Source: Nitrososphaerales archaeon
Lineage (GTDB): Archaea > Thermoproteota > Nitrososphaeria > Nitrososphaerales > CADDZS01
Length of the DNA: 54,858 nucleotides
Reading direction: 5' to 3'
Assembly: GCA_030038075.1 (NCBI GenBank)
Contig: JASHPO010000128.1
Coordinates: forward strand, 1 to 54,858
This document shows positions 1-54,858 of the stretch, one piece after another (within the stretch, counting starts at the first letter, position 1; every line of letters starts with the position of its first letter). The notes below the pieces were generated by a model, which saw only the letters and a program-made list of their open reading frames with translations, was not told the DNA's origin and did no database searches. The position numbers and the translations under genes are program-made.

Positions 1-97
1 GGGCGGAAGTGCCGCGTTCGGGTCTTTTGTGCGGAGTAGGTACAAAGGTACGGGGTTAGGGCGGGAGGCTCTATTTAAGTGACTGCTGCGGTTTTGA

Positions 98-277
98 TCA
101 ATTTATGATTCTTTTGAGAACTCTTTCGCCCGCCATGCCAATTTGTTCTGGTTTCAGTTCGCCCAAGGACACGTATTCTAGAGAATCCCACCAGTCGGGT
201 TTTTTTGAGAGTTCGATGCCGTCAATGTCGTAAATGAAACAAGTGCTCGGCTCTTTAGATCCAGAAAGAAAGGACAC
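98..277 (-). CDS. Possible small hypothetical protein (59 aa), divergent from uL3
   Basis: A 59-codon reading frame opens with GTG and ends with TGA on the minus strand, upstream of and divergent from the ribosomal operon. The translation looks protein-like, with hydrophobic stretches alternating with charged residues, a DWWD motif near residue 28 and a basic C-terminus. I do not recognise a family. No clear Shine-Dalgarno precedes the GTG, and a stop lies a few codons upstream, so the start is weakly supported. It may be a real small gene or the remnant of a longer one. Confidence 0.35.
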   Translation of the reverse strand: MSFLSGSKEPSTCFIYDIDGIELSKKPDWWDSLEYVSLGELKPEQIGMAGERVLKRIIN

Positions 278-300
278 GGGGCCGTGATGATTTCCCTAAT

Positions 301-310
301 CTTTAAAAAT
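301..310 (+). promoter_or_regulatory. TATA-like box A for the ribosomal protein operon
   Basis: The A/T-rich decamer CTTTAAAAAT sits about 40 bases before the GTG start of uL3. Archaeal transcription usually starts about 25 bases downstream of such a box, giving a short leader of around ten bases. No other box is as good between here and the gene. Confidence 0.55.
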
Positions 311-346
311 GCAGCAGCCGGATTCGGCTAAGTACGGCGGTTTCTT

Positions 347-1396
347 GTGGGGCATAGAAAACATAGCACACCTAGAAGAGGTTCTCTAGCATTTGCCCCC
401 AGACAAAGACATCAGTCGATGATCCCGCACGTGCGGAATTGGACCGAACTAGGAGTTGAAAAGCCAACCTTGGCAGCTTTCCCTGCGTTCAAGGTAGGAA
501 TGGTTCAAGTCATAACTCTTGATGACAGGGAAAAGACGCCCAACTTTGGCAAACCGACATTCAATCCCGCCACAATCCTTTCTGCTCCTACGGTGACTGT
601 CTATGGATTCAGAGCTTATGGTCGACAGAATGGAATAGATTATGCGTTTACTGATGTCTTCGCCGATAATTTGGCCGATGAAGTTCGCGATAGAATCTCT
701 TACTCGGTAGAGAAAGGGAACAAAGAATCATTCAATTCCGGAATACAAAAAGTTGTAGAGCTGCTCCCGAAGATCGAAAGGTTTGCCGCGATGGTAGGAG
801 TAAATCCCAGTGAGACCGGCCTCTCCAATCACGATCTCCAAGTCCAAGAAGTTGGTATCACCGGCGGCGACTTGAAATCTCAGCTGGAATACCTGAAGAG
901 TGTGACCGGCAAGACCATCAAAGCCTCTGAATACTTTAGAAGTGGTTCCTATATTGACACCATCGCAGTTACAAAAGGCAAAGGATTCGAAGGTGTCATC
1001 ACCAGATTTGGCGTAAAGAGAAAACAGCACAAATCTAGAAAGACCGTACGTGAGGTAGGAGTCATCAGTCCTTGGCATCCAGCCACGGTGATGTATACCG
1101 TTCCTAGGGCGGGACAGATGGGTTTTCATCAAAGAATGGACAAGAACAAGAGAATACTTGCAGTCGGAAACGCTCAGCAGAGTCCGATAACTCCGCGAGG
1201 TGGATTTCCCCATTTTGGCGAAGTTCGCGGCGAATATCTTATTGTTCGGGGCTCTGTTCCAGGTCCGATAAAGCGCCTAATCGATTTGAGATTACCTTTG
1301 TATCCGCGTAGGCAAAAGATTCAGGTTCCCAAGATAATAGAAATCAATGTCGCAGGTAACGCACTCCAGTTGGTTGCCCCACAGCCCGCGAAATAG
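347..1396 (+). CDS. rpl3: Large ribosomal subunit protein uL3 (L3)
   Basis: The 349-residue product binds 23S rRNA early in 50S assembly and lies near the peptidyl transferase centre. The GTG start gives the archaeal/eukaryotic L3 N-terminus (MGHRKHSTPRRGSL), rich in basic residues, so this start is favoured over internal ones. The segment around residues 230-300 (GVISPWHPATVMYTVPRAGQ, then the glycine-rich QMGFHQR region) is the core L3 signature. It is the first gene of the operon, and uL4 follows 11 bases after its stop. Length is normal for archaeal L3. Confidence 0.97.
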   Translation: MGHRKHSTPRRGSLAFAPRQRHQSMIPHVRNWTELGVEKPTLAAFPAFKVGMVQVITLDDREKTPNFGKPTFNPATILSAPTVTVYGFRAYGRQNGIDYAFTDVFADNLADEVRDRISYSVEKGNKESFNSGIQKVVELLPKIERFAAMVGVNPSETGLSNHDLQVQEVGITGGDLKSQLEYLKSVTGKTIKASEYFRSGSYIDTIAVTKGKGFEGVITRFGVKRKQHKSRKTVREVGVISPWHPATVMYTVPRAGQMGFHQRMDKNKRILAVGNAQQSPITPRGGFPHFGEVRGEYLIVRGSVPGPIKRLIDLRLPLYPRRQKIQVPKIIEINVAGNALQLVAPQPAK

Positions 1397-1407
1397 TTGA
1401 ACAATGT

Positions 1408-2196
1408 ATGGAAACTCAAGTTAGAATTCTCGATTTGGAGGGAAAAGAAACTGAATCGCTCGACCTTCCGCCAGTATTCAAGACTCCAATACGCGAAGAT
1501 CTCATAAACAGAGTTTACCTGGCCTTAGAGTCACACGGCCGTAGTCCGCAAGGAAGGGATCCCCTTGCCGGAGAGAGGACCACTGCTGAATCTGGTCATC
1601 CGCCAACAGGTCGTGGAATAGCAAGAATACCAAGAGTGAAAGGCGAACGATATTCCAAATCGGGCATGGCAGGAGCCGTAGCAAGTACGGTTCATGGTAG
1701 GCTACCCCATCCCCCAAGATCCGAGAAGGTTATCCGAAAAAAAGTGAACAAGAAAGAGAGGCAGCTAGCGCTTGCTTCTGCAATTGCTGCGACCGCTGAC
1801 TCTGAACTAGTGGCGGAACGCGGACACAAGTTCAACGCGAAACTGCCGATTGTCGTAACCGGAGAAATTGAGAACATTGTCAAGGTCAGAGACCTAAAGA
1901 AATTCCTGCAAACGGTGGGTGCTGACAGAGACATGGAGCGTGTTGCGCGTCGCACCAAGAAATTATCCTCTAACATATCGAAATTGAGGCGGAGCGGTAT
2001 TGGCCCACTGTTGGTAGTAGCCGATGGCTCAAAACTTTCAGACATTGTAAAGTCAATGGAGGGCGTGTCGTTGGCTAAAAGCGCTGATCTTTCTGTTCTT
2101 GATCTTGCGCCCGGTTCTTCTCCCGGGAGGTTGACAATTTGGACAAAAGAAGCGTTAAGTTCGTTAACAAAAAACGTGCAAAACATAGGTGCCTAG
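1408..2196 (+). CDS. rpl4: Large ribosomal subunit protein uL4 (L4)
   Basis: This 262-residue protein matches archaeal/eukaryotic L4, a 23S rRNA binder whose extended loop lines the peptide exit tunnel. Visible landmarks are the N-terminal ETESLDLPPVFKTPIREDLI segment and the tunnel-loop region at about residues 50-100, with RGIARIPRVKG and a basic, glycine-rich stretch. The ATG start lies 11 bases after uL3, and the 3' end overlaps uL23 by 8 bases, suggesting translational coupling. Confidence 0.97.
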   Translation: METQVRILDLEGKETESLDLPPVFKTPIREDLINRVYLALESHGRSPQGRDPLAGERTTAESGHPPTGRGIARIPRVKGERYSKSGMAGAVASTVHGRLPHPPRSEKVIRKKVNKKERQLALASAIAATADSELVAERGHKFNAKLPIVVTGEIENIVKVRDLKKFLQTVGADRDMERVARRTKKLSSNISKLRRSGIGPLLVVADGSKLSDIVKSMEGVSLAKSADLSVLDLAPGSSPGRLTIWTKEALSSLTKNVQNIGA

Positions 2197-2464
2197 TTTG
2201 AACCCTGAAGATGCTCTGAAAATAGTGATACGACCATACGTTACAGAAAAGACATTCGATCTGATTGAAAGCCAGAACAAGATATGTTTTCTCGTCGACA
2301 TCAAAGCTTCTAAGAAAAAAATCAAGAGTGCTATAGAAACCTTGTATCAGGTGAAAGTGATGTCGGTAAACACCGCGATAACAATCACGGGAAAGAAAGC
2401 ATTCGTAAGATTTTCGCCGGAAAGTCATGCGAGCGATCTGGCCTCCAAACTTGGCTTGGTGTAA
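2189..2464 (+). CDS. rpl23: Large ribosomal subunit protein uL23 (L23)
   Basis: A 91-residue L23, located beside the exit tunnel and a docking site for SRP and chaperones. The N-terminal IRPYVTEKTFDLIE motif and the IKSAIETLYQVKVMSVNT region are the family hallmarks. The TTG start lies inside the end of uL4 (8-base overlap). The gene is short, as expected for archaeal L23 without the eukaryotic N-terminal extension, and uL2 begins three bases downstream. Confidence 0.96.
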   Translation: MPSLNPEDALKIVIRPYVTEKTFDLIESQNKICFLVDIKASKKKIKSAIETLYQVKVMSVNTAITITGKKAFVRFSPESHASDLASKLGLV

Positions 2465-2467
2465 TTT

Positions 2468-3211
2468 TTGGGTAAGAGAATTCTGCAGCGCCACCGCGGC
2501 AAGGGCGGCATTCAATACCGTTCACCGGTGATCGGAAAGTTTGCTCGCGTGAGGTATCCGTTTGTCGCAGAAGGGCGGACTGCTGAGGCAAGGATAGTTG
2601 ACATCGTTCATGAGAGAGGAAGAGCCTACCCTCTGGCACAGTTGGACTATTCTGGAAAGAGATTTTACGTTCCCGCGGTTTCCGGAATGACTGTTGGTTC
2701 TCAGATACAAATCGGGGCTCAGGCTACGGTCTCGGCTGGAAACGTGTTACCACTAGCCAATATTCCAGAGGGTACAACAATATGCAATATCGAGAGATAT
2801 TTGGGAGATGGCGGCAGGCTCGTAAGACAGGCAGGAGAATCCGCGTTACTCTTTGCAAATACCCCACTTGGTTCGACGATTAGACTCCCATCGGGCAGGA
2901 CTGCTTTCCTTTCTCCCAGATGCAGGGCATCAGTAGGCGTGATTAGCGGAGGAGGAAGAACAGAAAAACCGTTCCTCCGAGCTGGAGCGAAGTACCACTT
3001 GATGAAGTCGAAGGGAAAGGCTTATCCACGAATGCGAGGAATTGCCATGGCTGCGGTTTACCATCCATTTGGCGGCGGAAGGCATCAGCACCCTGGAAAA
3101 TCAACCTCGACTGCTCGGAATGCGCCGCCTGGAAGAAAGGTAGGACACATCGCACCGCGCAAGACTGGAAGAAAGAGAATTTCGAGATCGGACATGAGTC
3201 AGGTGTCGTAG
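2468..3211 (+). CDS. rpl2: Large ribosomal subunit protein uL2 (L2)
   Basis: The 247-residue L2 contacts 23S rRNA domain IV and helps subunit association. It carries the basic N-terminus (MGKRILQRHRGKGG), the OB/SH3-like core and the conserved C-terminal loop near residues 195-215 with HPFGGGRHQHPGKS, whose histidine is the invariant residue near the catalytic centre. The TTG start follows uL23 directly, and uS19 starts three bases after the stop. Confidence 0.97.
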   Translation: MGKRILQRHRGKGGIQYRSPVIGKFARVRYPFVAEGRTAEARIVDIVHERGRAYPLAQLDYSGKRFYVPAVSGMTVGSQIQIGAQATVSAGNVLPLANIPEGTTICNIERYLGDGGRLVRQAGESALLFANTPLGSTIRLPSGRTAFLSPRCRASVGVISGGGRTEKPFLRAGAKYHLMKSKGKAYPRMRGIAMAAVYHPFGGGRHQHPGKSTSTARNAPPGRKVGHIAPRKTGRKRISRSDMSQVS

Positions 3212-3214
3212 AAA

Positions 3215-3610
3215 ATGCCAAGAGAGTACAAGTACCGTGGATATTCACTCGAACAACTACAGGGCATGTCCTTCGAAGTCTTCCTAGGGTTGCTGCCATC
3301 TAGGCAAAGACGAACGCTCAACCGTGGAATTTCCGATGAAAAGAAGAAATTGATCGAGGAGACTCGCCTCGCAAAGGAGGGAAAGATCAAGAATCCAATA
3401 AAGACTCATGCCCGTGACATGGTCATACTGCCCTCTATGGTGGGTTTGAACATTCATGTTCACTCCGGAAAGGAATTCGTGCCGCTCGACGTAAAGCCAG
3501 AAATGGTAGGGCATTACATCGGGGAATACGTCATTACAAACAAGAAAGTAGTACACGGAACTCCTGGTATTGGAGCGTCCAGATCTAGTCTTTACGTTCC
3601 GCTGAAGTAG
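3215..3610 (+). CDS. rps19: Small ribosomal subunit protein uS19 (S19)
   Basis: A 131-residue archaeal S19, which with S13 binds the 16S rRNA head. The signature is at residues 66-125: THARDMVILPSMVGLNIHVH, then the GHYIGEYVIT region and the C-terminal GTPGIGASRSS. It starts at ATG four bases after uL2. A gap of about 100 bases with a promoter-like element follows, the first real break in the operon. Confidence 0.96.
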   Translation: MPREYKYRGYSLEQLQGMSFEVFLGLLPSRQRRTLNRGISDEKKKLIEETRLAKEGKIKNPIKTHARDMVILPSMVGLNIHVHSGKEFVPLDVKPEMVGHYIGEYVITNKKVVHGTPGIGASRSSLYVPLK

Positions 3611-3660
3611 TTCTCACTGCAAAAACAAGCTTCTGACAAGTTCCTAATCCTAACGCAAGG

Positions 3661-3668
3661 TATTTAAT
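3661..3668 (+). promoter_or_regulatory. Possible internal TATA-like box before uL22
   Basis: TATTTAAT lies in the 101-base gap between uS19 and uL22, about 50 bases before the uL22 start. Most other gaps in the operon are under 20 bases, so the spacing plus the A/T-rich octamer suggests an internal promoter. No transcript evidence is available. Confidence 0.35.
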
Positions 3669-3711
3669 CCCGAAAAACAGAGTCGTTTGCTCTACGAGTG
3701 TTTGACCGGAT

Positions 3712-4173
3712 TTGCCGCTATTCAAGTATGCCTTTCAGAGCTACGACCCTCTCCTGCACATACGTGCGAGCGGAAGAGAAGTAGATGTCTCTCCGAAGAC
3801 TGCCCGCGAAGTGTGTAAGGCAATCCGCGGAATGCTCCTGAACGACGCAAAAGAATACCTCGAAGCTGTGAAAGAAAAACGGACCCCAGTTCCTTTTCGC
3901 AGGTTCAAGAGAGGGAGCGCTCACAGATCCGAGATAAACGGGTTTCACGCCGGCGGTTATCCTGTAAAGGCTGCGACGAAAGTTCTCGAGGTCTTGAGTA
4001 ACCTTGAAGCCAACGCGGAATTCAAAGGAAGAGACTTGGACAGAATGAAAATAATTCACGCTGCAGCCGCTAGGGGACGGATGATTCGATCTTACACACC
4101 TCGCGCTCAAGGTCGCTCGTCACCGTCATTCAACACGCTTGTGCACATTGAGTTAATTGCGACTGAGGCTTGA
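3712..4173 (+). CDS. rpl22: Large ribosomal subunit protein uL22 (L22)
   Basis: This 153-residue protein is archaeal/eukaryotic-type L22, an exit-tunnel component contacting all 23S domains. Characteristic segments are RASGREVDVSPKTAREVCKAIRG near residue 20, RRFKRGSAHRSEINGFHAGGYPVKAA near residue 63, and the C-terminal tunnel hairpin RSYTPRAQGRSSPSFN at 125-140. TTG is the start. The 3' end overlaps uS3 by four bases. Confidence 0.96.
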   Translation: MPLFKYAFQSYDPLLHIRASGREVDVSPKTAREVCKAIRGMLLNDAKEYLEAVKEKRTPVPFRRFKRGSAHRSEINGFHAGGYPVKAATKVLEVLSNLEANAEFKGRDLDRMKIIHAAAARGRMIRSYTPRAQGRSSPSFNTLVHIELIATEA

Positions 4174-4940
4174 TCGGTACGTCCGCTACTACCATAACAA
4201 CCACAAAAAAAGTAATGAACAAATTTGCTCGAAACGCTGGCATTGACGAATTTTTGGAAAAAGCTTTGGTTGAGGCGGGTTACGGCGGAGTGGATATAGC
4301 AACGTCTCCGGTAGGTACGCGAATCACCCTCTTCGTGCAGAGACCTGGCCTCGTAATTGGGCGGAGGGGAATGGGCATCCGTGATCTCACTGAAAAGCTG
4401 GAAAAGAATTTTGGATTGCCGAACCCACAAATTTCTGTTGTGGAAGAGGAGGTTCCAGAGCTGAACCCAAGAATAATGTGCGCGAGGATTGCGCAAACTG
4501 TAATCAGGGGTACTGCATTCAGGCGTGCTGCCTTGTGGGCAATGAACTCGATGATGAATGCAGGGGCCCTCGGGGTGGAGATTGTAATTTCCGGAAAATT
4601 GCGGAGCGAAAGAGCTCATTTCGAAAGGTACGTGGCTGGAGTTGTTCCAAAGAGCGGCGAAACGGCGGACAGAATCGTGCGCAAAGCCACCACTGATGTT
4701 TTGATGAAGATGGGCTTGTACGGCGTCAAAGTTAGCATTGCGATAAAAAATTCCATTGCTCCTGAGATTGAAATGAAAGAACCCGAAGTCGCGACGCAAT
4801 CAGCAGGTCTCTCTGAAACGTCAAAGGAGCAACCTACCGCAACTTCCCAGCCTAAGGAAGCAGGTGCCCCCAAGTCCTCTCGACGTAGTTCGATGAGCAA
4901 GAAGGAGCCGAAGACAGAAAATGAAAACACTCAAAACTGA
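4170..4940 (+). CDS. rps3: Small ribosomal subunit protein uS3 (S3) with low-complexity tail
   Basis: A 256-residue S3 at the mRNA entry channel. The KH domain is visible near residues 50-75 with the GRRGMG loop, followed by the S3 C-terminal domain (ARIAQTVIRGTAFRRAALWAM). From about residue 195 it has a hydrophilic tail rich in Ser, Thr, Glu, Lys and Pro of about 60 residues, longer than the conserved core requires. The 3' end overlaps uL29 by 20 bases. Confidence 0.96.
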   Translation: MIGTSATTITTTKKVMNKFARNAGIDEFLEKALVEAGYGGVDIATSPVGTRITLFVQRPGLVIGRRGMGIRDLTEKLEKNFGLPNPQISVVEEEVPELNPRIMCARIAQTVIRGTAFRRAALWAMNSMMNAGALGVEIVISGKLRSERAHFERYVAGVVPKSGETADRIVRKATTDVLMKMGLYGVKVSIAIKNSIAPEIEMKEPEVATQSAGLSETSKEQPTATSQPKEAGAPKSSRRSSMSKKEPKTENENTQN

Positions 4941-5190
4941 GGAACTATCGAATCTTTCAGACGAGGATCTCGTCAAGAAGCTCGATGACATGCGTTCGGA
5001 GCTTTCGACGTTGAGATCAAAAGCTGCTAGGGGGACCCTCAAGAAGCAGCTAGGCGAAATCAAATCAGTTCGTAGGAACATTGCTCGGGTGCTCACCGCG
5101 GTGAATTCAAGAAAGCGCTCTGTAGTAGAAAATAAACCGAAGAAAAGAAAATCCAGCGAAGCTCCGGTGGAGGAAAGCAAACAAGAATAA
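4921..5190 (+). CDS. rpl29: Large ribosomal subunit protein uL29 (L29)
   Basis: The 89-residue product has the L29 helical hairpin: MKTLKTEELSNLSDEDLVKKL, then LRSELSTLRSKAARG and the KSVRRNIARVLTAVN segment typical of this exit-rim protein. The last 25 residues are a lysine/glutamate-rich tail. The ATG lies inside the end of rps3. It is followed by a gap of about 107 bases before rnp1. Confidence 0.94.
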   Translation: MKTLKTEELSNLSDEDLVKKLDDMRSELSTLRSKAARGTLKKQLGEIKSVRRNIARVLTAVNSRKRSVVENKPKKRKSSEAPVEESKQE

Positions 5191-5241
5191 TCCCCGAAAA
5201 GTCAGAAACAGATGCCCCGCTGAAAACAGCTAGACCCGATT

Positions 5242-5298
5242 ATGGATGTCCGCATCATTTTCAACTTTTCATTTTCTTTTGCTGTGGTGAATTTGTAA
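5242..5298 (+). other. Tiny ORF (18 codons) overlapping the rnp1 start
   Basis: An ATG opens an 18-residue, hydrophobic, Phe/Ser-rich frame whose TAA overlaps the ATG of rnp1 (TAATG). It occupies most of the uL29-rnp1 gap. It could couple translation into rnp1, or simply be chance in an A/T-rich stretch. There is no homology evidence. Confidence 0.2.
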
Positions 5299-5549
5299 TG
5301 TACAATGGAATACTGATTGGTAAAAGAATCGAAGTCTTGTCCGCGCTGGACAAGAGTCTGATCAAGAAAAATGGTCTGATTGTAGATGAGACCAAAAACT
5401 TGTTGATTCTGGAATCGATTGACGGGAGTTTCTTGAAGATTCCAAAATTCGGAATCACTCTCAACGTTTGTGCTGATCGCGATAAAAAGTCCTTGATCAT
5501 CGAGGGCGCGCAGTTGGCGGGAACTCCTGACGAAAGAATCAAAGGTTAG
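5298..5549 (+). CDS. rnp1: RNase P protein component 1 (Rpp29/Pop4 homologue)
   Basis: An 83-residue Rnp1, a Sm-like barrel subunit of archaeal RNase P that forms a pair with Rpp21 and aids 5' maturation of tRNA. It retains the family order of a short N-terminal segment, ILIGKRIEVLSALDKS, then the GLIVDETKNLLILE core and IPKFGITLNV. Its position between uL29 and uS17 is the standard archaeal one. It is shorter at the N-terminus than many homologues. Confidence 0.9.
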   Translation: MYNGILIGKRIEVLSALDKSLIKKNGLIVDETKNLLILESIDGSFLKIPKFGITLNVCADRDKKSLIIEGAQLAGTPDERIKG

Positions 5550-5554
5550 GTAAA

Positions 5555-5911
5555 ATGTCAGAATCAAGGAATATCGGTTTAGAAGTAAAGGCTCCAGAGA
5601 GGAAATGCGACGATGTAAACTGTCCCTTCCATAGCTCGCTGCGAGTGAGAGGAAAACTGCTGACCGGAAAGGTAGTCAGCGTTTCTGCAAAGAACATGGC
5701 GGTCGTCCAGAGGGAATCGACCAAGTACAACAACAAATACATGAGATATTTGAAAAAGCGCCACAAGCTCCATGCTCATGTGTCCCCATGTCTTGATCTC
5801 GATACGGGTGATATCGCGATTGTTGCCGAATGCAGGCCGATATCAAAGACTGTTTCCTTTGTCGTTGTAGGCAGGGAAGCTGTAGCCTCCAAGGCCCAGT
5901 TATCCAAATAG
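5555..5911 (+). CDS. rps17: Small ribosomal subunit protein uS17 (S17)
   Basis: A 118-residue archaeal S17, a primary 16S binder with an OB fold. Recognisable segments are CPFHSSLRVRGKLLTGKVVS near residue 25, RYLKKRHKLHAHVSPCLDLDTGD around 65-88 and the ECRPISKTVSFVVV strand at the end. The ATG start comes six bases after rnp1. Confidence 0.95.
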   Translation: MSESRNIGLEVKAPERKCDDVNCPFHSSLRVRGKLLTGKVVSVSAKNMAVVQRESTKYNNKYMRYLKKRHKLHAHVSPCLDLDTGDIAIVAECRPISKTVSFVVVGREAVASKAQLSK

Positions 5912-5926
5912 CAGAGTTGAGAAAGA

Positions 5927-6361
5927 TTGTCGACTAAGTCTAGAGCGGTCTCAGCAAAGGGAGTTTCTGAATTCAAGCTCTACATCACTAGAGCTGTTCC
6001 AGTTAATGCAGTGATAACCTGCGCTGACAACACCGGAGCTAAGACTCTGAGGGTAGTAAACGTGACTCGATACCATGGTAGGCTAAAACGAGTTCCAGCG
6101 GCATCCGTCGGTGATCACATCACGGTCGTGGTAAAGCGGGGTCCCCCCGAGCTGAGGAAACAGACGTTCGGGGCTGTCATAATTCGACAAAAATATCCAG
6201 TCCGGAGGGTCAGCGGGCAGCGAATAATGTTCGAAGACAACGCTGCTGTGATTATCACACCTGAGGGAGATCTGAAAGGGACCGATATCAAAGGCCCTGT
6301 TGCTGCAGAAGCCGCAGAACGCTGGCCGAGGATCGCCAATCTTGCGACCATGATAGTTTAG
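5927..6361 (+). CDS. rpl14: Large ribosomal subunit protein uL14 (L14)
   Basis: L14 of 144 residues, which binds 23S rRNA and is the docking site for initiation factor 6. The family signature is clear: VITCADNTGAKTLRVVNV at residues 28-45, then GDHITVVVKRGPPELRKQ and the EDNAAVIITPEGDLKGTDIKGPVA segment. The TTG start adds about 20 residues upstream of the conserved core, as in other archaeal L14. Confidence 0.96.
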   Translation: MSTKSRAVSAKGVSEFKLYITRAVPVNAVITCADNTGAKTLRVVNVTRYHGRLKRVPAASVGDHITVVVKRGPPELRKQTFGAVIIRQKYPVRRVSGQRIMFEDNAAVIITPEGDLKGTDIKGPVAAEAAERWPRIANLATMIV

Positions 6362-6376
6362 GGAGTAATTCGAAAG

Positions 6377-6748
6377 TTGAAGTTGAGTAGGGAATCCTCA
6401 AAGCCGGTTAAGGTCAGAAAAAGACTTTTGCTTAGCCCTGTACGTGAAAAGAGTCTCGATCTAGTTAGGGCGCCTTTCTCAAGCGATCTCAAGTCAAAAT
6501 ATGGGAAAAATTCTGTCCGATTGAGAATCGGTGACAGTGTAAAGCTGATCACTGGGGAATATTCCGGTGTCGAGGGCAAGGTGCAAAAACTCTACCCCAA
6601 GGAAGGGAGATTAACTCTTGAAGGCGTGACTAGAGAAAAAATTGCCGGAGGAACAACAGCGATAAGAATCCATGCGTCAAATGTGATTGTGACCGGCCTC
6701 AACCTTGAAGACAAGTTTCGCAGGTTGAAACTTGAAGGAACATCCTAA
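6377..6748 (+). CDS. rpl24: Large ribosomal subunit protein uL24 (L24)
   Basis: A 123-residue L24, an assembly initiator with a KOW motif near residues 52-75 (GDSVKLITGEYSGVEGKVQKLYPKEG). The N-terminus is basic, with the archaeal-type LLLSPVREKSLDLVRAPFS segment. TTG start, 15 bases after uL14; eS4 follows 15 bases later. Confidence 0.94.
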   Translation: MKLSRESSKPVKVRKRLLLSPVREKSLDLVRAPFSSDLKSKYGKNSVRLRIGDSVKLITGEYSGVEGKVQKLYPKEGRLTLEGVTREKIAGGTTAIRIHASNVIVTGLNLEDKFRRLKLEGTS

Positions 6749-6763
6749 ACTCTAGGTGAGATT

Positions 6764-7498
6764 ATGGCAAAAAAAAGTGGTAGTCTGAAAGTAAAAAGAA
6801 CAACAGTTCCACCTTTTTGGCAGATCGCGAGAAAGGACAAACGGTTTGTTGTTAGAACTTCGCCCGGTCCGCATCCAAAGAATTACAGTTATCCCCTGCT
6901 TGTTCTCTTGCGTGACATCCTTCGGCTTGCTAAAACAAGACGGGAAATACTCACTGTCTTGAACCAAGGGAAGGTCAAGGTTGACGGCAGGGTAGTCAGG
7001 ACCGAGGCATTTCCCGTGGGTTTGATGGATGTGCTTGAAGTTTCAGGTCTCGGCAAGTCCTACAGAATCGTGCCTTCCTTCGGCAGACTAGTTCCTGTAG
7101 AGATCGAGGACAAGGAAAAAGATCTGAAGATCTGCATGGTGAAATCAAAGAGAAGCATTCGGGGCGCTAAGATCGGTTATGGATTGCATGATGGAAGGAT
7201 GATCTTTCCCGAAGCCGAAGTGGATATTGTACCTGGAGACGCCTGTATGATAAAACTTCCAACGCAAGAATTTCACAGCAGTTTCAGATTGAACAAAGGA
7301 GGGTTGGTGCTATTGATGAAAGGGGAGCGATCTGGAGAAGTCGCTGCGGTGGAGGATCTGAAGTCTGGAACATATCAGCGTGGTTCGATAGCTTCGATTC
7401 GCTTTGAGGACGGAACAGTTTCCGAACTGACAACCAATGTCTTGTTACCTCTGGGAAAACAACGACCTGAGATCACAATCTCGAAGTTAAGCTCGTGA
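6764..7498 (+). CDS. rps4e: Small ribosomal subunit protein eS4 (S4e)
   Basis: The 244-residue S4e is an archaeal/eukaryotic-specific 30S protein. Its three parts are visible: the N-terminal segment with RTSPGPHPKNYSYPLLVLLRD, an S4 RNA-binding domain near residues 50-110 (LNQGKVKVDGRVVRTEAFPVGLMDVLEV) and a C-terminal KOW region (LLMKGERSGEVAAVEDL). The stop overlaps the GTG start of uL5 (GTGA). Confidence 0.96.
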   Translation: MAKKSGSLKVKRTTVPPFWQIARKDKRFVVRTSPGPHPKNYSYPLLVLLRDILRLAKTRREILTVLNQGKVKVDGRVVRTEAFPVGLMDVLEVSGLGKSYRIVPSFGRLVPVEIEDKEKDLKICMVKSKRSIRGAKIGYGLHDGRMIFPEAEVDIVPGDACMIKLPTQEFHSSFRLNKGGLVLLMKGERSGEVAAVEDLKSGTYQRGSIASIRFEDGTVSELTTNVLLPLGKQRPEITISKLSS

Positions 7499-8061
7499 TT
7501 TTGAGGAAGTCGAAAATGAGCAGTACCACTACCATCCAAGAACCTAGGCAAGAGGCGGCCGGATCTCGGAATGTGAGAATCGCCAAGGTAGTACTGAATA
7601 TCGGTGTTGGTAGGTCTGGCGAAGCTATCGAACGGGCGCGAAGAGTGATTGAAGAACTGGTGAAGCAAAAGGCAAGCTCAAGAAAGGCGAAAAAGTCGAT
7701 CCGCGATTTTGGCGTTCACAAAGGCGAGCCCATCGGAATGATGGTAACGATACGGGGAAAGAGAGCTCCTGAGGTCTTGAGGTTATTGCTTCAGGGACGG
7801 GAGAACAAGATACCCTCGAGCGCCTTTGATAGTTATGGGAACTGCTCCTTCGGCATCAAAGAACACATCGAAATTCCGGGCGTAAGATACACCCCTGAAA
7901 TCGGCATATTTGGGTTGAATGTTTCTGCGGTCCTCGAAAGACCTGGTTTTAGAGTTTCTAGGCGGAACAGGGCCGCCGCAAAAGTTGGAAGAAGTCACAG
8001 GGTAGGTAGGGAAGAAGCTATGGAGTACTTTAAGCAGAATTTCAACGTGGAGGTATACTAG
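7495..8061 (+). CDS. rpl5: Large ribosomal subunit protein uL5 (L5)
   Basis: A 188-residue L5, which carries 5S rRNA onto the large subunit and contacts P-site tRNA. Landmarks are RIAKVVLNIGVGRSGEAIERA near residue 28, KSIRDFGVHKGEPIGMMVTIRG, GNCSFGIKEHIEIPGVRYTPEIGIFG around 118-143, and the C-terminal RVGREEAMEYF. The GTG overlaps the end of rps4e; an ATG at 7516 (residue 8) is the alternative start. Confidence 0.95.
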   Translation: MILRKSKMSSTTTIQEPRQEAAGSRNVRIAKVVLNIGVGRSGEAIERARRVIEELVKQKASSRKAKKSIRDFGVHKGEPIGMMVTIRGKRAPEVLRLLLQGRENKIPSSAFDSYGNCSFGIKEHIEIPGVRYTPEIGIFGLNVSAVLERPGFRVSRRNRAAAKVGRSHRVGREEAMEYFKQNFNVEVY

Positions 8062-8226
8062 TTGCCGAAAGAACGCCACGGAAAACCTAGAAAATATGGA
8101 AAGGGGTCGAGATATTGCAAAAGATGCGGTCAGTATGGCGCTCTGATCCAAAAATACGATCTGATGCTATGCAGACAGTGTTTCAGGGAAGTTGCGGTTA
8201 AGCTAGGATTCAAAAAATACGAGTAA
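8062..8226 (+). CDS. rps14: Small ribosomal subunit protein uS14, zinc-binding type
   Basis: A 54-codon frame begins with TTG immediately after the uL5 stop and ends at TAA, 15 bases before uS8. The translation is an archaeal S14: basic N-terminus [17 protein letters not shown], then a zinc ribbon with Cys19-x2-Cys22 and Cys37-x2-Cys40, ending GFKKYE. It fills the slot between uL5 and uS8 where S14 is expected. Confidence 0.95.
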
Positions 8227-8241
8227 TTGAGTGGAATTTGA

Positions 8242-8634
8242 TTGGCAGCTAACAACGTTTTAGGCAATTTGTTCGCGACTATCTATAACAACGAAATCAG
8301 AAACAAGAAAGAATGCTTGGCAATTCCAGCGTCCAAACTGGCATCTGCTGTTTTGAGATCGATGCAGAAAAACAAGTATATCGGCGAGTTTGAGTTTATC
8401 GACGATGGTATTGCGGGAAAATTCAAAATACAACTTTTGGGTCGGATAAACAGATGCGGAGTTATTTCGCCCAGATACAGCGTTGGACGAAATGGGTATA
8501 CCCGGTGGGAGAGACAGTTTCTCCCAGCTGTCGGTGTTGGAATACTAATCGTGTCGACTCCACAGGGAGTAATGGCACACAATGAAGCGCAGGAAAAAGG
8601 TCTAGGCGGGAGATTGGTTGGATATGTCTACTGA
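8242..8634 (+). CDS. rps8: Small ribosomal subunit protein uS8 (S8)
   Basis: The 130-residue S8 binds helix 21 of 16S rRNA. It shows the N-terminal domain (ATIYNNEIRNKKECLAIPASKL), a long central region with IGEFEFIDDGIAGKFKIQLLGRINRCGVISPR, and the archaeal C-terminal GVGILIVSTPQGVMAHNEAQ segment that replaces the bacterial STS motif. TTG start; the end overlaps uL6. Confidence 0.96.
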   Translation: MAANNVLGNLFATIYNNEIRNKKECLAIPASKLASAVLRSMQKNKYIGEFEFIDDGIAGKFKIQLLGRINRCGVISPRYSVGRNGYTRWERQFLPAVGVGILIVSTPQGVMAHNEAQEKGLGGRLVGYVY

Positions 8635-9184
8635 GATGATTTCTAAGAAATCTCAAAACTTGGAGGTATCTTTGGATATGCCAAAGGGCGTCAGCGCAAA
8701 ACTACAATCAGGTTCCGTGACTGTTACGGGCCCGCTTGGAAAAGTGACACAGGATTTTTCCAAGATCCCTGTAGACATTGAAATATCTGGAACAAAAATT
8801 CGCATCGTCACACGCGGTGCGAGGAGAAAGAACAGATCAATCCTTAACACGGCTAGATCGTTGATTCACAACGCGATCGACGGCGTGACAAAGGGATATC
8901 AGTACAAACTGAAGGTGATTTATGCTCACTTTCCAGTTACAGTGAAGGTTCAGGGCAATAAGGTGCTCGTCGAGAATTTCTACGGCGAACGTTCTCCGCG
9001 CGTTGCCGAGATTATCGGTGACACGAAAGCCGAGGTGCAAGGAGAAGATATTGTTCTAAACGGTGTTTCGCTGCAGGATGTCGGCCAGACTGCTGCAAAT
9101 CTTGAGCAAGCTACATTGGTAAAGCGAAAAGACCAGCGCGTGTTCCTAGACGGGGTTTACGTATATGAGCGAATCAGGAAGTAA
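8618..9184 (+). CDS. rpl6: Large ribosomal subunit protein uL6 (L6)
   Basis: An L6 of 188 residues with two related domains, near the factor-binding region of the 50S subunit. The first holds VTVTGPLGKVTQDFSKIPVDIEI and the second KVIYAHFPVTVKVQGNKVLVENFYGER, which is typical of archaeal L9/L6. Starts at TTG 8618 or ATG 8624 are both possible; both lie inside uS8. The 3' end overlaps eL32 by 20 bases. Confidence 0.95.
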   Translation: MDMSTEMISKKSQNLEVSLDMPKGVSAKLQSGSVTVTGPLGKVTQDFSKIPVDIEISGTKIRIVTRGARRKNRSILNTARSLIHNAIDGVTKGYQYKLKVIYAHFPVTVKVQGNKVLVENFYGERSPRVAEIIGDTKAEVQGEDIVLNGVSLQDVGQTAANLEQATLVKRKDQRVFLDGVYVYERIRK

Positions 9185-9629
9185 GAAATCAATGCCGACA
9201 GAAGGCAAACAGGACATTACTCAGCTCCTTGAAGTTAGGAGAAAGATCAAGGCAAGAACGCCAAGATTTCGCAGATTCGAGTCTTGGCGCTATGTTCGAA
9301 TTCATGATAACTGGAGGAAGCCTAAGGGTGTTGACAATCACATGCGCTTGTCGGTAAAGGGATGGCCACACCTTGTTAAAATCGGTTACCGAGTTCCAAA
9401 AAAGGTCAGGTACCTGCATCCTTCGGGACTGAGAGACGTTCTGGTTCACAACATGTCCGAACTAGAAATGCTTTCGCCGTCGAAAGATGCAGCGAGATTT
9501 GCAACAGGTGTGGGAAAAAGGAAGAGGATTGAACTTGCAAAGCGAGCCAAAGAGCTAGGTATCAAAGTACTCAATGGGAAGAACCTTCTTACAAGTGCAA
9601 AACCTGAACCAGATAAAAAATCGTCTTAA
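9165..9629 (+). CDS. rpl32e: Large ribosomal subunit protein eL32 (L32e)
   Basis: The 154-residue L32e belongs to a family found only in archaea and eukaryotes. The core at residues 30-125 has PRFRRFESWRYVRIHDNWRK, KGVDNHMRLSVKGWP and the GYRVPKKVRYLHPSGLRDVLV segment, followed by AARFATGVGKRKRIELAKRAKELGI. The N-terminal 25 residues are a non-conserved linker; the ATG may also lie at the second Met. It overlaps the end of uL6. Confidence 0.95.
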   Translation: MSESGSKKSMPTEGKQDITQLLEVRRKIKARTPRFRRFESWRYVRIHDNWRKPKGVDNHMRLSVKGWPHLVKIGYRVPKKVRYLHPSGLRDVLVHNMSELEMLSPSKDAARFATGVGKRKRIELAKRAKELGIKVLNGKNLLTSAKPEPDKKSS

Positions 9630-9650
9630 TTTGGGAGTGAAAATTTAGCA

Positions 9651-10094
9651 ATGCCAGACCTGAGTAACAAGAAAAGAATGGTTTCAGAAGTCCTAGGTGT
9701 CGGCAAGTCCAGAGTCAGACTAGATCCAGAAGCCTCGGAACAATTGCAGGATGCGATTACCCGCGAAAGCGTGAGGGGCTGGCTCGCAGCAGGCTTCATT
9801 TGGGTAGTGCCAAAGAAGGGGAATTCACGTGGACGAGTGAGGTTACGCCACATTAATCGAAAACAAAGAGGATTAGGTCAAGGGTCGAAAAAAGGAGCAC
9901 AAGGGGCTCGTGTTGGCAAAAAGAGCGTTTGGGTTGCCCAAGTAAGGATGCTTAGACACATTCTCAAAGTGAAAAGAGATCGTGGCGATATTTCAAAACA
10001 GGATTTCAAGACGCTGTACCTTCAGGTGAAAGGAGCTCAGATAAGAACTAGAAAGCGCTTGGACGAGGAATTAGCAAAGGTGACGCGGAGGTAA
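9651..10094 (+). CDS. rpl19e: Large ribosomal subunit protein eL19 (L19e)
   Basis: A 147-residue L19e. The N-terminal helix NKKRMVSEVLGVGKSRVRLD, the central RGRVRLRHINRKQRGLGQGSKKGAQGAR basic loop and the helical C-terminus (WVAQVRMLRHILKVKRDRGDIS) match the archaeal family, which forms an intersubunit bridge. ATG start 21 bases after eL32. Confidence 0.96.
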   Translation: MPDLSNKKRMVSEVLGVGKSRVRLDPEASEQLQDAITRESVRGWLAAGFIWVVPKKGNSRGRVRLRHINRKQRGLGQGSKKGAQGARVGKKSVWVAQVRMLRHILKVKRDRGDISKQDFKTLYLQVKGAQIRTRKRLDEELAKVTRR

Positions 10095-10101
10095 CCAGTC
10101 G

Positions 10102-10692
10102 GTGGCGACCAATCACTACGTTCACATTTTCCGTCGAAGGAGAGAAGGGAAGACTGATTATCGCAAGAGACGAGGAATCATAGTGGGCAAGACTCCGTTC
10201 CTATCTGTCAGAGTTTCGGGCAGATACATCTACGCTCAGATTTTGAGGCCGACTGCAACGGGCGACATTACGCTTTGCGCTGCCTCTTCGAGGGACCTAT
10301 CAAAGTTTGGTTGGAAGGGCTCCTCGAAAAATATTCCCACTGCTTATTTGACAGGATTTTACTTGGGACAGTTAGCCTCTGGAAGTAATGTCAAAAACGC
10401 GATAATGTACTCGGGAGTCGGCAGATTCATTCACGGTTCCAGGATCGCCTCAGTTGTAAGCGGAGCAAAGGAGGCGGGTTTGAAAATAGCCATCGACGAG
10501 GATAGTCTTCCTGAAGATTCACGAGTCAAAGGCTCGCACATTGTGCAGTACGCAAAGAAGCTCGAAGCCGAGGACAAGGAGAAATTCAATCACCAGTTTT
10601 CCAAAACGCTTTCTTCGGGGATCAAACCCTCTGATTATCCAGCTCTCTTTGAGCAGGTAAAAGGCGCAATCCAAAAAGGGGCAGTAAGCTAG
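10102..10692 (+). CDS. rpl18: Large ribosomal subunit protein uL18 (L18)
   Basis: The 196-residue L18 binds 5S rRNA together with uL5. It has the archaeal N-terminus with FRRRREGKTDYRKRRGI, the core strands KTPFLSVRVSGRYIYAQIL and a conserved glycine-rich segment (YLTGFYLGQLASGSNVKNAI). The start is GTG; uS5 begins 12 bases after the stop. Length fits the archaeal/eukaryotic L5e-like form. Confidence 0.95.
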   Translation: MATNHYVHIFRRRREGKTDYRKRRGIIVGKTPFLSVRVSGRYIYAQILRPTATGDITLCAASSRDLSKFGWKGSSKNIPTAYLTGFYLGQLASGSNVKNAIMYSGVGRFIHGSRIASVVSGAKEAGLKIAIDEDSLPEDSRVKGSHIVQYAKKLEAEDKEKFNHQFSKTLSSGIKPSDYPALFEQVKGAIQKGAVS

Positions 10693-10704
10693 AGGTATTA
10701 AATA

Positions 10705-11379
10705 ATGTCAGAAACACCTCAAGTCGAAAGTCCTTCGGCTCCGAAGCCACCGCCGCAGAGAGAAGATAGAAGGGATCGAGAGCAACTCTGGATTCCCAAG
10801 ACACGGTTAGGAATTCTTGTTGCCACGGGAAAGATTACTTCGATGGAGGAGATATTCGAAAGCGGTCAGAGAATCAAGGAAGCAGGTATCGTCAAGAAAT
10901 TGATTCCCGACCTGAAGTCGAACGTGGTGAGCGTGGGCATCGTCCAAAAGCAAACAGACGCCGGAGAAATAACGAAATTTGCGGCAGTCGTTGCGGTAGG
11001 CAATGAAGCTGGCTGGTTCGGCGTTGGCCGAGGGAAGGCCGTGCAAATGCGCAGTGCAATCGACAAAGCCACGAGCGATGCTTACCTCAATATCATCCCG
11101 GTGAAACTCGGATGTGGAAGTTGGGAGTGCCGTTGCGGTAGAAATCACTCGGTACCCTTCATGAGCAGCGGAAAAGGCGGAAGCGTCCGCGTCGATATAA
11201 TTCCTGGACCCAGAGGCCTTGGACTAGTCGCTGGTGAAACGGTCAGAAATCTACTCACTCTCGCGGGAGTCAAAGACGCTTGGACCAGAACATATGGCTC
11301 GACAAGCACAATGTCGTCAATGGCAAATGCCGTGTACGATGCCCTAAAGAAAATTCACGGGATTAGCGTGGTCAGATAA
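10705..11379 (+). CDS. rps5: Small ribosomal subunit protein uS5 (S5)
   Basis: S5 of 224 residues, important for decoding accuracy. After a Pro/Arg-rich N-terminal 30 residues come the double-stranded RNA-binding domain (VVSVGIVQKQTDAGEITKFA, GNEAGWFGVGRGKAVQMRSAIDKA) and the C-terminal domain with KGGSVRVDIIPGPRGLGLVAG and the GVKDAWTRTYGSTSTMSSMANA segment. ATG start. Confidence 0.96.
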   Translation: MSETPQVESPSAPKPPPQREDRRDREQLWIPKTRLGILVATGKITSMEEIFESGQRIKEAGIVKKLIPDLKSNVVSVGIVQKQTDAGEITKFAAVVAVGNEAGWFGVGRGKAVQMRSAIDKATSDAYLNIIPVKLGCGSWECRCGRNHSVPFMSSGKGGSVRVDIIPGPRGLGLVAGETVRNLLTLAGVKDAWTRTYGSTSTMSSMANAVYDALKKIHGISVVR

Positions 11380-11384
11380 TCAAA

Positions 11385-11879
11385 ATGAGCAACACCGAGA
11401 CGGAAGGCGCAACAAGCAGTCTGCTAGTCGTTAACTTGAGGGGACTCGTCAATACGAGGGCGCCGGTGAGAACCACTTTGGAACAGCTTTCGATCGCAAG
11501 AAGGTTCAATGCGACCATTGTTCCAGACGACAAGGTATACCGCGGAATGCTGAGACTGTCAAAGGAGCATGTCGCGTGGTGCAAACTCACAAGTTCTCTC
11601 GCGGAGAAGATTCTAAAAACTCGGTCGGAAAAATCCACCGGCAGGAAATTTTCAGAGGCTGAACTGAAGGAAAACAATGACTATCAGTCATTCGCAGACC
11701 TCGCAAAAGGACTCGAGTCGGGAAAGGTGAAGCTGACAAATCTGTACGGAATGCGCCCATTTTTCAGGCTGGGTCCACCCAGAGGCGGTTTCAGGAGATC
11801 TAGCAGAAGGCAGTTTTCGGCTGGCGGATTGCTCGGGCAAAATGAGGAACTTTCCAAGTTAGTGGAAAGGATGCTTTAG
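11385..11879 (+). CDS. rpl30: Large ribosomal subunit protein uL30 (L30)
   Basis: A 164-residue archaeal L30, longer than the bacterial version. The family motif VVNLRGLVNTRAPVRTTLEQLSIARRFNATIVPD lies at residues 14-47; the C-terminal RMRPFFRLGPPRGGF-like segment near 120 is typical of archaeal L7/L30. Start ATG six bases after uS5; uL15 follows 18 bases later. Confidence 0.95.
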   Translation: MSNTETEGATSSLLVVNLRGLVNTRAPVRTTLEQLSIARRFNATIVPDDKVYRGMLRLSKEHVAWCKLTSSLAEKILKTRSEKSTGRKFSEAELKENNDYQSFADLAKGLESGKVKLTNLYGMRPFFRLGPPRGGFRRSSRRQFSAGGLLGQNEELSKLVERML

Positions 11880-11897
11880 TAAAAGAGTGAATCGAAT

Positions 11898-12368
11898 TTG
11901 GTTTCAAGACTGAGGAAGGTTAGGAGGCTTAGAGGCTCTAGGACTCATGGGTGGGGACAGATTGCCCAGCATAGAAGAACTGGCGCAAAGGGAGGCTCCG
12001 GCATGGCAGGTCTTCACAAGCACAAGTGGAGCTATACCGTAAAGTACGCGCCTGATCATTTCGGCTCTAACAAGTGGCATCCGCCAAACAGGGTTGTGAC
12101 GGACCGATGGATCAATTTGAACCAGCTCGGAAACCTCGTAGCCTCTGGGAATGAAATTGACCTCTCAGTTCTGGGATATGATAAACTGCTCGGGCAGGGC
12201 GCCGTTTTTTCCCCTCTCAAGGTAAAGGTGCCTCGCGCCTCAAGCTCCGCGGTTGAGAAGATCAAGGCCGCAGGAGGTTCCGTTGAGATTCTTGAACCAC
12301 AGGAAACCGAGGAGAAAAAGCCTGCTTCCGCGCCCCTCGCGAAGCAAAGGCCTTCTCAGAAAAAATAA
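11898..12368 (+). CDS. rpl15: Large ribosomal subunit protein uL15 (L15)
   Basis: L15 of 156 residues, a late-assembly 50S protein. The N-terminal RLRKVRRLRGSRTHGWGQIAQHRRTGAKGG is the archaeal/eukaryotic L27Ae-type glycine/basic segment, and the C-terminal third folds as in other L15 proteins before a charged tail. TTG start. It is the last ribosomal protein before a 94-base gap and secY. Confidence 0.95.
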   Translation: MVSRLRKVRRLRGSRTHGWGQIAQHRRTGAKGGSGMAGLHKHKWSYTVKYAPDHFGSNKWHPPNRVVTDRWINLNQLGNLVASGNEIDLSVLGYDKLLGQGAVFSPLKVKVPRASSSAVEKIKAAGGSVEILEPQETEEKKPASAPLAKQRPSQKK

Positions 12369-12462
12369 ATCAACTTAATTACGTGCTTTGGGTAGAGTTT
12401 CACAAAGCATGAAGGGACCGAAGGGCGACGAATATAGATCGAATGTATATTGGTGATTAGGG

Positions 12463-13944
12463 TTGGGTGCGATTAAGAATTTCGTCAAGAGTGCAGCGAC
12501 TGTCCTGCCCGAAATTCGGAAGCCCACGCGAAAACCTTCGTTGAATGAGAAGCTGATCTGGACTGGCATTGCGCTGATCGTTTATCTGTGCATGGCCGTC
12601 ACGCCCCTAACCGGAGTTCAAATCGGCTCACAAAGCCAGTTCTCCTATTCGAACATTATTTTCGCGTCACAGCAGGGCACGCTGATGACTCTGGGAATAG
12701 GTCCGATTGTTACGGCTGGCCTGATTCTCCAGCTGCTCGCTGGTTCGGAAATTATCAAAGTTGACTTCCAGAATCCCGAAGACAGATCAATTTTCACATC
12801 AGCGACCAAACTACTAACGATGATCGTCATTGTCGTCGAGGCGTCAGCGTACCTGATCGGTGGTTTGTTCGGCTCTATCGCCCCCTCGGCGTCTATCGCG
12901 ATTTTCTTTGAACTATTCTGCGCTTCAGTCATAGTTATGCTTCTTGACGAAATGGTGCAAAAAGGATGGGGGATTGGTAGCGGGATCAGTCTGTTCATCC
13001 TGGCCGGAGTTGCCCAGAGGATGATGTGGGATATCTTCAGCCCCATCCAAGTTCCTCTAAGCGGAGGAGGCACGACCGGCCTGCCGGTCGTTGCGGCCTA
13101 TTACGGGGGGATTCCCGCTCTGATCAACGCGACGATATCGGGCCATCCCTTCGATGCTTTCTTCCGGGAAAACGCTCCGAACTTTCCTTCGATTTTTGGA
13201 TTAATACTTACGATATGCGCAATTCTCGTGATTGTATACGTTGAAGGCATGAGAATCGAGATTCCGATCACTTCCACCAAGTACAGGGGCTTTGCCGGAG
13301 TCTATCCGATCAAACTGCTTTATGTTTCAAACATACCTGTCATTCTCTTCTCCGCTCTGACATCGAACATCTCATTCTTCGGAGCTTACATCTGGAAGAG
13401 TTATGATCCGACTAATACGAATCCGTACATCAATTGGTTCGCTCAATACAACACTACTCAGATCGCGTCAGATCCCACCGAATCAGCGCTCTCGTACCAG
13501 TCCTTGAAGGGAAATTTGATTTACTACATGACTTCGCCAAATTCGATATTCGTGCCGCACCCTGACTATATTCGCGCGCTCACATACGTGTGTTTTGCCG
13601 TGATATTCTCCGTAATGTTCGCGAGAATCTGGGTAGAAATCGGCGGTCTTTCGCCGAAAGCAGCCGCAAAGAATCTCATCGGCGCCGACGTGATGGTTCC
13701 TGGATTTAGAAGGAGTGGAGCTTCAGTTGAGGCGATACTCCAGAAATATATACCGGTCATCACGATTATTGGCGGAATCTTCATCGGACTACTAGCTTCG
13801 CTTGCGAACATTCTGGGAGTATATGGAACGGGAGTGGGTTTGCTGCTAATGTGCGACATCATTATTCAGTACTACCAGATGCTTGTCAAGGAGCAGCTAG
13901 AGAACATGATGCCGCGGCTAGGGGCTCTGCTTGGACGAACCTAG
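12463..13944 (+). CDS. secY: Protein translocase subunit SecY
   Basis: The 493-residue channel subunit of the Sec translocon has about ten hydrophobic spans. The N-terminal PEIRKPTRKPSLNEKLIWTG segment precedes TM1; the plug/TM2 region follows (PLTGVQIGSQSQFSYSN), and RIEIPITSTKYRGFAGVYPIKLLYVSNIPV is the conserved cytosolic loop that contacts the ribosome and SRP receptor. The TTG start is supported by that N-terminus. The 3' end overlaps adkA by 14 bases, the usual archaeal arrangement. Confidence 0.97.
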   Translation: MGAIKNFVKSAATVLPEIRKPTRKPSLNEKLIWTGIALIVYLCMAVTPLTGVQIGSQSQFSYSNIIFASQQGTLMTLGIGPIVTAGLILQLLAGSEIIKVDFQNPEDRSIFTSATKLLTMIVIVVEASAYLIGGLFGSIAPSASIAIFFELFCASVIVMLLDEMVQKGWGIGSGISLFILAGVAQRMMWDIFSPIQVPLSGGGTTGLPVVAAYYGGIPALINATISGHPFDAFFRENAPNFPSIFGLILTICAILVIVYVEGMRIEIPITSTKYRGFAGVYPIKLLYVSNIPVILFSALTSNISFFGAYIWKSYDPTNTNPYINWFAQYNTTQIASDPTESALSYQSLKGNLIYYMTSPNSIFVPHPDYIRALTYVCFAVIFSVMFARIWVEIGGLSPKAAAKNLIGADVMVPGFRRSGASVEAILQKYIPVITIIGGIFIGLLASLANILGVYGTGVGLLLMCDIIIQYYQMLVKEQLENMMPRLGALLGRT

Positions 13945-14590
13945 CGTCGCCTACGAAAGCTCGAATCCGGGGGGCATTGTTCAAACGAGCGGCAGAAGCA
14001 TTGCCGAGCAAAAGCGCAGGAAGGTCGTCATCGTCGGAATTCCGGGCGTCGGAAAGAGCACCGTCGTCAATAAAGTAGTCGAATTCATGACGAAACAGAA
14101 TTTCAAGACGGACGTCGTGAATTACGGCACGGTCATGATGGATGAGGCTTCAAAACTGCACGGCGTGAGATCACGAGACGACATGAGAAAACTGCCGGTC
14201 GAAGTCCAGCGAAAGCTCCAGGTCTACGCCGCGTCCAGAATCTCCTTGATTCAGGAGGAATTTGTGATAATTGACACTCATCTTTTCATAGCCACGAAAG
14301 AAGGGTTTTGGCCGGGGATGCCGTTGGATGTCCTTCAGGCCTTAAAGCCGACCCACCTGGTGCTCGTATACGCGACTGTCGAGGAGATTAAGCGTAGGAG
14401 AGAGGGCGACGGGACTCGCGCAAGGGACATGGGTACGATGGACTCTTTGCACCTAGAGCTCGAAGCCGCGAGGACGCTACTCTTCGCCTCAAGTATAGTC
14501 TGCGGATGCCCCGCGCTCATTGTAAGCAATTCCGATGGACAGGTTGAGCAGGCAGCCGAAACAATAATCAATTCGGTATTCTCGAGCTAG
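13931..14590 (+). CDS. adkA: Archaeal adenylate kinase
   Basis: A 219-residue AdkA (ATP + AMP to 2 ADP). The P-loop GIPGVGKS is at residues 36-43, preceded by an extra hydrophilic extension of about 30 residues. The archaeal family segments FKTDVVNYGTVMMDEASKLHG, DDMRKLPVEVQRKLQVYAA and VIIDTHLFIATKEGFWPGMP follow. The TTG lies inside the end of secY; a downstream start would remove the extension but keep the P-loop. Placement after secY is conserved in archaea. Confidence 0.93.
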   Translation: MDEPSVAYESSNPGGIVQTSGRSIAEQKRRKVVIVGIPGVGKSTVVNKVVEFMTKQNFKTDVVNYGTVMMDEASKLHGVRSRDDMRKLPVEVQRKLQVYAASRISLIQEEFVIIDTHLFIATKEGFWPGMPLDVLQALKPTHLVLVYATVEEIKRRREGDGTRARDMGTMDSLHLELEAARTLLFASSIVCGCPALIVSNSDGQVEQAAETIINSVFSS

Positions 14591-14606
14591 GTGCTGCCGA
14601 ATTTTT

Positions 14607-15152
14607 TTGCCAATCGCTGAACTTCTCAGCGGATTAGTAAGCCTAAGTTCCTGCTCAAATCCTGCGACCGTTCCCATAAATTGCGGAACAGGTATACCGC
14701 TTGAAAACACGTTCTTGGTTGTCTGCGAGGCGATTGGCGTGAATTTGCTCTACGCTTTTGGAAGACGGAGATTTACTAACATCGAAAGGATGCGCCGCTA
14801 CAACGCCGAAATGAAGGCTTTCCGCTCGGAGATGTCGGAGGCAACAAAATCCGGCGACAAGGCAAAGGTCGAGAAACTGAAGAAAAAACAACAGCAGATG
14901 CAAAAGATGCAGGCTGAGATAAGCATGGATCAGTTAAAGCCTACGCTCATGTTCATGATACCTCTTTTCGGTGTTTATTATCTTGTCCGCTTATTTGTCG
15001 GGGCAAGTACTGTACTTGCAATTGGTCCGTTCCCCATCGAAATCTTTAACCTTGGTCCGCCGATCGAAATCAACTTTTTCTGGTGGTACTTTATCTGTTC
15101 ATTTACTTTCAGCGGGGTTATTTCTCGCTTGTTCGGGCTAACTTTAGATTGA
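14607..15152 (+). CDS. DUF106 membrane insertase (EMC3/YidC/Oxa1 superfamily)
   Basis: This 181-residue protein is the archaeal YidC-like/DUF106 family, thought to help insert membrane proteins together with Sec. Visible are an N-terminal hydrophobic span (about residues 35-52), a cytosolic lysine/glutamine-rich coiled coil at about 55-110, and two C-terminal spans (LMFMIPLFGVYYLVRLFVGA and the FFWWYFICSFTFSGVI region). Three helices around a coiled coil are diagnostic. It follows secY-adkA as in many archaea. TTG start. Confidence 0.88.
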   Translation: MPIAELLSGLVSLSSCSNPATVPINCGTGIPLENTFLVVCEAIGVNLLYAFGRRRFTNIERMRRYNAEMKAFRSEMSEATKSGDKAKVEKLKKKQQQMQKMQAEISMDQLKPTLMFMIPLFGVYYLVRLFVGASTVLAIGPFPIEIFNLGPPIEINFFWWYFICSFTFSGVISRLFGLTLD

Positions 15153-15211
15153 TCTAAGTAGCTGCGACTTTGGCCGTCAAAGCAGCATAAAAATTCGAGA
15201 GCGACTAATGA

Positions 15212-15802
15212 TTGAAGAGAATCGACAATCAAGTTTCGGTCATAATTTCAGGCATGCCCTCCGTCGGCAAGACTACCGCTGCAGAAACAATCGCAAAGAA
15301 ATTCCACCTCCGGCACGTAGCTGGCGGAGACATGCTGAAGCTAATGGCGTATGACCGCGGCTACCAGCCTTCCGGTTCTGAATGGTGGGACACCAAAGAG
15401 GGAATGCGTTTTTTTGCTGAAAGAGAGCGAAACCCCGACTTTGACAAAGAAGTTGATCGCAGGCTCGGGGAACAGCTGAGAAAAGGTCGAGTGGTGATCA
15501 CGAGTTATTCGATGCCTTGGCTATCCAAAAGCGGACTGAAACTGTGGTTCCATGCCAAACAGAAAACCAGAGCCGTTAGGCTCGCGGGCAGAGACAACAT
15601 TTCGCTAAAGAGAGCATTCGCAATAGTCAAGAAAAGAGATGCTGAGAATAAACGGATCTACAAGGATCTCTACAAGATCAAATTTGGAAAAGACCTTTCT
15701 CCGTTCCATTATGTAATTGACACCGAGAACATGTCCGCCGATCAGGTCGCCAAGGCTGCATGCAAACTCGTTTCCGAATACTCAAGGGACCTAAAGAAAT
15801 AG
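15212..15802 (+). CDS. cmk: Cytidylate kinase, archaeal type
   Basis: A 196-residue P-loop kinase (CMP/dCMP phosphorylation). The P-loop GMPSVGKT is at residues 14-21; the HVAGGDMLKLMA and WWDTKEGMRFFAERERNPDFDKEVDRRL segments mark the archaeal CMP-kinase family, and the C-terminal LYKIKFGKDLSPFHYVIDTENMS motif is typical. TTG start. The L34e and L14e genes that flank cmk in many other archaea are absent from these slots. Confidence 0.9.
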   Translation: MKRIDNQVSVIISGMPSVGKTTAAETIAKKFHLRHVAGGDMLKLMAYDRGYQPSGSEWWDTKEGMRFFAERERNPDFDKEVDRRLGEQLRKGRVVITSYSMPWLSKSGLKLWFHAKQKTRAVRLAGRDNISLKRAFAIVKKRDAENKRIYKDLYKIKFGKDLSPFHYVIDTENMSADQVAKAACKLVSEYSRDLKK

Positions 15803-15811
15803 TGCGTTAGC

Positions 15812-16927
15812 TTGGACTCGGCTCCCTACCACTTTGATCTGAATCGCTTCACGAAAGAAGCCTGCGAAATGACAGAGAGGGATTTGACTAACCTGCGAGA
15901 GGAGTCAACGAATCCAAGATACGGTTGGATCCCGAGCGAGCGTCCGGTCGCGGAATATTTGAAGAGCGGTTTCATCGCCCTCGACAAGCCGCAGGGCCCA
16001 ACCAGTCACGAAATCGTCGCTTGGGTTCGGAAAATGTTCGCGCAGGAAAGGGCCGGTCATTCTGGAACGCTCGACCCGATGGTCTCAGGCGTGCTTCCTA
16101 TCGGGCTGGGAAACGCGACCAAGGCGCTCTCCGCTTTACTTCTGGGGCCGAAAGAATACGTCTGCGTGGCGAGAATCCACGATTCCGTGCCAAAGGAGCT
16201 ACTCTACGAGGCAGTGAGACAGTTTATCGGCCCAATTTATCAAAAGCCCCCACAGCGCTCGGCCGTGAAGAGAGTCACAAGAACCAGGACAATTTACGAG
16301 CTTGAAATCTCAGAGCAACTCGGAAATTTGCTTTTGCTTCGTATCCTGTGCGAAGCTGGCACTTACGTTCGAAAGCTGGTTTACGACATTGGGGAAATAA
16401 TATCCGTCGGCGCCACGATGGCCGAATTGCGCCGAACCAGGGTCTGCCAGCTCGACGAAAGTGATCTCGTAAGGCTCCACGACCTTCACGAGGCGAACGA
16501 GATTTACAAAGAGTCAGGGAACGAAGCAAAACTCCGCGAGCTAGTAAGGCCGATAGAGAGCGCGATAACTTTTCTCCGACAGATCAGAATAAGAGACTCT
16601 GCCGTCGAATCTGTTTGTCAGGGGGCCCAGCTAGCGATTCCGGGGATACTATCCGTATCGAGAGGACTGGAGAAGGGTGAACTAGTGAGGATCGTTACCG
16701 GAAAAGGAGAGCTGGTCGCTATTGGAGAGTCCCAGCTCGACGAATCGCAGATAAAATCCCAAGATCATGGGATTGCGACGATTACCAAGAGAGTGATAAT
16801 GAGCACGGGCACGTACCCGAAAATGTGGAAATCCAAGCGCGATGAAGTTGGAACAGAAGAAGTTTCCGAGAATCTTCTAAAGCAGTCAGTGCTGGATAAA
16901 TTGGACGAAGAGGCGCAGAACTTATGA
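15812..16927 (+). CDS. cbf5: tRNA/rRNA pseudouridine synthase Cbf5 (TruB family)
   Basis: The 371-residue catalytic subunit of H/ACA guide ribonucleoproteins also forms psi55 in tRNA. The catalytic motif SGTLDP places the nucleophile at Asp88; KPQGPTSHEIVAWVRKM is motif I, and PPQRSAVKRVTRTRTIYELE follows near residue 148. A PUA domain occupies about residues 255-335 (LRQIRIRDSAVESVCQGAQL, then a GELVAIGES strand). A tail of about 40 charged residues follows. TTG start; last gene of the translation/secretion cluster. Confidence 0.94.
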   Translation: MDSAPYHFDLNRFTKEACEMTERDLTNLREESTNPRYGWIPSERPVAEYLKSGFIALDKPQGPTSHEIVAWVRKMFAQERAGHSGTLDPMVSGVLPIGLGNATKALSALLLGPKEYVCVARIHDSVPKELLYEAVRQFIGPIYQKPPQRSAVKRVTRTRTIYELEISEQLGNLLLLRILCEAGTYVRKLVYDIGEIISVGATMAELRRTRVCQLDESDLVRLHDLHEANEIYKESGNEAKLRELVRPIESAITFLRQIRIRDSAVESVCQGAQLAIPGILSVSRGLEKGELVRIVTGKGELVAIGESQLDESQIKSQDHGIATITKRVIMSTGTYPKMWKSKRDEVGTEEVSENLLKQSVLDKLDEEAQNL

Positions 16928-17180
16928 AAGAGGCCGAAAGTGGTTGGTCATTATCAAATGGGTACTAGGGTCGTTGATTTTTCGAAAATTGTTCTTAAAG
17001 GAACCTTAAGGAAAAAATCACGTGCTTTTCCAAAAATCCAAAAGATTCAATGAATCATTAAGCTTCGATTGTCATAAAAAGACGATGAAGCGGGGATACT
17101 CTTTCGATTACCAATCCAAACTAGCTTTTGAGAATAAGAAAAAAAACAGAAATAGAGCACGGACGACGTGTTTTTTCTAG

Positions 17181-17331
17181 GCCGGGGTCGCCTAGAGCGC
17201 GAGCCGCGCGGGAAACCTGGTAGGGCGCAGAACGATTGCGTACGCCTGGAATCTTGGCTTTACAGAAGTCACTTCTGTTCGGAAAGCCTGTGACCGTAAT
17301 GGTCTCGTGAGTTCAAATCTCACCCCCGGCG
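17181..17331 (+). tRNA. tRNA gene interrupted in the D-loop and anticodon region (probably tRNA-Ser)
   Basis: The ends are canonical: acceptor strands GCCGGGG (17181-17187) and CCCCGGC (17324-17330) pair over 7 bp with G73, and the T arm GTGAG-TTCAAAT-CTCAC is perfect. A D arm forms if about 19 bases (17196-17214) are removed. That insert is a hairpin (5 bp, AGC loop) flanked by AGA and AAA bulges around a short helix, resembling a bulge-helix-bulge intron. The middle is also too long. GGA at 17248-17250 in a CTGGAAT context, the G73 and a GACC/GGTC variable arm point to tRNA-Ser(GGA), with CAGAA/TTCTG as a possible anticodon stem. The total of 151 nt implies more than 60 nt of extra sequence. 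Isotype is uncertain. Confidence 0.7.
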
Positions 17332-17451
17332 CTTGATTTCTCTGCCCAAATAGGCAGTTTTCACGCCGTTTAGGCGCAAACAAGGCAGAAACACGCTGCT
17401 CGTATTTTGCGCATGAAATGCGCGAGGGAGAGGCGTTAGTATTCACGAATT

Positions 17452-17997
17452 GTGCTTGTTTTTGCGCGTCTTAAAGGCAGAACGCAGCGTCGAGAAAAGG
17501 GAAAGGAAAGGTGTAAGAAAAAAGGAGTGCAAACTGTCACAACAACTACCGTAGCTTCAGTTCTGAATGAAGCTGCTGCCATCGAAGCTAGAGTCAACAA
17601 AATAATACGAAAACGAAAGGTGCTGAGCATGAGGAAAATCATACTGGACATCCTGAGCGACGGACAGCCGCGTTCCCTGCGCGACTTTGCGCGCCCTATT
17701 GGCTACAAGCGGGCCCCCGAGGGACTGTCGAGAACCTGGAAATCGGGGTTGATACTCCGGACGCGCTCCCCGATAATAGAGCAAGAGTTCATAACTCACG
17801 GCAAGCTCGGCAAGCTCGGGAGCACGACTCACGCCAGGTTATACCACCTCTACCTGGCGAGACCGGAAAATTCCCACTCTTCTTCCGCGCTAAAGGTTAA
17901 CTGGAAACTGGGATCTGGCGATCTCATTAGAGCGCCGAGTTTAAACAGATCCAATTCTACAAAGGAAAACATCGTTTGCGATAGAGTTTTACAATAG
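17452..17997 (+). CDS. Putative winged-helix DNA-binding protein
   Basis: A 181-residue basic protein of unknown family. The first 60 residues are lysine/arginine- and threonine-rich and predicted disordered. From about residue 60 (MRKIILDILSDGQPRSLRDF) the pattern is that of a winged helix-turn-helix, followed by a basic wing-like segment to about residue 135 and a Ser-rich tail. The GTG at 17452 has no obvious ribosome site; GTG at 17527 (residue 26) or the Met near residue 60 are alternative starts. It sits alone between the tRNA and the sorted surface protein. The regulatory role is inference. Confidence 0.5.
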   Translation: MLVFARLKGRTQRREKGKERCKKKGVQTVTTTTVASVLNEAAAIEARVNKIIRKRKVLSMRKIILDILSDGQPRSLRDFARPIGYKRAPEGLSRTWKSGLILRTRSPIIEQEFITHGKLGKLGSTTHARLYHLYLARPENSHSSSALKVNWKLGSGDLIRAPSLNRSNSTKENIVCDRVLQ

Positions 17998-18426
17998 TTG
18001 CGTGATCAGGCGCTAGGGGCCTACAGATTGTTTGGGTGACAAGTCCGCACTTCTGACGATTGCTTGAACCGACGCGCATAAAATTAGGTTGCTTAATCTT
18101 TCCCTGGGCAGCCTCTTTGTCAATATTGTTGTCTGCAGAGCGCATACAGTGAGACTGGATTGTGCACGTCTTTTATCTCCGTTCAGGGAGCGACTCTGAT
18201 CGGATGGACGAGATTGACTCTTGTGTACAAGATTGCAACTTCGACGATTGGATCATTGCGAATGCGTACATGTACACCTGCATTAGCGTCACAACCTTCT
18301 CGCCTAGTGGCACAATCACATGCACGTACATGAGACGTTCAAGTGCGCTCCATCGATGCTAAAGTAGCCGGTGTCCCCTCGCTTTCTCAGTACGCTTATC
18401 TATTCCATGATTTCCACAATAAAAAC
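17998..18426. other. Intergenic region upstream of the sorted surface protein
   Basis: No convincing gene is seen. The 3' half holds several copies of a GTACA-type word: GTGTACAAG near 18220, the palindrome GTACATGTAC near 18267 and CGTACATG near 18324. These may be operator-like elements for the gene at 18427, or chance. Reading frames here are short and compositionally non-coding. Confidence 0.3.
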
Positions 18427-19701
18427 ATGCGAATTGGACTAAAATGGAGGAAGAGGAGGTACTCGTCGATATGCGCATTCAGCCTGGTTGCTATCACCAT
18501 ACTCATTCTCGCCTTTTCAATCCCAGCCTATTCGCCTCATTCATTTGTATCAGCTTCAAGCGGCGCAACCATAGTCCAGTCAGGATCGGCTGGATGCACC
18601 AATTCTTGTAGCACTTCTCTTTCCGTTACTCTTTCAAATCCAGTCTCGCTCGGAGACGTGCTAGTTGTAGTCGTCACAGTCCCTGACCCCGCCGTCGTGG
18701 ATGTCACCGACACATTATCTGCAGGTTTTGTTTCGGCGGTTGCAGACAACGGCCCCGTAGGCAGCTCCGATGCGGACATCTTCTACGCGCAAGCCTGGTC
18801 AGGCTCTTCGGACACGATAACAGCTACTTTTAACTCGAATTGGAGTGGCGAAGCTATTTACGTTTATGATGTCTCGGGAGTGAGCGTCGCAAGTCCGGTC
18901 ACAGTGACAGGAAGCGGAGCGAGTTGCTCCATCGGTTGCACAGACTCCTTCTCTACCTCTTCGAATGCAACGTATTCTAGCGGCTCTTTCGTAGTCGCTG
19001 CTATTGCAGATAATGATGGAAACGGTGGAACATTTACAGCAGGATCACCGTTCAGCCCATTAACTTCTGCTAGCGAATTTGGCTTTTCTGAATATTACGT
19101 CGCGGGTTCATCTGGAAGCACGAATTTTCCAGCCTCTCTTACTGGCACCTATGAGACAGGTGCAGGCTGGGCCGAAGCCGGACTTGTTTTATCACCCTCA
19201 GTTACTTTGACAGCCACAGTCACTAGTACAACGACACAGACCCAGGCTTCGACTGTCACCCAATACTCCACGGTGACGGCGGTCTCGACCGTTACCAGCG
19301 TCTCCACTACCACAGCTTCATCGACTGCGCCAAGCACACTGACGATACAGACGAGAACTGACACAGGTGCAGCAATATCTGTTCAGGTGACGGTCACCGG
19401 GACAAACGCGCCTGCTTCTATAACCACTAATTCTGCAGGCAATTATCTGTTTACCGCAGGTCAACTCGTAACAGGAGACACGTATACCGTGAGCACTAAC
19501 ATAAATGGCGCCCCGCTCTCGGCGTCGGTTGTGTTGTCGGGCAACTCCGTGATTGTCCTCGAACCAACACCTGCTTCGATTGGGTCGATTCCAGACTTTC
19601 CGGTGCTTCAACTTGCGTTCCCTCTGCTCTTCCTTGCAGGCGTCGGGGTGTACCTAGTGGTGAGAAGACGGGTCGCTCTCCAACCAGATGTTAGACAATA
19701 G
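18427..19701 (+). CDS. Secreted Ser/Thr-rich surface protein with PDFP-type C-terminal sorting signal
   Basis: From the ATG at 18427 the product is 424 residues. It has a basic N-terminus followed by a hydrophobic signal segment (about residues 16-34), a large extracellular beta-rich region of Ser, Thr, Gly and Val containing a four-cysteine pattern, then a Thr/Ser-Val repeat linker (TVTSTTTQTQASTVTQYST and similar) near residues 285-320. A small Ig/carboxypeptidase-regulatory-like domain follows. The last 35 residues are the sorting signature: IPDFP motif, hydrophobic span, and RRR cluster. An in-frame start at 18343 would add 28 residues and is less likely. It sits 30 bases before the archaeosortase, so it is a probable substrate. 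Confidence 0.75.
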   Translation: MRIGLKWRKRRYSSICAFSLVAITILILAFSIPAYSPHSFVSASSGATIVQSGSAGCTNSCSTSLSVTLSNPVSLGDVLVVVVTVPDPAVVDVTDTLSAGFVSAVADNGPVGSSDADIFYAQAWSGSSDTITATFNSNWSGEAIYVYDVSGVSVASPVTVTGSGASCSIGCTDSFSTSSNATYSSGSFVVAAIADNDGNGGTFTAGSPFSPLTSASEFGFSEYYVAGSSGSTNFPASLTGTYETGAGWAEAGLVLSPSVTLTATVTSTTTQTQASTVTQYSTVTAVSTVTSVSTTTASSTAPSTLTIQTRTDTGAAISVQVTVTGTNAPASITTNSAGNYLFTAGQLVTGDTYTVSTNINGAPLSASVVLSGNSVIVLEPTPASIGSIPDFPVLQLAFPLLFLAGVGVYLVVRRRVALQPDVRQ

Positions 19702-19731
19702 ATAGGACAGCGACACGGGTTTGCATCCGGT

Positions 19732-20454
19732 TTGAATTTCAACAACTCCGGAAAAGCTGCGAGACTTGGGGTAGCGGTTACACTACTCGTCGCATCGATC
19801 TTGTTCTATTTTGTCTATCAGGAAATCCAGATAGTATATCTTGCCATAATTAGCATACTCTCCTTCAGCTGTGCTCTGTATCTAGTCAGGAAGGAATTAT
19901 ACAGGTTCAGAATACTCGAACCATTCGCGAAGATTCTCCCGTACATCATCATCGGAGCGTTCGCATCAGTGATTCTTGTAACACTGGGCATTCAGATTTC
20001 AGTTGCAAACTCGTATTATTCCTCATTGCTCTCTTTTGTCTCTTCAAGATTTGCCGCGTTTCTCTTATCAATGACCGGAGCCAAGATCGAGGTCGCTGGA
20101 AACATCCTGTACTTTCCGAACGGGAACGCACTTTCAGTAGGGCCGATGTGCAGCGGTGCATATTCTTCTCTCCTTTTCGGACTTCTTTCATTCGTGATGG
20201 TCGCCGACGTTGGCAGAAGAGCTCCCAAGGGAAGACTCCTTGTGGTTCTTATCCTGGGAGTTGCCTTTGCCTACCTCTCGAACATGCTGAGAATCACCTT
20301 CCTTGCGTCTTTGATGTACCTCTTCGGTCTCACGACTATGGACATTGCCCACCAGTTCGCCGGCTATGGCATCTTCTTGAGCTTCATCTCACTCTTCTGG
20401 ATTTTCTCACTGAAGTGGCTTGCCACTGGAAGAGCGACTCGCATTTCCTCATGA
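19732..20454 (+). CDS. Archaeosortase/exosortase-family transpeptidase
   Basis: A 240-residue polytopic membrane protein with about seven or eight hydrophobic spans. The exosortase/archaeosortase catalytic residues are in order: Cys140 in GPMCSGAYSS, Arg187 in SNMLRITFLA, and His207 in DIAHQFAGYG. Such enzymes cleave C-terminal tripartite signals (short motif, membrane helix, basic end) on surface proteins and are thought to link them to lipid or glycan. The adjacent upstream gene encodes such a protein, and another is at 53.3-54.6 kb. TTG start. The subfamily is uncertain; the PEF-type signals suggest an ArtC-like enzyme. Confidence 0.88.
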   Translation: MNFNNSGKAARLGVAVTLLVASILFYFVYQEIQIVYLAIISILSFSCALYLVRKELYRFRILEPFAKILPYIIIGAFASVILVTLGIQISVANSYYSSLLSFVSSRFAAFLLSMTGAKIEVAGNILYFPNGNALSVGPMCSGAYSSLLFGLLSFVMVADVGRRAPKGRLLVVLILGVAFAYLSNMLRITFLASLMYLFGLTTMDIAHQFAGYGIFLSFISLFWIFSLKWLATGRATRISS

Positions 20455-21125
20455 CAATCAATCCCAGAAACTGACGACTTGGTCTCAAGCGGTGCTGTTA
20501 CGTCTTCGGTTGATTGAACAGGATATTTCTCTCGGAAGCAACCGACAAGTTAACAGAACTGACAATACCTCTTTTTTCGATTCATTGCACCCGCATTCAA
20601 TCTTTAAATCAAAGTGTTTCATTTATAGATCTTGCCAGAGAGGCAATCACAAAAAGAACAGGCTAATCGTGAATACATAAGGGGAAAAATAGGATAACCC
20701 GCGGCGCATTTTCCTTTATCCTAGTATTGGCAAGAGATCTCAACTATTTCACATCATTCTTAAACGATCGCCCATAGCGAGCGCCGCTCTGCCCAATGTG
20801 CCCGCACTTTGGTTTCTCAATTAAACAAGATAAGACCCCGCGCAGTATGAGGGCTTGAGCACAAACTTGGTCTTATTTCGGTCAGTTTATCTCCTAATGC
20901 AGTACGCCTAACTCATAAGGATGGAGCCTCAGGCGGTTAAAGAATCTTCGGAGCATATCCAGACTAACAGAGTGGGGTTAGCTCTAATATCTAACAAATA
21001 ACGTACTATCTTGTTCATATTTCCTTTGCAGATGCATCCACTCGAAAGGGTATATTGATATTGAACCAACGCTGGAGATACTCTATCCTCGACCGGATCC
21101 ACTCCTTCTTTTCCCTGCAGCGTAC
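20455..21125. other. 671-base region without a recognisable gene
   Basis: Short frames exist on both strands, but none has a family signature or convincing start. A 22-codon segment near 20777-20850 encodes a CPMCPHFGF zinc-ribbon-like peptide broken by stops, which might be a decayed gene. I see no tRNA, rRNA or repeat. Together with remnants further right, this looks like part of a decaying stretch. Confidence 0.35.
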
Positions 21126-22553
21126 TCAGACATCTATTCTAGGACTCGATATCGTATCAGCCCACTTTTTTGTAACCTCGATTAAGCGACATCGGAGCTC
21201 TTCGCCGGTTAGGCCCCTCTCTCGAAGGTCCTCGATTCCATCAGCTAAGTCGTTCGAGTCAAGGACATCTCTAGTCCATCGTTCAAAATCTCTCCTTTTG
21301 GAGTGAAACTCGATCGATTCGATGTTGACTTTCTGAAGCGCTTCGACAAAATTCTCTATCGTTGCGGCCAAAAGACCGGTATACTGACCAAATCCCGTGT
21401 AGAAGTAAAACGCCTTCTCCAATGGTGCGGCCACTATTCCGTTGACTATTTTGTCTTCTCCTATCATTATGTTGGGCCAGATTCTGCTACCCTTGAGGAC
21501 CTCAACTCTGTCTCCAATCACGCATCCAGGTCCGATGATTGATCCCTCGACCGTAATGTTTTCTTGAAGTACTGCTGACTGACCGATCACACTGTCAATA
21601 ATTGTGCAATTACTTCCTATGGTGGCTCTTTCCATTATCACGCTACTATCAAGTACGGTACCAGTGGAAACACGCGAGTTTCTTTTGAGCACACAATATT
21701 GCCGAATCTTGGCACCATCCTCGATTGTAACTCCATGCTCTATGAGTGCGGGGCCAATAATTTGAGCTTGGCGACCTAACTGAGCCTCTTTGTCGATTGA
21801 AGAACATGGCAATTTCCCATAGTTTCCATCATGTGGTCGTGATGCCTTTTCCACCACGTACCGCACCCCTTTGAGATACCCATTGAGGCTTCCTATGTCC
21901 ACCCAGAATGCGTCTGAGGCAAATCCTGAAAGTTTCTTACGAAGCTCGAGGAATTTAGGAAAGAGATCTTTTGCGAAGTCCCATTTTTCCTCTTTGATGT
22001 AATCCAGTGAATCAGGTTCCATAATATAGAATCCGGTACTGACAAGGTTGCTTCTCATTTCTTCCGTTCTAGGTTTCTCCTGAAATTCTATAATTGCGCT
22101 GTCTTCATCAAGTACCGCGACTCCAAAGTTCGAAGGATCCTTAACTCTAGTCAGCACGATTGTTGCGTGAGCTGCATGAACACGATGGAAGTTCACCGCT
22201 TCTTTCAATGTAATTTCGGTCAAAGTGTCCGCTTGGGCAACCAGAAAGGTATCGTCGAGCAGGTGTTCGGCCAGCTTCAGACTGCCCGCAGTCCCGATGC
22301 GGAGTCCTTCTGGCTCGACCTCGTAGGTTATTCGCAGCCCAAGTTTTGATCCATCGCCCAAGTAACCAATTATCTGGCTCTTAAGTGGTCCTCCCACTAT
22401 TATCACTATATCGTCAAAACCTTCTCGCGACAGATGCGATAAGAGATAATAGATTGACGGCTCGGGGCCCAACGGAATCAATGGCTTAGGGCGAACAAAA
22501 GTAAGTGGTCGAAGCCTTGTTCCTTCTCCAGCCGCAAGAACAACAGCTTTCAC
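21126..22553 (-). CDS. Sugar-phosphate nucleotidyltransferase with hexapeptide domain and extra C-terminal domain
   Basis: The 475-residue product begins with the nucleotidyltransferase signature MKAVVLAAGEGTRLRPLT and PKPLIPLGPEP, so it should activate a hexose phosphate with NTP. Residues 1-235 form the catalytic domain (GTAGSLKLAEHLL, AQADTLTE, FWVDIGS). Residues about 255-370 are left-handed beta-helix hexapeptide repeats (IGPALIEHGVTIEDGAKIRQ, then IGSNCTIIDSVIG). The last 100 residues form another domain (FYFYTGFGQYTGLLAATIENF, then IEFHSKRRDFERWTRD), resembling the DUF5752-type domain found in archaeal carbohydrate loci. Sugar specificity cannot be told. A branching-enzyme remnant lies just upstream. 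Confidence 0.85.
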   Translation of the reverse strand: MKAVVLAAGEGTRLRPLTFVRPKPLIPLGPEPSIYYLLSHLSREGFDDIVIIVGGPLKSQIIGYLGDGSKLGLRITYEVEPEGLRIGTAGSLKLAEHLLDDTFLVAQADTLTEITLKEAVNFHRVHAAHATIVLTRVKDPSNFGVAVLDEDSAIIEFQEKPRTEEMRSNLVSTGFYIMEPDSLDYIKEEKWDFAKDLFPKFLELRKKLSGFASDAFWVDIGSLNGYLKGVRYVVEKASRPHDGNYGKLPCSSIDKEAQLGRQAQIIGPALIEHGVTIEDGAKIRQYCVLKRNSRVSTGTVLDSSVIMERATIGSNCTIIDSVIGQSAVLQENITVEGSIIGPGCVIGDRVEVLKGSRIWPNIMIGEDKIVNGIVAAPLEKAFYFYTGFGQYTGLLAATIENFVEALQKVNIESIEFHSKRRDFERWTRDVLDSNDLADGIEDLRERGLTGEELRCRLIEVTKKWADTISSPRIDV

Positions 22554-22683
22554 TGCTAACGCTCACCAGGATTTGATCCTATTGACCAAATCTCCTGATT
22601 TAATGATTCCCGAATGCTAAGCGGATTGTGAATCGCAAAGTTTCAACCGTGGGCTAACGAAATATGCCCCGACGCGCATATCG

Positions 22684-22995
22684 TGGTATCATGAAGTCAG
22701 CCTAGATTGCAACCTTTTCCACTACTCGCCTCATGCTGGTATACAGCCGTTGCCAAAGGATCTTGATACAGCCAAACCTGCACTGTACGAGCCTGATTGC
22801 GATGCGAGTGGATGGATTTTCATGGCGTGGAAAAAAAATGAACTTTTTGTCAGGAAAGGTACAGGTTCTAGCTCGTTGATATTTGCTGTTTGTAATTTGA
22901 CTCCCGTTCTCAGGCAAAACTAGAGATCGGTTCGGAAGCCCAGATTCAGTAAGGAGATTGTAAACAATGAGGCCATGGATTACGGCAATTCTTAA
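22684..22995 (+). pseudogene. glgB: Fragment of 1,4-alpha-glucan branching enzyme (glgB) with in-frame stop
   Basis: The plus frame from 22684 reads WYHEVSLD, then HYSPHAGIQ, a KPALYEPDCDASGW stretch and VCNLTPVLRQN. This matches the region of GlgB after the catalytic barrel (W-hd-SLDW, GVQ-lvrdLN, NFTPV-R-nY). A TAG at 22921 sits exactly where the conserved Tyr of the NY pair belongs; after it the same frame continues with SKEIVNNEAMDYGNS, equivalent to the branching-enzyme EILNTDA-YGGS segment, before TAA at 22993. No catalytic domain is seen upstream. So this is a truncated, nonsense-containing remnant of about 100 codons. Confidence 0.82.
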
Positions 22996-23001
22996 CAGCC
23001 C

Positions 23002-24495
23002 TCAGAGAGGTGGTGCCCCTTCTTCCTCGCCGCTCATCATTTGTTCGAATGACCTTTCTGAAAAATAGCATTCATAAAGTGACACGTGTTGCGAGTCATC
23101 TATCCCCATGAGAAATTCGTGTATTCTCTGGGCTGAATTCCTACCTGATTCCATCGCCTTGACTACAAGAGTTTCACCGGAAGTAACGTCCCCTGCCGCA
23201 AACACTCCAGTCATTGAGGTTCTGAAGTGGTCATCAATTTCTATGGATTGCTTCTTTCCCATTTTCAATCCCGCTTGAATTTGCAGGAATGAATTGGGTC
23301 CGCGGCCGACTGCGAGAAGAACACTGGAGCATTCCATGACAAAATCCTTTCCTGGAATAGGCTCTGGCGATCTTCTTCCGGTGGAATCCGGTTTTCCGAG
23401 CTGCATTGTGTTCATAGTTGCAGATGCAACCCTTCCGTTGCCGTTAAACTCACTGGGGTCGGTGAGAAAGCTGAATTGTATTCCTTCTTCCCGTGCCTCC
23501 TCGACCATTATTGGATCTGCGGGCATTTCGCTTTCAGTCCTTCTGTATACGACTGTGACGTTTCCTTTGGTCAGCCTCTTAGCTGTACGCGCAACATCCA
23601 ACGCCGTGTCACCTCCACCAATCACCAATATTTCATTGCCCAAGTCATAGCTCGGTTTTTTCTGATAATTCTCAACTCCGCTGCCAAAGACAGCTAGAAG
23701 GAAACTATAACCGTCTAGCACGCCAGGCAGATCTGCGCCCGAAGTGACCAACCGCAAGACATCCTTCGAACCAGTTGTGATGAGAACAGCATCTGCGCCT
23801 TCAGAAAACAAGTCCGTGAGTTTTAAGTCGCGACCAACCTTGATACCCGTCTTTATTTCGACGCCCTGCTCCTTGATTCTGCCAATCTCGTACAAGAGCA
23901 CGTCCTTTGGAAGATGATAATCAGGAATTCCGTACCAGGCAGTTCCTCCTGCCGTGGAAAGTTCCTCGTAGAGCGTGACGTGGTGCCCGTACCGCCTAAG
24001 CAGCGCTGCGGCTGCCACCCCAGATGGCCCGGCTCCGACTATCGAAACATGCTTTCTGGTATCGCTCGCGCATTCGGGATTGTCCATTCGATTCGCAGGT
24101 TCTTGTTCCCAGTCAGCTACGAACCTCTGGATCATGCCGATGGAGATTGGCTGTCCATCCCACCTCATGACGCAAGCTTCCTCGCATAGTGTTTGCAATT
24201 GGGGACAGCATCTCGCAGTAACCCCGAGAAGAGGGTTTGTCTCCCTTGCACGTTTGTGAGCGGTTTGAAAGTCTCCTCGGGAAACTGCTTCGCACATTCC
24301 TCTGACATCAAGCTGCACTGGACAGGCGTTGATGCACACTGGCGTCCCGCATAGGAGACACCTCTTTGCTTCCTCAATCACCTCAGGCTGCGTGTACGGT
24401 TGTTGAACTTCTGAAAAGTCCTCTATCCGTTTCACCGGATCAGACTTTGGGAAAGGGAATGGGCCGACGCGATTTGGACTTACATTTGTGCTCAA
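23002..24495 (-). CDS. gltD: NADPH-dependent glutamate synthase small-subunit-like flavoprotein
   Basis: A 497-residue flavoprotein related to the glutamate synthase beta subunit, dihydropyrimidine dehydrogenase N-terminus and sulfide dehydrogenase SudA. The N-terminal iron-sulfur domain has CLLCGTPVCINACPVQLDV (residues about 47-65) and ARCCPQLQTLCEEACV. An FAD-binding GAGPSGVAAAALLRRYG is near residue 153 and an NADPH-binding GGGDTALDVARTAKRL near 294; the C-terminal FAMD-like VFAAGDVTSGETLVVKAMESGR closes the fold. No large glutamate synthase subunit is nearby, so the acceptor is uncertain. Confidence 0.88.
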   Translation of the reverse strand: MSTNVSPNRVGPFPFPKSDPVKRIEDFSEVQQPYTQPEVIEEAKRCLLCGTPVCINACPVQLDVRGMCEAVSRGDFQTAHKRARETNPLLGVTARCCPQLQTLCEEACVMRWDGQPISIGMIQRFVADWEQEPANRMDNPECASDTRKHVSIVGAGPSGVAAAALLRRYGHHVTLYEELSTAGGTAWYGIPDYHLPKDVLLYEIGRIKEQGVEIKTGIKVGRDLKLTDLFSEGADAVLITTGSKDVLRLVTSGADLPGVLDGYSFLLAVFGSGVENYQKKPSYDLGNEILVIGGGDTALDVARTAKRLTKGNVTVVYRRTESEMPADPIMVEEAREEGIQFSFLTDPSEFNGNGRVASATMNTMQLGKPDSTGRRSPEPIPGKDFVMECSSVLLAVGRGPNSFLQIQAGLKMGKKQSIEIDDHFRTSMTGVFAAGDVTSGETLVVKAMESGRNSAQRIHEFLMGIDDSQHVSLYECYFSERSFEQMMSGEEEGAPPL

Positions 24496-24518
24496 TTTTT
24501 TTTGACTCCGCCATTAGA

Positions 24519-25109
24519 TTACATCGAGGAGTACATCAAATAGGCTGATGCAGCAAGCGGCAGTCCTACATCTTTCAACTCGTCTGCAAGTTTTACGTGA
24601 AACCCAGTGGATCCGAGACCGTAAAATTCTCCGACCGGGATCCCTCTGTGCCTTTTCAAGCGGTTCTTCGTTTCAGCGTCTATCTGATCCAGATGGGAAA
24701 ACGGAAAGTTCTCCAATTTGCATATGTACTTCGAGCCAACTAAGTGGTGTCTTGGCACTCTTCCTTCCGGTATGCCGCCCATCACACAGAAGTAACCATT
24801 GTTTAAGAAAACGTGATCCTTGATTTTCAGAACTGTGCTTCTTGAATTAGTCAAATCATTCCCATCTGACCTATAGACCAACATTGAAAATGGCCGTACT
24901 TCTCCGTCCACTCGGCTACTCAAGAGCCAATCTTGCGTCCCACCCGAGATTTTGAAGAGGTTGTTCCCGAGATTTTTCAGTTCTGCAACCTCTCGCCTCT
25001 TGAAGAGTACTTTTGCTGACGACGTTTCATTGTGCAATAGGATGTATTCAATGTTCAAAACGAAACCCTCAAGGCGAACAAGGTTGCTTGAGCATGAATC
25101 ATGATTCAA
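24519..25109 (-). CDS. Hypothetical protein (196 aa)
   Basis: I do not recognise this protein. The composition is that of a soluble globular protein with alternating strands and helices. A conserved-looking block lies at residues 100-145 (FLNNGYFCVMGGIPEGRVPR, then HHLVGSKYICKLENFPFSHL). There is no signal peptide or membrane span. It lies 23 bases upstream of the gltD-like gene on the same strand and may be co-transcribed with it. ATG start. Confidence 0.6.
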   Translation of the reverse strand: MNHDSCSSNLVRLEGFVLNIEYILLHNETSSAKVLFKRREVAELKNLGNNLFKISGGTQDWLLSSRVDGEVRPFSMLVYRSDGNDLTNSRSTVLKIKDHVFLNNGYFCVMGGIPEGRVPRHHLVGSKYICKLENFPFSHLDQIDAETKNRLKRHRGIPVGEFYGLGSTGFHVKLADELKDVGLPLAASAYLMYSSM

Positions 25110-25314
25110 AAAAATGAAGAATATTTCGACTATTAGAATAATTAGGTGGTATCTAGAGCTTTTTTGTCATGATGAATCGACGCCGATTCCTCATAAGTCG
25201 AATAATATCAAAGGAAGTGTATAGTTGAGTGCGAGAGAATCTATCTTCACAAACATAACGAATCGCCTGTATTTTGATTGATGTGCGCTAATCTCTGATA
25301 CAGAATTGAGCAAC

Positions 25315-25476
25315 CTACCACATTGTAGTCTGCTTGAAAGGTCTTGGTCCGAATTTGTAGACTGTTCCACACCTTGCCTTGTGCCTTGCGAATTTCTTTG
25401 GGCTTATGAGCTTGCTGCGCTTAGGACATACCGGCACCTGAAACCAATAACTGAGATTAGGGATCCCATTAGTCAT
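25315..25476 (-). CDS. Possible small zinc-finger protein (53 aa)
   Basis: A 53-codon ATG frame on the minus strand is too short to stand out, but its translation is striking: aromatic N-terminus (LSYWFQVPVCPKRSK), basic middle (ISPKKFARHKARC) and FGPRPF. Cys17, His32 and Cys36 could bind metal, but a fourth ligand is not obvious. It lies in a gene-poor region with remnants, so it may itself be a fragment. Function unknown. Confidence 0.35.
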   Translation of the reverse strand: MTNGIPNLSYWFQVPVCPKRSKLISPKKFARHKARCGTVYKFGPRPFKQTTMW

Positions 25477-25675
25477 TTCCACATTAGTCAATCTGCAGTT
25501 CTCTACAAACTTGGGATATCATCATGAGTCCAAGTGATCACACAACAAGATGGTTAGTCCTCTAGCCACAACTGCCTATCTTACGGTTTCGGCAAGCAGT
25601 TGATTGGATGCCGATTTGGCAGACCTTGAAAGAAGACAGAAATCCTACCTTTCCTATGCTCTATGTGAATAAAAA
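25477..25675. other. Gene-poor stretch before the aldolase remnant
   Basis: No intact gene is seen. One stop-bounded frame on the plus strand near 25565-25675 (containing VDWMPIWQTLKEDRNP) looks protein-like but has no start and no recognisable family. I treat it as possible decayed coding sequence only. Confidence 0.25.
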
Positions 25676-25753
25676 ATGAAGCACAAACTCGAGGGCATTT
25701 GGAGTCCGATGGTAACCCCGTTGAAGAAGGATGGCAGCCTTGGGTTCTTTTAA
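25676..25753 (+). pseudogene. 5' remnant of a DapA/NAL-family aldolase gene
   Basis: ATG opens a 25-codon frame whose second half, LEGIWSPMVTPLKKDGSL, is the N-terminal strand-loop of the dihydrodipicolinate synthase/N-acetylneuraminate lyase/KDG aldolase family (G-I-P/S-x-VTP-x-DGS). It ends at TAA after GFF, where the family normally continues for another 270 residues. Nothing of the family follows in any frame. It therefore looks like a severed 5' end. Confidence 0.65.
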
Positions 25754-25817
25754 CTTGTAGGGCCCTAGAACTAGAATTTCTCCCTGTTAACTCCCGGGCC
25801 CTGAGCCATAGCTAACT

Positions 25818-26030
25818 CTAGTTACTGTCTTGCGATGAATCGCTCTGGGATTTCTTCGTAATAACCGTAGGCGCGAGGAGTGCACTTTTCGCATATTCCT
25901 CTAAAACTGACCCCACGTTGAACACACCGGGCCTATTTTGGGAGGATAGTGCAATGCGGAGGTTCAGCTCAGGATCAAAGAAGACATTTGTCATCTGAAA
26001 CCTCTTCATGATCTCTTTTAGATCTTTCAT
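25818..26030 (-). CDS. Hypothetical protein (70 aa)
   Basis: The small frame begins MKDLKEIMKRFQ and contains VFFDPELNLRIALSS and a PGVFNVGSVLEEYAKSAL segment, with a Ser-rich end. It has coding-like composition, but I do not recognise a family. It is isolated between remnants and could be a fragment. Confidence 0.35.
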   Translation of the reverse strand: MKDLKEIMKRFQMTNVFFDPELNLRIALSSQNRPGVFNVGSVLEEYAKSALLAPTVITKKSQSDSSQDSN

Positions 26031-26166
26031 CGAAATACTCTTACCAGATTGAAAATAGTAATAACCGGACTTTTGAACTATTCGGGTAAAGGTCTGTTAC
26101 CTTTGCATTGGATGAGGCTTTCCAGTGTTCGCCAAAGTCGTCTTACCGATCGTGGGATGAACTGGC

Positions 26167-26475
26167 TCAGCGTAGTTTTTCTTTCGTGAACTTGCCGAAA
26201 GCCATGAGCACAGCATCCAAACTCTCCAAGATTATCGCCTTGTTATCTCGCTCGACCTCTTCTTTCGAATCTGACCTTTCAATCCTGTTTTGCGGTCTCT
26301 CCAGTAAGCTAGATCGGAGATCATCGAATCTCCTTATCTTTGAATAGGTCTGGGAGTCAAGCAAGCCCTTTTCCTTCAAGAATTGTAGCTTGTACTCGAA
26401 TTTCCGAAGTTTGGCTTGAAGCGCCTTATCTTCCTTCGAGTCGTCGTCTAGAATTCCCGAAGAATCCAAGAACAT
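26167..26475 (-). CDS. Hypothetical charged helical protein (about 102 aa)
   Basis: The product is rich in Glu, Lys, Arg and Leu and predicted mainly helical, with a coiled-coil-like stretch (residues 15-45: LQAKLRKFEYKLQFLKEKGL). No family recognised. In-frame codons upstream of the ATG read coding-like (RAEEQIVENIVNL), but no ATG, GTG or TTG precedes them before a stop, so the true start may be elsewhere or non-canonical. Confidence 0.4.
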   Translation of the reverse strand: MFLDSSGILDDDSKEDKALQAKLRKFEYKLQFLKEKGLLDSQTYSKIRRFDDLRSSLLERPQNRIERSDSKEEVERDNKAIILESLDAVLMAFGKFTKEKLR

Positions 26476-26535
26476 GAGATTGACGATATTTTCAACGATC
26501 TGCTCTTCCGCCCTAATACATAATCAAGTACTGAC

Positions 26536-26726
26536 ATGTTCACATTCCGAGGAGTAAAGGAGGGAAACTACCTGGTTGGGATTTAACGCAGACCTAGGCA
26601 ACAACGGAAGTAAAGGAACCGTAAGGGGAATTTTTGGGAAATCAGATAACTTACTATGTGACAGCCAACATAACCGCGGGTCTTGCAACCACCGAAATCA
26701 GCATAACCAACGTGACATTGGGGTAG
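26536..26726 (+). pseudogene. Possible remnant of a secreted-protein gene
   Basis: A 16-codon frame from ATG 26536 (FTFRGVKEGNYLVGI) and, in another frame, a 27-codon segment ending at TAG 26724 (TYYVTANITAGLATTEISIT) both resemble beta-rich extracellular domains rich in Thr, Tyr and Gly. Stops and frame changes separate them. They could be the tail of a surface protein gene that has decayed. The homology is impressionistic. Confidence 0.25.
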
Positions 26727-26757
26727 CTGTGTACTTCAGTTTAACAAAAATTGTGAA

Positions 26758-27510
26758 TCACATCAGCAACTCATCCAGTGAGTCCCTATTCCTAGAAAGC
26801 TTGAAGTGGTTAATATCTGTCTGAGAAAATTCTTTCATTATCTTTCCATCTCTAACGGAATAAACCCGGTCGCACCCCTCAACAACGAGGGGGTCATGCG
26901 TGACTATGATAAATGTAATTTTTTTATCCCTTCGCAGAGCTCTGATCAATTCTACCAAGTTCTTTGCCGACTTGGAGTCGAGGTCGCCGGTGGGCTCGTC
27001 ACCAAGAATAACCGGTGGATTGTTTGCAAGAGCACGTGCGACGGCGACTCTCTGTTGTTCTCCACCACTCATTTGACTGGGCAAATGATCAAATCTGTGT
27101 TCCATGCCGACGACTCTGAGCAGCTCCCTCGCTCGCTTCTGCCGTTCTTCGACTTGGACATTTGCTAGATTCATTGGAAGTTCGACATTTTCTTCGGCGT
27201 CCAGAGTGGAAATCAGATTGTAGAATTGGAATATGAAGCCTATCTTTTCCAATCTGAAATCGGTTAGTTCTCCATCATTGAGCTCGGAAAGATCTTCTCC
27301 ATCAACAATTATGCTTCCGCTAGATGGCCGCCCCATACCGCCAACAAGATTGAGCAGCGTTGTCTTGCCCGAGCCAGACGGTCCTACGATTCCCAAAATT
27401 TCGCCTTTCTTAACGCCGAAACTAATTCCGTTTAGGGCAGGCACTTTTTTCTTTCCGCGTTTGTACCTTTTCTCGACATCTTTTAACTGAACAAGAAGTT
27501 CGTTAGCCGT
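26758..27510 (-). CDS. ABC transporter ATPase, MacB/LolD type, with apparent ACG start
   Basis: The ATPase has Walker A GPSGSGKT, Q-loop in IFQFYNLIS, signature MSGGEQQRVAVARAL and Walker B ending in GDEPTGDLD. The first in-frame GTG (27444) would delete the conserved first strand, LVQLKDVEKRYKRG. That strand is encoded upstream in the same frame, reaching ACG at 27508-27510, which overlaps the permease stop and follows AGGAGG by 9 bases. From ACG the protein is 250 residues. The same bases with ATG would leave the permease's last Tyr unchanged. Last gene of the surface ABC cluster. Confidence 0.85.
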   Translation of the reverse strand, partial: TANELLVQLKDVEKRYKRGKKKVPALNGISFGVKKGEILGIVGPSGSGKTTLLNLVGGMGRPSSGSIIVDGEDLSELNDGELTDFRLEKIGFIFQFYNLISTLDAEENVELPMNLANVQVEERQKRARELLRVVGMEHRFDHLPSQMSGGEQQRVAVARALANNPPVILGDEPTGDLDSKSAKNLVELIRALRRDKKITFIIVTHDPLVVEGCDRVYSVRDGKIMKEFSQTDINHFKLSRNRDSLDELLM

Positions 27511-28816
27511 AGCGAAGCGCCTCCTCTGGTTTCATCCTAGAAGCTCGCATCGCAGGATAAATGCCCGCGAGAACACTCACGACAACTCCGAGAGCGATAC
27601 TGAGCAGTATATCGGTCGGAATCAGTGCCGTAGACAATCTGCCACCAAGCAAACCGCCGAAAAGTCCGATGGTGCTAATTGAACTCGAAAAGAAGGGCAG
27701 AATGAGGGCTATTATTATTCCGATAATGGCGCCGCTAAGAGCACCAACTGCTCCTATCAACAGAGATTCGCCCATGACGATCCTCATCACTTGCCTCTGA
27801 TGCGCACCGATAGCGCGCAGGGTTCCTATCTCGCGGGTTCTCTCACTGATGGACATTATCATTGTGTTTGTGACTCCGAATCCACCCGCGAGCAAGGCTA
27901 CCATGCCCATCATTATGAAGAAGATCGCGAGGGAAGAAGATAGAGAAGCCTCACTCGCAACACTAGAACCGGTACTGGCAGTAACTCCTGATATCGAGTT
28001 TTGAACCTCCGAAGCGACGGAGTGCACCAAGCTGGGGTTAGAAGCCTTTACATCTATTTCTGAGACCAACCCTTGATTCCCACTAATATTTTGTGCATTT
28101 GAAAGTGGAATGTAGGCTGTCCTGGAGGTGGGGCCGAACGTGGATCCTGCTGAATATACCCCCACCACGGTGTATGGAGTTCCAGCGGGGTTTGTTGAGT
28201 TTAGAGCATTATAACTAAGCGTCACGTTGGAGCCAACTGAAATACCCAGATTCTGAGCAAGAACATTGTTCAATACAACCTCATTGCCGGAAGTCAGCAT
28301 CGAACCGTTGACAATGTCCAAGCCGGTGGTGGCCTCCGTGAATGAAGCTGGAATGATTCCATATAGGAGTACAGTATTGTTATCGACATATCCGGAAGTA
28401 GAGAGCTGTGGAGACACAGCATAGACACCCTTCAAGCCAGCTATCGTTGTAGCGTCCGATTCCGGAATGGTAGTGCTGCTGCCACCAATAAATGCTTCAA
28501 AACTACCGCCTGGAGCACCATTTCCGATGAAGTATTGCCCACCGCCACTTGGAGGTGCACCTCCGCTGGAAATTTGAAAAGCTGTAGCACCTGGAGGAGG
28601 AGTAAATCCGCTCAAACTCGGGGTGGTGCTATTTGTAACTGTAATTTGCGCAGTTACCACAGATCTCAGTAGATTTGTGGTGCTACTCGAAGTTCCGGCC
28701 GCAAGCGAGAGAAGTACAAGTATCATTGTAACTCCCACTATGATTCCAGATATCGATAGAATGGTTCTGGCCTTACGTCTCGTCAGACTTCTGTAAGCCA
28801 TCGTCATGCTAGACAT
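27503..28816 (-). CDS. MacB/FtsX-family ABC permease
   Basis: A 437-residue permease with one N-terminal span (about residues 17-38, ILSISGIIVGVTMILVLLSL), a periplasmic-type MacB core domain of about 230 residues facing outward, and three C-terminal FtsX spans (FFIMMGMVALLAGGFGVTN, then MGESLLIGAVGALSGAIIG and SIALGVVVSVLAGIYPAM). The motif ISERTREIGTLRAIGA is diagnostic. Such systems move substrates from or within the membrane rather than across it. Its stop overlaps the ATPase start. Confidence 0.9.
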   Translation of the reverse strand: MSSMTMAYRSLTRRKARTILSISGIIVGVTMILVLLSLAAGTSSSTTNLLRSVVTAQITVTNSTTPSLSGFTPPPGATAFQISSGGAPPSGGGQYFIGNGAPGGSFEAFIGGSSTTIPESDATTIAGLKGVYAVSPQLSTSGYVDNNTVLLYGIIPASFTEATTGLDIVNGSMLTSGNEVVLNNVLAQNLGISVGSNVTLSYNALNSTNPAGTPYTVVGVYSAGSTFGPTSRTAYIPLSNAQNISGNQGLVSEIDVKASNPSLVHSVASEVQNSISGVTASTGSSVASEASLSSSLAIFFIMMGMVALLAGGFGVTNTMIMSISERTREIGTLRAIGAHQRQVMRIVMGESLLIGAVGALSGAIIGIIIALILPFFSSSISTIGLFGGLLGGRLSTALIPTDILLSIALGVVVSVLAGIYPAMRASRMKPEEALRYG

Positions 28817-28841
28817 TAGGTATTCAATGCTCCAAAAAAGA

Positions 28842-28851
28842 TCTTATATTG
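28842..28851 (-). promoter_or_regulatory. Possible internal TATA-like box in the ABC cluster
   Basis: On the minus strand AATATAAGA lies about 30 bases before the ATG of the permease at 28816, in a 116-base gap that interrupts an otherwise compact cluster. A start about 25 bases downstream would give an almost leaderless transcript for the last permease and ATPase. Confidence 0.4.
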
Positions 28852-28932
28852 ATATTCCATAATCTTTCCAAAATCATAGATGGTGGCGCGCAATTCAAGC
28901 GCTTCCAAGTTTTTAAGGTATTAGCATCCTCG

Positions 28933-30243
28933 CTATATTGCGCGTAACGCGTCAACAGGTGGGAGCTTTGAAGCACGCCACGAAGGAAGCAAACCAGCTA
29001 GCATCCCCACGGCAGTTGCGAGAGCAATTACCGCTATTAAAAGCTCGGGAGTGATCGCCGGAGTAATTGTACCAGCGGATGATGAGGATGAAAGACTACC
29101 GGATTTGGCTGGACCCTGTCCTGAACTTCCCTGGAGCAAAATCACGACTAGGAAGGAGAGACCAGATCCTGCGCCTGCTCCCACCAAGCCACCTATGAAA
29201 CCGGTCAGAGAAGCTTCCGATAGAAACGTCAGCATGATGTTCCTGCCTGTAGCTCCAAGCGCCTTCATTATCCCAATTTCCCTTGTCCGCTCCAGAACGG
29301 TCGTGTACATTGTTGTCATGATGCCGATGAAAGCGACAACCACAGAAATGCCCGCAACGGCTTCCAGAAGTGTACTGGTACTCGAAGAAATAGATGCTAT
29401 CGCAGAAAGGAGAGAGCTCACTGTGCTTGCGTGGATGTTGCTACTTCCAAAGAGGTTCGTGATCTCGGAAGCGACCTGATTCACCTCTTTGGCGCTTGAG
29501 GCTTTAACTAGGACACTTGTGTAGGTGTAGATATGCGTGATGCTCTGCGCAACAGAAAGAGGAACAAATATCGTAGAATCTGGATTTATTTCAACGCCTT
29601 GACCAAACGGATTGTAAATCCCGCTCACGGTGAAAGACCTCGTTACAGGCGAAGCGCTCGAACCATGCGGACCACCGCCAATACTCTGCTGGAACTCCAC
29701 ACCACCGCCGACGACTGAGAACGATGAACTCAGCGCTTGTATCTGTGACACTGTAATTACTTCGTCGACCGTAATGTTCTTCGCGCCAGAAACGTCAGGA
29801 TTTGCGACTGAAGACCCGACGACTGCAGCTGTCTGGTCAGAGGAAGATGGTATCGAACCGAGTTGAAGCGACAACGACGGTAGTACAGATTCTAGTTCGG
29901 TCAGATCCGCGGCTATAATACTCACCCCTTGCTGTGATCCTGCGATGTCAATGTCCCCGCTCAGCTGGTAGTATGGAACCACCGCAGACACACCCTGCAA
30001 ATTCTGTATCTCATTGATGTCTGACTGAGTGAGGTTGATACTGCTAGACACAAAAATCGTCGTCGCGCCTAGCTTTTCGAATTGCGCCTGTGAAGCGTTG
30101 CTGTAACCCTGCGTGGCAGCGACCAGAGCAACAATCGTAGCGGGCCCGATAACTATACCAAGTATGGTGAGCGCTGCCCTGACCTTTCTATCAGCCATCG
30201 CTCCAGCCGCTAAAGAGAAGATATCTCTGATTTTCATAGTCAT
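28933..30243 (-). CDS. MacB/FtsX-family ABC permease (second copy)
   Basis: The 436-residue permease has the same architecture as its neighbour: N-terminal span (AALTILGIVIGPATIVALVA), an outward domain (residues 50-270) and three C-terminal spans with LERTREIGIMKALGATGRNI between them. A Gly/Ser-rich loop near residue 370 is longer than usual. It starts at ATG 12 bases downstream of the surface protein gene, so it should pair with the ATPase at 32.3-33.0 kb. Confidence 0.9.
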   Translation of the reverse strand: MTMKIRDIFSLAAGAMADRKVRAALTILGIVIGPATIVALVAATQGYSNASQAQFEKLGATTIFVSSSINLTQSDINEIQNLQGVSAVVPYYQLSGDIDIAGSQQGVSIIAADLTELESVLPSLSLQLGSIPSSSDQTAAVVGSSVANPDVSGAKNITVDEVITVSQIQALSSSFSVVGGGVEFQQSIGGGPHGSSASPVTRSFTVSGIYNPFGQGVEINPDSTIFVPLSVAQSITHIYTYTSVLVKASSAKEVNQVASEITNLFGSSNIHASTVSSLLSAIASISSSTSTLLEAVAGISVVVAFIGIMTTMYTTVLERTREIGIMKALGATGRNIMLTFLSEASLTGFIGGLVGAGAGSGLSFLVVILLQGSSGQGPAKSGSLSSSSSAGTITPAITPELLIAVIALATAVGMLAGLLPSWRASKLPPVDALRAI

Positions 30244-30255
30244 AACGGGTCGTCC

Positions 30256-32280
30256 TCAGGAAACTCGCCCTGCACTGGGGGAAGCAACTAGATGTCGTCT
30301 TTCCTGCCTTCGCCTGACTGTTGCGACGACCCCCGTGCCAAGAGCCACTAATACCACGATGACAATTATTAGAAACTCGAGCACGGTTAATCCGAAAATT
30401 CCGTTCTGACTTGTTGTGCTAGGAGTTGTTGAGTTTGAAGATAGTATCTGTGAGATAGACTTTAGCTGCGTTGTCTCTGATGAAGAAGAGTTGATTGTCT
30501 GACCCAGACTGTTCTTGAATTGAATGAAGATCGTGATGTTACCTGCGACAATGCCGCCCTCTGCTTGGAGGGGAATGGTTGCGGTGAACGGGACCGGCGA
30601 GTCTGGATCTATTTCACCGACGTAATCTGGAGACCCCGTTGTTGAACCGTTCAGAATTCCCGAGACTGCGGAATAGTACGCGGAGCTCGAACCTTCGTTG
30701 AGAATGCTTCCTGTTACGGTGATTGTATTCGCTGTCTGTGAAAATGCCTCGTTTTGAATCACAAGCTCAACCGGACCAGAAAGATTTACCGCGACGGAAT
30801 AAGTTTGGTCGTGAGTCATTCCATACTGGTCAGTGAAACTGACATTGATTGTCGTAGAATAGACTCCACTTGTCGAGCTTAGTGAAGCAGTAAGGTAGGC
30901 AGTAAACACCTGACTGGCACCCGGAGATATGCTTGTTCCAACCGACGAGAATGTCGAATTTCCTGAAATCACCAGAGGTGAGGCTACGGAAATTGCAAAC
31001 GTCGGTGAGTAAATCGTAGAGTTTCCGAGATTCTTCACAAGAAACGAAACTTCACTAACAGACCCGCTGATCACCGAATTGCTGATGGTTGTTACAGAAA
31101 GCGAAGTGTTCGCTATTGTAGTGGCCGCAACTTGGAAGCCTTCGCTCTGGCCCGTACTGCCTGCTACCCCGTATTGATCAAAGTAGCTGGCTGAAAAAGT
31201 GAGCGTCAGCGGTGAAGATGCCGCAGAGCTGGAAACATAGATGCTAACAGTCGCCGAATCGGAAGAGCCGGGAGCGAGGCTATCTACATTCGGAAAATTC
31301 GAAACCAAGCTGACGCTTTGCGAGGAACCAGACATCGTAGTTATAATGCTGTCAGCAGTTCCACTGCCAGCGTTTGTTAGAGTCACGGTTACGTTGTTCA
31401 CCTGACCCGGGGAAAGAGAGTGAGGCGTTACAGAAAATTCCAAACTGGGCTCACTAAGCGACGAGCCGTAGAAATCAAACGTCTGGGAAGCCGATCTGGA
31501 ATTTCCGGACGGATCTTTGTAGCTGGCGGCTACTGTGAGAGAAATTACAGAGCCGGAAGCGCTCTTTGGTATATAGATTTGCAGCATAAAAGTATCGCTC
31601 GTCCCCGATGCGAGACTCAGGATCTGGGGAACGGAATTGACAATACCCGCTATTTGCGATGATGCAGAAATTGAAATGTTTGAGGCGCTACCGCTACCCG
31701 TGTTTTGGATTGACATTGAGATGTTGTTGACCTCTCCAGAAATCAAGGTGGAGCTGGGCGAGCTGAAATCGATCTGCGGTGTCCCCTGAACAACCAAAGT
31801 TATCGTAGAAGTTTGGTTCAGGACGTACGCATAACCGGCAGCGGTCCAAGAAAGATTCAGCGTTGCAGAGTACGATCCCAGAGCTAGGTTTGAAGCTAGA
31901 TAGATGGAGTTGAAAGTTAATTCGAAGATTGTTCCAGTCGGCATCGTCTGAGTCTCAGTGGAGAAATCAACGCTGGAGCCATTGTAAAGAGTAAAGCCGG
32001 TAGGCAGATCGAGCAATCCCTGAACGCTCTCAGCAGTGTTTGGGAATGTGTATTCGAGGGTGACGGTGAGCGGAACGTTCCTATCTCCTGGACCTGCGGT
32101 CGTGCTGTTTGAAGCGGCCCCCCAGGCGGCGTTGATCACCTGAAAGCCTGTAGTGTTGCTGGAGCTCGCGCTCACGGAGGGAATCAAGACGAGACCTGAC
32201 GCGAGCATGAAACTCATAATCATCAAAGAAAGAATCTTCAATCGCGGTGCCGCGAATATACCGGAGCTCCTTTCGGCCAA
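30256..32280 (-). CDS. Surface protein with CARDB/COG1361-like repeats and C-terminal anchor
   Basis: A 674-residue secreted protein. TTG start, a signal peptide (LSLMIMSFMLASGLVLIPS), then four or five Ig-like repeats of about 100-120 residues, each opening with a segment such as GEVNNISMSIQNTGSGSAS or GQVNNVTVTLTNAGSGTAD. It ends with a Ser/Thr linker, a membrane span (LEFLIIVIVVLVALGTGVVA) and a basic RRRQERR end. No PEFP motif precedes that span, so it is likely a plain membrane anchor. Such proteins accompany MacB-type ABC genes in archaea; a substrate-binding or cell-surface role is inferred. Confidence 0.82.
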   Translation of the reverse strand: MAERSSGIFAAPRLKILSLMIMSFMLASGLVLIPSVSASSSNTTGFQVINAAWGAASNSTTAGPGDRNVPLTVTLEYTFPNTAESVQGLLDLPTGFTLYNGSSVDFSTETQTMPTGTIFELTFNSIYLASNLALGSYSATLNLSWTAAGYAYVLNQTSTITLVVQGTPQIDFSSPSSTLISGEVNNISMSIQNTGSGSASNISISASSQIAGIVNSVPQILSLASGTSDTFMLQIYIPKSASGSVISLTVAASYKDPSGNSRSASQTFDFYGSSLSEPSLEFSVTPHSLSPGQVNNVTVTLTNAGSGTADSIITTMSGSSQSVSLVSNFPNVDSLAPGSSDSATVSIYVSSSAASSPLTLTFSASYFDQYGVAGSTGQSEGFQVAATTIANTSLSVTTISNSVISGSVSEVSFLVKNLGNSTIYSPTFAISVASPLVISGNSTFSSVGTSISPGASQVFTAYLTASLSSTSGVYSTTINVSFTDQYGMTHDQTYSVAVNLSGPVELVIQNEAFSQTANTITVTGSILNEGSSSAYYSAVSGILNGSTTGSPDYVGEIDPDSPVPFTATIPLQAEGGIVAGNITIFIQFKNSLGQTINSSSSETTQLKSISQILSSNSTTPSTTSQNGIFGLTVLEFLIIVIVVLVALGTGVVATVRRRQERRHLVASPSAGRVS

Positions 32281-32286
32281 GTTCAG

Positions 32287-32985
32287 TCAATTCTCCTTTA
32301 TCTCTGCGATCATACCGTCTTTGATCGAAATGATTTTCTTGGCTTTGGCTGCGACCTCCATGTTGTGTGTGATCATGACGATGGTCTTCTTTGCCTCTGA
32401 ATTCAGTCGCTCGAAAATTTCCATCATTAATTCGGAGTTTTTGGTGTCCAAGTTTCCCGTAGGTTCGTCAGCAAGAAGAATTGAAGGATTGTTCGCGAGA
32501 GCTCTCGCAACGGCTACTCTTTGCTGCTCGCCGCCACTCAATTCGCCGGGTTTGTTTTCTCCTTTTGAGCCTATTCCAAAGTCTTCGAGGAGCGCGACCG
32601 CGCGATCTCTCCTATCCTTCCGATTGTATCCGCGAATCGTCATAGGTAAGGCAATATTTTCTGCGGCCGTCATCCGTTGAATCAGATTAAAGGACTGGAA
32701 GACAAACCCAATTTTTTCGTTCCGTAGCCTTGCAAGCTCTTGATTAGTCATATTCGATAGGTCAGAGCCGTCAATCAGTACTTTGCCGGAACTGGGTCTG
32801 TCAAGTGCGCCGATAATGTTAAGCAATGTACTCTTGCCTGAGCCGGATGGCCCAACTATCGCCGCAAATTCGCCGTTAGCTACTGAAAAAGTTGCACCAT
32901 GTAAAGCGATGGTACCGCTTTGCTCGGCGCCATAAATCTTAGTGAGGTTTTCAACATCGAGTGTCTTTTCTGCGCGGTCCGCCAT
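32287..32985 (-). CDS. ABC transporter ATPase, MacB/LolD type
   Basis: About 232 residues from ATG 32985; an ATG at 33003 would add six residues. The inner ATG has a GGTGA ribosome site seven bases upstream and is preferred. Walker A GPSGSGKS, signature LSGGEQQRVAVARAL and Walker B ILLADEPTGNLD are intact. It lies directly upstream of the surface protein and the second permease and presumably forms a MacB-type pair with that permease. Confidence 0.92.
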   Translation of the reverse strand: MADRAEKTLDVENLTKIYGAEQSGTIALHGATFSVANGEFAAIVGPSGSGKSTLLNIIGALDRPSSGKVLIDGSDLSNMTNQELARLRNEKIGFVFQSFNLIQRMTAAENIALPMTIRGYNRKDRRDRAVALLEDFGIGSKGENKPGELSGGEQQRVAVARALANNPSILLADEPTGNLDTKNSELMMEIFERLNSEAKKTIVMITHNMEVAAKAKKIISIKDGMIAEIKEN

Positions 32986-33012
32986 TGTATATTCACCAAG
33001 CATTTAGGCGAC

Positions 33013-33363
33013 CTAAGTTACTGCCTTTGGTTGAAAAGACGTGATCTGTTTGGATAACGATTCAATTGCGGTGAGGAATAAACCAGCCCCGCAAAATGCT
33101 ATTCCGATACCAGTAACCACTACCGCAACTGTACCGGAAGAGCCACTTGAAGGAGCGTTGGTACCGCATTGAACCCCGCCGCTTGACAGGGTTGTGCAAT
33201 CAGCACCACTGGGGGGACTAATGGACGTTGAATTTCCTGAATTTTCCAGGATGGAGGTAGATTTTGGTGTCGAGCTCGAACTTGTTAGAACTGGATCGCT
33301 GACTAGTATCAGACCAAGACCTGCGACAACCAAGATTACGCCGAGAAGCAGTAACTTCTTCAT
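33013..33363 (-). CDS. Small two-helix membrane protein
   Basis: The 116-residue product has an N-terminal span (residues 4-21, LLLLGVILVVAGLGLILV), an extracellular Ser/Thr/Gly-rich loop of about 55 residues with two cysteines near the middle (DCTTLSSGGVQCG) that could form a disulfide, and a second span (VAVVVTGIGIAFCGAGLFLT). It is the first gene of the ABC cluster. Function unknown; an accessory subunit is plausible. Confidence 0.6.
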   Translation of the reverse strand: MKKLLLLGVILVVAGLGLILVSDPVLTSSSSTPKSTSILENSGNSTSISPPSGADCTTLSSGGVQCGTNAPSSGSSGTVAVVVTGIGIAFCGAGLFLTAIESLSKQITSFQPKAVT

Positions 33364-33396
33364 AGACGTGTCCGCAGTTTCTGGTTTTCTTTCTGA

Positions 33397-33408
33397 GTAA
33401 ATTTAATT
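33397..33408 (-). promoter_or_regulatory. TATA-like box for the ABC cluster
   Basis: The minus-strand sequence AATTAAATTTAC lies about 40 bases before the first gene of the cluster. A start about 25 bases downstream leaves a leader of about 13 bases. Confidence 0.45.
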
Positions 33409-33581
33409 CTGGTGTACCAATGGGACGTCCCTTAGGTACCCCAGATTTTTATACGAGGTTAGCCTACGGCGCAAGAGAAAATTAGAGCAGATCAGTTCGA
33501 AAAGAGTTTGTAATGCATTAAAAGTAAGAGAGCTACGATGTCTCTTTGTACACAATACACAAATAGCGCTCTGAGCAAATA

Positions 33582-34610
33582 ATGGGAAGAACACTATTGC
33601 TAGGGGTTTTGCGGGACAATCACCGCATTGCCGTAATTGCTACAATTGCAATGCTAGTGCTTTCGGGAGTGGTGGTGGCGTCTTCTGACTCGGGACTCTC
33701 GCCAACATACGGCATATCATATCGAGTTCCACTTCTCAGTCTGTTTGCTTCTTCATCAGACGTCGCTTTATCTGCAAATCCAACCAAGTCTATAGCACCA
33801 GTTATTCCAAGTAGCTCAAGCGTTTCTGGATCTGTTCAATCGGTGGAGACTAGCGGGTCCGGGCCTCAATTTGTGTGGGCGAGTGTATTAGCACTCGCGA
33901 CTGGAGCGTCAAAAGTATCAGAACGTTCTGCAGTAGAGTACGCCGTAACAGCAGGTCCATCCAGCGGGATGGGAGACGCCCAAGCAAGTGGACAAGTTTT
34001 GGTGTCTGGAAGTGCAGCATCCAATTCTGGCCAATCTGTGTCCGTAACAGCGACTCCCGTAACGTCCGGGGGTGCTATTGTATCTTCCGGCCAAGTCTCT
34101 GTATCCGTTATGCCAGGGGGCCAGCTAATTGTCACAACTGCAGTTACTGGTAATGGAATGGTTTTCTCGCAGCAATTTCTTTCGCCTTCTATTCTCAAGA
34201 CGGATGCTCTGATGAACGGATTCGGAAGCAACACACAGTCCTCAAGCACTGGCTTGTCCACAGTCACTGCCGCAATTCCGGGGCTCTGGCTCGACTCTTC
34301 AAAGAGAAGAACGAAATCACAGATTTACATCGAAATACTTGAACTGATGAAGCGCGGTCCGATGACGCCGTTCGAGATAGCATTCTATGCGAGACTAAAT
34401 CGCAAGCGGACAAAGGAATATACGGAATTCCTGAAGCATACCGGCTATCTGCAAGAAGAACTGGAGAAAGAAACTGGAAAGAAAGTGTATGTCCTCACCA
34501 AGGAAGGCTTTCTATTTCTGGAACGCGTGAAAGTTCTCTTCCAAGACAAATTATCGGTGTCGGAGATTCCCAAGTTGGGCTCTAAAGCGAGCCTTGAAGA
34601 AAACTTGTAA
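33582..34610 (+). CDS. Membrane-anchored protein with C-terminal winged helix
   Basis: A 342-residue protein with a hydrophobic N-terminal span (residues 15-34, AVIATIAMLVLSGVVVAS), about 200 residues of Ser/Val/Gly-rich low-complexity sequence typical of exported proteins, and a C-terminal winged helix-turn-helix (residues about 240-325). That domain holds YIEILELMKRGPMTPFEIAF, RKRTKEYTEFLKHTGYLQEE and VYVLTKEGFLFLERV, matching the archaeal ArnR-like HTH_45 pattern. It is divergent from the ABC cluster and could regulate it. The topology is puzzling, since positively charged residues precede the only span. Confidence 0.7.
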   Translation: MGRTLLLGVLRDNHRIAVIATIAMLVLSGVVVASSDSGLSPTYGISYRVPLLSLFASSSDVALSANPTKSIAPVIPSSSSVSGSVQSVETSGSGPQFVWASVLALATGASKVSERSAVEYAVTAGPSSGMGDAQASGQVLVSGSAASNSGQSVSVTATPVTSGGAIVSSGQVSVSVMPGGQLIVTTAVTGNGMVFSQQFLSPSILKTDALMNGFGSNTQSSSTGLSTVTAAIPGLWLDSSKRRTKSQIYIEILELMKRGPMTPFEIAFYARLNRKRTKEYTEFLKHTGYLQEELEKETGKKVYVLTKEGFLFLERVKVLFQDKLSVSEIPKLGSKASLEENL

Positions 34611-34675
34611 TGACGATAACGATAGTTCGTCTAGAATCTATACCTAATTGGAAATTTGCTCAAGGGGCCTTTTTG

Positions 34676-34807
34676 TTACTCTCGGACCTGCGAATGAAAT
34701 CTACTGCTATCAGTCCCGTGAGCAAAATCAAAATTGACTACCTCCCCGAAGTCAACGATCTGCAAATCGAAGCGACCAACAATTGAGTCTCTTGCGGAAA
34801 GGGTCAC
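34676..34807 (-). other. Possible short ORF downstream of the methyltransferase
   Basis: After the methyltransferase stop the same frame stays open for 57 codons and reads coding-like (GRFDLQIVDFGEVVNFDF). A GTG at 34807 would give 43 residues. It may be a lost C-terminal extension, a small gene or chance. No family recognised. Confidence 0.2.
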
Positions 34808-34849
34808 TCTGAAAGTAAGAACGAAGCTACTAGGCTGACCGTTTTTGTT

Positions 34850-35428
34850 CTACTTTTTGCAGACAAACCCGTAATGGTACGGACCAGCGTTTAATCCATG
34901 AACAATTTCCAAGCCGTTTTCTTTAAGAATATGCCGCGTTTCCTGCTCCGACAACCTCTTTTCAATGGGCGGGCCTGCACCTGCATCACGCTTTTGCCAA
35001 TCGATGTCGACTATCTCTGCGATGGGTTTGGAAACTCGCTTTACTTCGTCGAGGAATTGTTTCTTATCCGAAAGGTCGTGCAGAATATTTGCAAAGAGGG
35101 TTACGTCAACGCTTTCGGAGGGAATTTGTGTCTTCGCAACATCCGATCCTAGAATTACAACGTTGGTAGAATTAAGAGCATTCTGCCCTAAATTTCTCCG
35201 AAGATGGTCTATCATGACAGGATTCGAATCTACCGCATACACCTTGCCAGTGATTCCGATTCTGTTTGAAATCGGAATCGTAAAAAAGCCCGGGCCGCAT
35301 CCCAAGTCTGCCACACACGTACCACTTGTTATGTTGAGCTTAGTGATGATGTTTTCCGGATCCTGGTAGCTCTTTCGATCTTCTGACATCAAAAGTTTCG
35401 CGAATTCATCCGTATCCAATAGTTTCAA
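34850..35428 (-). CDS. SAM-dependent methyltransferase (class I)
   Basis: The 192-residue enzyme shows motif I VADLGCGPGFFT (residues 39-50), the post-I acidic VYAVDSN near 66, and LFANILHDLSDKKQFLDEVKR (motif IV/V region near 110-135). The fold is UbiE/Methyltransf_11-like. The substrate cannot be inferred from sequence. It stands alone, divergent from the gene at 35528. ATG start. Confidence 0.85.
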   Translation of the reverse strand: MKLLDTDEFAKLLMSEDRKSYQDPENIITKLNITSGTCVADLGCGPGFFTIPISNRIGITGKVYAVDSNPVMIDHLRRNLGQNALNSTNVVILGSDVAKTQIPSESVDVTLFANILHDLSDKKQFLDEVKRVSKPIAEIVDIDWQKRDAGAGPPIEKRLSEQETRHILKENGLEIVHGLNAGPYHYGFVCKK

Positions 35429-35495
35429 TTTAAAGACTCGGAGCTTTAACTAAAGCGTTTTCATTTTCTTGAAATCAATTGTATAAACAAACAAG

Positions 35496-35505
35496 CTTTT
35501 AAAAT
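35496..35505 (+). promoter_or_regulatory. TATA-like box for the hypothetical gene at 35528
   Basis: CTTTTAAAAT centred about 27 bases before the TTG start implies a leaderless transcript and supports that start codon. Confidence 0.5.
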
Positions 35506-35527
35506 CGGGGTTGCGCGTTATCCTCGA

Positions 35528-36061
35528 TTGACTTTCAGAGCAGGCAAACGCCACAAGGTCCAAGAGTCTGGTCGGTCAAAAAGTGTTCTGAAACTAGCTT
35601 CAAAGTTTCAGTATTTTGTAAACACCGGAAAGATTTCAAAGCGCGACCTGAAAGCAATAGATGATCAGATCTACATTACTACATTGGATCACGCCGGAAA
35701 GGTTCTTCAGCTTCTTGACCAACTAAAGGAGCACGTTCCGAAGGGAAAGGGCAAAGAGATCCTAGAACAGGCCTGCAAGTCCTGGATCGAATGGCTCGCG
35801 GAGCTGGATTCGAAGAAAAAACTAGGATATTTAGATTTGAAAGTCGGAAACGACGAGAGCCGCGGGGCAATTTTGGACACAGCAATCGATGCGGACACAG
35901 ATCTTTTCAGGATGCTGTCCGCGTTGAACTCGACTCTGGCAGCTTCGGTCAGGAAAGCTTCCTACGAGGTGCCAAACTCTAGTGAAATACTGACAAGCGT
36001 TGCAGAAATACTGGATGCCTATGAGGCAAGAAAGAAGATCATATCGAAACTGTGCGACTAG
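35528..36061 (+). CDS. Hypothetical helical protein (177 aa)
   Basis: No family recognised. It has a basic N-terminus (FRAGKRHKVQESGRSKS) followed by mostly helical sequence with heptad-like leucines (LQLLDQLKEHVP, then KILEQACKSWIEWLAEL). It has no signal peptide or span. The TTG start is supported by the upstream TATA-like box. Its end overlaps the convergent TFB gene by four bases. Confidence 0.65.
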   Translation: MTFRAGKRHKVQESGRSKSVLKLASKFQYFVNTGKISKRDLKAIDDQIYITTLDHAGKVLQLLDQLKEHVPKGKGKEILEQACKSWIEWLAELDSKKKLGYLDLKVGNDESRGAILDTAIDADTDLFRMLSALNSTLAASVRKASYEVPNSSEILTSVAEILDAYEARKKIISKLCD

Positions 36062-36999
36062 ATCTTCAACGCCGCTTTGAGACCCTTGTATCTGTTCCTG
36101 ATAGTAACTTCGGTAACGCCTGCGGCTTCTGCAACGTCTTTCTGAGTCTTGTTCTCATTTTCCATCACACAAGCGACGTACAAGGCTGCCGCGGCTAGTC
36201 CCATTGGATCTTTACCGGCCGAAGTTCTAGTCTCCTCAGCCTTTTTCAAGATCTCAAGAGCTCTTCTTTTTGTTCTTTCCGTCAAACCCGCCTTGCTAGC
36301 TATCCTGGAAACGCATTTTGTCGGGTCAACTACCGGCATCCTGAGATCCATTTCCCTCAGGAGCAATCTGTAACATCTAGCTATGTCCTTTTTCTTCACA
36401 TTGCTGACTCCGGAAACATCTTTAAGAGTACGTGGAGTTTCAGTGTCCCTGCAGGCCGCGTAGAGCGAAGCAGCAATCAAGGCGGAAATTGACCTGCCCC
36501 TGACCAAACCCCTCTCCAGTGCCTTTCTGTATACATATGCGGCTTTTTCAATTACGGCGTCGCTGACATTCAGTTTGTCCGCGAGCCTATCAAGTTCACT
36601 GAAGGCTTGCCTGAGGTTTCTGTCCACGGGTTCGTGAACTTGACTTCTGCCATCCCAAGTCCTGAGCCTCTCAATGGTTGCCTTCATGGAGGCTGGCAGG
36701 GATTTACCGGAAGCGTCTCTGTCTTCGACACCGATAACGGTTGCGAGACCCATGTCATGCATCGCAAGGCTGGAAGGAACTCCTGTCCTACTGCGATCGT
36801 CCTTTTCTTCCTTAGAAAAGGCCCTCCACTCGGGACCTATCTCCTCGATTTTTTCCTTTACGACATAACCGCAATTGCTACAAAAAAGCTCGCCACCCGA
36901 AGTGTCTACAACCATCGGCCCTTTGCCACATCTGGGACACCGGTCGATTGACCTTTGAAGTCGGAAAAGATTACTCGATGGCTTGTTCTCTATGCTCAT
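36058..36999 (-). CDS. tfb: Transcription initiation factor TFB
   Basis: From ATG 36999 the product is 313 residues, the archaeal TFIIB homologue that bridges TBP-DNA and RNA polymerase. The N-terminal zinc ribbon has Cys21, Cys24, Cys40 and Cys43 (CPRCG and CSNCG). The B-reader/linker GPEWRAFSKEEKDDRSRTG lies at about 54-72. Two cyclin-like repeats follow, with VIEKAAYVYRKALERGLVRG and RSISALIAASLYAACRD in the first and GLAAAALYVACVMENENKTQ plus a C-terminal HTH in the second. An upstream start would add 44 poorly conserved residues. Confidence 0.95.
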   Translation of the reverse strand: MSIENKPSSNLFRLQRSIDRCPRCGKGPMVVDTSGGELFCSNCGYVVKEKIEEIGPEWRAFSKEEKDDRSRTGVPSSLAMHDMGLATVIGVEDRDASGKSLPASMKATIERLRTWDGRSQVHEPVDRNLRQAFSELDRLADKLNVSDAVIEKAAYVYRKALERGLVRGRSISALIAASLYAACRDTETPRTLKDVSGVSNVKKKDIARCYRLLLREMDLRMPVVDPTKCVSRIASKAGLTERTKRRALEILKKAEETRTSAGKDPMGLAAAALYVACVMENENKTQKDVAEAAGVTEVTIRNRYKGLKAALKI

Positions 37000-37221
37000 G
37001 GCAAAAACACCAAGAAACCTGAATTCGTAAGGTATAAATCGGACGGAATTCAGACTTATAACCTTTGTGGATTTTTGACTACAAATCGCTAGTTGTGATA
37101 CAAAACCCCTTCGCCTTTGATTTACATGCAAAAACTCTATGCGCAGATAAAGGGCATTTGGGGCTTTCGGCCTACTAACGCCTGAATGCCAACTCGAAGA
37201 GGAAAAATAATTCCGGCAAAG

Positions 37222-37575
37222 TTACACACCGATATTTCCCAATCCATCGGAATTTTCGTTCTGCGGCGCTAACTTGTCATATTCTACAATCATATCGTTA
37301 TTGAGCATTTTTCTTTGAACCTCCGAAATCAGCTCTTCTAATTCCTCATCAGAACAGCCTCGGTCTTTCAATATTTTATTTCTGATTTCGTCAGAGATTT
37401 TTACATTCACATTATGGCCGCCGTAATTACCACCAAAGGCTACTGCGTCAAAATTTACGGTCGTTTCATTAGCGGCCGTCATTTTCAGGGTAAAGAATCC
37501 TCGAATTCTATATGATGCGCCAAGCCCCTCGAGTCCCGTTACATGAACTTCCCCTAGATCGTCGATTAGTGTCAA
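37222..37575 (-). CDS. Hypothetical protein (117 aa)
   Basis: Unrecognised. A beta-rich first half (VHVTGLEGLGASYRIRGFF) and an acidic helical end with two closely spaced segments (DEELEELISEVQRKML). Two asparagine/glycine-rich stretches lie near residue 50 and at the C-terminus. Starts at ATG; it is divergent from the acylphosphatase gene. It reads as genuine coding sequence, but there is little further support. Confidence 0.5.
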   Translation of the reverse strand: MTLIDDLGEVHVTGLEGLGASYRIRGFFTLKMTAANETTVNFDAVAFGGNYGGHNVNVKISDEIRNKILKDRGCSDEELEELISEVQRKMLNNDMIVEYDKLAPQNENSDGLGNIGV

Positions 37576-37660
37576 TGAAATATCTTTGAATTCCCTTCAT
37601 TTTGAGATTTATAGATTGCTCAACAAAAGAGAAATAATGTGTGCTTGGAAATAGCTGTGC

Positions 37661-37945
37661 ATGACTGATGAGCTTGAAGCTGTAAAGGTCATAATCTCTG
37701 GCAAGGTGCAGGGAGTTTCCTTTCGAGCTTCGTTGAAAAAAATTGCGCAAGAATGTAATGTCGTGGGCTGGGTCAGAAATGTAGAGGATGGGAGCGTTGA
37801 GGCTTTCATTCAAGGAAAAAATTCTAACGTCCAAAGAGTCTTGGATTGGTGTCATTCTGGCCCTCCGAACGCGCGCGTTGAAAACCTCGTCATCAAAAAG
37901 GAAAGAGTCGAACCTACGGCTCGGTATTTCGTTGTGCTGCTCTGA
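37661..37945 (+). CDS. acyP: Acylphosphatase
   Basis: A 94-residue enzyme hydrolysing acyl phosphates. The signature GKVQGVSFRASL places the catalytic Arg at residue 22, and GWVRNVEDGSVEAFIQG the catalytic Asn at 40. Length and motif spacing are those of the family. ATG start. Confidence 0.95.
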   Translation: MTDELEAVKVIISGKVQGVSFRASLKKIAQECNVVGWVRNVEDGSVEAFIQGKNSNVQRVLDWCHSGPPNARVENLVIKKERVEPTARYFVVLL

Positions 37946-38025
37946 CATGGTCGTGCCGAAAAGCTTAATGTCGTTCCAGCAAGCCTGATTGGCCGAACTC
38001 AAAACTCGATAGTTGATCTCGAAAG

Positions 38026-39054
38026 TTGCCGAAGAAAGTTGCTCTAATTAGAGGAGACGGAACGGGACCTGATCTCGTTAAAGCCATGCTCACGGTTCTG
38101 CATGCTACGGAGACTGAGACTGAATTTATTCAATGCGATGCAGGTGAGGAGTGGTGGCAGCAGCATGGAGGTCAGACACTTATTCCCGAGGAAACTTGGA
38201 ATATTCTGAATACTGTAGATGCTTGTTTCAAAGGGCCGACGACAACACCTTGGACTCCGGGGTCTCCGAAGAGCGTCGCTGTCAGCATCCGTCAGAGATT
38301 TAATTTGTATGCGAACGTAAGACCTGTCAAGACTTTCAAAGGACACGTTTCACCGCTGGGCGAAGTTGATTTTGTCTGCGTCAGAGAGGCAACGGAAGGA
38401 ATGTACAGCGGTCTGGAACACAGGCTTACTAACGACGTAGCAATAAGCGTGCGAAAGATTACGCGTCAGTCAAGCGAAAAAGTGACCGAATACGCATTCA
38501 AGGAAGCAGAGAGGAGAGGTTGGACCAAAGTCGTTGCCATAAACAAGGGGAACATACTGAAGGAAACGGACGGTCTTTTCATGGAAGCGGTCCACTCAGT
38601 CGCGGGAAGGCATCCCCACGTAAAATTGGAAGAATCCTTCATCGACAACTGCTCGCAGCAACTTGTTAAGAACCCTCAGATATACAACCAGTCGGTGCTT
38701 CTAAGTACGAATTTGTTCATGGATATCATTTCTGAGGAAGCTTCAGGGCTGATCGGGAGTATCGGAACAATCTATTCTGCGAACATCGGCGACAAGTATG
38801 CAATGTTCGAGCCCGCGCACGGAAGCACACCCAAATACAAAGGGCAGGACAAGGTTGACCCTGTTGCTACGATTCTGTCAGGCGCTTGGATGTTAGGCTA
38901 TCTCGGTGAGCACGAAGCATCCGACGCGATCTTTCAGGCGACTAGGGAAGTAATCGAAGAGGGCATAGTCACCACCTACGATCTGGGGGGAACGGCAAAG
39001 ACATCTGAAATGACGAAAGCTATAGCAACTAGAGTCAGAAAGATACTCAAGTAA
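38026..39054 (+). CDS. icd: Isocitrate/isopropylmalate dehydrogenase family, probably isocitrate dehydrogenase
   Basis: The 342-residue protein has the beta-decarboxylating dehydrogenase fold: IRGDGTGPDLVKAML at the N-terminus, SVAVSIRQRFNLYANVRPVK near residue 85, the VREATEGMYSGLEH substrate loop, the catalytic Tyr/Lys region with AINKGNILKETDG, and the cofactor segment FEPAHGSTPKYKGQDKVDP. It lacks obvious isopropylmalate-specific loop residues. Isocitrate is the better guess, but homoisocitrate/isopropylmalate activity cannot be excluded. TTG start. Confidence 0.82.
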   Translation: MPKKVALIRGDGTGPDLVKAMLTVLHATETETEFIQCDAGEEWWQQHGGQTLIPEETWNILNTVDACFKGPTTTPWTPGSPKSVAVSIRQRFNLYANVRPVKTFKGHVSPLGEVDFVCVREATEGMYSGLEHRLTNDVAISVRKITRQSSEKVTEYAFKEAERRGWTKVVAINKGNILKETDGLFMEAVHSVAGRHPHVKLEESFIDNCSQQLVKNPQIYNQSVLLSTNLFMDIISEEASGLIGSIGTIYSANIGDKYAMFEPAHGSTPKYKGQDKVDPVATILSGAWMLGYLGEHEASDAIFQATREVIEEGIVTTYDLGGTAKTSEMTKAIATRVRKILK

Positions 39055-39823
39055 TCTTCGCATAATCTCTTTTCGGCGCACCGCGAATTTCTTCTCCAAA
39101 TTTTGTTACGTTCACGAATTTGATTTCAGGTTTTGACTGGATTAGGAATTCAAGCGATTCTTTACCAAATGCAAGCTTCGTAGGTCTTAGACTGCTGGTA
39201 CCGGAAACGTACTTGTTTTTTGAATACTCTCCTTCATTGCTTCCAAAGTCCATTCCGGCTATTATCAATCCGGAAGGACCAAATTCGCTCACTACGTAAC
39301 ATGCCCTGTCGCCATCCGTCAATCCTCCAAAATTTGTGACATTCGCTACTGACGAAACCTGAGTTGTCCCATAAATATTCTCTCCCAACTCGGGTACTAT
39401 ATTTCTTATCAGGGCCTGGTTGTCGCCATGGGCATGCACGAAAACAAACGCTTCGCGACTATTTTTTTCCAGGCTTTGCAGTGAACAACTGTCCAGATCG
39501 CTAATGATGATTGAAGGGTTTAATCCTGACCTGTATAACGCATCAGCAGCGCCGTCTGCGGCCACAATTAATGGATCCGTATTATTCAACCAATTTTCAA
39601 GACCATTAAGGTCGTAATCGAGCGAGGGGCCAGCGCCGAACAACACAGCATCTCTGCCTCTGATTAAATTTCGAAGGATCTCCGGATCAGTTTTTCTTTG
39701 CTTCAAAAGACCGGAAAGAAGATCTCTTGACGCTTCGTCTAGAGCTTGGTCGTAATTGAGTGCTGCGCATATTTTTGGGTAAAAGAGCCTGAACCATTCA
39801 GTGCCGATAGGCGGTTCATTCAC
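39047..39823 (-). CDS. mptE: 6-hydroxymethylpterin diphosphokinase MptE-like (DUF115)
   Basis: A 258-residue member of the archaeal DUF115/MptE family, which activates 6-hydroxymethylpterin as its diphosphate for tetrahydromethanopterin or folate synthesis. Motifs are the glycine-rich LFGAGPSLDYDLNGLENWL, VAADGAADALYRSGLNPSIIISDLDS, VHAHGDN and FGGLTDGDRACYVV. It is divergently transcribed from the dihydropteroate synthase-like gene that uses its product, which strengthens the call. The 3' end overlaps the convergent icd gene by 8 bases. Confidence 0.88.
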   Translation of the reverse strand: MNEPPIGTEWFRLFYPKICAALNYDQALDEASRDLLSGLLKQRKTDPEILRNLIRGRDAVLFGAGPSLDYDLNGLENWLNNTDPLIVAADGAADALYRSGLNPSIIISDLDSCSLQSLEKNSREAFVFVHAHGDNQALIRNIVPELGENIYGTTQVSSVANVTNFGGLTDGDRACYVVSEFGPSGLIIAGMDFGSNEGEYSKNKYVSGTSSLRPTKLAFGKESLEFLIQSKPEIKFVNVTKFGEEIRGAPKRDYAKIT

Positions 39824-39877
39824 GACGAAAAAAAAACTTCAAAGACATTTAACACTTCCAAACGCGAATTAATTCCG

Positions 39878-40753
39878 ATGTCGAATGGATTGATTTCGGG
39901 AACTATCGGCGGAGTCAAACTTGGCGATCGACGAATCGTGCGGATCATGGGAGTTCTAAACCTTACAAGAAATTCATTTTATTCGGGATCTGTTGCTACT
40001 ACAGATCAAGAGATATCGCGGGCGGCGCAAAGGCTTGCTGATGAAGGTGCAGACATAATCGATGTTGGCGCTAGATCCACGGCTCCCTACAGACGTTATG
40101 ACATTCCAGTAGAATCTGAGAAACGCCTATTGATCAACGCTATCAAAATTGTCGGGAGAGCAGTTGACCTTCCTATTTCAGTCGACTCGACTCGGTACGA
40201 CCCTGCAAGATCCGCCATCGCTGAGGGTGCTATAGTCTTGAACGACGTTTTCGGGTTCACACAAAGAGACGGACCAAGACTTGCATCTCTCATTGCCTCA
40301 AAAGATCTTTCTCTCCTAACGACAGCACACGAGAAGAGGTCACGCGCGTTTTCGAATCCTATGAGGCGAGTCATGGATTGCTTGCAAAAAAGCCTTGAGA
40401 TAGCGAGTTTTCAAGGGATTGATCCTCACAAGACGGTGATAGACCCAGGTATTGGATTTTTCAGAGATCGGACCATTTCAAACGTCGAGTGGAACTGCTC
40501 AATAATTGCAAATCTAAAACAGCTGAGAGAGTTGACAAGACCAATCTGCGTCGGAATTTCTCGTAAGAGCTTTATCGGCAAGATACTGAGAAAAGACACG
40601 CCCGATCAGCGTTTGATTGGGTCTTTGGGGGCGACAGCTGTTGCAGTTTTCAATGGAGCACACTTGATCCGAACACATGATGTGGCGCCAACTTTGGAGG
40701 CATCGAAGATCGTACATACTGTGCGAGAAAAAGGTTTAATCCACTACGACTAG
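39878..40753 (+). CDS. folP: Dihydropteroate synthase-like protein
   Basis: From ATG 39878 the product is 291 residues; longer in-frame starts run into the divergent neighbour. It has the pterin-binding TIM-barrel signatures IMGVLNLTRNSFYSG (residues 23-37), ADIIDVGARSTAPYRR, ISVDSTRYDPARSAIAEGA and a C-terminal GISRKSFIGKILR. It should condense hydroxymethylpterin diphosphate with p-aminobenzoate or a related aryl amine. The family in archaea is divergent, and the aryl substrate is uncertain. Confidence 0.87.
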   Translation: MSNGLISGTIGGVKLGDRRIVRIMGVLNLTRNSFYSGSVATTDQEISRAAQRLADEGADIIDVGARSTAPYRRYDIPVESEKRLLINAIKIVGRAVDLPISVDSTRYDPARSAIAEGAIVLNDVFGFTQRDGPRLASLIASKDLSLLTTAHEKRSRAFSNPMRRVMDCLQKSLEIASFQGIDPHKTVIDPGIGFFRDRTISNVEWNCSIIANLKQLRELTRPICVGISRKSFIGKILRKDTPDQRLIGSLGATAVAVFNGAHLIRTHDVAPTLEASKIVHTVREKGLIHYD

Positions 40754-40765
40754 GTACGAATTCAG

Positions 40766-41365
40766 ATGCCGAAGAGCGAACCTCCGAACGAGGTGCAGGT
40801 GAAGCGAGCCGCAGAGCTTCGAGAATGGCTAGAGTCTAAAATCGAAGAGCTTGAGACCGAACTTCAGAAGCTGAAAGACATGCAGCTTGTTGTTGATTCT
40901 GAACTACGAAGGAGCAGTTTTGTCCCTGCCACAGAGCTCAAAGGACAAGACGTCTCTAGAGCCGCTGAACCAGAGAAAAATCCAACCTCTCCGAATCAAG
41001 TAGCGAAATCTACCGAAGAGCCTCGGCAGCTTCGCAGGTCCAAGGACGGTCTTTTGATCGCAAATGCATTCATCACTCCGGCAAAGCTTGTCGTGATACC
41101 TGCGAGTGATGTCAAATTATCGCAAACAATTCCTCCCTTCCAGACTTTCTTTGTGAACCGGATTCTGAAGGGCTACGAATCAAAAGATCAAGAGCTCGTT
41201 GCTACAGGAAAGTTAAACCAAGCCGAAGCTCTTTCTTATGCGGTAGAAGAAAAGGACGGCATGATCAGCAGGGTAGTCGTTAACAACTACCGGGACAAGT
41301 CGAGACTAAATGAAATTCTTAGCACCGTAAATTGGGCTATGACTCGAATGCTCGAAAAAAAATGA
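40766..41365 (+). CDS. Conserved-looking hypothetical protein with N-terminal coiled coil
   Basis: A 199-residue protein downstream of folP by 12 bases. Residues 10-50 form a strong coiled coil (KRAAELREWLESKIEELETE, LQKLKDMQLVVDSEL). A disordered Pro/Ser/Lys linker (60-105) leads to a globular domain of about 95 residues (IANAFITPAKLVVIPASDVK, then PPFQTFFVNRILKGYESKD). Not recognised. It ends 78 bases before guaB, so it may belong to either unit. Confidence 0.6.
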   Translation: MPKSEPPNEVQVKRAAELREWLESKIEELETELQKLKDMQLVVDSELRRSSFVPATELKGQDVSRAAEPEKNPTSPNQVAKSTEEPRQLRRSKDGLLIANAFITPAKLVVIPASDVKLSQTIPPFQTFFVNRILKGYESKDQELVATGKLNQAEALSYAVEEKDGMISRVVVNNYRDKSRLNEILSTVNWAMTRMLEKK

Positions 41366-41443
41366 GCTCTCGACCGTACTAAAGCCTTATAGAGATCTTT
41401 CAGTGATACAATTTCGGCAAGGGAGAATTTAGGGTCGTTCACC

Positions 41444-42901
41444 TTGCCAGTGGATTCTTACTCAAAGTTAGTGAATGCTAGAGGAGTCTATACCTTTCGG
41501 GATTTCGTGCTTTTGCCGGGCAGAAGCGACATTGAACCCTCCAATGTAGACCTCGCCACGAACTTGACCAATAAGGTGAAGCTAAACTTACCGCTGGTTT
41601 CGTCTCCTATGGACACTGTCACTGAGGCGGATATGGCTATCGCTTTAGCCCGCCAGGGAGGCATAGGCATCGTTCATCGCAACATGCCGATAGAAGAGCA
41701 GGTTGAGAACGTGAAGAGAGTGAAGCGCGCAGAGTCGTTCATAATTCGCGACGTAGTAACGATCAGCCCTTCCCAAAAAGTTTCAGAGGCTTTCGACCTA
41801 ATGGTGAAGAAAAGTATCTCCGGTCTTCCCGTGGTAGATAACGACGAAAGACTCGTAGGCATTCTCACCAGACGGGATGTCAACTTTGCTGGCAAGGAGG
41901 AGGAAGTTAGAGCAGTCATGACAAGCGACGTAAAGGTTGCCTCTGCCGATGTCACGATCGACGAGGCAAAGCGAATCATGCACCACAACAGAGTTGAGAA
42001 GCTACCCGTTATCGATGAGGATAAGAAACTACTAGGTCTAATCACGATAAAAGATGTTTATTCACGCGAAAAGAATTCTCTTGCCTCACGCGACGCTGAA
42101 GGGAGGCTACTCGTGGGAGCGTCAGTCTCGCCGTTCGATATTGAACGAGCCAAGGCTCTCGAAAAATATGTGGACGTTTTAGTCTCAGATGTGGCACACT
42201 TCCATAACGTGAACATCATAGAATCTGCAAAGAAGCTTACAAGGCAGGTCGGTACAGATTTCATCGCGGGAAACATTGGAACCAGCGAAGCGACGAGGGA
42301 TATAATTTCTGCGCTTGAGGATCGCCTCGCGGCGATAAGGGCAGGCGTGGGCTCGGGCTCGATATGCATAACTTCTGAAGTGACGAAGGCCGGCGCTCCA
42401 ACGTTATTTGCCGTAGCTCAAATTGCAGCGACTCTTGCCGAGGAAAAACTTAGTATTCCTATCGTTGCAGACGGCGGGATAAGAGCAGCTGGCGACGCGA
42501 CGCTTGCTCTTGCTGCTGGAGCTTCTGCTGTGATGATGGGGAACGTTTTCGCTGGTTGCACGGAATCTCCGGGCGGGCTCATAAAAATTGGCGGCAAGTA
42601 TTACAAACCATACAGAGGTATGGGAAGCGCTTCTTCAAGACAAAAGCGCTTCGCCATGGATAGGTACAATCAGCCAGCGAAGGGGATCGCTGAGGGCGTC
42701 GAGGGTGTCGTTCCATACAGGGGAGACGTGCAGACAGTAGTCGAGGAATTCGTCGGTGGACTGAGGGCTGCGTTTGGATACTCCGGCGCGATCTCGATTG
42801 CAGATCTTTGGTCCAAGGCTAGGTTCGGCGCTGTGAGCGCGGCCGGCGTGGACGAGCTTAGGCCACACAACATTATCCTGCCGGGCGAAGAGAAGATCTA
42901 G
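41444..42901 (+). CDS. guaB: Inosine-5'-monophosphate dehydrogenase
   Basis: IMPDH of 485 residues (IMP to XMP, rate-limiting for GMP). It has the FRDFVLLPG N-terminus, SSPMDTVTEADMAIALARQGGIGIVHRN, a pair of CBS domains at about residues 95-205, and the catalytic Cys loop GVGSGSICITSEVTKAGAPT near 300-320. The flap RGMGSASSRQ and C-terminal segment are intact. TTG start. The stop is immediately followed by the ATG of guaA. Confidence 0.96.
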   Translation: MPVDSYSKLVNARGVYTFRDFVLLPGRSDIEPSNVDLATNLTNKVKLNLPLVSSPMDTVTEADMAIALARQGGIGIVHRNMPIEEQVENVKRVKRAESFIIRDVVTISPSQKVSEAFDLMVKKSISGLPVVDNDERLVGILTRRDVNFAGKEEEVRAVMTSDVKVASADVTIDEAKRIMHHNRVEKLPVIDEDKKLLGLITIKDVYSREKNSLASRDAEGRLLVGASVSPFDIERAKALEKYVDVLVSDVAHFHNVNIIESAKKLTRQVGTDFIAGNIGTSEATRDIISALEDRLAAIRAGVGSGSICITSEVTKAGAPTLFAVAQIAATLAEEKLSIPIVADGGIRAAGDATLALAAGASAVMMGNVFAGCTESPGGLIKIGGKYYKPYRGMGSASSRQKRFAMDRYNQPAKGIAEGVEGVVPYRGDVQTVVEEFVGGLRAAFGYSGAISIADLWSKARFGAVSAAGVDELRPHNIILPGEEKI

Positions 42902-44452
42902 ATGCGGGATACCGCGTCTCTGGAAAAAATTCTAGTCTTGGATTTTGGAGCGCAGTACGCCCATCTGATCTGCAGAAGAATTCGAGAGCTGGGAGTTTAC
43001 GCGGAACTAGTCCCATTTGACATATCTCTGAAAGAAATATTTGAAAGGAAAGCCAAGGGACTGATTTTTTCTGGCGGTCCAAAGAGCGTTTACGCCAGAG
43101 GTTCACCGCTCCCACAAAGGCTTGTTTACGATGCAGGCCTTCCTATCCTCGGAATTTGTTACGGTTTACAGGCAATTGTGCACCAATTGGGCGGTCGTGT
43201 TAAGCATGCAACGAGGCAAGAATTTGGCAAAGCCTCGTTATCTTTGAAGAGCGATGCGCCTTTGTTCAGGAGCCTAGGCTCAGAGGAGGTCTGTTGGATG
43301 AGCCATGGCGACGCAGCCGAATCGTTACCAGATGGTTTTGAAAGCATTGCCTCAACCGAGAATTCTCCTTACGCTGCAATTTCCTCTGGCAGGACTATAG
43401 CTGTGCAATTTCACCCTGAGGTCACGCACACGGAAAACGGAATGAAAATGCTTTCAAATTTTGTCTTCGATATTTGCAACTGTGAAAAGAACTGGTCCAC
43501 CGAAGATATGATCGGAGACGCAATGCTCGAACTGGAAAAAAAGATTGGACCAAAAGACAGAGTTATCTGCGCTCTGAGCGGTGGAATTGATTCCGCAACC
43601 ACAGCAGAATTGCTTCAACGAGTCATTGGGAAGAGACTCTATTGTGTTTTCGTTGACCACGGACTACTGCGCAAAGGTGAAAGAGAAAGAATCGAATTGG
43701 CATTTCGTCCAAAGCTGGGTAAGAATCTGATTGTCGTGGATGCGTCGAGAATCTTCCTAAAGAAACTTGAAGGGGTCAGAGATCCAGAAAAGAAGCGGAA
43801 GATTGTCGGGAAGGAGTTCATCGCAACTTTCGCCAAGGTGAGCAGAAAGCTTGGAAACATAAAATGGCTCGCGCAGGGGACACTATATACAGACATCATA
43901 GAGAGTGCGGCCGGACAGTCAAAGCACGAATCGAGGATAAAATCCCACCACAACGTAGCGGGACTTCCCAAGAAGCTTGGTTTTAGGTTAGTGGAACCGC
44001 TCAAAGATCTCTACAAAGACGAGGTGAGGAAAGTCGCAACAGCGCTGGGATTGCCTAAAGAGCTAGTCAACACTCATCCCTTTCCTGGTCCGGGTTTAGC
44101 CGTTAGAGTGATCGGAGCCGTTACGAAGGAAAAACTCGAAATCTGCAGAGCCGCGAGCGCGATAGTCGAAGAGGAACTCGAGCTCTCAGGTTTGTACGAC
44201 GGCGTGTGGCAGGCCTATGCAGCGGTGGGAGACGACCAGGCAACTGGAGTTTTGGGTGATGAACGACGCGTCGGGCACATTGCCATCGTCCGCATTGTCG
44301 AGTCAACCGAGGCTATGACTGCGGACTGGAGCCGCGTTCCTTATGCGCTCCTAGAAATGATCAGCAGCAGGATTACCAACGAAGTGCCTGGTGTAACCTG
44401 GGTCACCTACGCCATTAGCAGCAAGCCGCCTTCAACAATCGAGCCTCAGTGA
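42902..44452 (+). CDS. guaA: GMP synthase, fused amidotransferase and synthetase
   Basis: The 516-residue enzyme converts XMP to GMP. Residues 1-195 are the class I glutamine amidotransferase (LVLDFGAQYAHLICRRIREL, catalytic Cys in GICYGLQAI, His in QFHPEVTHT). Residues about 205-395 are the PP-loop ATPase (ALSGGIDSATTAELL, GTLYTDIIES), ending in the C-terminal dimerisation domain (HPFPGPGLAVRVIG and a VTWVTYAISSKPPSTIE end). Many archaea have split subunits; this is the fused form. Directly coupled to guaB. Confidence 0.96.
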   Translation: MRDTASLEKILVLDFGAQYAHLICRRIRELGVYAELVPFDISLKEIFERKAKGLIFSGGPKSVYARGSPLPQRLVYDAGLPILGICYGLQAIVHQLGGRVKHATRQEFGKASLSLKSDAPLFRSLGSEEVCWMSHGDAAESLPDGFESIASTENSPYAAISSGRTIAVQFHPEVTHTENGMKMLSNFVFDICNCEKNWSTEDMIGDAMLELEKKIGPKDRVICALSGGIDSATTAELLQRVIGKRLYCVFVDHGLLRKGERERIELAFRPKLGKNLIVVDASRIFLKKLEGVRDPEKKRKIVGKEFIATFAKVSRKLGNIKWLAQGTLYTDIIESAAGQSKHESRIKSHHNVAGLPKKLGFRLVEPLKDLYKDEVRKVATALGLPKELVNTHPFPGPGLAVRVIGAVTKEKLEICRAASAIVEEELELSGLYDGVWQAYAAVGDDQATGVLGDERRVGHIAIVRIVESTEAMTADWSRVPYALLEMISSRITNEVPGVTWVTYAISSKPPSTIEPQ

Positions 44453-45516
44453 TTGCTGTCGTTTCTCATGAATTCAAGTATCTCCGTCAGCGAGGGGGTT
44501 GCAGCCGATTCTCTCGACACATACAGACCTCCAGCGGAGTTTGCAAAGGACAGTCTGTCTTCGGTAGTCAGCATCGTAAGATAACCAGACAGATCAGCTG
44601 CCGCCCAGACGTCGCCTGCACCAGTAACCGTCTTTGATTCTACGAGATGGCATTTTCTTGCAATGACATCCTTTCCTTTCGCCGAAAGGCTGATGGGACG
44701 AGTGTGTATGTCCACGATCGTCCCGGTGGAATCTGAAAGTATGGTGGCAGTTTTGGTCAGATCGTCAAATGAATATCCTTGAGGCAGATCGTGATTTAGA
44801 AGTACTTTGGAAATAACTCGCGCCTCGTTTTCGTTCAGGCTAACGTAGTCAATAAGGCCCTTATCGAATACGCGACTCTTGAGCCCGGGAAGCATTTGTA
44901 CACTGTCTGAAGGATCGGCCGGGTCGAAAAATGTCCTGGCACCGTTTTGTTTCGCGAACGAGAATACCCTTTCGCACAGTTCGTTACCCTTTGTATTAGC
45001 TGACCAATTTGTGACAGCAACAATTTTGGATTTTGAAATGGAATCTTTATTTTCTTGAGTGAAACTCGAGCCATCAAAAGAGCTCAAATCGCCGGCATCA
45101 CTCACCATAACGTTTACCTCTCGTCCTTTGTCCTTGTACTCAAAAGCTATAGTGTAGCCCGACGTTCCCTTTACAAGTTGCAAATTCACGTTTGGAATTC
45201 CGGCAAATGTCGATCTCAGCATTTCCGCGGGAAGAGAATCGGCTATGGCGATGAGGTTTACATTTGCGCCCAGGAGACCCAACGCGTATCCAAGGTTAAC
45301 GGCGTTACCTCCTTTGATTTCTGTTTGCCTTATCCCCCTGATGCTTCCTCCCCCACCCTTTGCGCTCTTGTTCTTCATTTTGGTAACCAACTCGTCGAGG
45401 GAGCCCACTCGAACAAATCTGTCTACAAAGAAATCTGCCATCACGCATATACCGCCAAGCGTGGGCAGCTGCTTGAGGGATTGGTCAATTCGCGAAATTG
45501 CACTCGAACTGAGCAA
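44446..45516 (-). CDS. PfkB-family carbohydrate/nucleoside kinase
   Basis: A 356-residue ribokinase-type enzyme. PfkB features are GGNAVNLGYALGLLGANVNLIA near residue 70, FFDPADPSD, DYVSLNENEARVISK around 230, and the catalytic motif TVTGAGDVWAAADLSGYL (Asp in GAGD) near 305-322. The substrate is unknown: family members phosphorylate ribose, adenosine, tagatose or fructose phosphates. It is divergent from the PRC-barrel gene, and its 3' end overlaps guaA convergently by 7 bases. Confidence 0.86.
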   Translation of the reverse strand: MLSSSAISRIDQSLKQLPTLGGICVMADFFVDRFVRVGSLDELVTKMKNKSAKGGGGSIRGIRQTEIKGGNAVNLGYALGLLGANVNLIAIADSLPAEMLRSTFAGIPNVNLQLVKGTSGYTIAFEYKDKGREVNVMVSDAGDLSSFDGSSFTQENKDSISKSKIVAVTNWSANTKGNELCERVFSFAKQNGARTFFDPADPSDSVQMLPGLKSRVFDKGLIDYVSLNENEARVISKVLLNHDLPQGYSFDDLTKTATILSDSTGTIVDIHTRPISLSAKGKDVIARKCHLVESKTVTGAGDVWAAADLSGYLTMLTTEDRLSFANSAGGLYVSRESAATPSLTEILEFMRNDSNH

Positions 45517-45624
45517 AATTCATCCCCTGAAAGTGGTCAACGGTCTTTCGGTTGGCATTAAAACATTCGGCATAATTCTTGAAGGCTTTTTTACCCCTGT
45601 AATTTCATTAAATTGCTGGAAAAA

Positions 45625-46008
45625 ATGTCATCAAACAGTTCGAGCCCTGGATACTTGAAACGAGATGAACTTGTTGGCAAGTCAGTCATTTCGGGAAACG
45701 GCGAGATGATTGGAACTGTGAAGGATGTTGTTGTCTCCATGGACGGCAAAATGGGTTTGAACGTATCGCGCAAAGCTCCTGCCCCAGATGGGTCAATTGA
45801 GGTAATTGTAAGCGCTGGCGAAATCCAGGCGATGGGAGATGTGATCCTCTTGAAGCCAGCAACATCGAATGTCGTGAGATCTGCGCAGGCACCGATGCCT
45901 CAGGCATTCCCAACTTCCGCGCCGCAGATGAAAGCTTGCCCTCGCTGCGGCTACGTCAATGGAGCGGGTTCGAGATTCTGTATAAAGTGCGGCCTATCAC
46001 TGCAATAA
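45625..46008 (+). CDS. PRC-barrel protein with C-terminal zinc ribbon
   Basis: From ATG 45625 the product is 127 residues (a TTG at 45613 would add four). Residues 10-75 are a PRC-barrel-like domain (DELVGKSVISGNGEMIGTVK, then GSIEVIVSAGEIQAMGDVIL). A Pro/Ala linker leads to a zinc ribbon, CPRCGYVNGAGSRFCIKCG (CxxC-x10-CxxC). PRC barrels act in RNA processing and in membrane-bound or regulatory contexts; the role here is unknown. Confidence 0.75.
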   Translation: MSSNSSSPGYLKRDELVGKSVISGNGEMIGTVKDVVVSMDGKMGLNVSRKAPAPDGSIEVIVSAGEIQAMGDVILLKPATSNVVRSAQAPMPQAFPTSAPQMKACPRCGYVNGAGSRFCIKCGLSLQ

Positions 46009-46011
46009 GAC

Positions 46012-47208
46012 TCAATCCAGCGTAAATTCTACATCGCTGAACTCGTCCACTAGCTTATGGACCCTGCGGCGCAAACGTTTTTGCGTTTCTCTTTCGTTCA
46101 AAGCGTCGTCAACTATTGAAGCAATCAGTTCCATTTCCTCTTCCTTCATCCCGTGACGAGTGATCTCCGATGTTCCGAATCTGATGCCAATGTCTGTGAT
46201 AATGTCGATTTGTTCCAGGGTATCTGCAACTTGAACCGATTTTTTTTCGTCGAACCCCAGCAGAACCTGATGGGATTTGGTGAAACCTTGGGGAGCACAC
46301 CGTAGCGGGATTTTAAGATCATTGAGAGACTCGGCGAGGGCCTTAGAGTTTGCCACTATCTGCCGCGCATATTTTTTCCCGAACTTGCTCATTTCGAGCA
46401 TAGAATAAGCAAGAGCGGCGACGCGATTCCAATGAATGTTGTCAACAATGCCGGGATGAACGCTTCTGTCTATGACAGAAAACACATTCTCGTCGTTTGA
46501 AAGTATCAGTCCCCCTTGGGGACCAAAGAACGATTTATGCGTCGAGCCCATGAGAATGCTGCAACCTTCCTTGAGAGGATGCTGGAACTCCCCGCCCGCA
46601 ATCAGCCCCATGACGTGCGAACCGTCGTAAGCAGTCACTCCTTCATAGTCCGATGGAAGGGAACCCGCAATGTCGTAAGGAAAGGGTATGAAACTCGAGC
46701 CGAATACCACCATCTCGGGTTTTCGTTCGCTCAGAAGACTTTTGGTCTCGTGAGGAATTATGTTCATCGCGTCCGCATCATAAGGAAAGTACATATTTTC
46801 CAAGGAAAGTAGTCTCCCTAGACCCAGTTCAGAAGATCCGGGATAACCACCGTGCTTCGGAGGGCATGTAACCACGCTGTTTCCGGGCTTCAAAAAAGAC
46901 AAGAATAAAATCAGAGAGCATGTGTGGCCTGAAATCGGCCGGACGTCCGCGTATTTCGCGCCGAAAAGCTTCTTTGCCAATTCAACTGCAAGCGATTCGA
47001 TTTCATCACTGTACTTCGTGCCCCGGTAGAAATGATCTCTTGCGGAGTATCTGTTTGAAAGATCCGTCGATAAGAAATTCCGTGTTGCTGGGCTCGCAAA
47101 ATTCTCCGAAGCCATCAGGTTAAGGGTTTTTTCATTTCGCCATTCTTCGTGATCCTTAACCAGTCGGTTCAGGTTTTTGACGTATTGTATAATTGCATCG
47201 TCATTCAT
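46012..47208 (-). CDS. glyA: Serine hydroxymethyltransferase
   Basis: A 398-residue PLP enzyme interconverting serine and glycine with a C1-carrying pterin. Family segments are LNLMASENFASPATRNFLSTD, the YRGTKYSDEIESLA region, RPISGHTCSLILFL, AYDGSHVMGLIAGG and the PLP-lysine motif STHKSFFGPQGG near residue 225. It is shorter than bacterial GlyA, as in other archaea. The C1 carrier (tetrahydrofolate or tetrahydromethanopterin-like) is not known. Confidence 0.93.
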   Translation of the reverse strand: MNDDAIIQYVKNLNRLVKDHEEWRNEKTLNLMASENFASPATRNFLSTDLSNRYSARDHFYRGTKYSDEIESLAVELAKKLFGAKYADVRPISGHTCSLILFLSFLKPGNSVVTCPPKHGGYPGSSELGLGRLLSLENMYFPYDADAMNIIPHETKSLLSERKPEMVVFGSSFIPFPYDIAGSLPSDYEGVTAYDGSHVMGLIAGGEFQHPLKEGCSILMGSTHKSFFGPQGGLILSNDENVFSVIDRSVHPGIVDNIHWNRVAALAYSMLEMSKFGKKYARQIVANSKALAESLNDLKIPLRCAPQGFTKSHQVLLGFDEKKSVQVADTLEQIDIITDIGIRFGTSEITRHGMKEEEMELIASIVDDALNERETQKRLRRRVHKLVDEFSDVEFTLD

Positions 47209-47220
47209 AGATGTAACACT

Positions 47221-48045
47221 TCAAGAATTGTCCTTGACATAAAGTTCCAACATTTTTCCTGAAGCATATCCGGTCGGATCTATTTCCACACCGTGATAAC
47301 CAAGATTTCTTAATCTCGTGACAATAGCATCCTTCTTGGCGAAGGCGGCGTCTAATGATTGCTTGTCAACTTCGACGCTTGCGTTCTTTCCCTTGGTTCG
47401 CACTCTGACTATTTTCGCGCCTGTCAAGAATTTGACAGCGTTCTCTGCGACTTCAATTCTCCGAAGAGTCTCGAGATCGATACGCTGTCCGAAGGCTATC
47501 CTGCTGGATAGGCACGCCTCGCTCGGATGATTCCAGTTAGAAAGACCAACGCGGCGGGCAACATTCCGTACAATTTCCTTTCTCAACCCGAGCTCGACAT
47601 AAGGCGCACGAAAACCTGCTTGCCTAAGCGCCTTGATTCCTGGTCTCGGTTCATTCATGTCGTCGAGATGGGTTCCGTCCACGCAGACGCTTATTGCAAG
47701 ACTTTTTGCCAAAGGCTGAATCGCATTTGCAAGGTTTCCCCTGCAATAATAACATCTCCTGACGCCGTTCGACACGTATCCTTCGCTCTGAAGATCTTTC
47801 TGTTCGACCGTGAATAACTTGATTCCGATTTCGGCCGCGATGTCTCTTGCGACACGTTTCTCTTCTTCTGCAAAAGATGGGGATAGCGAAGTCACCGCGA
47901 AAGCTCTATCCCCCAAAGCCCTCTTCGCACAGTAAGCCAAGAGAGATGAATCTACACCTGCCGAAAAGGCGACTAGGCATGATTCGTATGTTTTGAACCA
48001 GCCCAGAATCCGATCAAGTTCATCACTCCTTTCAATTGTTTTCAT
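47221..48045 (-). CDS. larE: LarE-type ATP-dependent sacrificial sulfur transferase
   Basis: From ATG 48045 (13 bases after the upstream stop) the product is 274 residues. LarE adds sulfur to the nickel-pincer nucleotide precursor. The PP-loop FSAGVDSS is at residues 27-34. CYYC (Cys98, Cys101) and Cys178 in NHPSEACLSSR give three cysteines, the arrangement seen in iron-sulfur-dependent LarE rather than the single-cysteine sacrificial type. DGTHLDDMNEPRPG and GLRKEIVRNVARRVGL complete the family. It follows the LarC2-like gene. Confidence 0.87.
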   Translation of the reverse strand: MKTIERSDELDRILGWFKTYESCLVAFSAGVDSSLLAYCAKRALGDRAFAVTSLSPSFAEEEKRVARDIAAEIGIKLFTVEQKDLQSEGYVSNGVRRCYYCRGNLANAIQPLAKSLAISVCVDGTHLDDMNEPRPGIKALRQAGFRAPYVELGLRKEIVRNVARRVGLSNWNHPSEACLSSRIAFGQRIDLETLRRIEVAENAVKFLTGAKIVRVRTKGKNASVEVDKQSLDAAFAKKDAIVTRLRNLGYHGVEIDPTGYASGKMLELYVKDNS

Positions 48046-48058
48046 TCTTGTCTGCACT

Positions 48059-48523
48059 CTATCCGAGTTCTTTTCGAGCTTGATCGGAAACGAGCTCAAG
48101 GACATCTCTTAGCGGAATCTTCTCTTCGCGCGCAATTTTTTTTGCGTCCTCAAATTCACCCTTTATCCTCAGGGATTTGCCGATTTTCGCAACTTTAACT
48201 CTCACTTTCCGACTCTTTCGCCCTATGCTAATTGAAGCAGAGCGGACCTTTCGCGGAACGATCAGTCTAATCGACCGCGTAACCCTAACACCCAAAGTCC
48301 CCGTCTCCTCAACTAGGATCGAGGCGAATTTATCTTCCGAATTCCTTTCGCAAGTGACCCTTACAGCAAAGCCAGCTCTACCCTTCTTACCAAAATACGG
48401 CGTGATAGTAGCATCAAGTGCTCCTTCGTCCATCAGTCTCTCGACAGCCCTAGAGAGTACCTCTCCGGTTACGTCATCTACATTGGTCTCGACAAGCGCG
48501 ACCTCATCTCGTTCGAAATCCAT
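48059..48523 (-). CDS. larC2: Stand-alone LarC C-terminal domain (LarC2-like)
   Basis: A 154-residue protein (ATG 48523; an upstream ATG would add 17 residues) matching the C-terminal half of LarC, the CTP-dependent nickel insertase of the nickel-pincer nucleotide pathway. Motifs are VETNVDDVTGEVLSRAVERL, MDEGALDATITPYFGKKGRA, and LVEETGTLGVRVTRSIRL. The N-terminal LarC1 half is not encoded before or after it in any frame. It is followed by larE. Either LarC1 is encoded elsewhere or this domain works alone. Confidence 0.85.
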   Translation of the reverse strand: MDFERDEVALVETNVDDVTGEVLSRAVERLMDEGALDATITPYFGKKGRAGFAVRVTCERNSEDKFASILVEETGTLGVRVTRSIRLIVPRKVRSASISIGRKSRKVRVKVAKIGKSLRIKGEFEDAKKIAREEKIPLRDVLELVSDQARKELG

Positions 48524-48683
48524 TTTGTGATTTTCTCCATAAGCCCTTTTCCTTGCAGAAGTATTGCCTGGCACTTGGTGTCACCCAATCAATAGCGACT
48601 AAAATTTTGAAATTGTAATCCCTGAAACAGTTTCAGATCGCATCCGTCAGTGAAATTGCAAAGCTACTCTATAACGCTTTTTA

Positions 48684-49622
48684 ATGCAAATCGAAGAAAC
48701 GACAGATCAAATGATCTCCATCGTTGGATCGGGCCGTGTCGGAAGTACGCTTGCGATGATCTTGGTTCAGAGAAATATTGACGATATCACTCTTGTTGAT
48801 GTCATACCCAAATTGCCAGAGGGGGAAGCGTTGGATTTGAGTCACATGGCCGCAGAACTAGGCGTAGACGTGAAGATCAAGGGTTCTAACGACTATTCAG
48901 ATATCAGAGGTTCGGACATCGTTGTAGTTACGGCCGGTCTTGCGAGGAAACCGGACATGACAAGAATGGATCTACTTACCAAGAACACTGGCATCGCGAA
49001 GGCCGTCTCAAACGAGGTAGCGAAATACGCCCCGGATTCGAAGCTTCTCTGGGTGGCAAACCCGCTTGATGTGCTCGTATACGTCGCGCTCAAGACTACG
49101 GGCTTCAAAAAGGGCAAGGTGTTCGGAATGGGGGGCATGCTTGACGTATCAAGATTCAAGGAATTCCTTGCAGACTACCTTCAGATATCGAGGTCATCAA
49201 TAAGCGCCTTGGTGATCGGCGAGCACGGCGAGTCCATGACGCCAGTTCCTTCTTACACTTCAGTCTACGGCATACCGATCAAGAATTTTCTAACAGAACA
49301 GCAGCTTGACGAAGCAGTCGACAAAACCCGAAAGGTCGCCGCAGAAGTCATAGCAAAAAAAGGCGCCACGTTTTATGCGCCTGCAAACGGTATCGCCCGT
49401 ATGGTGGAGGCAATCCATTATGACAAGAAAGCGCTGCTCCCGCTCTGCACTTATCTTGAAGGCGAATACGGAGTGTCAGGATTATGCATCGGCGTTCCAG
49501 CGGTTCTCGGAAAGGACGGCGTCGAAAGAATTGTCGAATTGAAGCTTTCCGAAAAAGAAAGGCAGTCATTCGACAAGGGCGTAGCTAACGTGAAGGAAGC
49601 AATTTCCTCGATACAGATCTAG
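48684..49622 (+). CDS. mdh: Malate dehydrogenase (lactate/malate dehydrogenase family)
   Basis: A 312-residue LDH-like enzyme. NAD-binding IVGSGRVGSTLAMILVQRN, acidic residue after the second strand (LVDVIPK), the substrate-specificity loop LARKPDMTRMDLL with the Arg that selects malate, WVANPLDVLVYVA, and the catalytic His in IGEHGESMTPV. A second in-frame ATG at residue 10 (48711) fits the family N-terminus better, and a TATA-like TCTATAAC near 48667 fits it as well. The end overlaps the convergent fixX gene by four bases. Confidence 0.92.
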   Translation: MQIEETTDQMISIVGSGRVGSTLAMILVQRNIDDITLVDVIPKLPEGEALDLSHMAAELGVDVKIKGSNDYSDIRGSDIVVVTAGLARKPDMTRMDLLTKNTGIAKAVSNEVAKYAPDSKLLWVANPLDVLVYVALKTTGFKKGKVFGMGGMLDVSRFKEFLADYLQISRSSISALVIGEHGESMTPVPSYTSVYGIPIKNFLTEQQLDEAVDKTRKVAAEVIAKKGATFYAPANGIARMVEAIHYDKKALLPLCTYLEGEYGVSGLCIGVPAVLGKDGVERIVELKLSEKERQSFDKGVANVKEAISSIQI

Positions 49623-49954
49623 CCGTATCTGTGAGACAATCCTCTGCCCCACCTGGGATACTTCCATTCTATATTTGTGTACGGACAGATTATCCTGCAC
49701 GCGCCGCACTCTACGCAGTTGTCGTAAGATACGACATTTTTCTTGTCTTCCTCCCACTTGTACACGTCCGCGGGGCAGAGTAACATGCACGGTTGCGGCG
49801 TACCGTTGATCTGGGCGCACTTTTTGCAAACATCCTGATCCAACACGACGAGGTGTGGCCTCTCGTCAAGTTTGTACTTTGCGAGGTAAAGCTTTTCTTC
49901 AACCGATACCTTCTGCTCGGACTGGGGTGTCTGAGTTGTTTGGGTAGCGCTCAT
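49619..49954 (-). CDS. fixX: FixX-type ferredoxin-like protein
   Basis: The 111-residue partner of FixC has eight cysteines in two sets: Cys43, 46, 56, 60 and Cys80, 83, 86, 90 (CVECGACRIICP). The end, NIEWKYPRWGRGLSHRYG, is the FixX family tail. It passes electrons from the Etf/FixC flavins. Downstream partner of fixC, ten bases after it. Confidence 0.92.
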   Translation of the reverse strand: MSATQTTQTPQSEQKVSVEEKLYLAKYKLDERPHLVVLDQDVCKKCAQINGTPQPCMLLCPADVYKWEEDKKNVVSYDNCVECGACRIICPYTNIEWKYPRWGRGLSHRYG

Positions 49955-49963
49955 GATCTCAAC

Positions 49964-51247
49964 TTAAGCTGCTCTTCTGTACAATCCGTAAATGTCTTTG
50001 AGAATGCCCAGCCTTCCACGCTTTGAATATATCTCGTCCTTTATCTCTTTCAGATGTTCTTCCTTGGGCCGTCCATCGACTTCGAAAAATTTGTAAAAGA
50101 CATCGTTCATCAATTCTGGATACATTGTTAGGAACTGCTTGTTTGTCGAAATGTAGTGCGGAACGTCTCTGAATTTTTTAAGATCTTTGAGGACAAAACA
50201 GTCTTCGAGGTATTTTCTGTAGGTTGATAATCCCTCGGCGCTGTAGTTGTTAGCTTTCTTGGCCTCGGCCGCCGTCTGTCCTGCGTATTTTCCTGATATC
50301 ATTGCAAAATTCGTCCCCTCCCAATTTAGGGCATTGACGAGCATGGCTGCATCACCTGCCACCATCATCCCGTCAGTATAAAGCGGCGGAATCTTATCGT
50401 ACCCACCTTCAGGTATCAGGTGAGCCGTGTACTCTCTGAGGGCCGCGCCTTCGATCAGTGGTTTGATTGAAGGGTGAGATTTGAGCCATTCAAGAATATC
50501 CTGCGGCCTCGTTTTGTTCGCCGCCAAATCGCTCATTATCGCGCCCATACCAAATGAAATCGTGTCTTTGTTTGTGTAAATAAAGCCTGCATACTCTTCA
50601 CTTCTTCCGCCGTAGATCATTATCGTAACTCCTTCGTCGCCCCTAACATTGAACCTATCTTCGATCTTTTCCTTTGGCAGAGCATACGTTTCCTTTACGG
50701 CGAGCGCAATGTCTTCGGGCTTCCACTCCTCGTGGAGCCCCGCTCCTTTTGAGATTAGAGAATTGACGCCGTCGCACGCGATGACAACGTCACCCGCCAA
50801 ATCTCCACGGTCGGTCGAAATTCCGTTGATGCGGCCGTCGCTATTTTTCAGGACGCCGGTGGCGGTTGTCCGAGTGATGAGAGTGGCGCCGGCAGCCTCC
50901 GCTTGCTGCGAAAACCACTTGTCGAATCGCGCCCTCAAAGCGGTGAAGGCGTTAAAGTCTCTAACAAATTTTTGATTTCTGTGCGCGACCTCCACATGGG
51001 AATCCTGCGATAAGAGCCAGTATTGATATTCAATCACTCGCCTCTCGATCGGAGCGGTCTTCCAAAATTCCGGCACTATTTGCGCGGTCGGCTTTGTATA
51101 AACGATACCGCCGAACATGTTTTTGCTTCCAGCGAAATCTCCCCTCTCAATGATCGCAGTGCTCATGCCGGCTTTTGCGGTTGTTATGGCTGCAGCTACT
51201 CCCGCAGGACCGGCCCCGACAATCAAAGCATCATACTTCTCTACCAA
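49964..51247 (-). CDS. fixC: FixC/ETF:quinone oxidoreductase-like flavoprotein
   Basis: From TTG 51247, one base after the EtfBA stop, the product is 427 residues; a longer frame would overlap. FAD-binding ALIVGAGPAGVAAAITTAKAG starts at about residue 7; VIACDGVNSLISKGAG and VAGDAAMLVNALNWEGTNFAM are GR-type and family motifs. The protein should take electrons from the Etf module and reduce membrane quinone with FixX. Confidence 0.93.
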   Translation of the reverse strand: MVEKYDALIVGAGPAGVAAAITTAKAGMSTAIIERGDFAGSKNMFGGIVYTKPTAQIVPEFWKTAPIERRVIEYQYWLLSQDSHVEVAHRNQKFVRDFNAFTALRARFDKWFSQQAEAAGATLITRTTATGVLKNSDGRINGISTDRGDLAGDVVIACDGVNSLISKGAGLHEEWKPEDIALAVKETYALPKEKIEDRFNVRGDEGVTIMIYGGRSEEYAGFIYTNKDTISFGMGAIMSDLAANKTRPQDILEWLKSHPSIKPLIEGAALREYTAHLIPEGGYDKIPPLYTDGMMVAGDAAMLVNALNWEGTNFAMISGKYAGQTAAEAKKANNYSAEGLSTYRKYLEDCFVLKDLKKFRDVPHYISTNKQFLTMYPELMNDVFYKFFEVDGRPKEEHLKEIKDEIYSKRGRLGILKDIYGLYRRAA

Positions 51248-51248
51248 G

Positions 51249-53150
51249 TTACGTTCTTGCCAACCCTCTTGCCTTGATCTCATCTATCAACGCCGGCACG
51301 ATCTGGAAAAGATCGCCGACGATGCCGTAGTGCGCAACGCCAAATATCGGGGCTTCCGGATCTTTGTTTATCGCGACGATAGTGTCAGAGTTTTCCATTC
51401 CCACTAGATGCTGGACGGCGCCTGACAAGCCTATTGCGAAGTAGAGCCTTGCTCTCACTGTAATCCCTGTCTGACCGATCTGATTTTCCTTCGGAATCCA
51501 CCCGAGGTAAACGACGGCCCTCGTCGCGCCTACCTTGGCGCCGAGAACAGTCGCCAAGTCTTCCAGCAAACCAAAGTTCTTCCCGCTTCCTAAACCTCTT
51601 CCGCCAGACACTATGATGTCTGAGACCTCGAGCTGCGCGCCGGCTTTCTCCATCGGAGTGAAGGATACTATCTTTTCTTTCACAGCATCCTCATTTAGAT
51701 CGACAGCCTCTTTCACGAGCTCTCCGCTCACGCCAATAACCTTCGGGGGCATTTTCATAACCCGGGTTCTCACGCTCGCCATAGTCGGTTTGTTTTTAGG
51801 GCAGACAATTGTGGACATTTCCTTCCCGCCGAAATCCGGCCTCGTCCCGTTGAATCCTCCCTTGTCGTCAACGTCAAGCGAAGTGCAGTCGGCTATGAGA
51901 CCAGTCTCGATCAGCGTCGCGAGAACTCCTGCGAGATCCCTCCCGTTGAAGGTACCACCCATCAGGATCACTTCGGGGTGGTATTTGTTTGAAAGGTAAG
52001 TCATAGCCTTGCCGTAGGTTTCGTTTCGATAGTCTTTCAGGAGGGGGCTTTCGATCGAATAGACTTTGTCTGCTCCATATTCGTAGGATTCCTTTATCAC
52101 CTCGGTGACATCGCTTCCAAGCACAATTCCGCAAACTTTAGTTCCGTAAATCTTGGCGAGTCTTTTTCCCTCGCCCATCAGTTCCCACGCGACCCTTGAG
52201 GCCTGCCCGTATCTCTGTTCTACGTAAACCCACACGTCTCCGTGTTCGCCTGCGATTCTTTGCTGTTCGATTTGTGACTGCTGGTCCGGCACCGGGACAG
52301 CCACCTGATCGGAAATTACGCCGCCCGAGACTTTTTTTCCGAAGGCACCGATCTGAACTAGTTTGTCTACAAGCCACTTTGCCGATTCCTTTGGATCCTT
52401 GGAGACAAGCACCTCTCCCTTTTTCTTCGGAGGCGGCACTACAACCTTTTTGACGTAAGTGGGCGAGCCGCCAAGACCGATCCTCTTTGGATCAGCATTT
52501 ACGGCATCTTTGTTAAGGAGGGTAATCTTCGCCTTCTTCGCCCGAATCAGTCCGTCTATCGTGGGCTGCCTGGGTTCGTTGGTTGCCTCTGTTATCGTTA
52601 GCGCACACGGGATTGGGACTCTGACTCTCTCAACTCCGTCGTCAACTCTCCTTTCCGCTTCGATGAACTTGTTCTGCAGATCGATGTCGCAGGTCTTCGA
52701 GGTATACGTTATGACGGGATAACCCATCCTAACCGATAGCCCCGGCCCGACCTGCCCCGTCTCGCCGTCGATTGCGACTTTGCCAAAAAAAAGAAAATCC
52801 GTCTTGCCGTTGGATTCCTCTATTTTCTGGGAAGCTTTCCAGAGGGCGTACGAGGTTGCCAGCGTGTCCGCTCCCCCGAATGCTCTATCCGTCAGAAGAT
52901 AGGCTTCGTCTGCTCCCATTGCTATTGCTTCCCTCAAGCTCTGTTCGGCCTGGGGGGGTCCCATCGAAAGTACGCTCACCTTCGCGCCAAAAGCGTCTTT
53001 GAATCTCAGAGCCTCTTCAATTGCATTTAGGTCGGTCGGATTAACTACTGCGGGGACTCCTTCGCGAATCAGATTATTCGTTTTCGGATCGATGCGCATG
53101 TCGTTGGTGTCTGGCACCTGTTTGATGCAGACCAAAATATTGAGTGTCAT
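51249..53150 (-). CDS. etfBA: Fused electron-transfer flavoprotein EtfB-EtfA (FixA-FixB)
   Basis: A single 633-residue chain. Residues 1-265 are EtfB/FixA (LNILVCIKQVPDTNDMRIDP, and VAIDGETGQVGPGLSVRMG at about 126-142). Residues about 310-633 are EtfA/FixB, with the FAD domain from 514 (VSGGRGLGSGKNFGLLEDLA, GWIPKENQIGQTG, INKDPEAPIFGVAHYGIVGD). The linker between is about 45 residues, Lys/Pro- then Gln-rich. The IDGET-GQVGP loop is of the FixA/bifurcating type. It forms an operon with fixC and fixX. Confidence 0.95.
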   Translation of the reverse strand: MTLNILVCIKQVPDTNDMRIDPKTNNLIREGVPAVVNPTDLNAIEEALRFKDAFGAKVSVLSMGPPQAEQSLREAIAMGADEAYLLTDRAFGGADTLATSYALWKASQKIEESNGKTDFLFFGKVAIDGETGQVGPGLSVRMGYPVITYTSKTCDIDLQNKFIEAERRVDDGVERVRVPIPCALTITEATNEPRQPTIDGLIRAKKAKITLLNKDAVNADPKRIGLGGSPTYVKKVVVPPPKKKGEVLVSKDPKESAKWLVDKLVQIGAFGKKVSGGVISDQVAVPVPDQQSQIEQQRIAGEHGDVWVYVEQRYGQASRVAWELMGEGKRLAKIYGTKVCGIVLGSDVTEVIKESYEYGADKVYSIESPLLKDYRNETYGKAMTYLSNKYHPEVILMGGTFNGRDLAGVLATLIETGLIADCTSLDVDDKGGFNGTRPDFGGKEMSTIVCPKNKPTMASVRTRVMKMPPKVIGVSGELVKEAVDLNEDAVKEKIVSFTPMEKAGAQLEVSDIIVSGGRGLGSGKNFGLLEDLATVLGAKVGATRAVVYLGWIPKENQIGQTGITVRARLYFAIGLSGAVQHLVGMENSDTIVAINKDPEAPIFGVAHYGIVGDLFQIVPALIDEIKARGLART

Positions 53151-53185
53151 CCGGAATGCGGCTTCGAATCACTGACCCAATTGTT

Positions 53186-53197
53186 GATATTAAAATT
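53186..53197 (-). promoter_or_regulatory. TATA-like box for the etfBA-fixC-fixX operon
   Basis: Minus-strand AATTTTAATATC about 40 bases before the etfBA start. The spacing allows a leader of about 12-15 bases. Confidence 0.4.
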
Positions 53198-53328
53198 GAT
53201 TGGGCTATAGTTGCATCAATATTTTCTGCGAGTAAAATCGTAAGCGGCGTACCAATAATTCGGCATCGGACGCTTAGGACCATTTCAAAAATGGTTGGAC
53301 TTTCTTGGTTCACCTATGTTTGTCTACT

Positions 53329-54561
53329 TTAATGTGCTGCTTGCCGTCGGAATCCTGCGCCACGTTTCTGCAGGAAAATAATCAACGAAAATGAGGATAC
53401 AGCCAAGACAAGAAGACCGACCCCATAGTCAGGAAACTCCGGCACACCTGTTGGCGACGATGTTGTCATAGTGGTACTAGTAGAGCTACTAGAAGTACTA
53501 GTAGAGCTAGTCGTGGTACTAGTAGTGCTGGTAGTGGTAGAAAATGCGGGAGCCGTGTAGTAGACATTGTCGACCAACTCTCCTGCTATGGTTTCCCCAT
53601 CCATGCAATATATTGTTCCAGAGTTAGTAACGCATACAGTTTGCTGGACATTACGTGGATACGCTGTCGTAGAGGTCCACGCGCCAATCGACCCACCGGA
53701 GGCCGTAGCATAATTGACAGCATTATCCAGTCCATATTCGTAGTCGCCGCCAACACAGTAAACATAACCGTTAAGAAGAACGCACGACTCATCGGCTATT
53801 CCACCGCTCTCAGGATAGCTGTTGGTAGACAAGGACCACGGCCCAACATCTCCTCCGCTAATTGAAGCAACATACACGGAGTCTGTTGGTGTGAAACCAG
53901 TAGTTTCTCCGCCAACGCAATAAATGTACTGTCCGTCGGTAAAGCAACTTTCTTGTTCGATTCCGATGGGATAGCTGTTGGTAGACAAGGTCCATGAGCC
54001 GACCCCGGTTGCAGATAGAAGAGCTGAGTAGACCACGGTGCTCTCAGTTGTAGAGGAAGTTGTGCCGCCGACGCAGTAAATATAAACACCAGCTGCAACG
54101 CAGCTTTCGAACTTTATCCCGGTCGGATAGGACGTAGTAGCGGTCCAGGAACCTATCCCTCCTGTGGATGATAACTGAGCATAGTAGACGTCGTTGATAG
54201 GCGAATTGGTAGACGGATTAATGCCTCCAACACAGTAGATATACGAGCCACTCGTAACACAGCTCTCCTGTCCGGTAGTCATGGTATAGTTGTTGGTAGT
54301 CATTGACCAAGTACCCACTCCTGTTGACAAAAGTGGGGCATAGTAAATGGTATCAGTATACCCACTAGGGTCGGCGCCTGCTACGCAGTAGACGTAGCCG
54401 GAATAGGAAGCGCAACTAAACTGCCAGAGACTATCAGGCATTCTTGTAGTGCTAGTCCATGAGCTTATAGATTCGCCCGAAACATTGGTGAGGCCAAAAG
54501 AGAACACAAGTAGAATGGTCACTGAAATTGAGATCGCTAAAATTTTCCTTCTTTCATGCAT
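53329..54561 (-). CDS. Secreted six-bladed kelch-like protein with PEFP C-terminal sorting signal
   Basis: A 410-residue exported protein. It has a signal peptide (residues 5-28), six repeats of about 52 residues each opening with a Cys-x8-Cys hairpin (CASYSGYVYC, CVTSGSYIYC, CVAAGVYIYC, CFTDGQYIYC, CVLLNGYVYC and CVTNSGTIYC) and ending in a GSW/GTW strand, a Thr/Ser linker at about 335-368, and a C-terminal signal VPEFPDYG, hydrophobic span and RGAGFRR. The repeats resemble kelch beta-propeller blades, each with a likely disulfide. It is a second candidate archaeosortase substrate. ATG start. Confidence 0.82.
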   Translation of the reverse strand: MHERRKILAISISVTILLVFSFGLTNVSGESISSWTSTTRMPDSLWQFSCASYSGYVYCVAGADPSGYTDTIYYAPLLSTGVGTWSMTTNNYTMTTGQESCVTSGSYIYCVGGINPSTNSPINDVYYAQLSSTGGIGSWTATTSYPTGIKFESCVAAGVYIYCVGGTTSSTTESTVVYSALLSATGVGSWTLSTNSYPIGIEQESCFTDGQYIYCVGGETTGFTPTDSVYVASISGGDVGPWSLSTNSYPESGGIADESCVLLNGYVYCVGGDYEYGLDNAVNYATASGGSIGAWTSTTAYPRNVQQTVCVTNSGTIYCMDGETIAGELVDNVYYTAPAFSTTTSTTSTTTSSTSTSSSSTSTTMTTSSPTGVPEFPDYGVGLLVLAVSSFSLIIFLQKRGAGFRRQAAH

Positions 54562-54720
54562 TGGCCTTTGCCAAGGCTAGCCCAGATATAAGCCGTCTGA
54601 AGCTGGAAATCATGGTTATGAATTTGAAATTCAGCATCTTTATTCGTATACTTCTGGCCGGAAGAATTTTTTTGTGAATGCGGCAAAAAAAGAGAATATA
54701 ATTTTGATTCTGCCTGCGAG
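54562..54720. other. Intergenic region upstream of the kelch-like gene
   Basis: A/T-rich, with no gene seen. The longest minus-strand frame crossing it is rich in Ser, Gln and His and looks non-coding. A promoter for the gene at 54561 is expected here. Confidence 0.4.
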
Positions 54721-54858
54721 TCAAGGTTTTTTGGGATTTCGCTTTCGCTCATTGGCGGCAACCAACAGAAAGAACGAATACGATAAGATCTGGCTCCAGT
54801 TGAACAACTTGATGAAGACCTGTGCCAATCCGAAACCCACGACGCCGGCATCGAAGGT
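54721..54858 (-). CDS. C-terminal end of a membrane protein (truncated by window edge)
   Basis: The last 45 codons of a gene running into the right edge. The translation contains a hydrophobic span (VFIKLFNWSQILSYSFFLLV) and a basic tail (ANERKRNPKKP) ending at TGA. The family cannot be identified from this piece. Confidence 0.65.
   Translation of the reverse strand, partial: TFDAGVVGFGLAQVFIKLFNWSQILSYSFFLLVAANERKRNPKKP

Follow-up and report, generated by a model that had tools for sequence, protein, structure and literature searches.

This locus raises the question of whether an exosortase-like enzyme of an archaeon lies beside a protein that it processes. The window (the whole stretch of DNA analysed, 54,858 nucleotides) comes from a Nitrososphaerales archaeon, a poorly known relative of ammonia-oxidising archaea. 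Two of its open reading frames, 18427-19701 and 19732-20454, are on the same strand with a gap of 30 bases, and very probably represent an archaeosortase-type enzyme-substrate pair.

The enzyme and the protein encoded upstream

The features of the two genes were as follows.

19732-20454, + strand: exosortase/archaeosortase-family transpeptidase gene, 240 aa, TTG start (PF09721, 1.1e-17; TIGR04178, 2.4e-10; clade W, see below)
20149-20151, + strand: codon of Cys140, presumed nucleophile (30-member family alignment)
20290-20292, + strand: codon of Arg187, invariant in 30/30 (same alignment)
20350-20352, + strand: codon of His207, invariant in 30/30 (same alignment)
18427-19701, + strand: gene of the likely substrate, a secreted surface protein rich in Ser and Thr, 424 aa from ATG (open reading frame, N-terminal hydrophobic signal, composition, C-terminal tail)
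18427-18561, + strand: region of a predicted Sec signal peptide, approximately residues 1-45 (hydropathy highest over residues 14-32, which follow MRIGLKWRKRRYSS)
19198-19338, + strand: Thr/Ser-rich linker, possibly an O-glycosylated stalk, bounds approximate (translation read directly; glycosylation inferred)
19588-19602, + strand: IPDFP recognition motif (sequence; sortase-adjacent tails share the core P-x-[FL]-P)
19603-19662, + strand: hydrophobic span of the sorting signal (hydropathy peak 2.19)
19663-19671, + strand: basic end (RRR) of the sorting signal (sequence)

The protein encoded at 19732-20454 matched archaeosortase models, as the initial annotation had proposed to check, with scores above the curated cut-offs of both the profile PF09721 (64.8 bits, cut-off 25.7) and the superfamily signature TIGR04178 (40.6 bits, cut-off 23). 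The Cys140/Arg187/His207 triad that had been claimed for it is present at exactly these positions, in SVGPMCSGAYSS, NMLRITF and MDIAHQFAGY, respectively, and the three residues align with conserved positions of 29 relatives. In this alignment, which comprises 30 exosortase-family proteins of related genomes, neither the Arg nor the His varies; the position of Cys140 holds Cys in the class of the window enzyme and in two other classes, but Ser in thaumarchaeosortases and in a class whose open frames reach ~770 residues. Hydropathy indicated about six hydrophobic segments, hence a multi-pass membrane protein. The predicted structure was mostly helical and of moderate confidence (pLDDT 73.8), the geometry of the triad being a prediction only, and no solved structure resembling the enzyme was found by sequence or by fold comparison. 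Separately, exosortase-family proteins mostly with frames of ~600-770 aa were seen in loci L104-L112 (G003, G006, G007, G009, G025, G044, G051, G058); in these, Ser replaces the catalytic Cys, and there is a long C-terminal extension with one weak zinc-ribbon match.

The description of the upstream gene as encoding a secreted Ser/Thr-rich protein with IPDFP near its end, followed by a hydrophobic span and RRR, was also confirmed from the sequence. The protein begins with a basic stretch followed by the hydrophobic signal, its body is rich in Ser and Thr (34%) and poor in Lys and Arg (0.3%), and its C-terminus reads GSIPDFP-VLQLAFPLLFLAGVGVYLVV-RRRVALQPDVRQ. Profile searches gave no family match for the body. 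The composition of the body (18547-19581) is extreme for a surface protein, with a single Lys/Arg in 345 residues.

Related tails in the same genome and across genomes

We sought further tails in the genome of the window (G000) with a codon pattern and with profiles, and by reading stretches of the genome. The codon pattern for P[DE]FP was found at 65 places, as compared with 25 for the reversed control, and reading of each place left 8 true C-terminal motif-span-basic tails. With a PQFP tail on contig C20 and PEFG tails on C101 and C115, the total amounted to 11 (nine P[DEQ]FP and two PEFG) in this fragmented bin, which is 86% complete with 5% contamination. The genome-wide search that had been suggested for such signals therefore yielded about ten tails besides that of the upstream protein, and the pattern exceeds chance. 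Among the tails found, the window tail alone is of the PDFP type, departing from the VPEFP consensus. Another of the tails belongs to a second likely substrate within the window.

53329-54561, - strand: kelch-repeat secreted protein ending in GVPEFP-span-QKRGAGFRR (tail search and translation)

The window also contains a MacB-like ABC transporter cluster (26758-33363, - strand), in which 30256-32280 encodes a long secreted protein, rich in Ser and Thr, whose C-terminus consists of a span and the basic stretch RRRQERR.

A profile of the nine own-genome tails, which as training rows of profile A1 score highly there by construction, gave no match better than E = 0.15 in two congeners from the same genus (G001 and G002), and no exosortase-family enzyme was found in either of them by PF09721 search. 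To compare more genomes, a tail profile built from 17 sequences was run on 61 genomes and set against the presence of PF09721. Enzyme and tail were both found in 22 genomes, the enzyme only in 2, the tail only in 5 and neither in 32 (p = 8e-10); when the genomes that had supplied tails were left out, the numbers were 16, 2, 5 and 32 (p = 8e-8), both p values being inflated because they ignore shared ancestry. Close relatives among these genomes differed in the expected direction. The absences of enzyme or tail are soft, because the genomes are fragmented bins, and in the five tail-positive genomes without an enzyme match some of the tail matches were to spans only. The public PEF-CTERM model did not separate enzyme-positive from enzyme-negative genomes, because Nitrosopumilus-like genomes bear related tails and PF09721 detects thaumarchaeosortases poorly.

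Recurrent pairs and the probable range of substrates

In a maximum-likelihood tree of 40 enzymes, nine fell on one branch (support 96/98), which we call clade W: the window enzyme (G000) and those of G117, G320, G047, G093, G261, G143, G258 and G003. The clade is present in ~2% of 400 genomes of the order and is thinly scattered over three families (f1, f9 and f10), and its gene is therefore an accessory one. A tail protein was found directly beside the enzyme in 5/9 loci, including that of the closest relative. The motifs were IPDFP in G000, VPEFP in G117 (read across an assembly gap), IPSFP in G093, VPDLP in G003 (on a 1909-aa protein) and the divergent FPEFP in G258. In G047 and G320, the distance to the tail gene was 1.4-4 kb, and none was seen beside the enzyme in the loci examined of G143 and G261. 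In another Cys-type class (G017 and G008:C5), tail genes were a few bases upstream of the enzyme, and no adjacent tail was observed in ten Ser-type loci examined. When adjacency was scored by a fixed rule, a tail was beside 9/32 sortases versus 10/256 other genes of the same loci (p = 4e-5).

The bodies of the sortase-adjacent tail proteins differ between loci. Of three homologues of the body of the window substrate, two terminate in an ordinary membrane anchor that lacks the motif, and no such tail was seen in the third. This indicates that the tail is a swappable module and, together with the variation among neighbours, that the conserved part is the tail plus the enzyme. The two plain-anchor homologues are on C57 and G117:C44 (L267:2784-4505 and L269:2961-4190). 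A search of plasmids and viral contigs yielded no relatives, and so no indication there of carriage by a mobile element or virus; in an empty-site comparison, the congeners' nearest match to the downstream flanking gene was only 33% identical.

The plain anchors of these homologues, and the fact that the PEF-CTERM model TIGR03024 does not match the window tail, would fit with this tail being an ordinary C-terminal membrane anchor (a stop-transfer span with positive-inside residues) that has a Pro-rich lead-in by chance, the enzyme acting on other proteins. We consider this very unlikely, since tails with P-x-[FL]-P are repeatedly found next to sortases of several families and follow the presence of sortases across genomes, and since the congeners that lack the enzyme also lack the motif tails. 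The model matches, the catalytic residues, the tripartite tail, the other tails of the genome, the co-occurrence and the recurrent adjacency in distant relatives all fit with an archaeosortase beside its cognate substrate.

The genome of the window encodes a second Cys-type exosortase-family enzyme (G000:C101, L073:1949-2824), which is 28% identical to the window enzyme. Members of its clade often adjoin glycosyltransferase and sugar dehydrogenase genes, a context that resembles the exopolysaccharide setting of bacterial exosortase A. GT4-like glycosyltransferase and UDP-sugar dehydrogenase genes recur in this way in L073, L136 and L200-L203. Tails of the PEFG, PEFS or PQFG type occur near several enzymes of the C101 class; G055:C1 is an exception with VPEFP, and the C101 contig itself bears one VPEFP protein as well.

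Because about ten other tails and this second enzyme are present in the genome, the upstream neighbour is probably one substrate among several. The initial annotation had spoken of a dedicated pair: the adjacency and the likely cognate relationship stand, but 'dedicated' is too strong in view of the other P-x-F-P tails and of the second Cys-type enzyme. We also considered that the window enzyme might act on its neighbour alone and leave the remaining P-[DE]-F-P tails to the C101 enzyme. Such an exclusive pairing, which we judged less likely and regard as rather doubtful, would agree with the window tail alone being PDFP, with the recurrence of adjacent pairs in clade W and with the VPEFP protein on the C101 contig. 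Against it, the W relatives pair with VPEFP, IPSFP, VPDLP and FPEFP, and enzymes of the C101 class are mostly near PEFG, PEFS or PQFG tails. We favour a window enzyme of broader range, which probably also serves other P-[DEQ]-F-P proteins, including the kelch protein. In a hypothetical division of labour, the C101 enzyme may handle PEFG tails. As a tentative extension, this soil-type thaumarchaeal family might have two Cys-type archaeosortases, each with a motif code of its own. Clade W would act on P-x-[FL]-P proteins and would have spread as a cassette of enzyme and substrate, and the C101 class would act on PEF-G/S proteins that are connected with glycosyltransferase genes; since relatives have Ser-type enzymes, the anchoring chemistry would then have changed within one order.

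Proposed mechanism and comparison with known systems

The main archaeosortase under laboratory study is ArtA of Haloferax. In Haloferax volcanii, cleavage of PGF-CTERM proteins by ArtA and attachment of a lipid have been proven experimentally (PMC7157517, PMC9263693); the substrate becomes lipid-anchored with the help of PssA and PssD (PMC7157517), and Cys173, Arg214 and Arg253 of the enzyme are essential (PMC9263693). By analogy for the cleavage and lipid anchoring, we infer the following scheme. The upstream protein would be exported by Sec and left tethered via its C-terminal span, where the multi-pass enzyme would recognise the P-x-[FL]-P motif adjoining this span. Cys140, aided by Arg187 and His207, would cut near IPDFP and hold the substrate as a Cys thioester, from which it would be passed to an amine on a membrane lipid, with release of the span and of the RRR end. 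The range of substrates is likewise deduced from the genes. The likeness with Haloferax ArtA lies in the processing of a tripartite tail, which is a prediction for the window pair. The differences are the residues (Cys/Arg/Arg in ArtA versus Cys/Arg/His in the window family), the motif, which is IPDFP and not PGF, and the lack of any match of the window enzyme to the ArtA model.

ArtC was the top-scoring named archaeal subfamily for the window enzyme, and 4/9 of the own-genome tails matched its PEF-CTERM partner model TIGR03024 (best 3.6e-5). The two systems are alike in having an archaeal, multi-pass, Cys-type enzyme and a target motif of the P-E-F type, followed by a span and a basic end. 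It is nevertheless unlikely that the pair is simply the ArtC/PEF-CTERM system already named in methanogens, since the score with the ArtC model TIGR03762 (40.6 bits) was far under the curated cut-off of 100, and since the window tail itself is unmatched by TIGR03024. The window enzyme is also shorter, with 240 aa versus 274 model positions, and the motif of its system is P-x-[FL]-P.

Bacterial exosortases (EpsH/XrtA and others), which act on PEP-CTERM proteins, share the PF09721 superfamily and the Cys-Arg-His residues, His being the third residue in the window enzyme as well. Their subfamily models, like all the named ones, scored far below cut-off with the window enzyme, and the host of the window is an archaeon.

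Thaumarchaeosortase, with PEFG-CTERM in ammonia-oxidising archaea, is the named class of the lineage of the window and shares with the window enzyme the order, the superfamily and a similar target motif. Yet it bears Ser at the position of the Cys of the window enzyme, and its model TIGR04297 (cut-off 250) gave no match to the window enzyme up to E = 10, as compared with 422.7 for a true member. A genome paper on Gagatemarchaeaceae (Group I.1c), which may be the host family, does not mention sortases (PMC10640624). The recurrence of the pairing in distant relatives points to a real branch, hitherto without a name, of a protein-anchoring system that is already known; clade W fits none of the named subfamily models and represents a new, unnamed subfamily. 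The recurring pairs suggest P-x-[FL]-P as a motif code that escapes the current family models in these archaea. Whereas thaumarchaeosortases carry Ser at the catalytic Cys position, the window offers an enzyme with its likely natural substrate next to it, a ready-made minimal system for co-expression.
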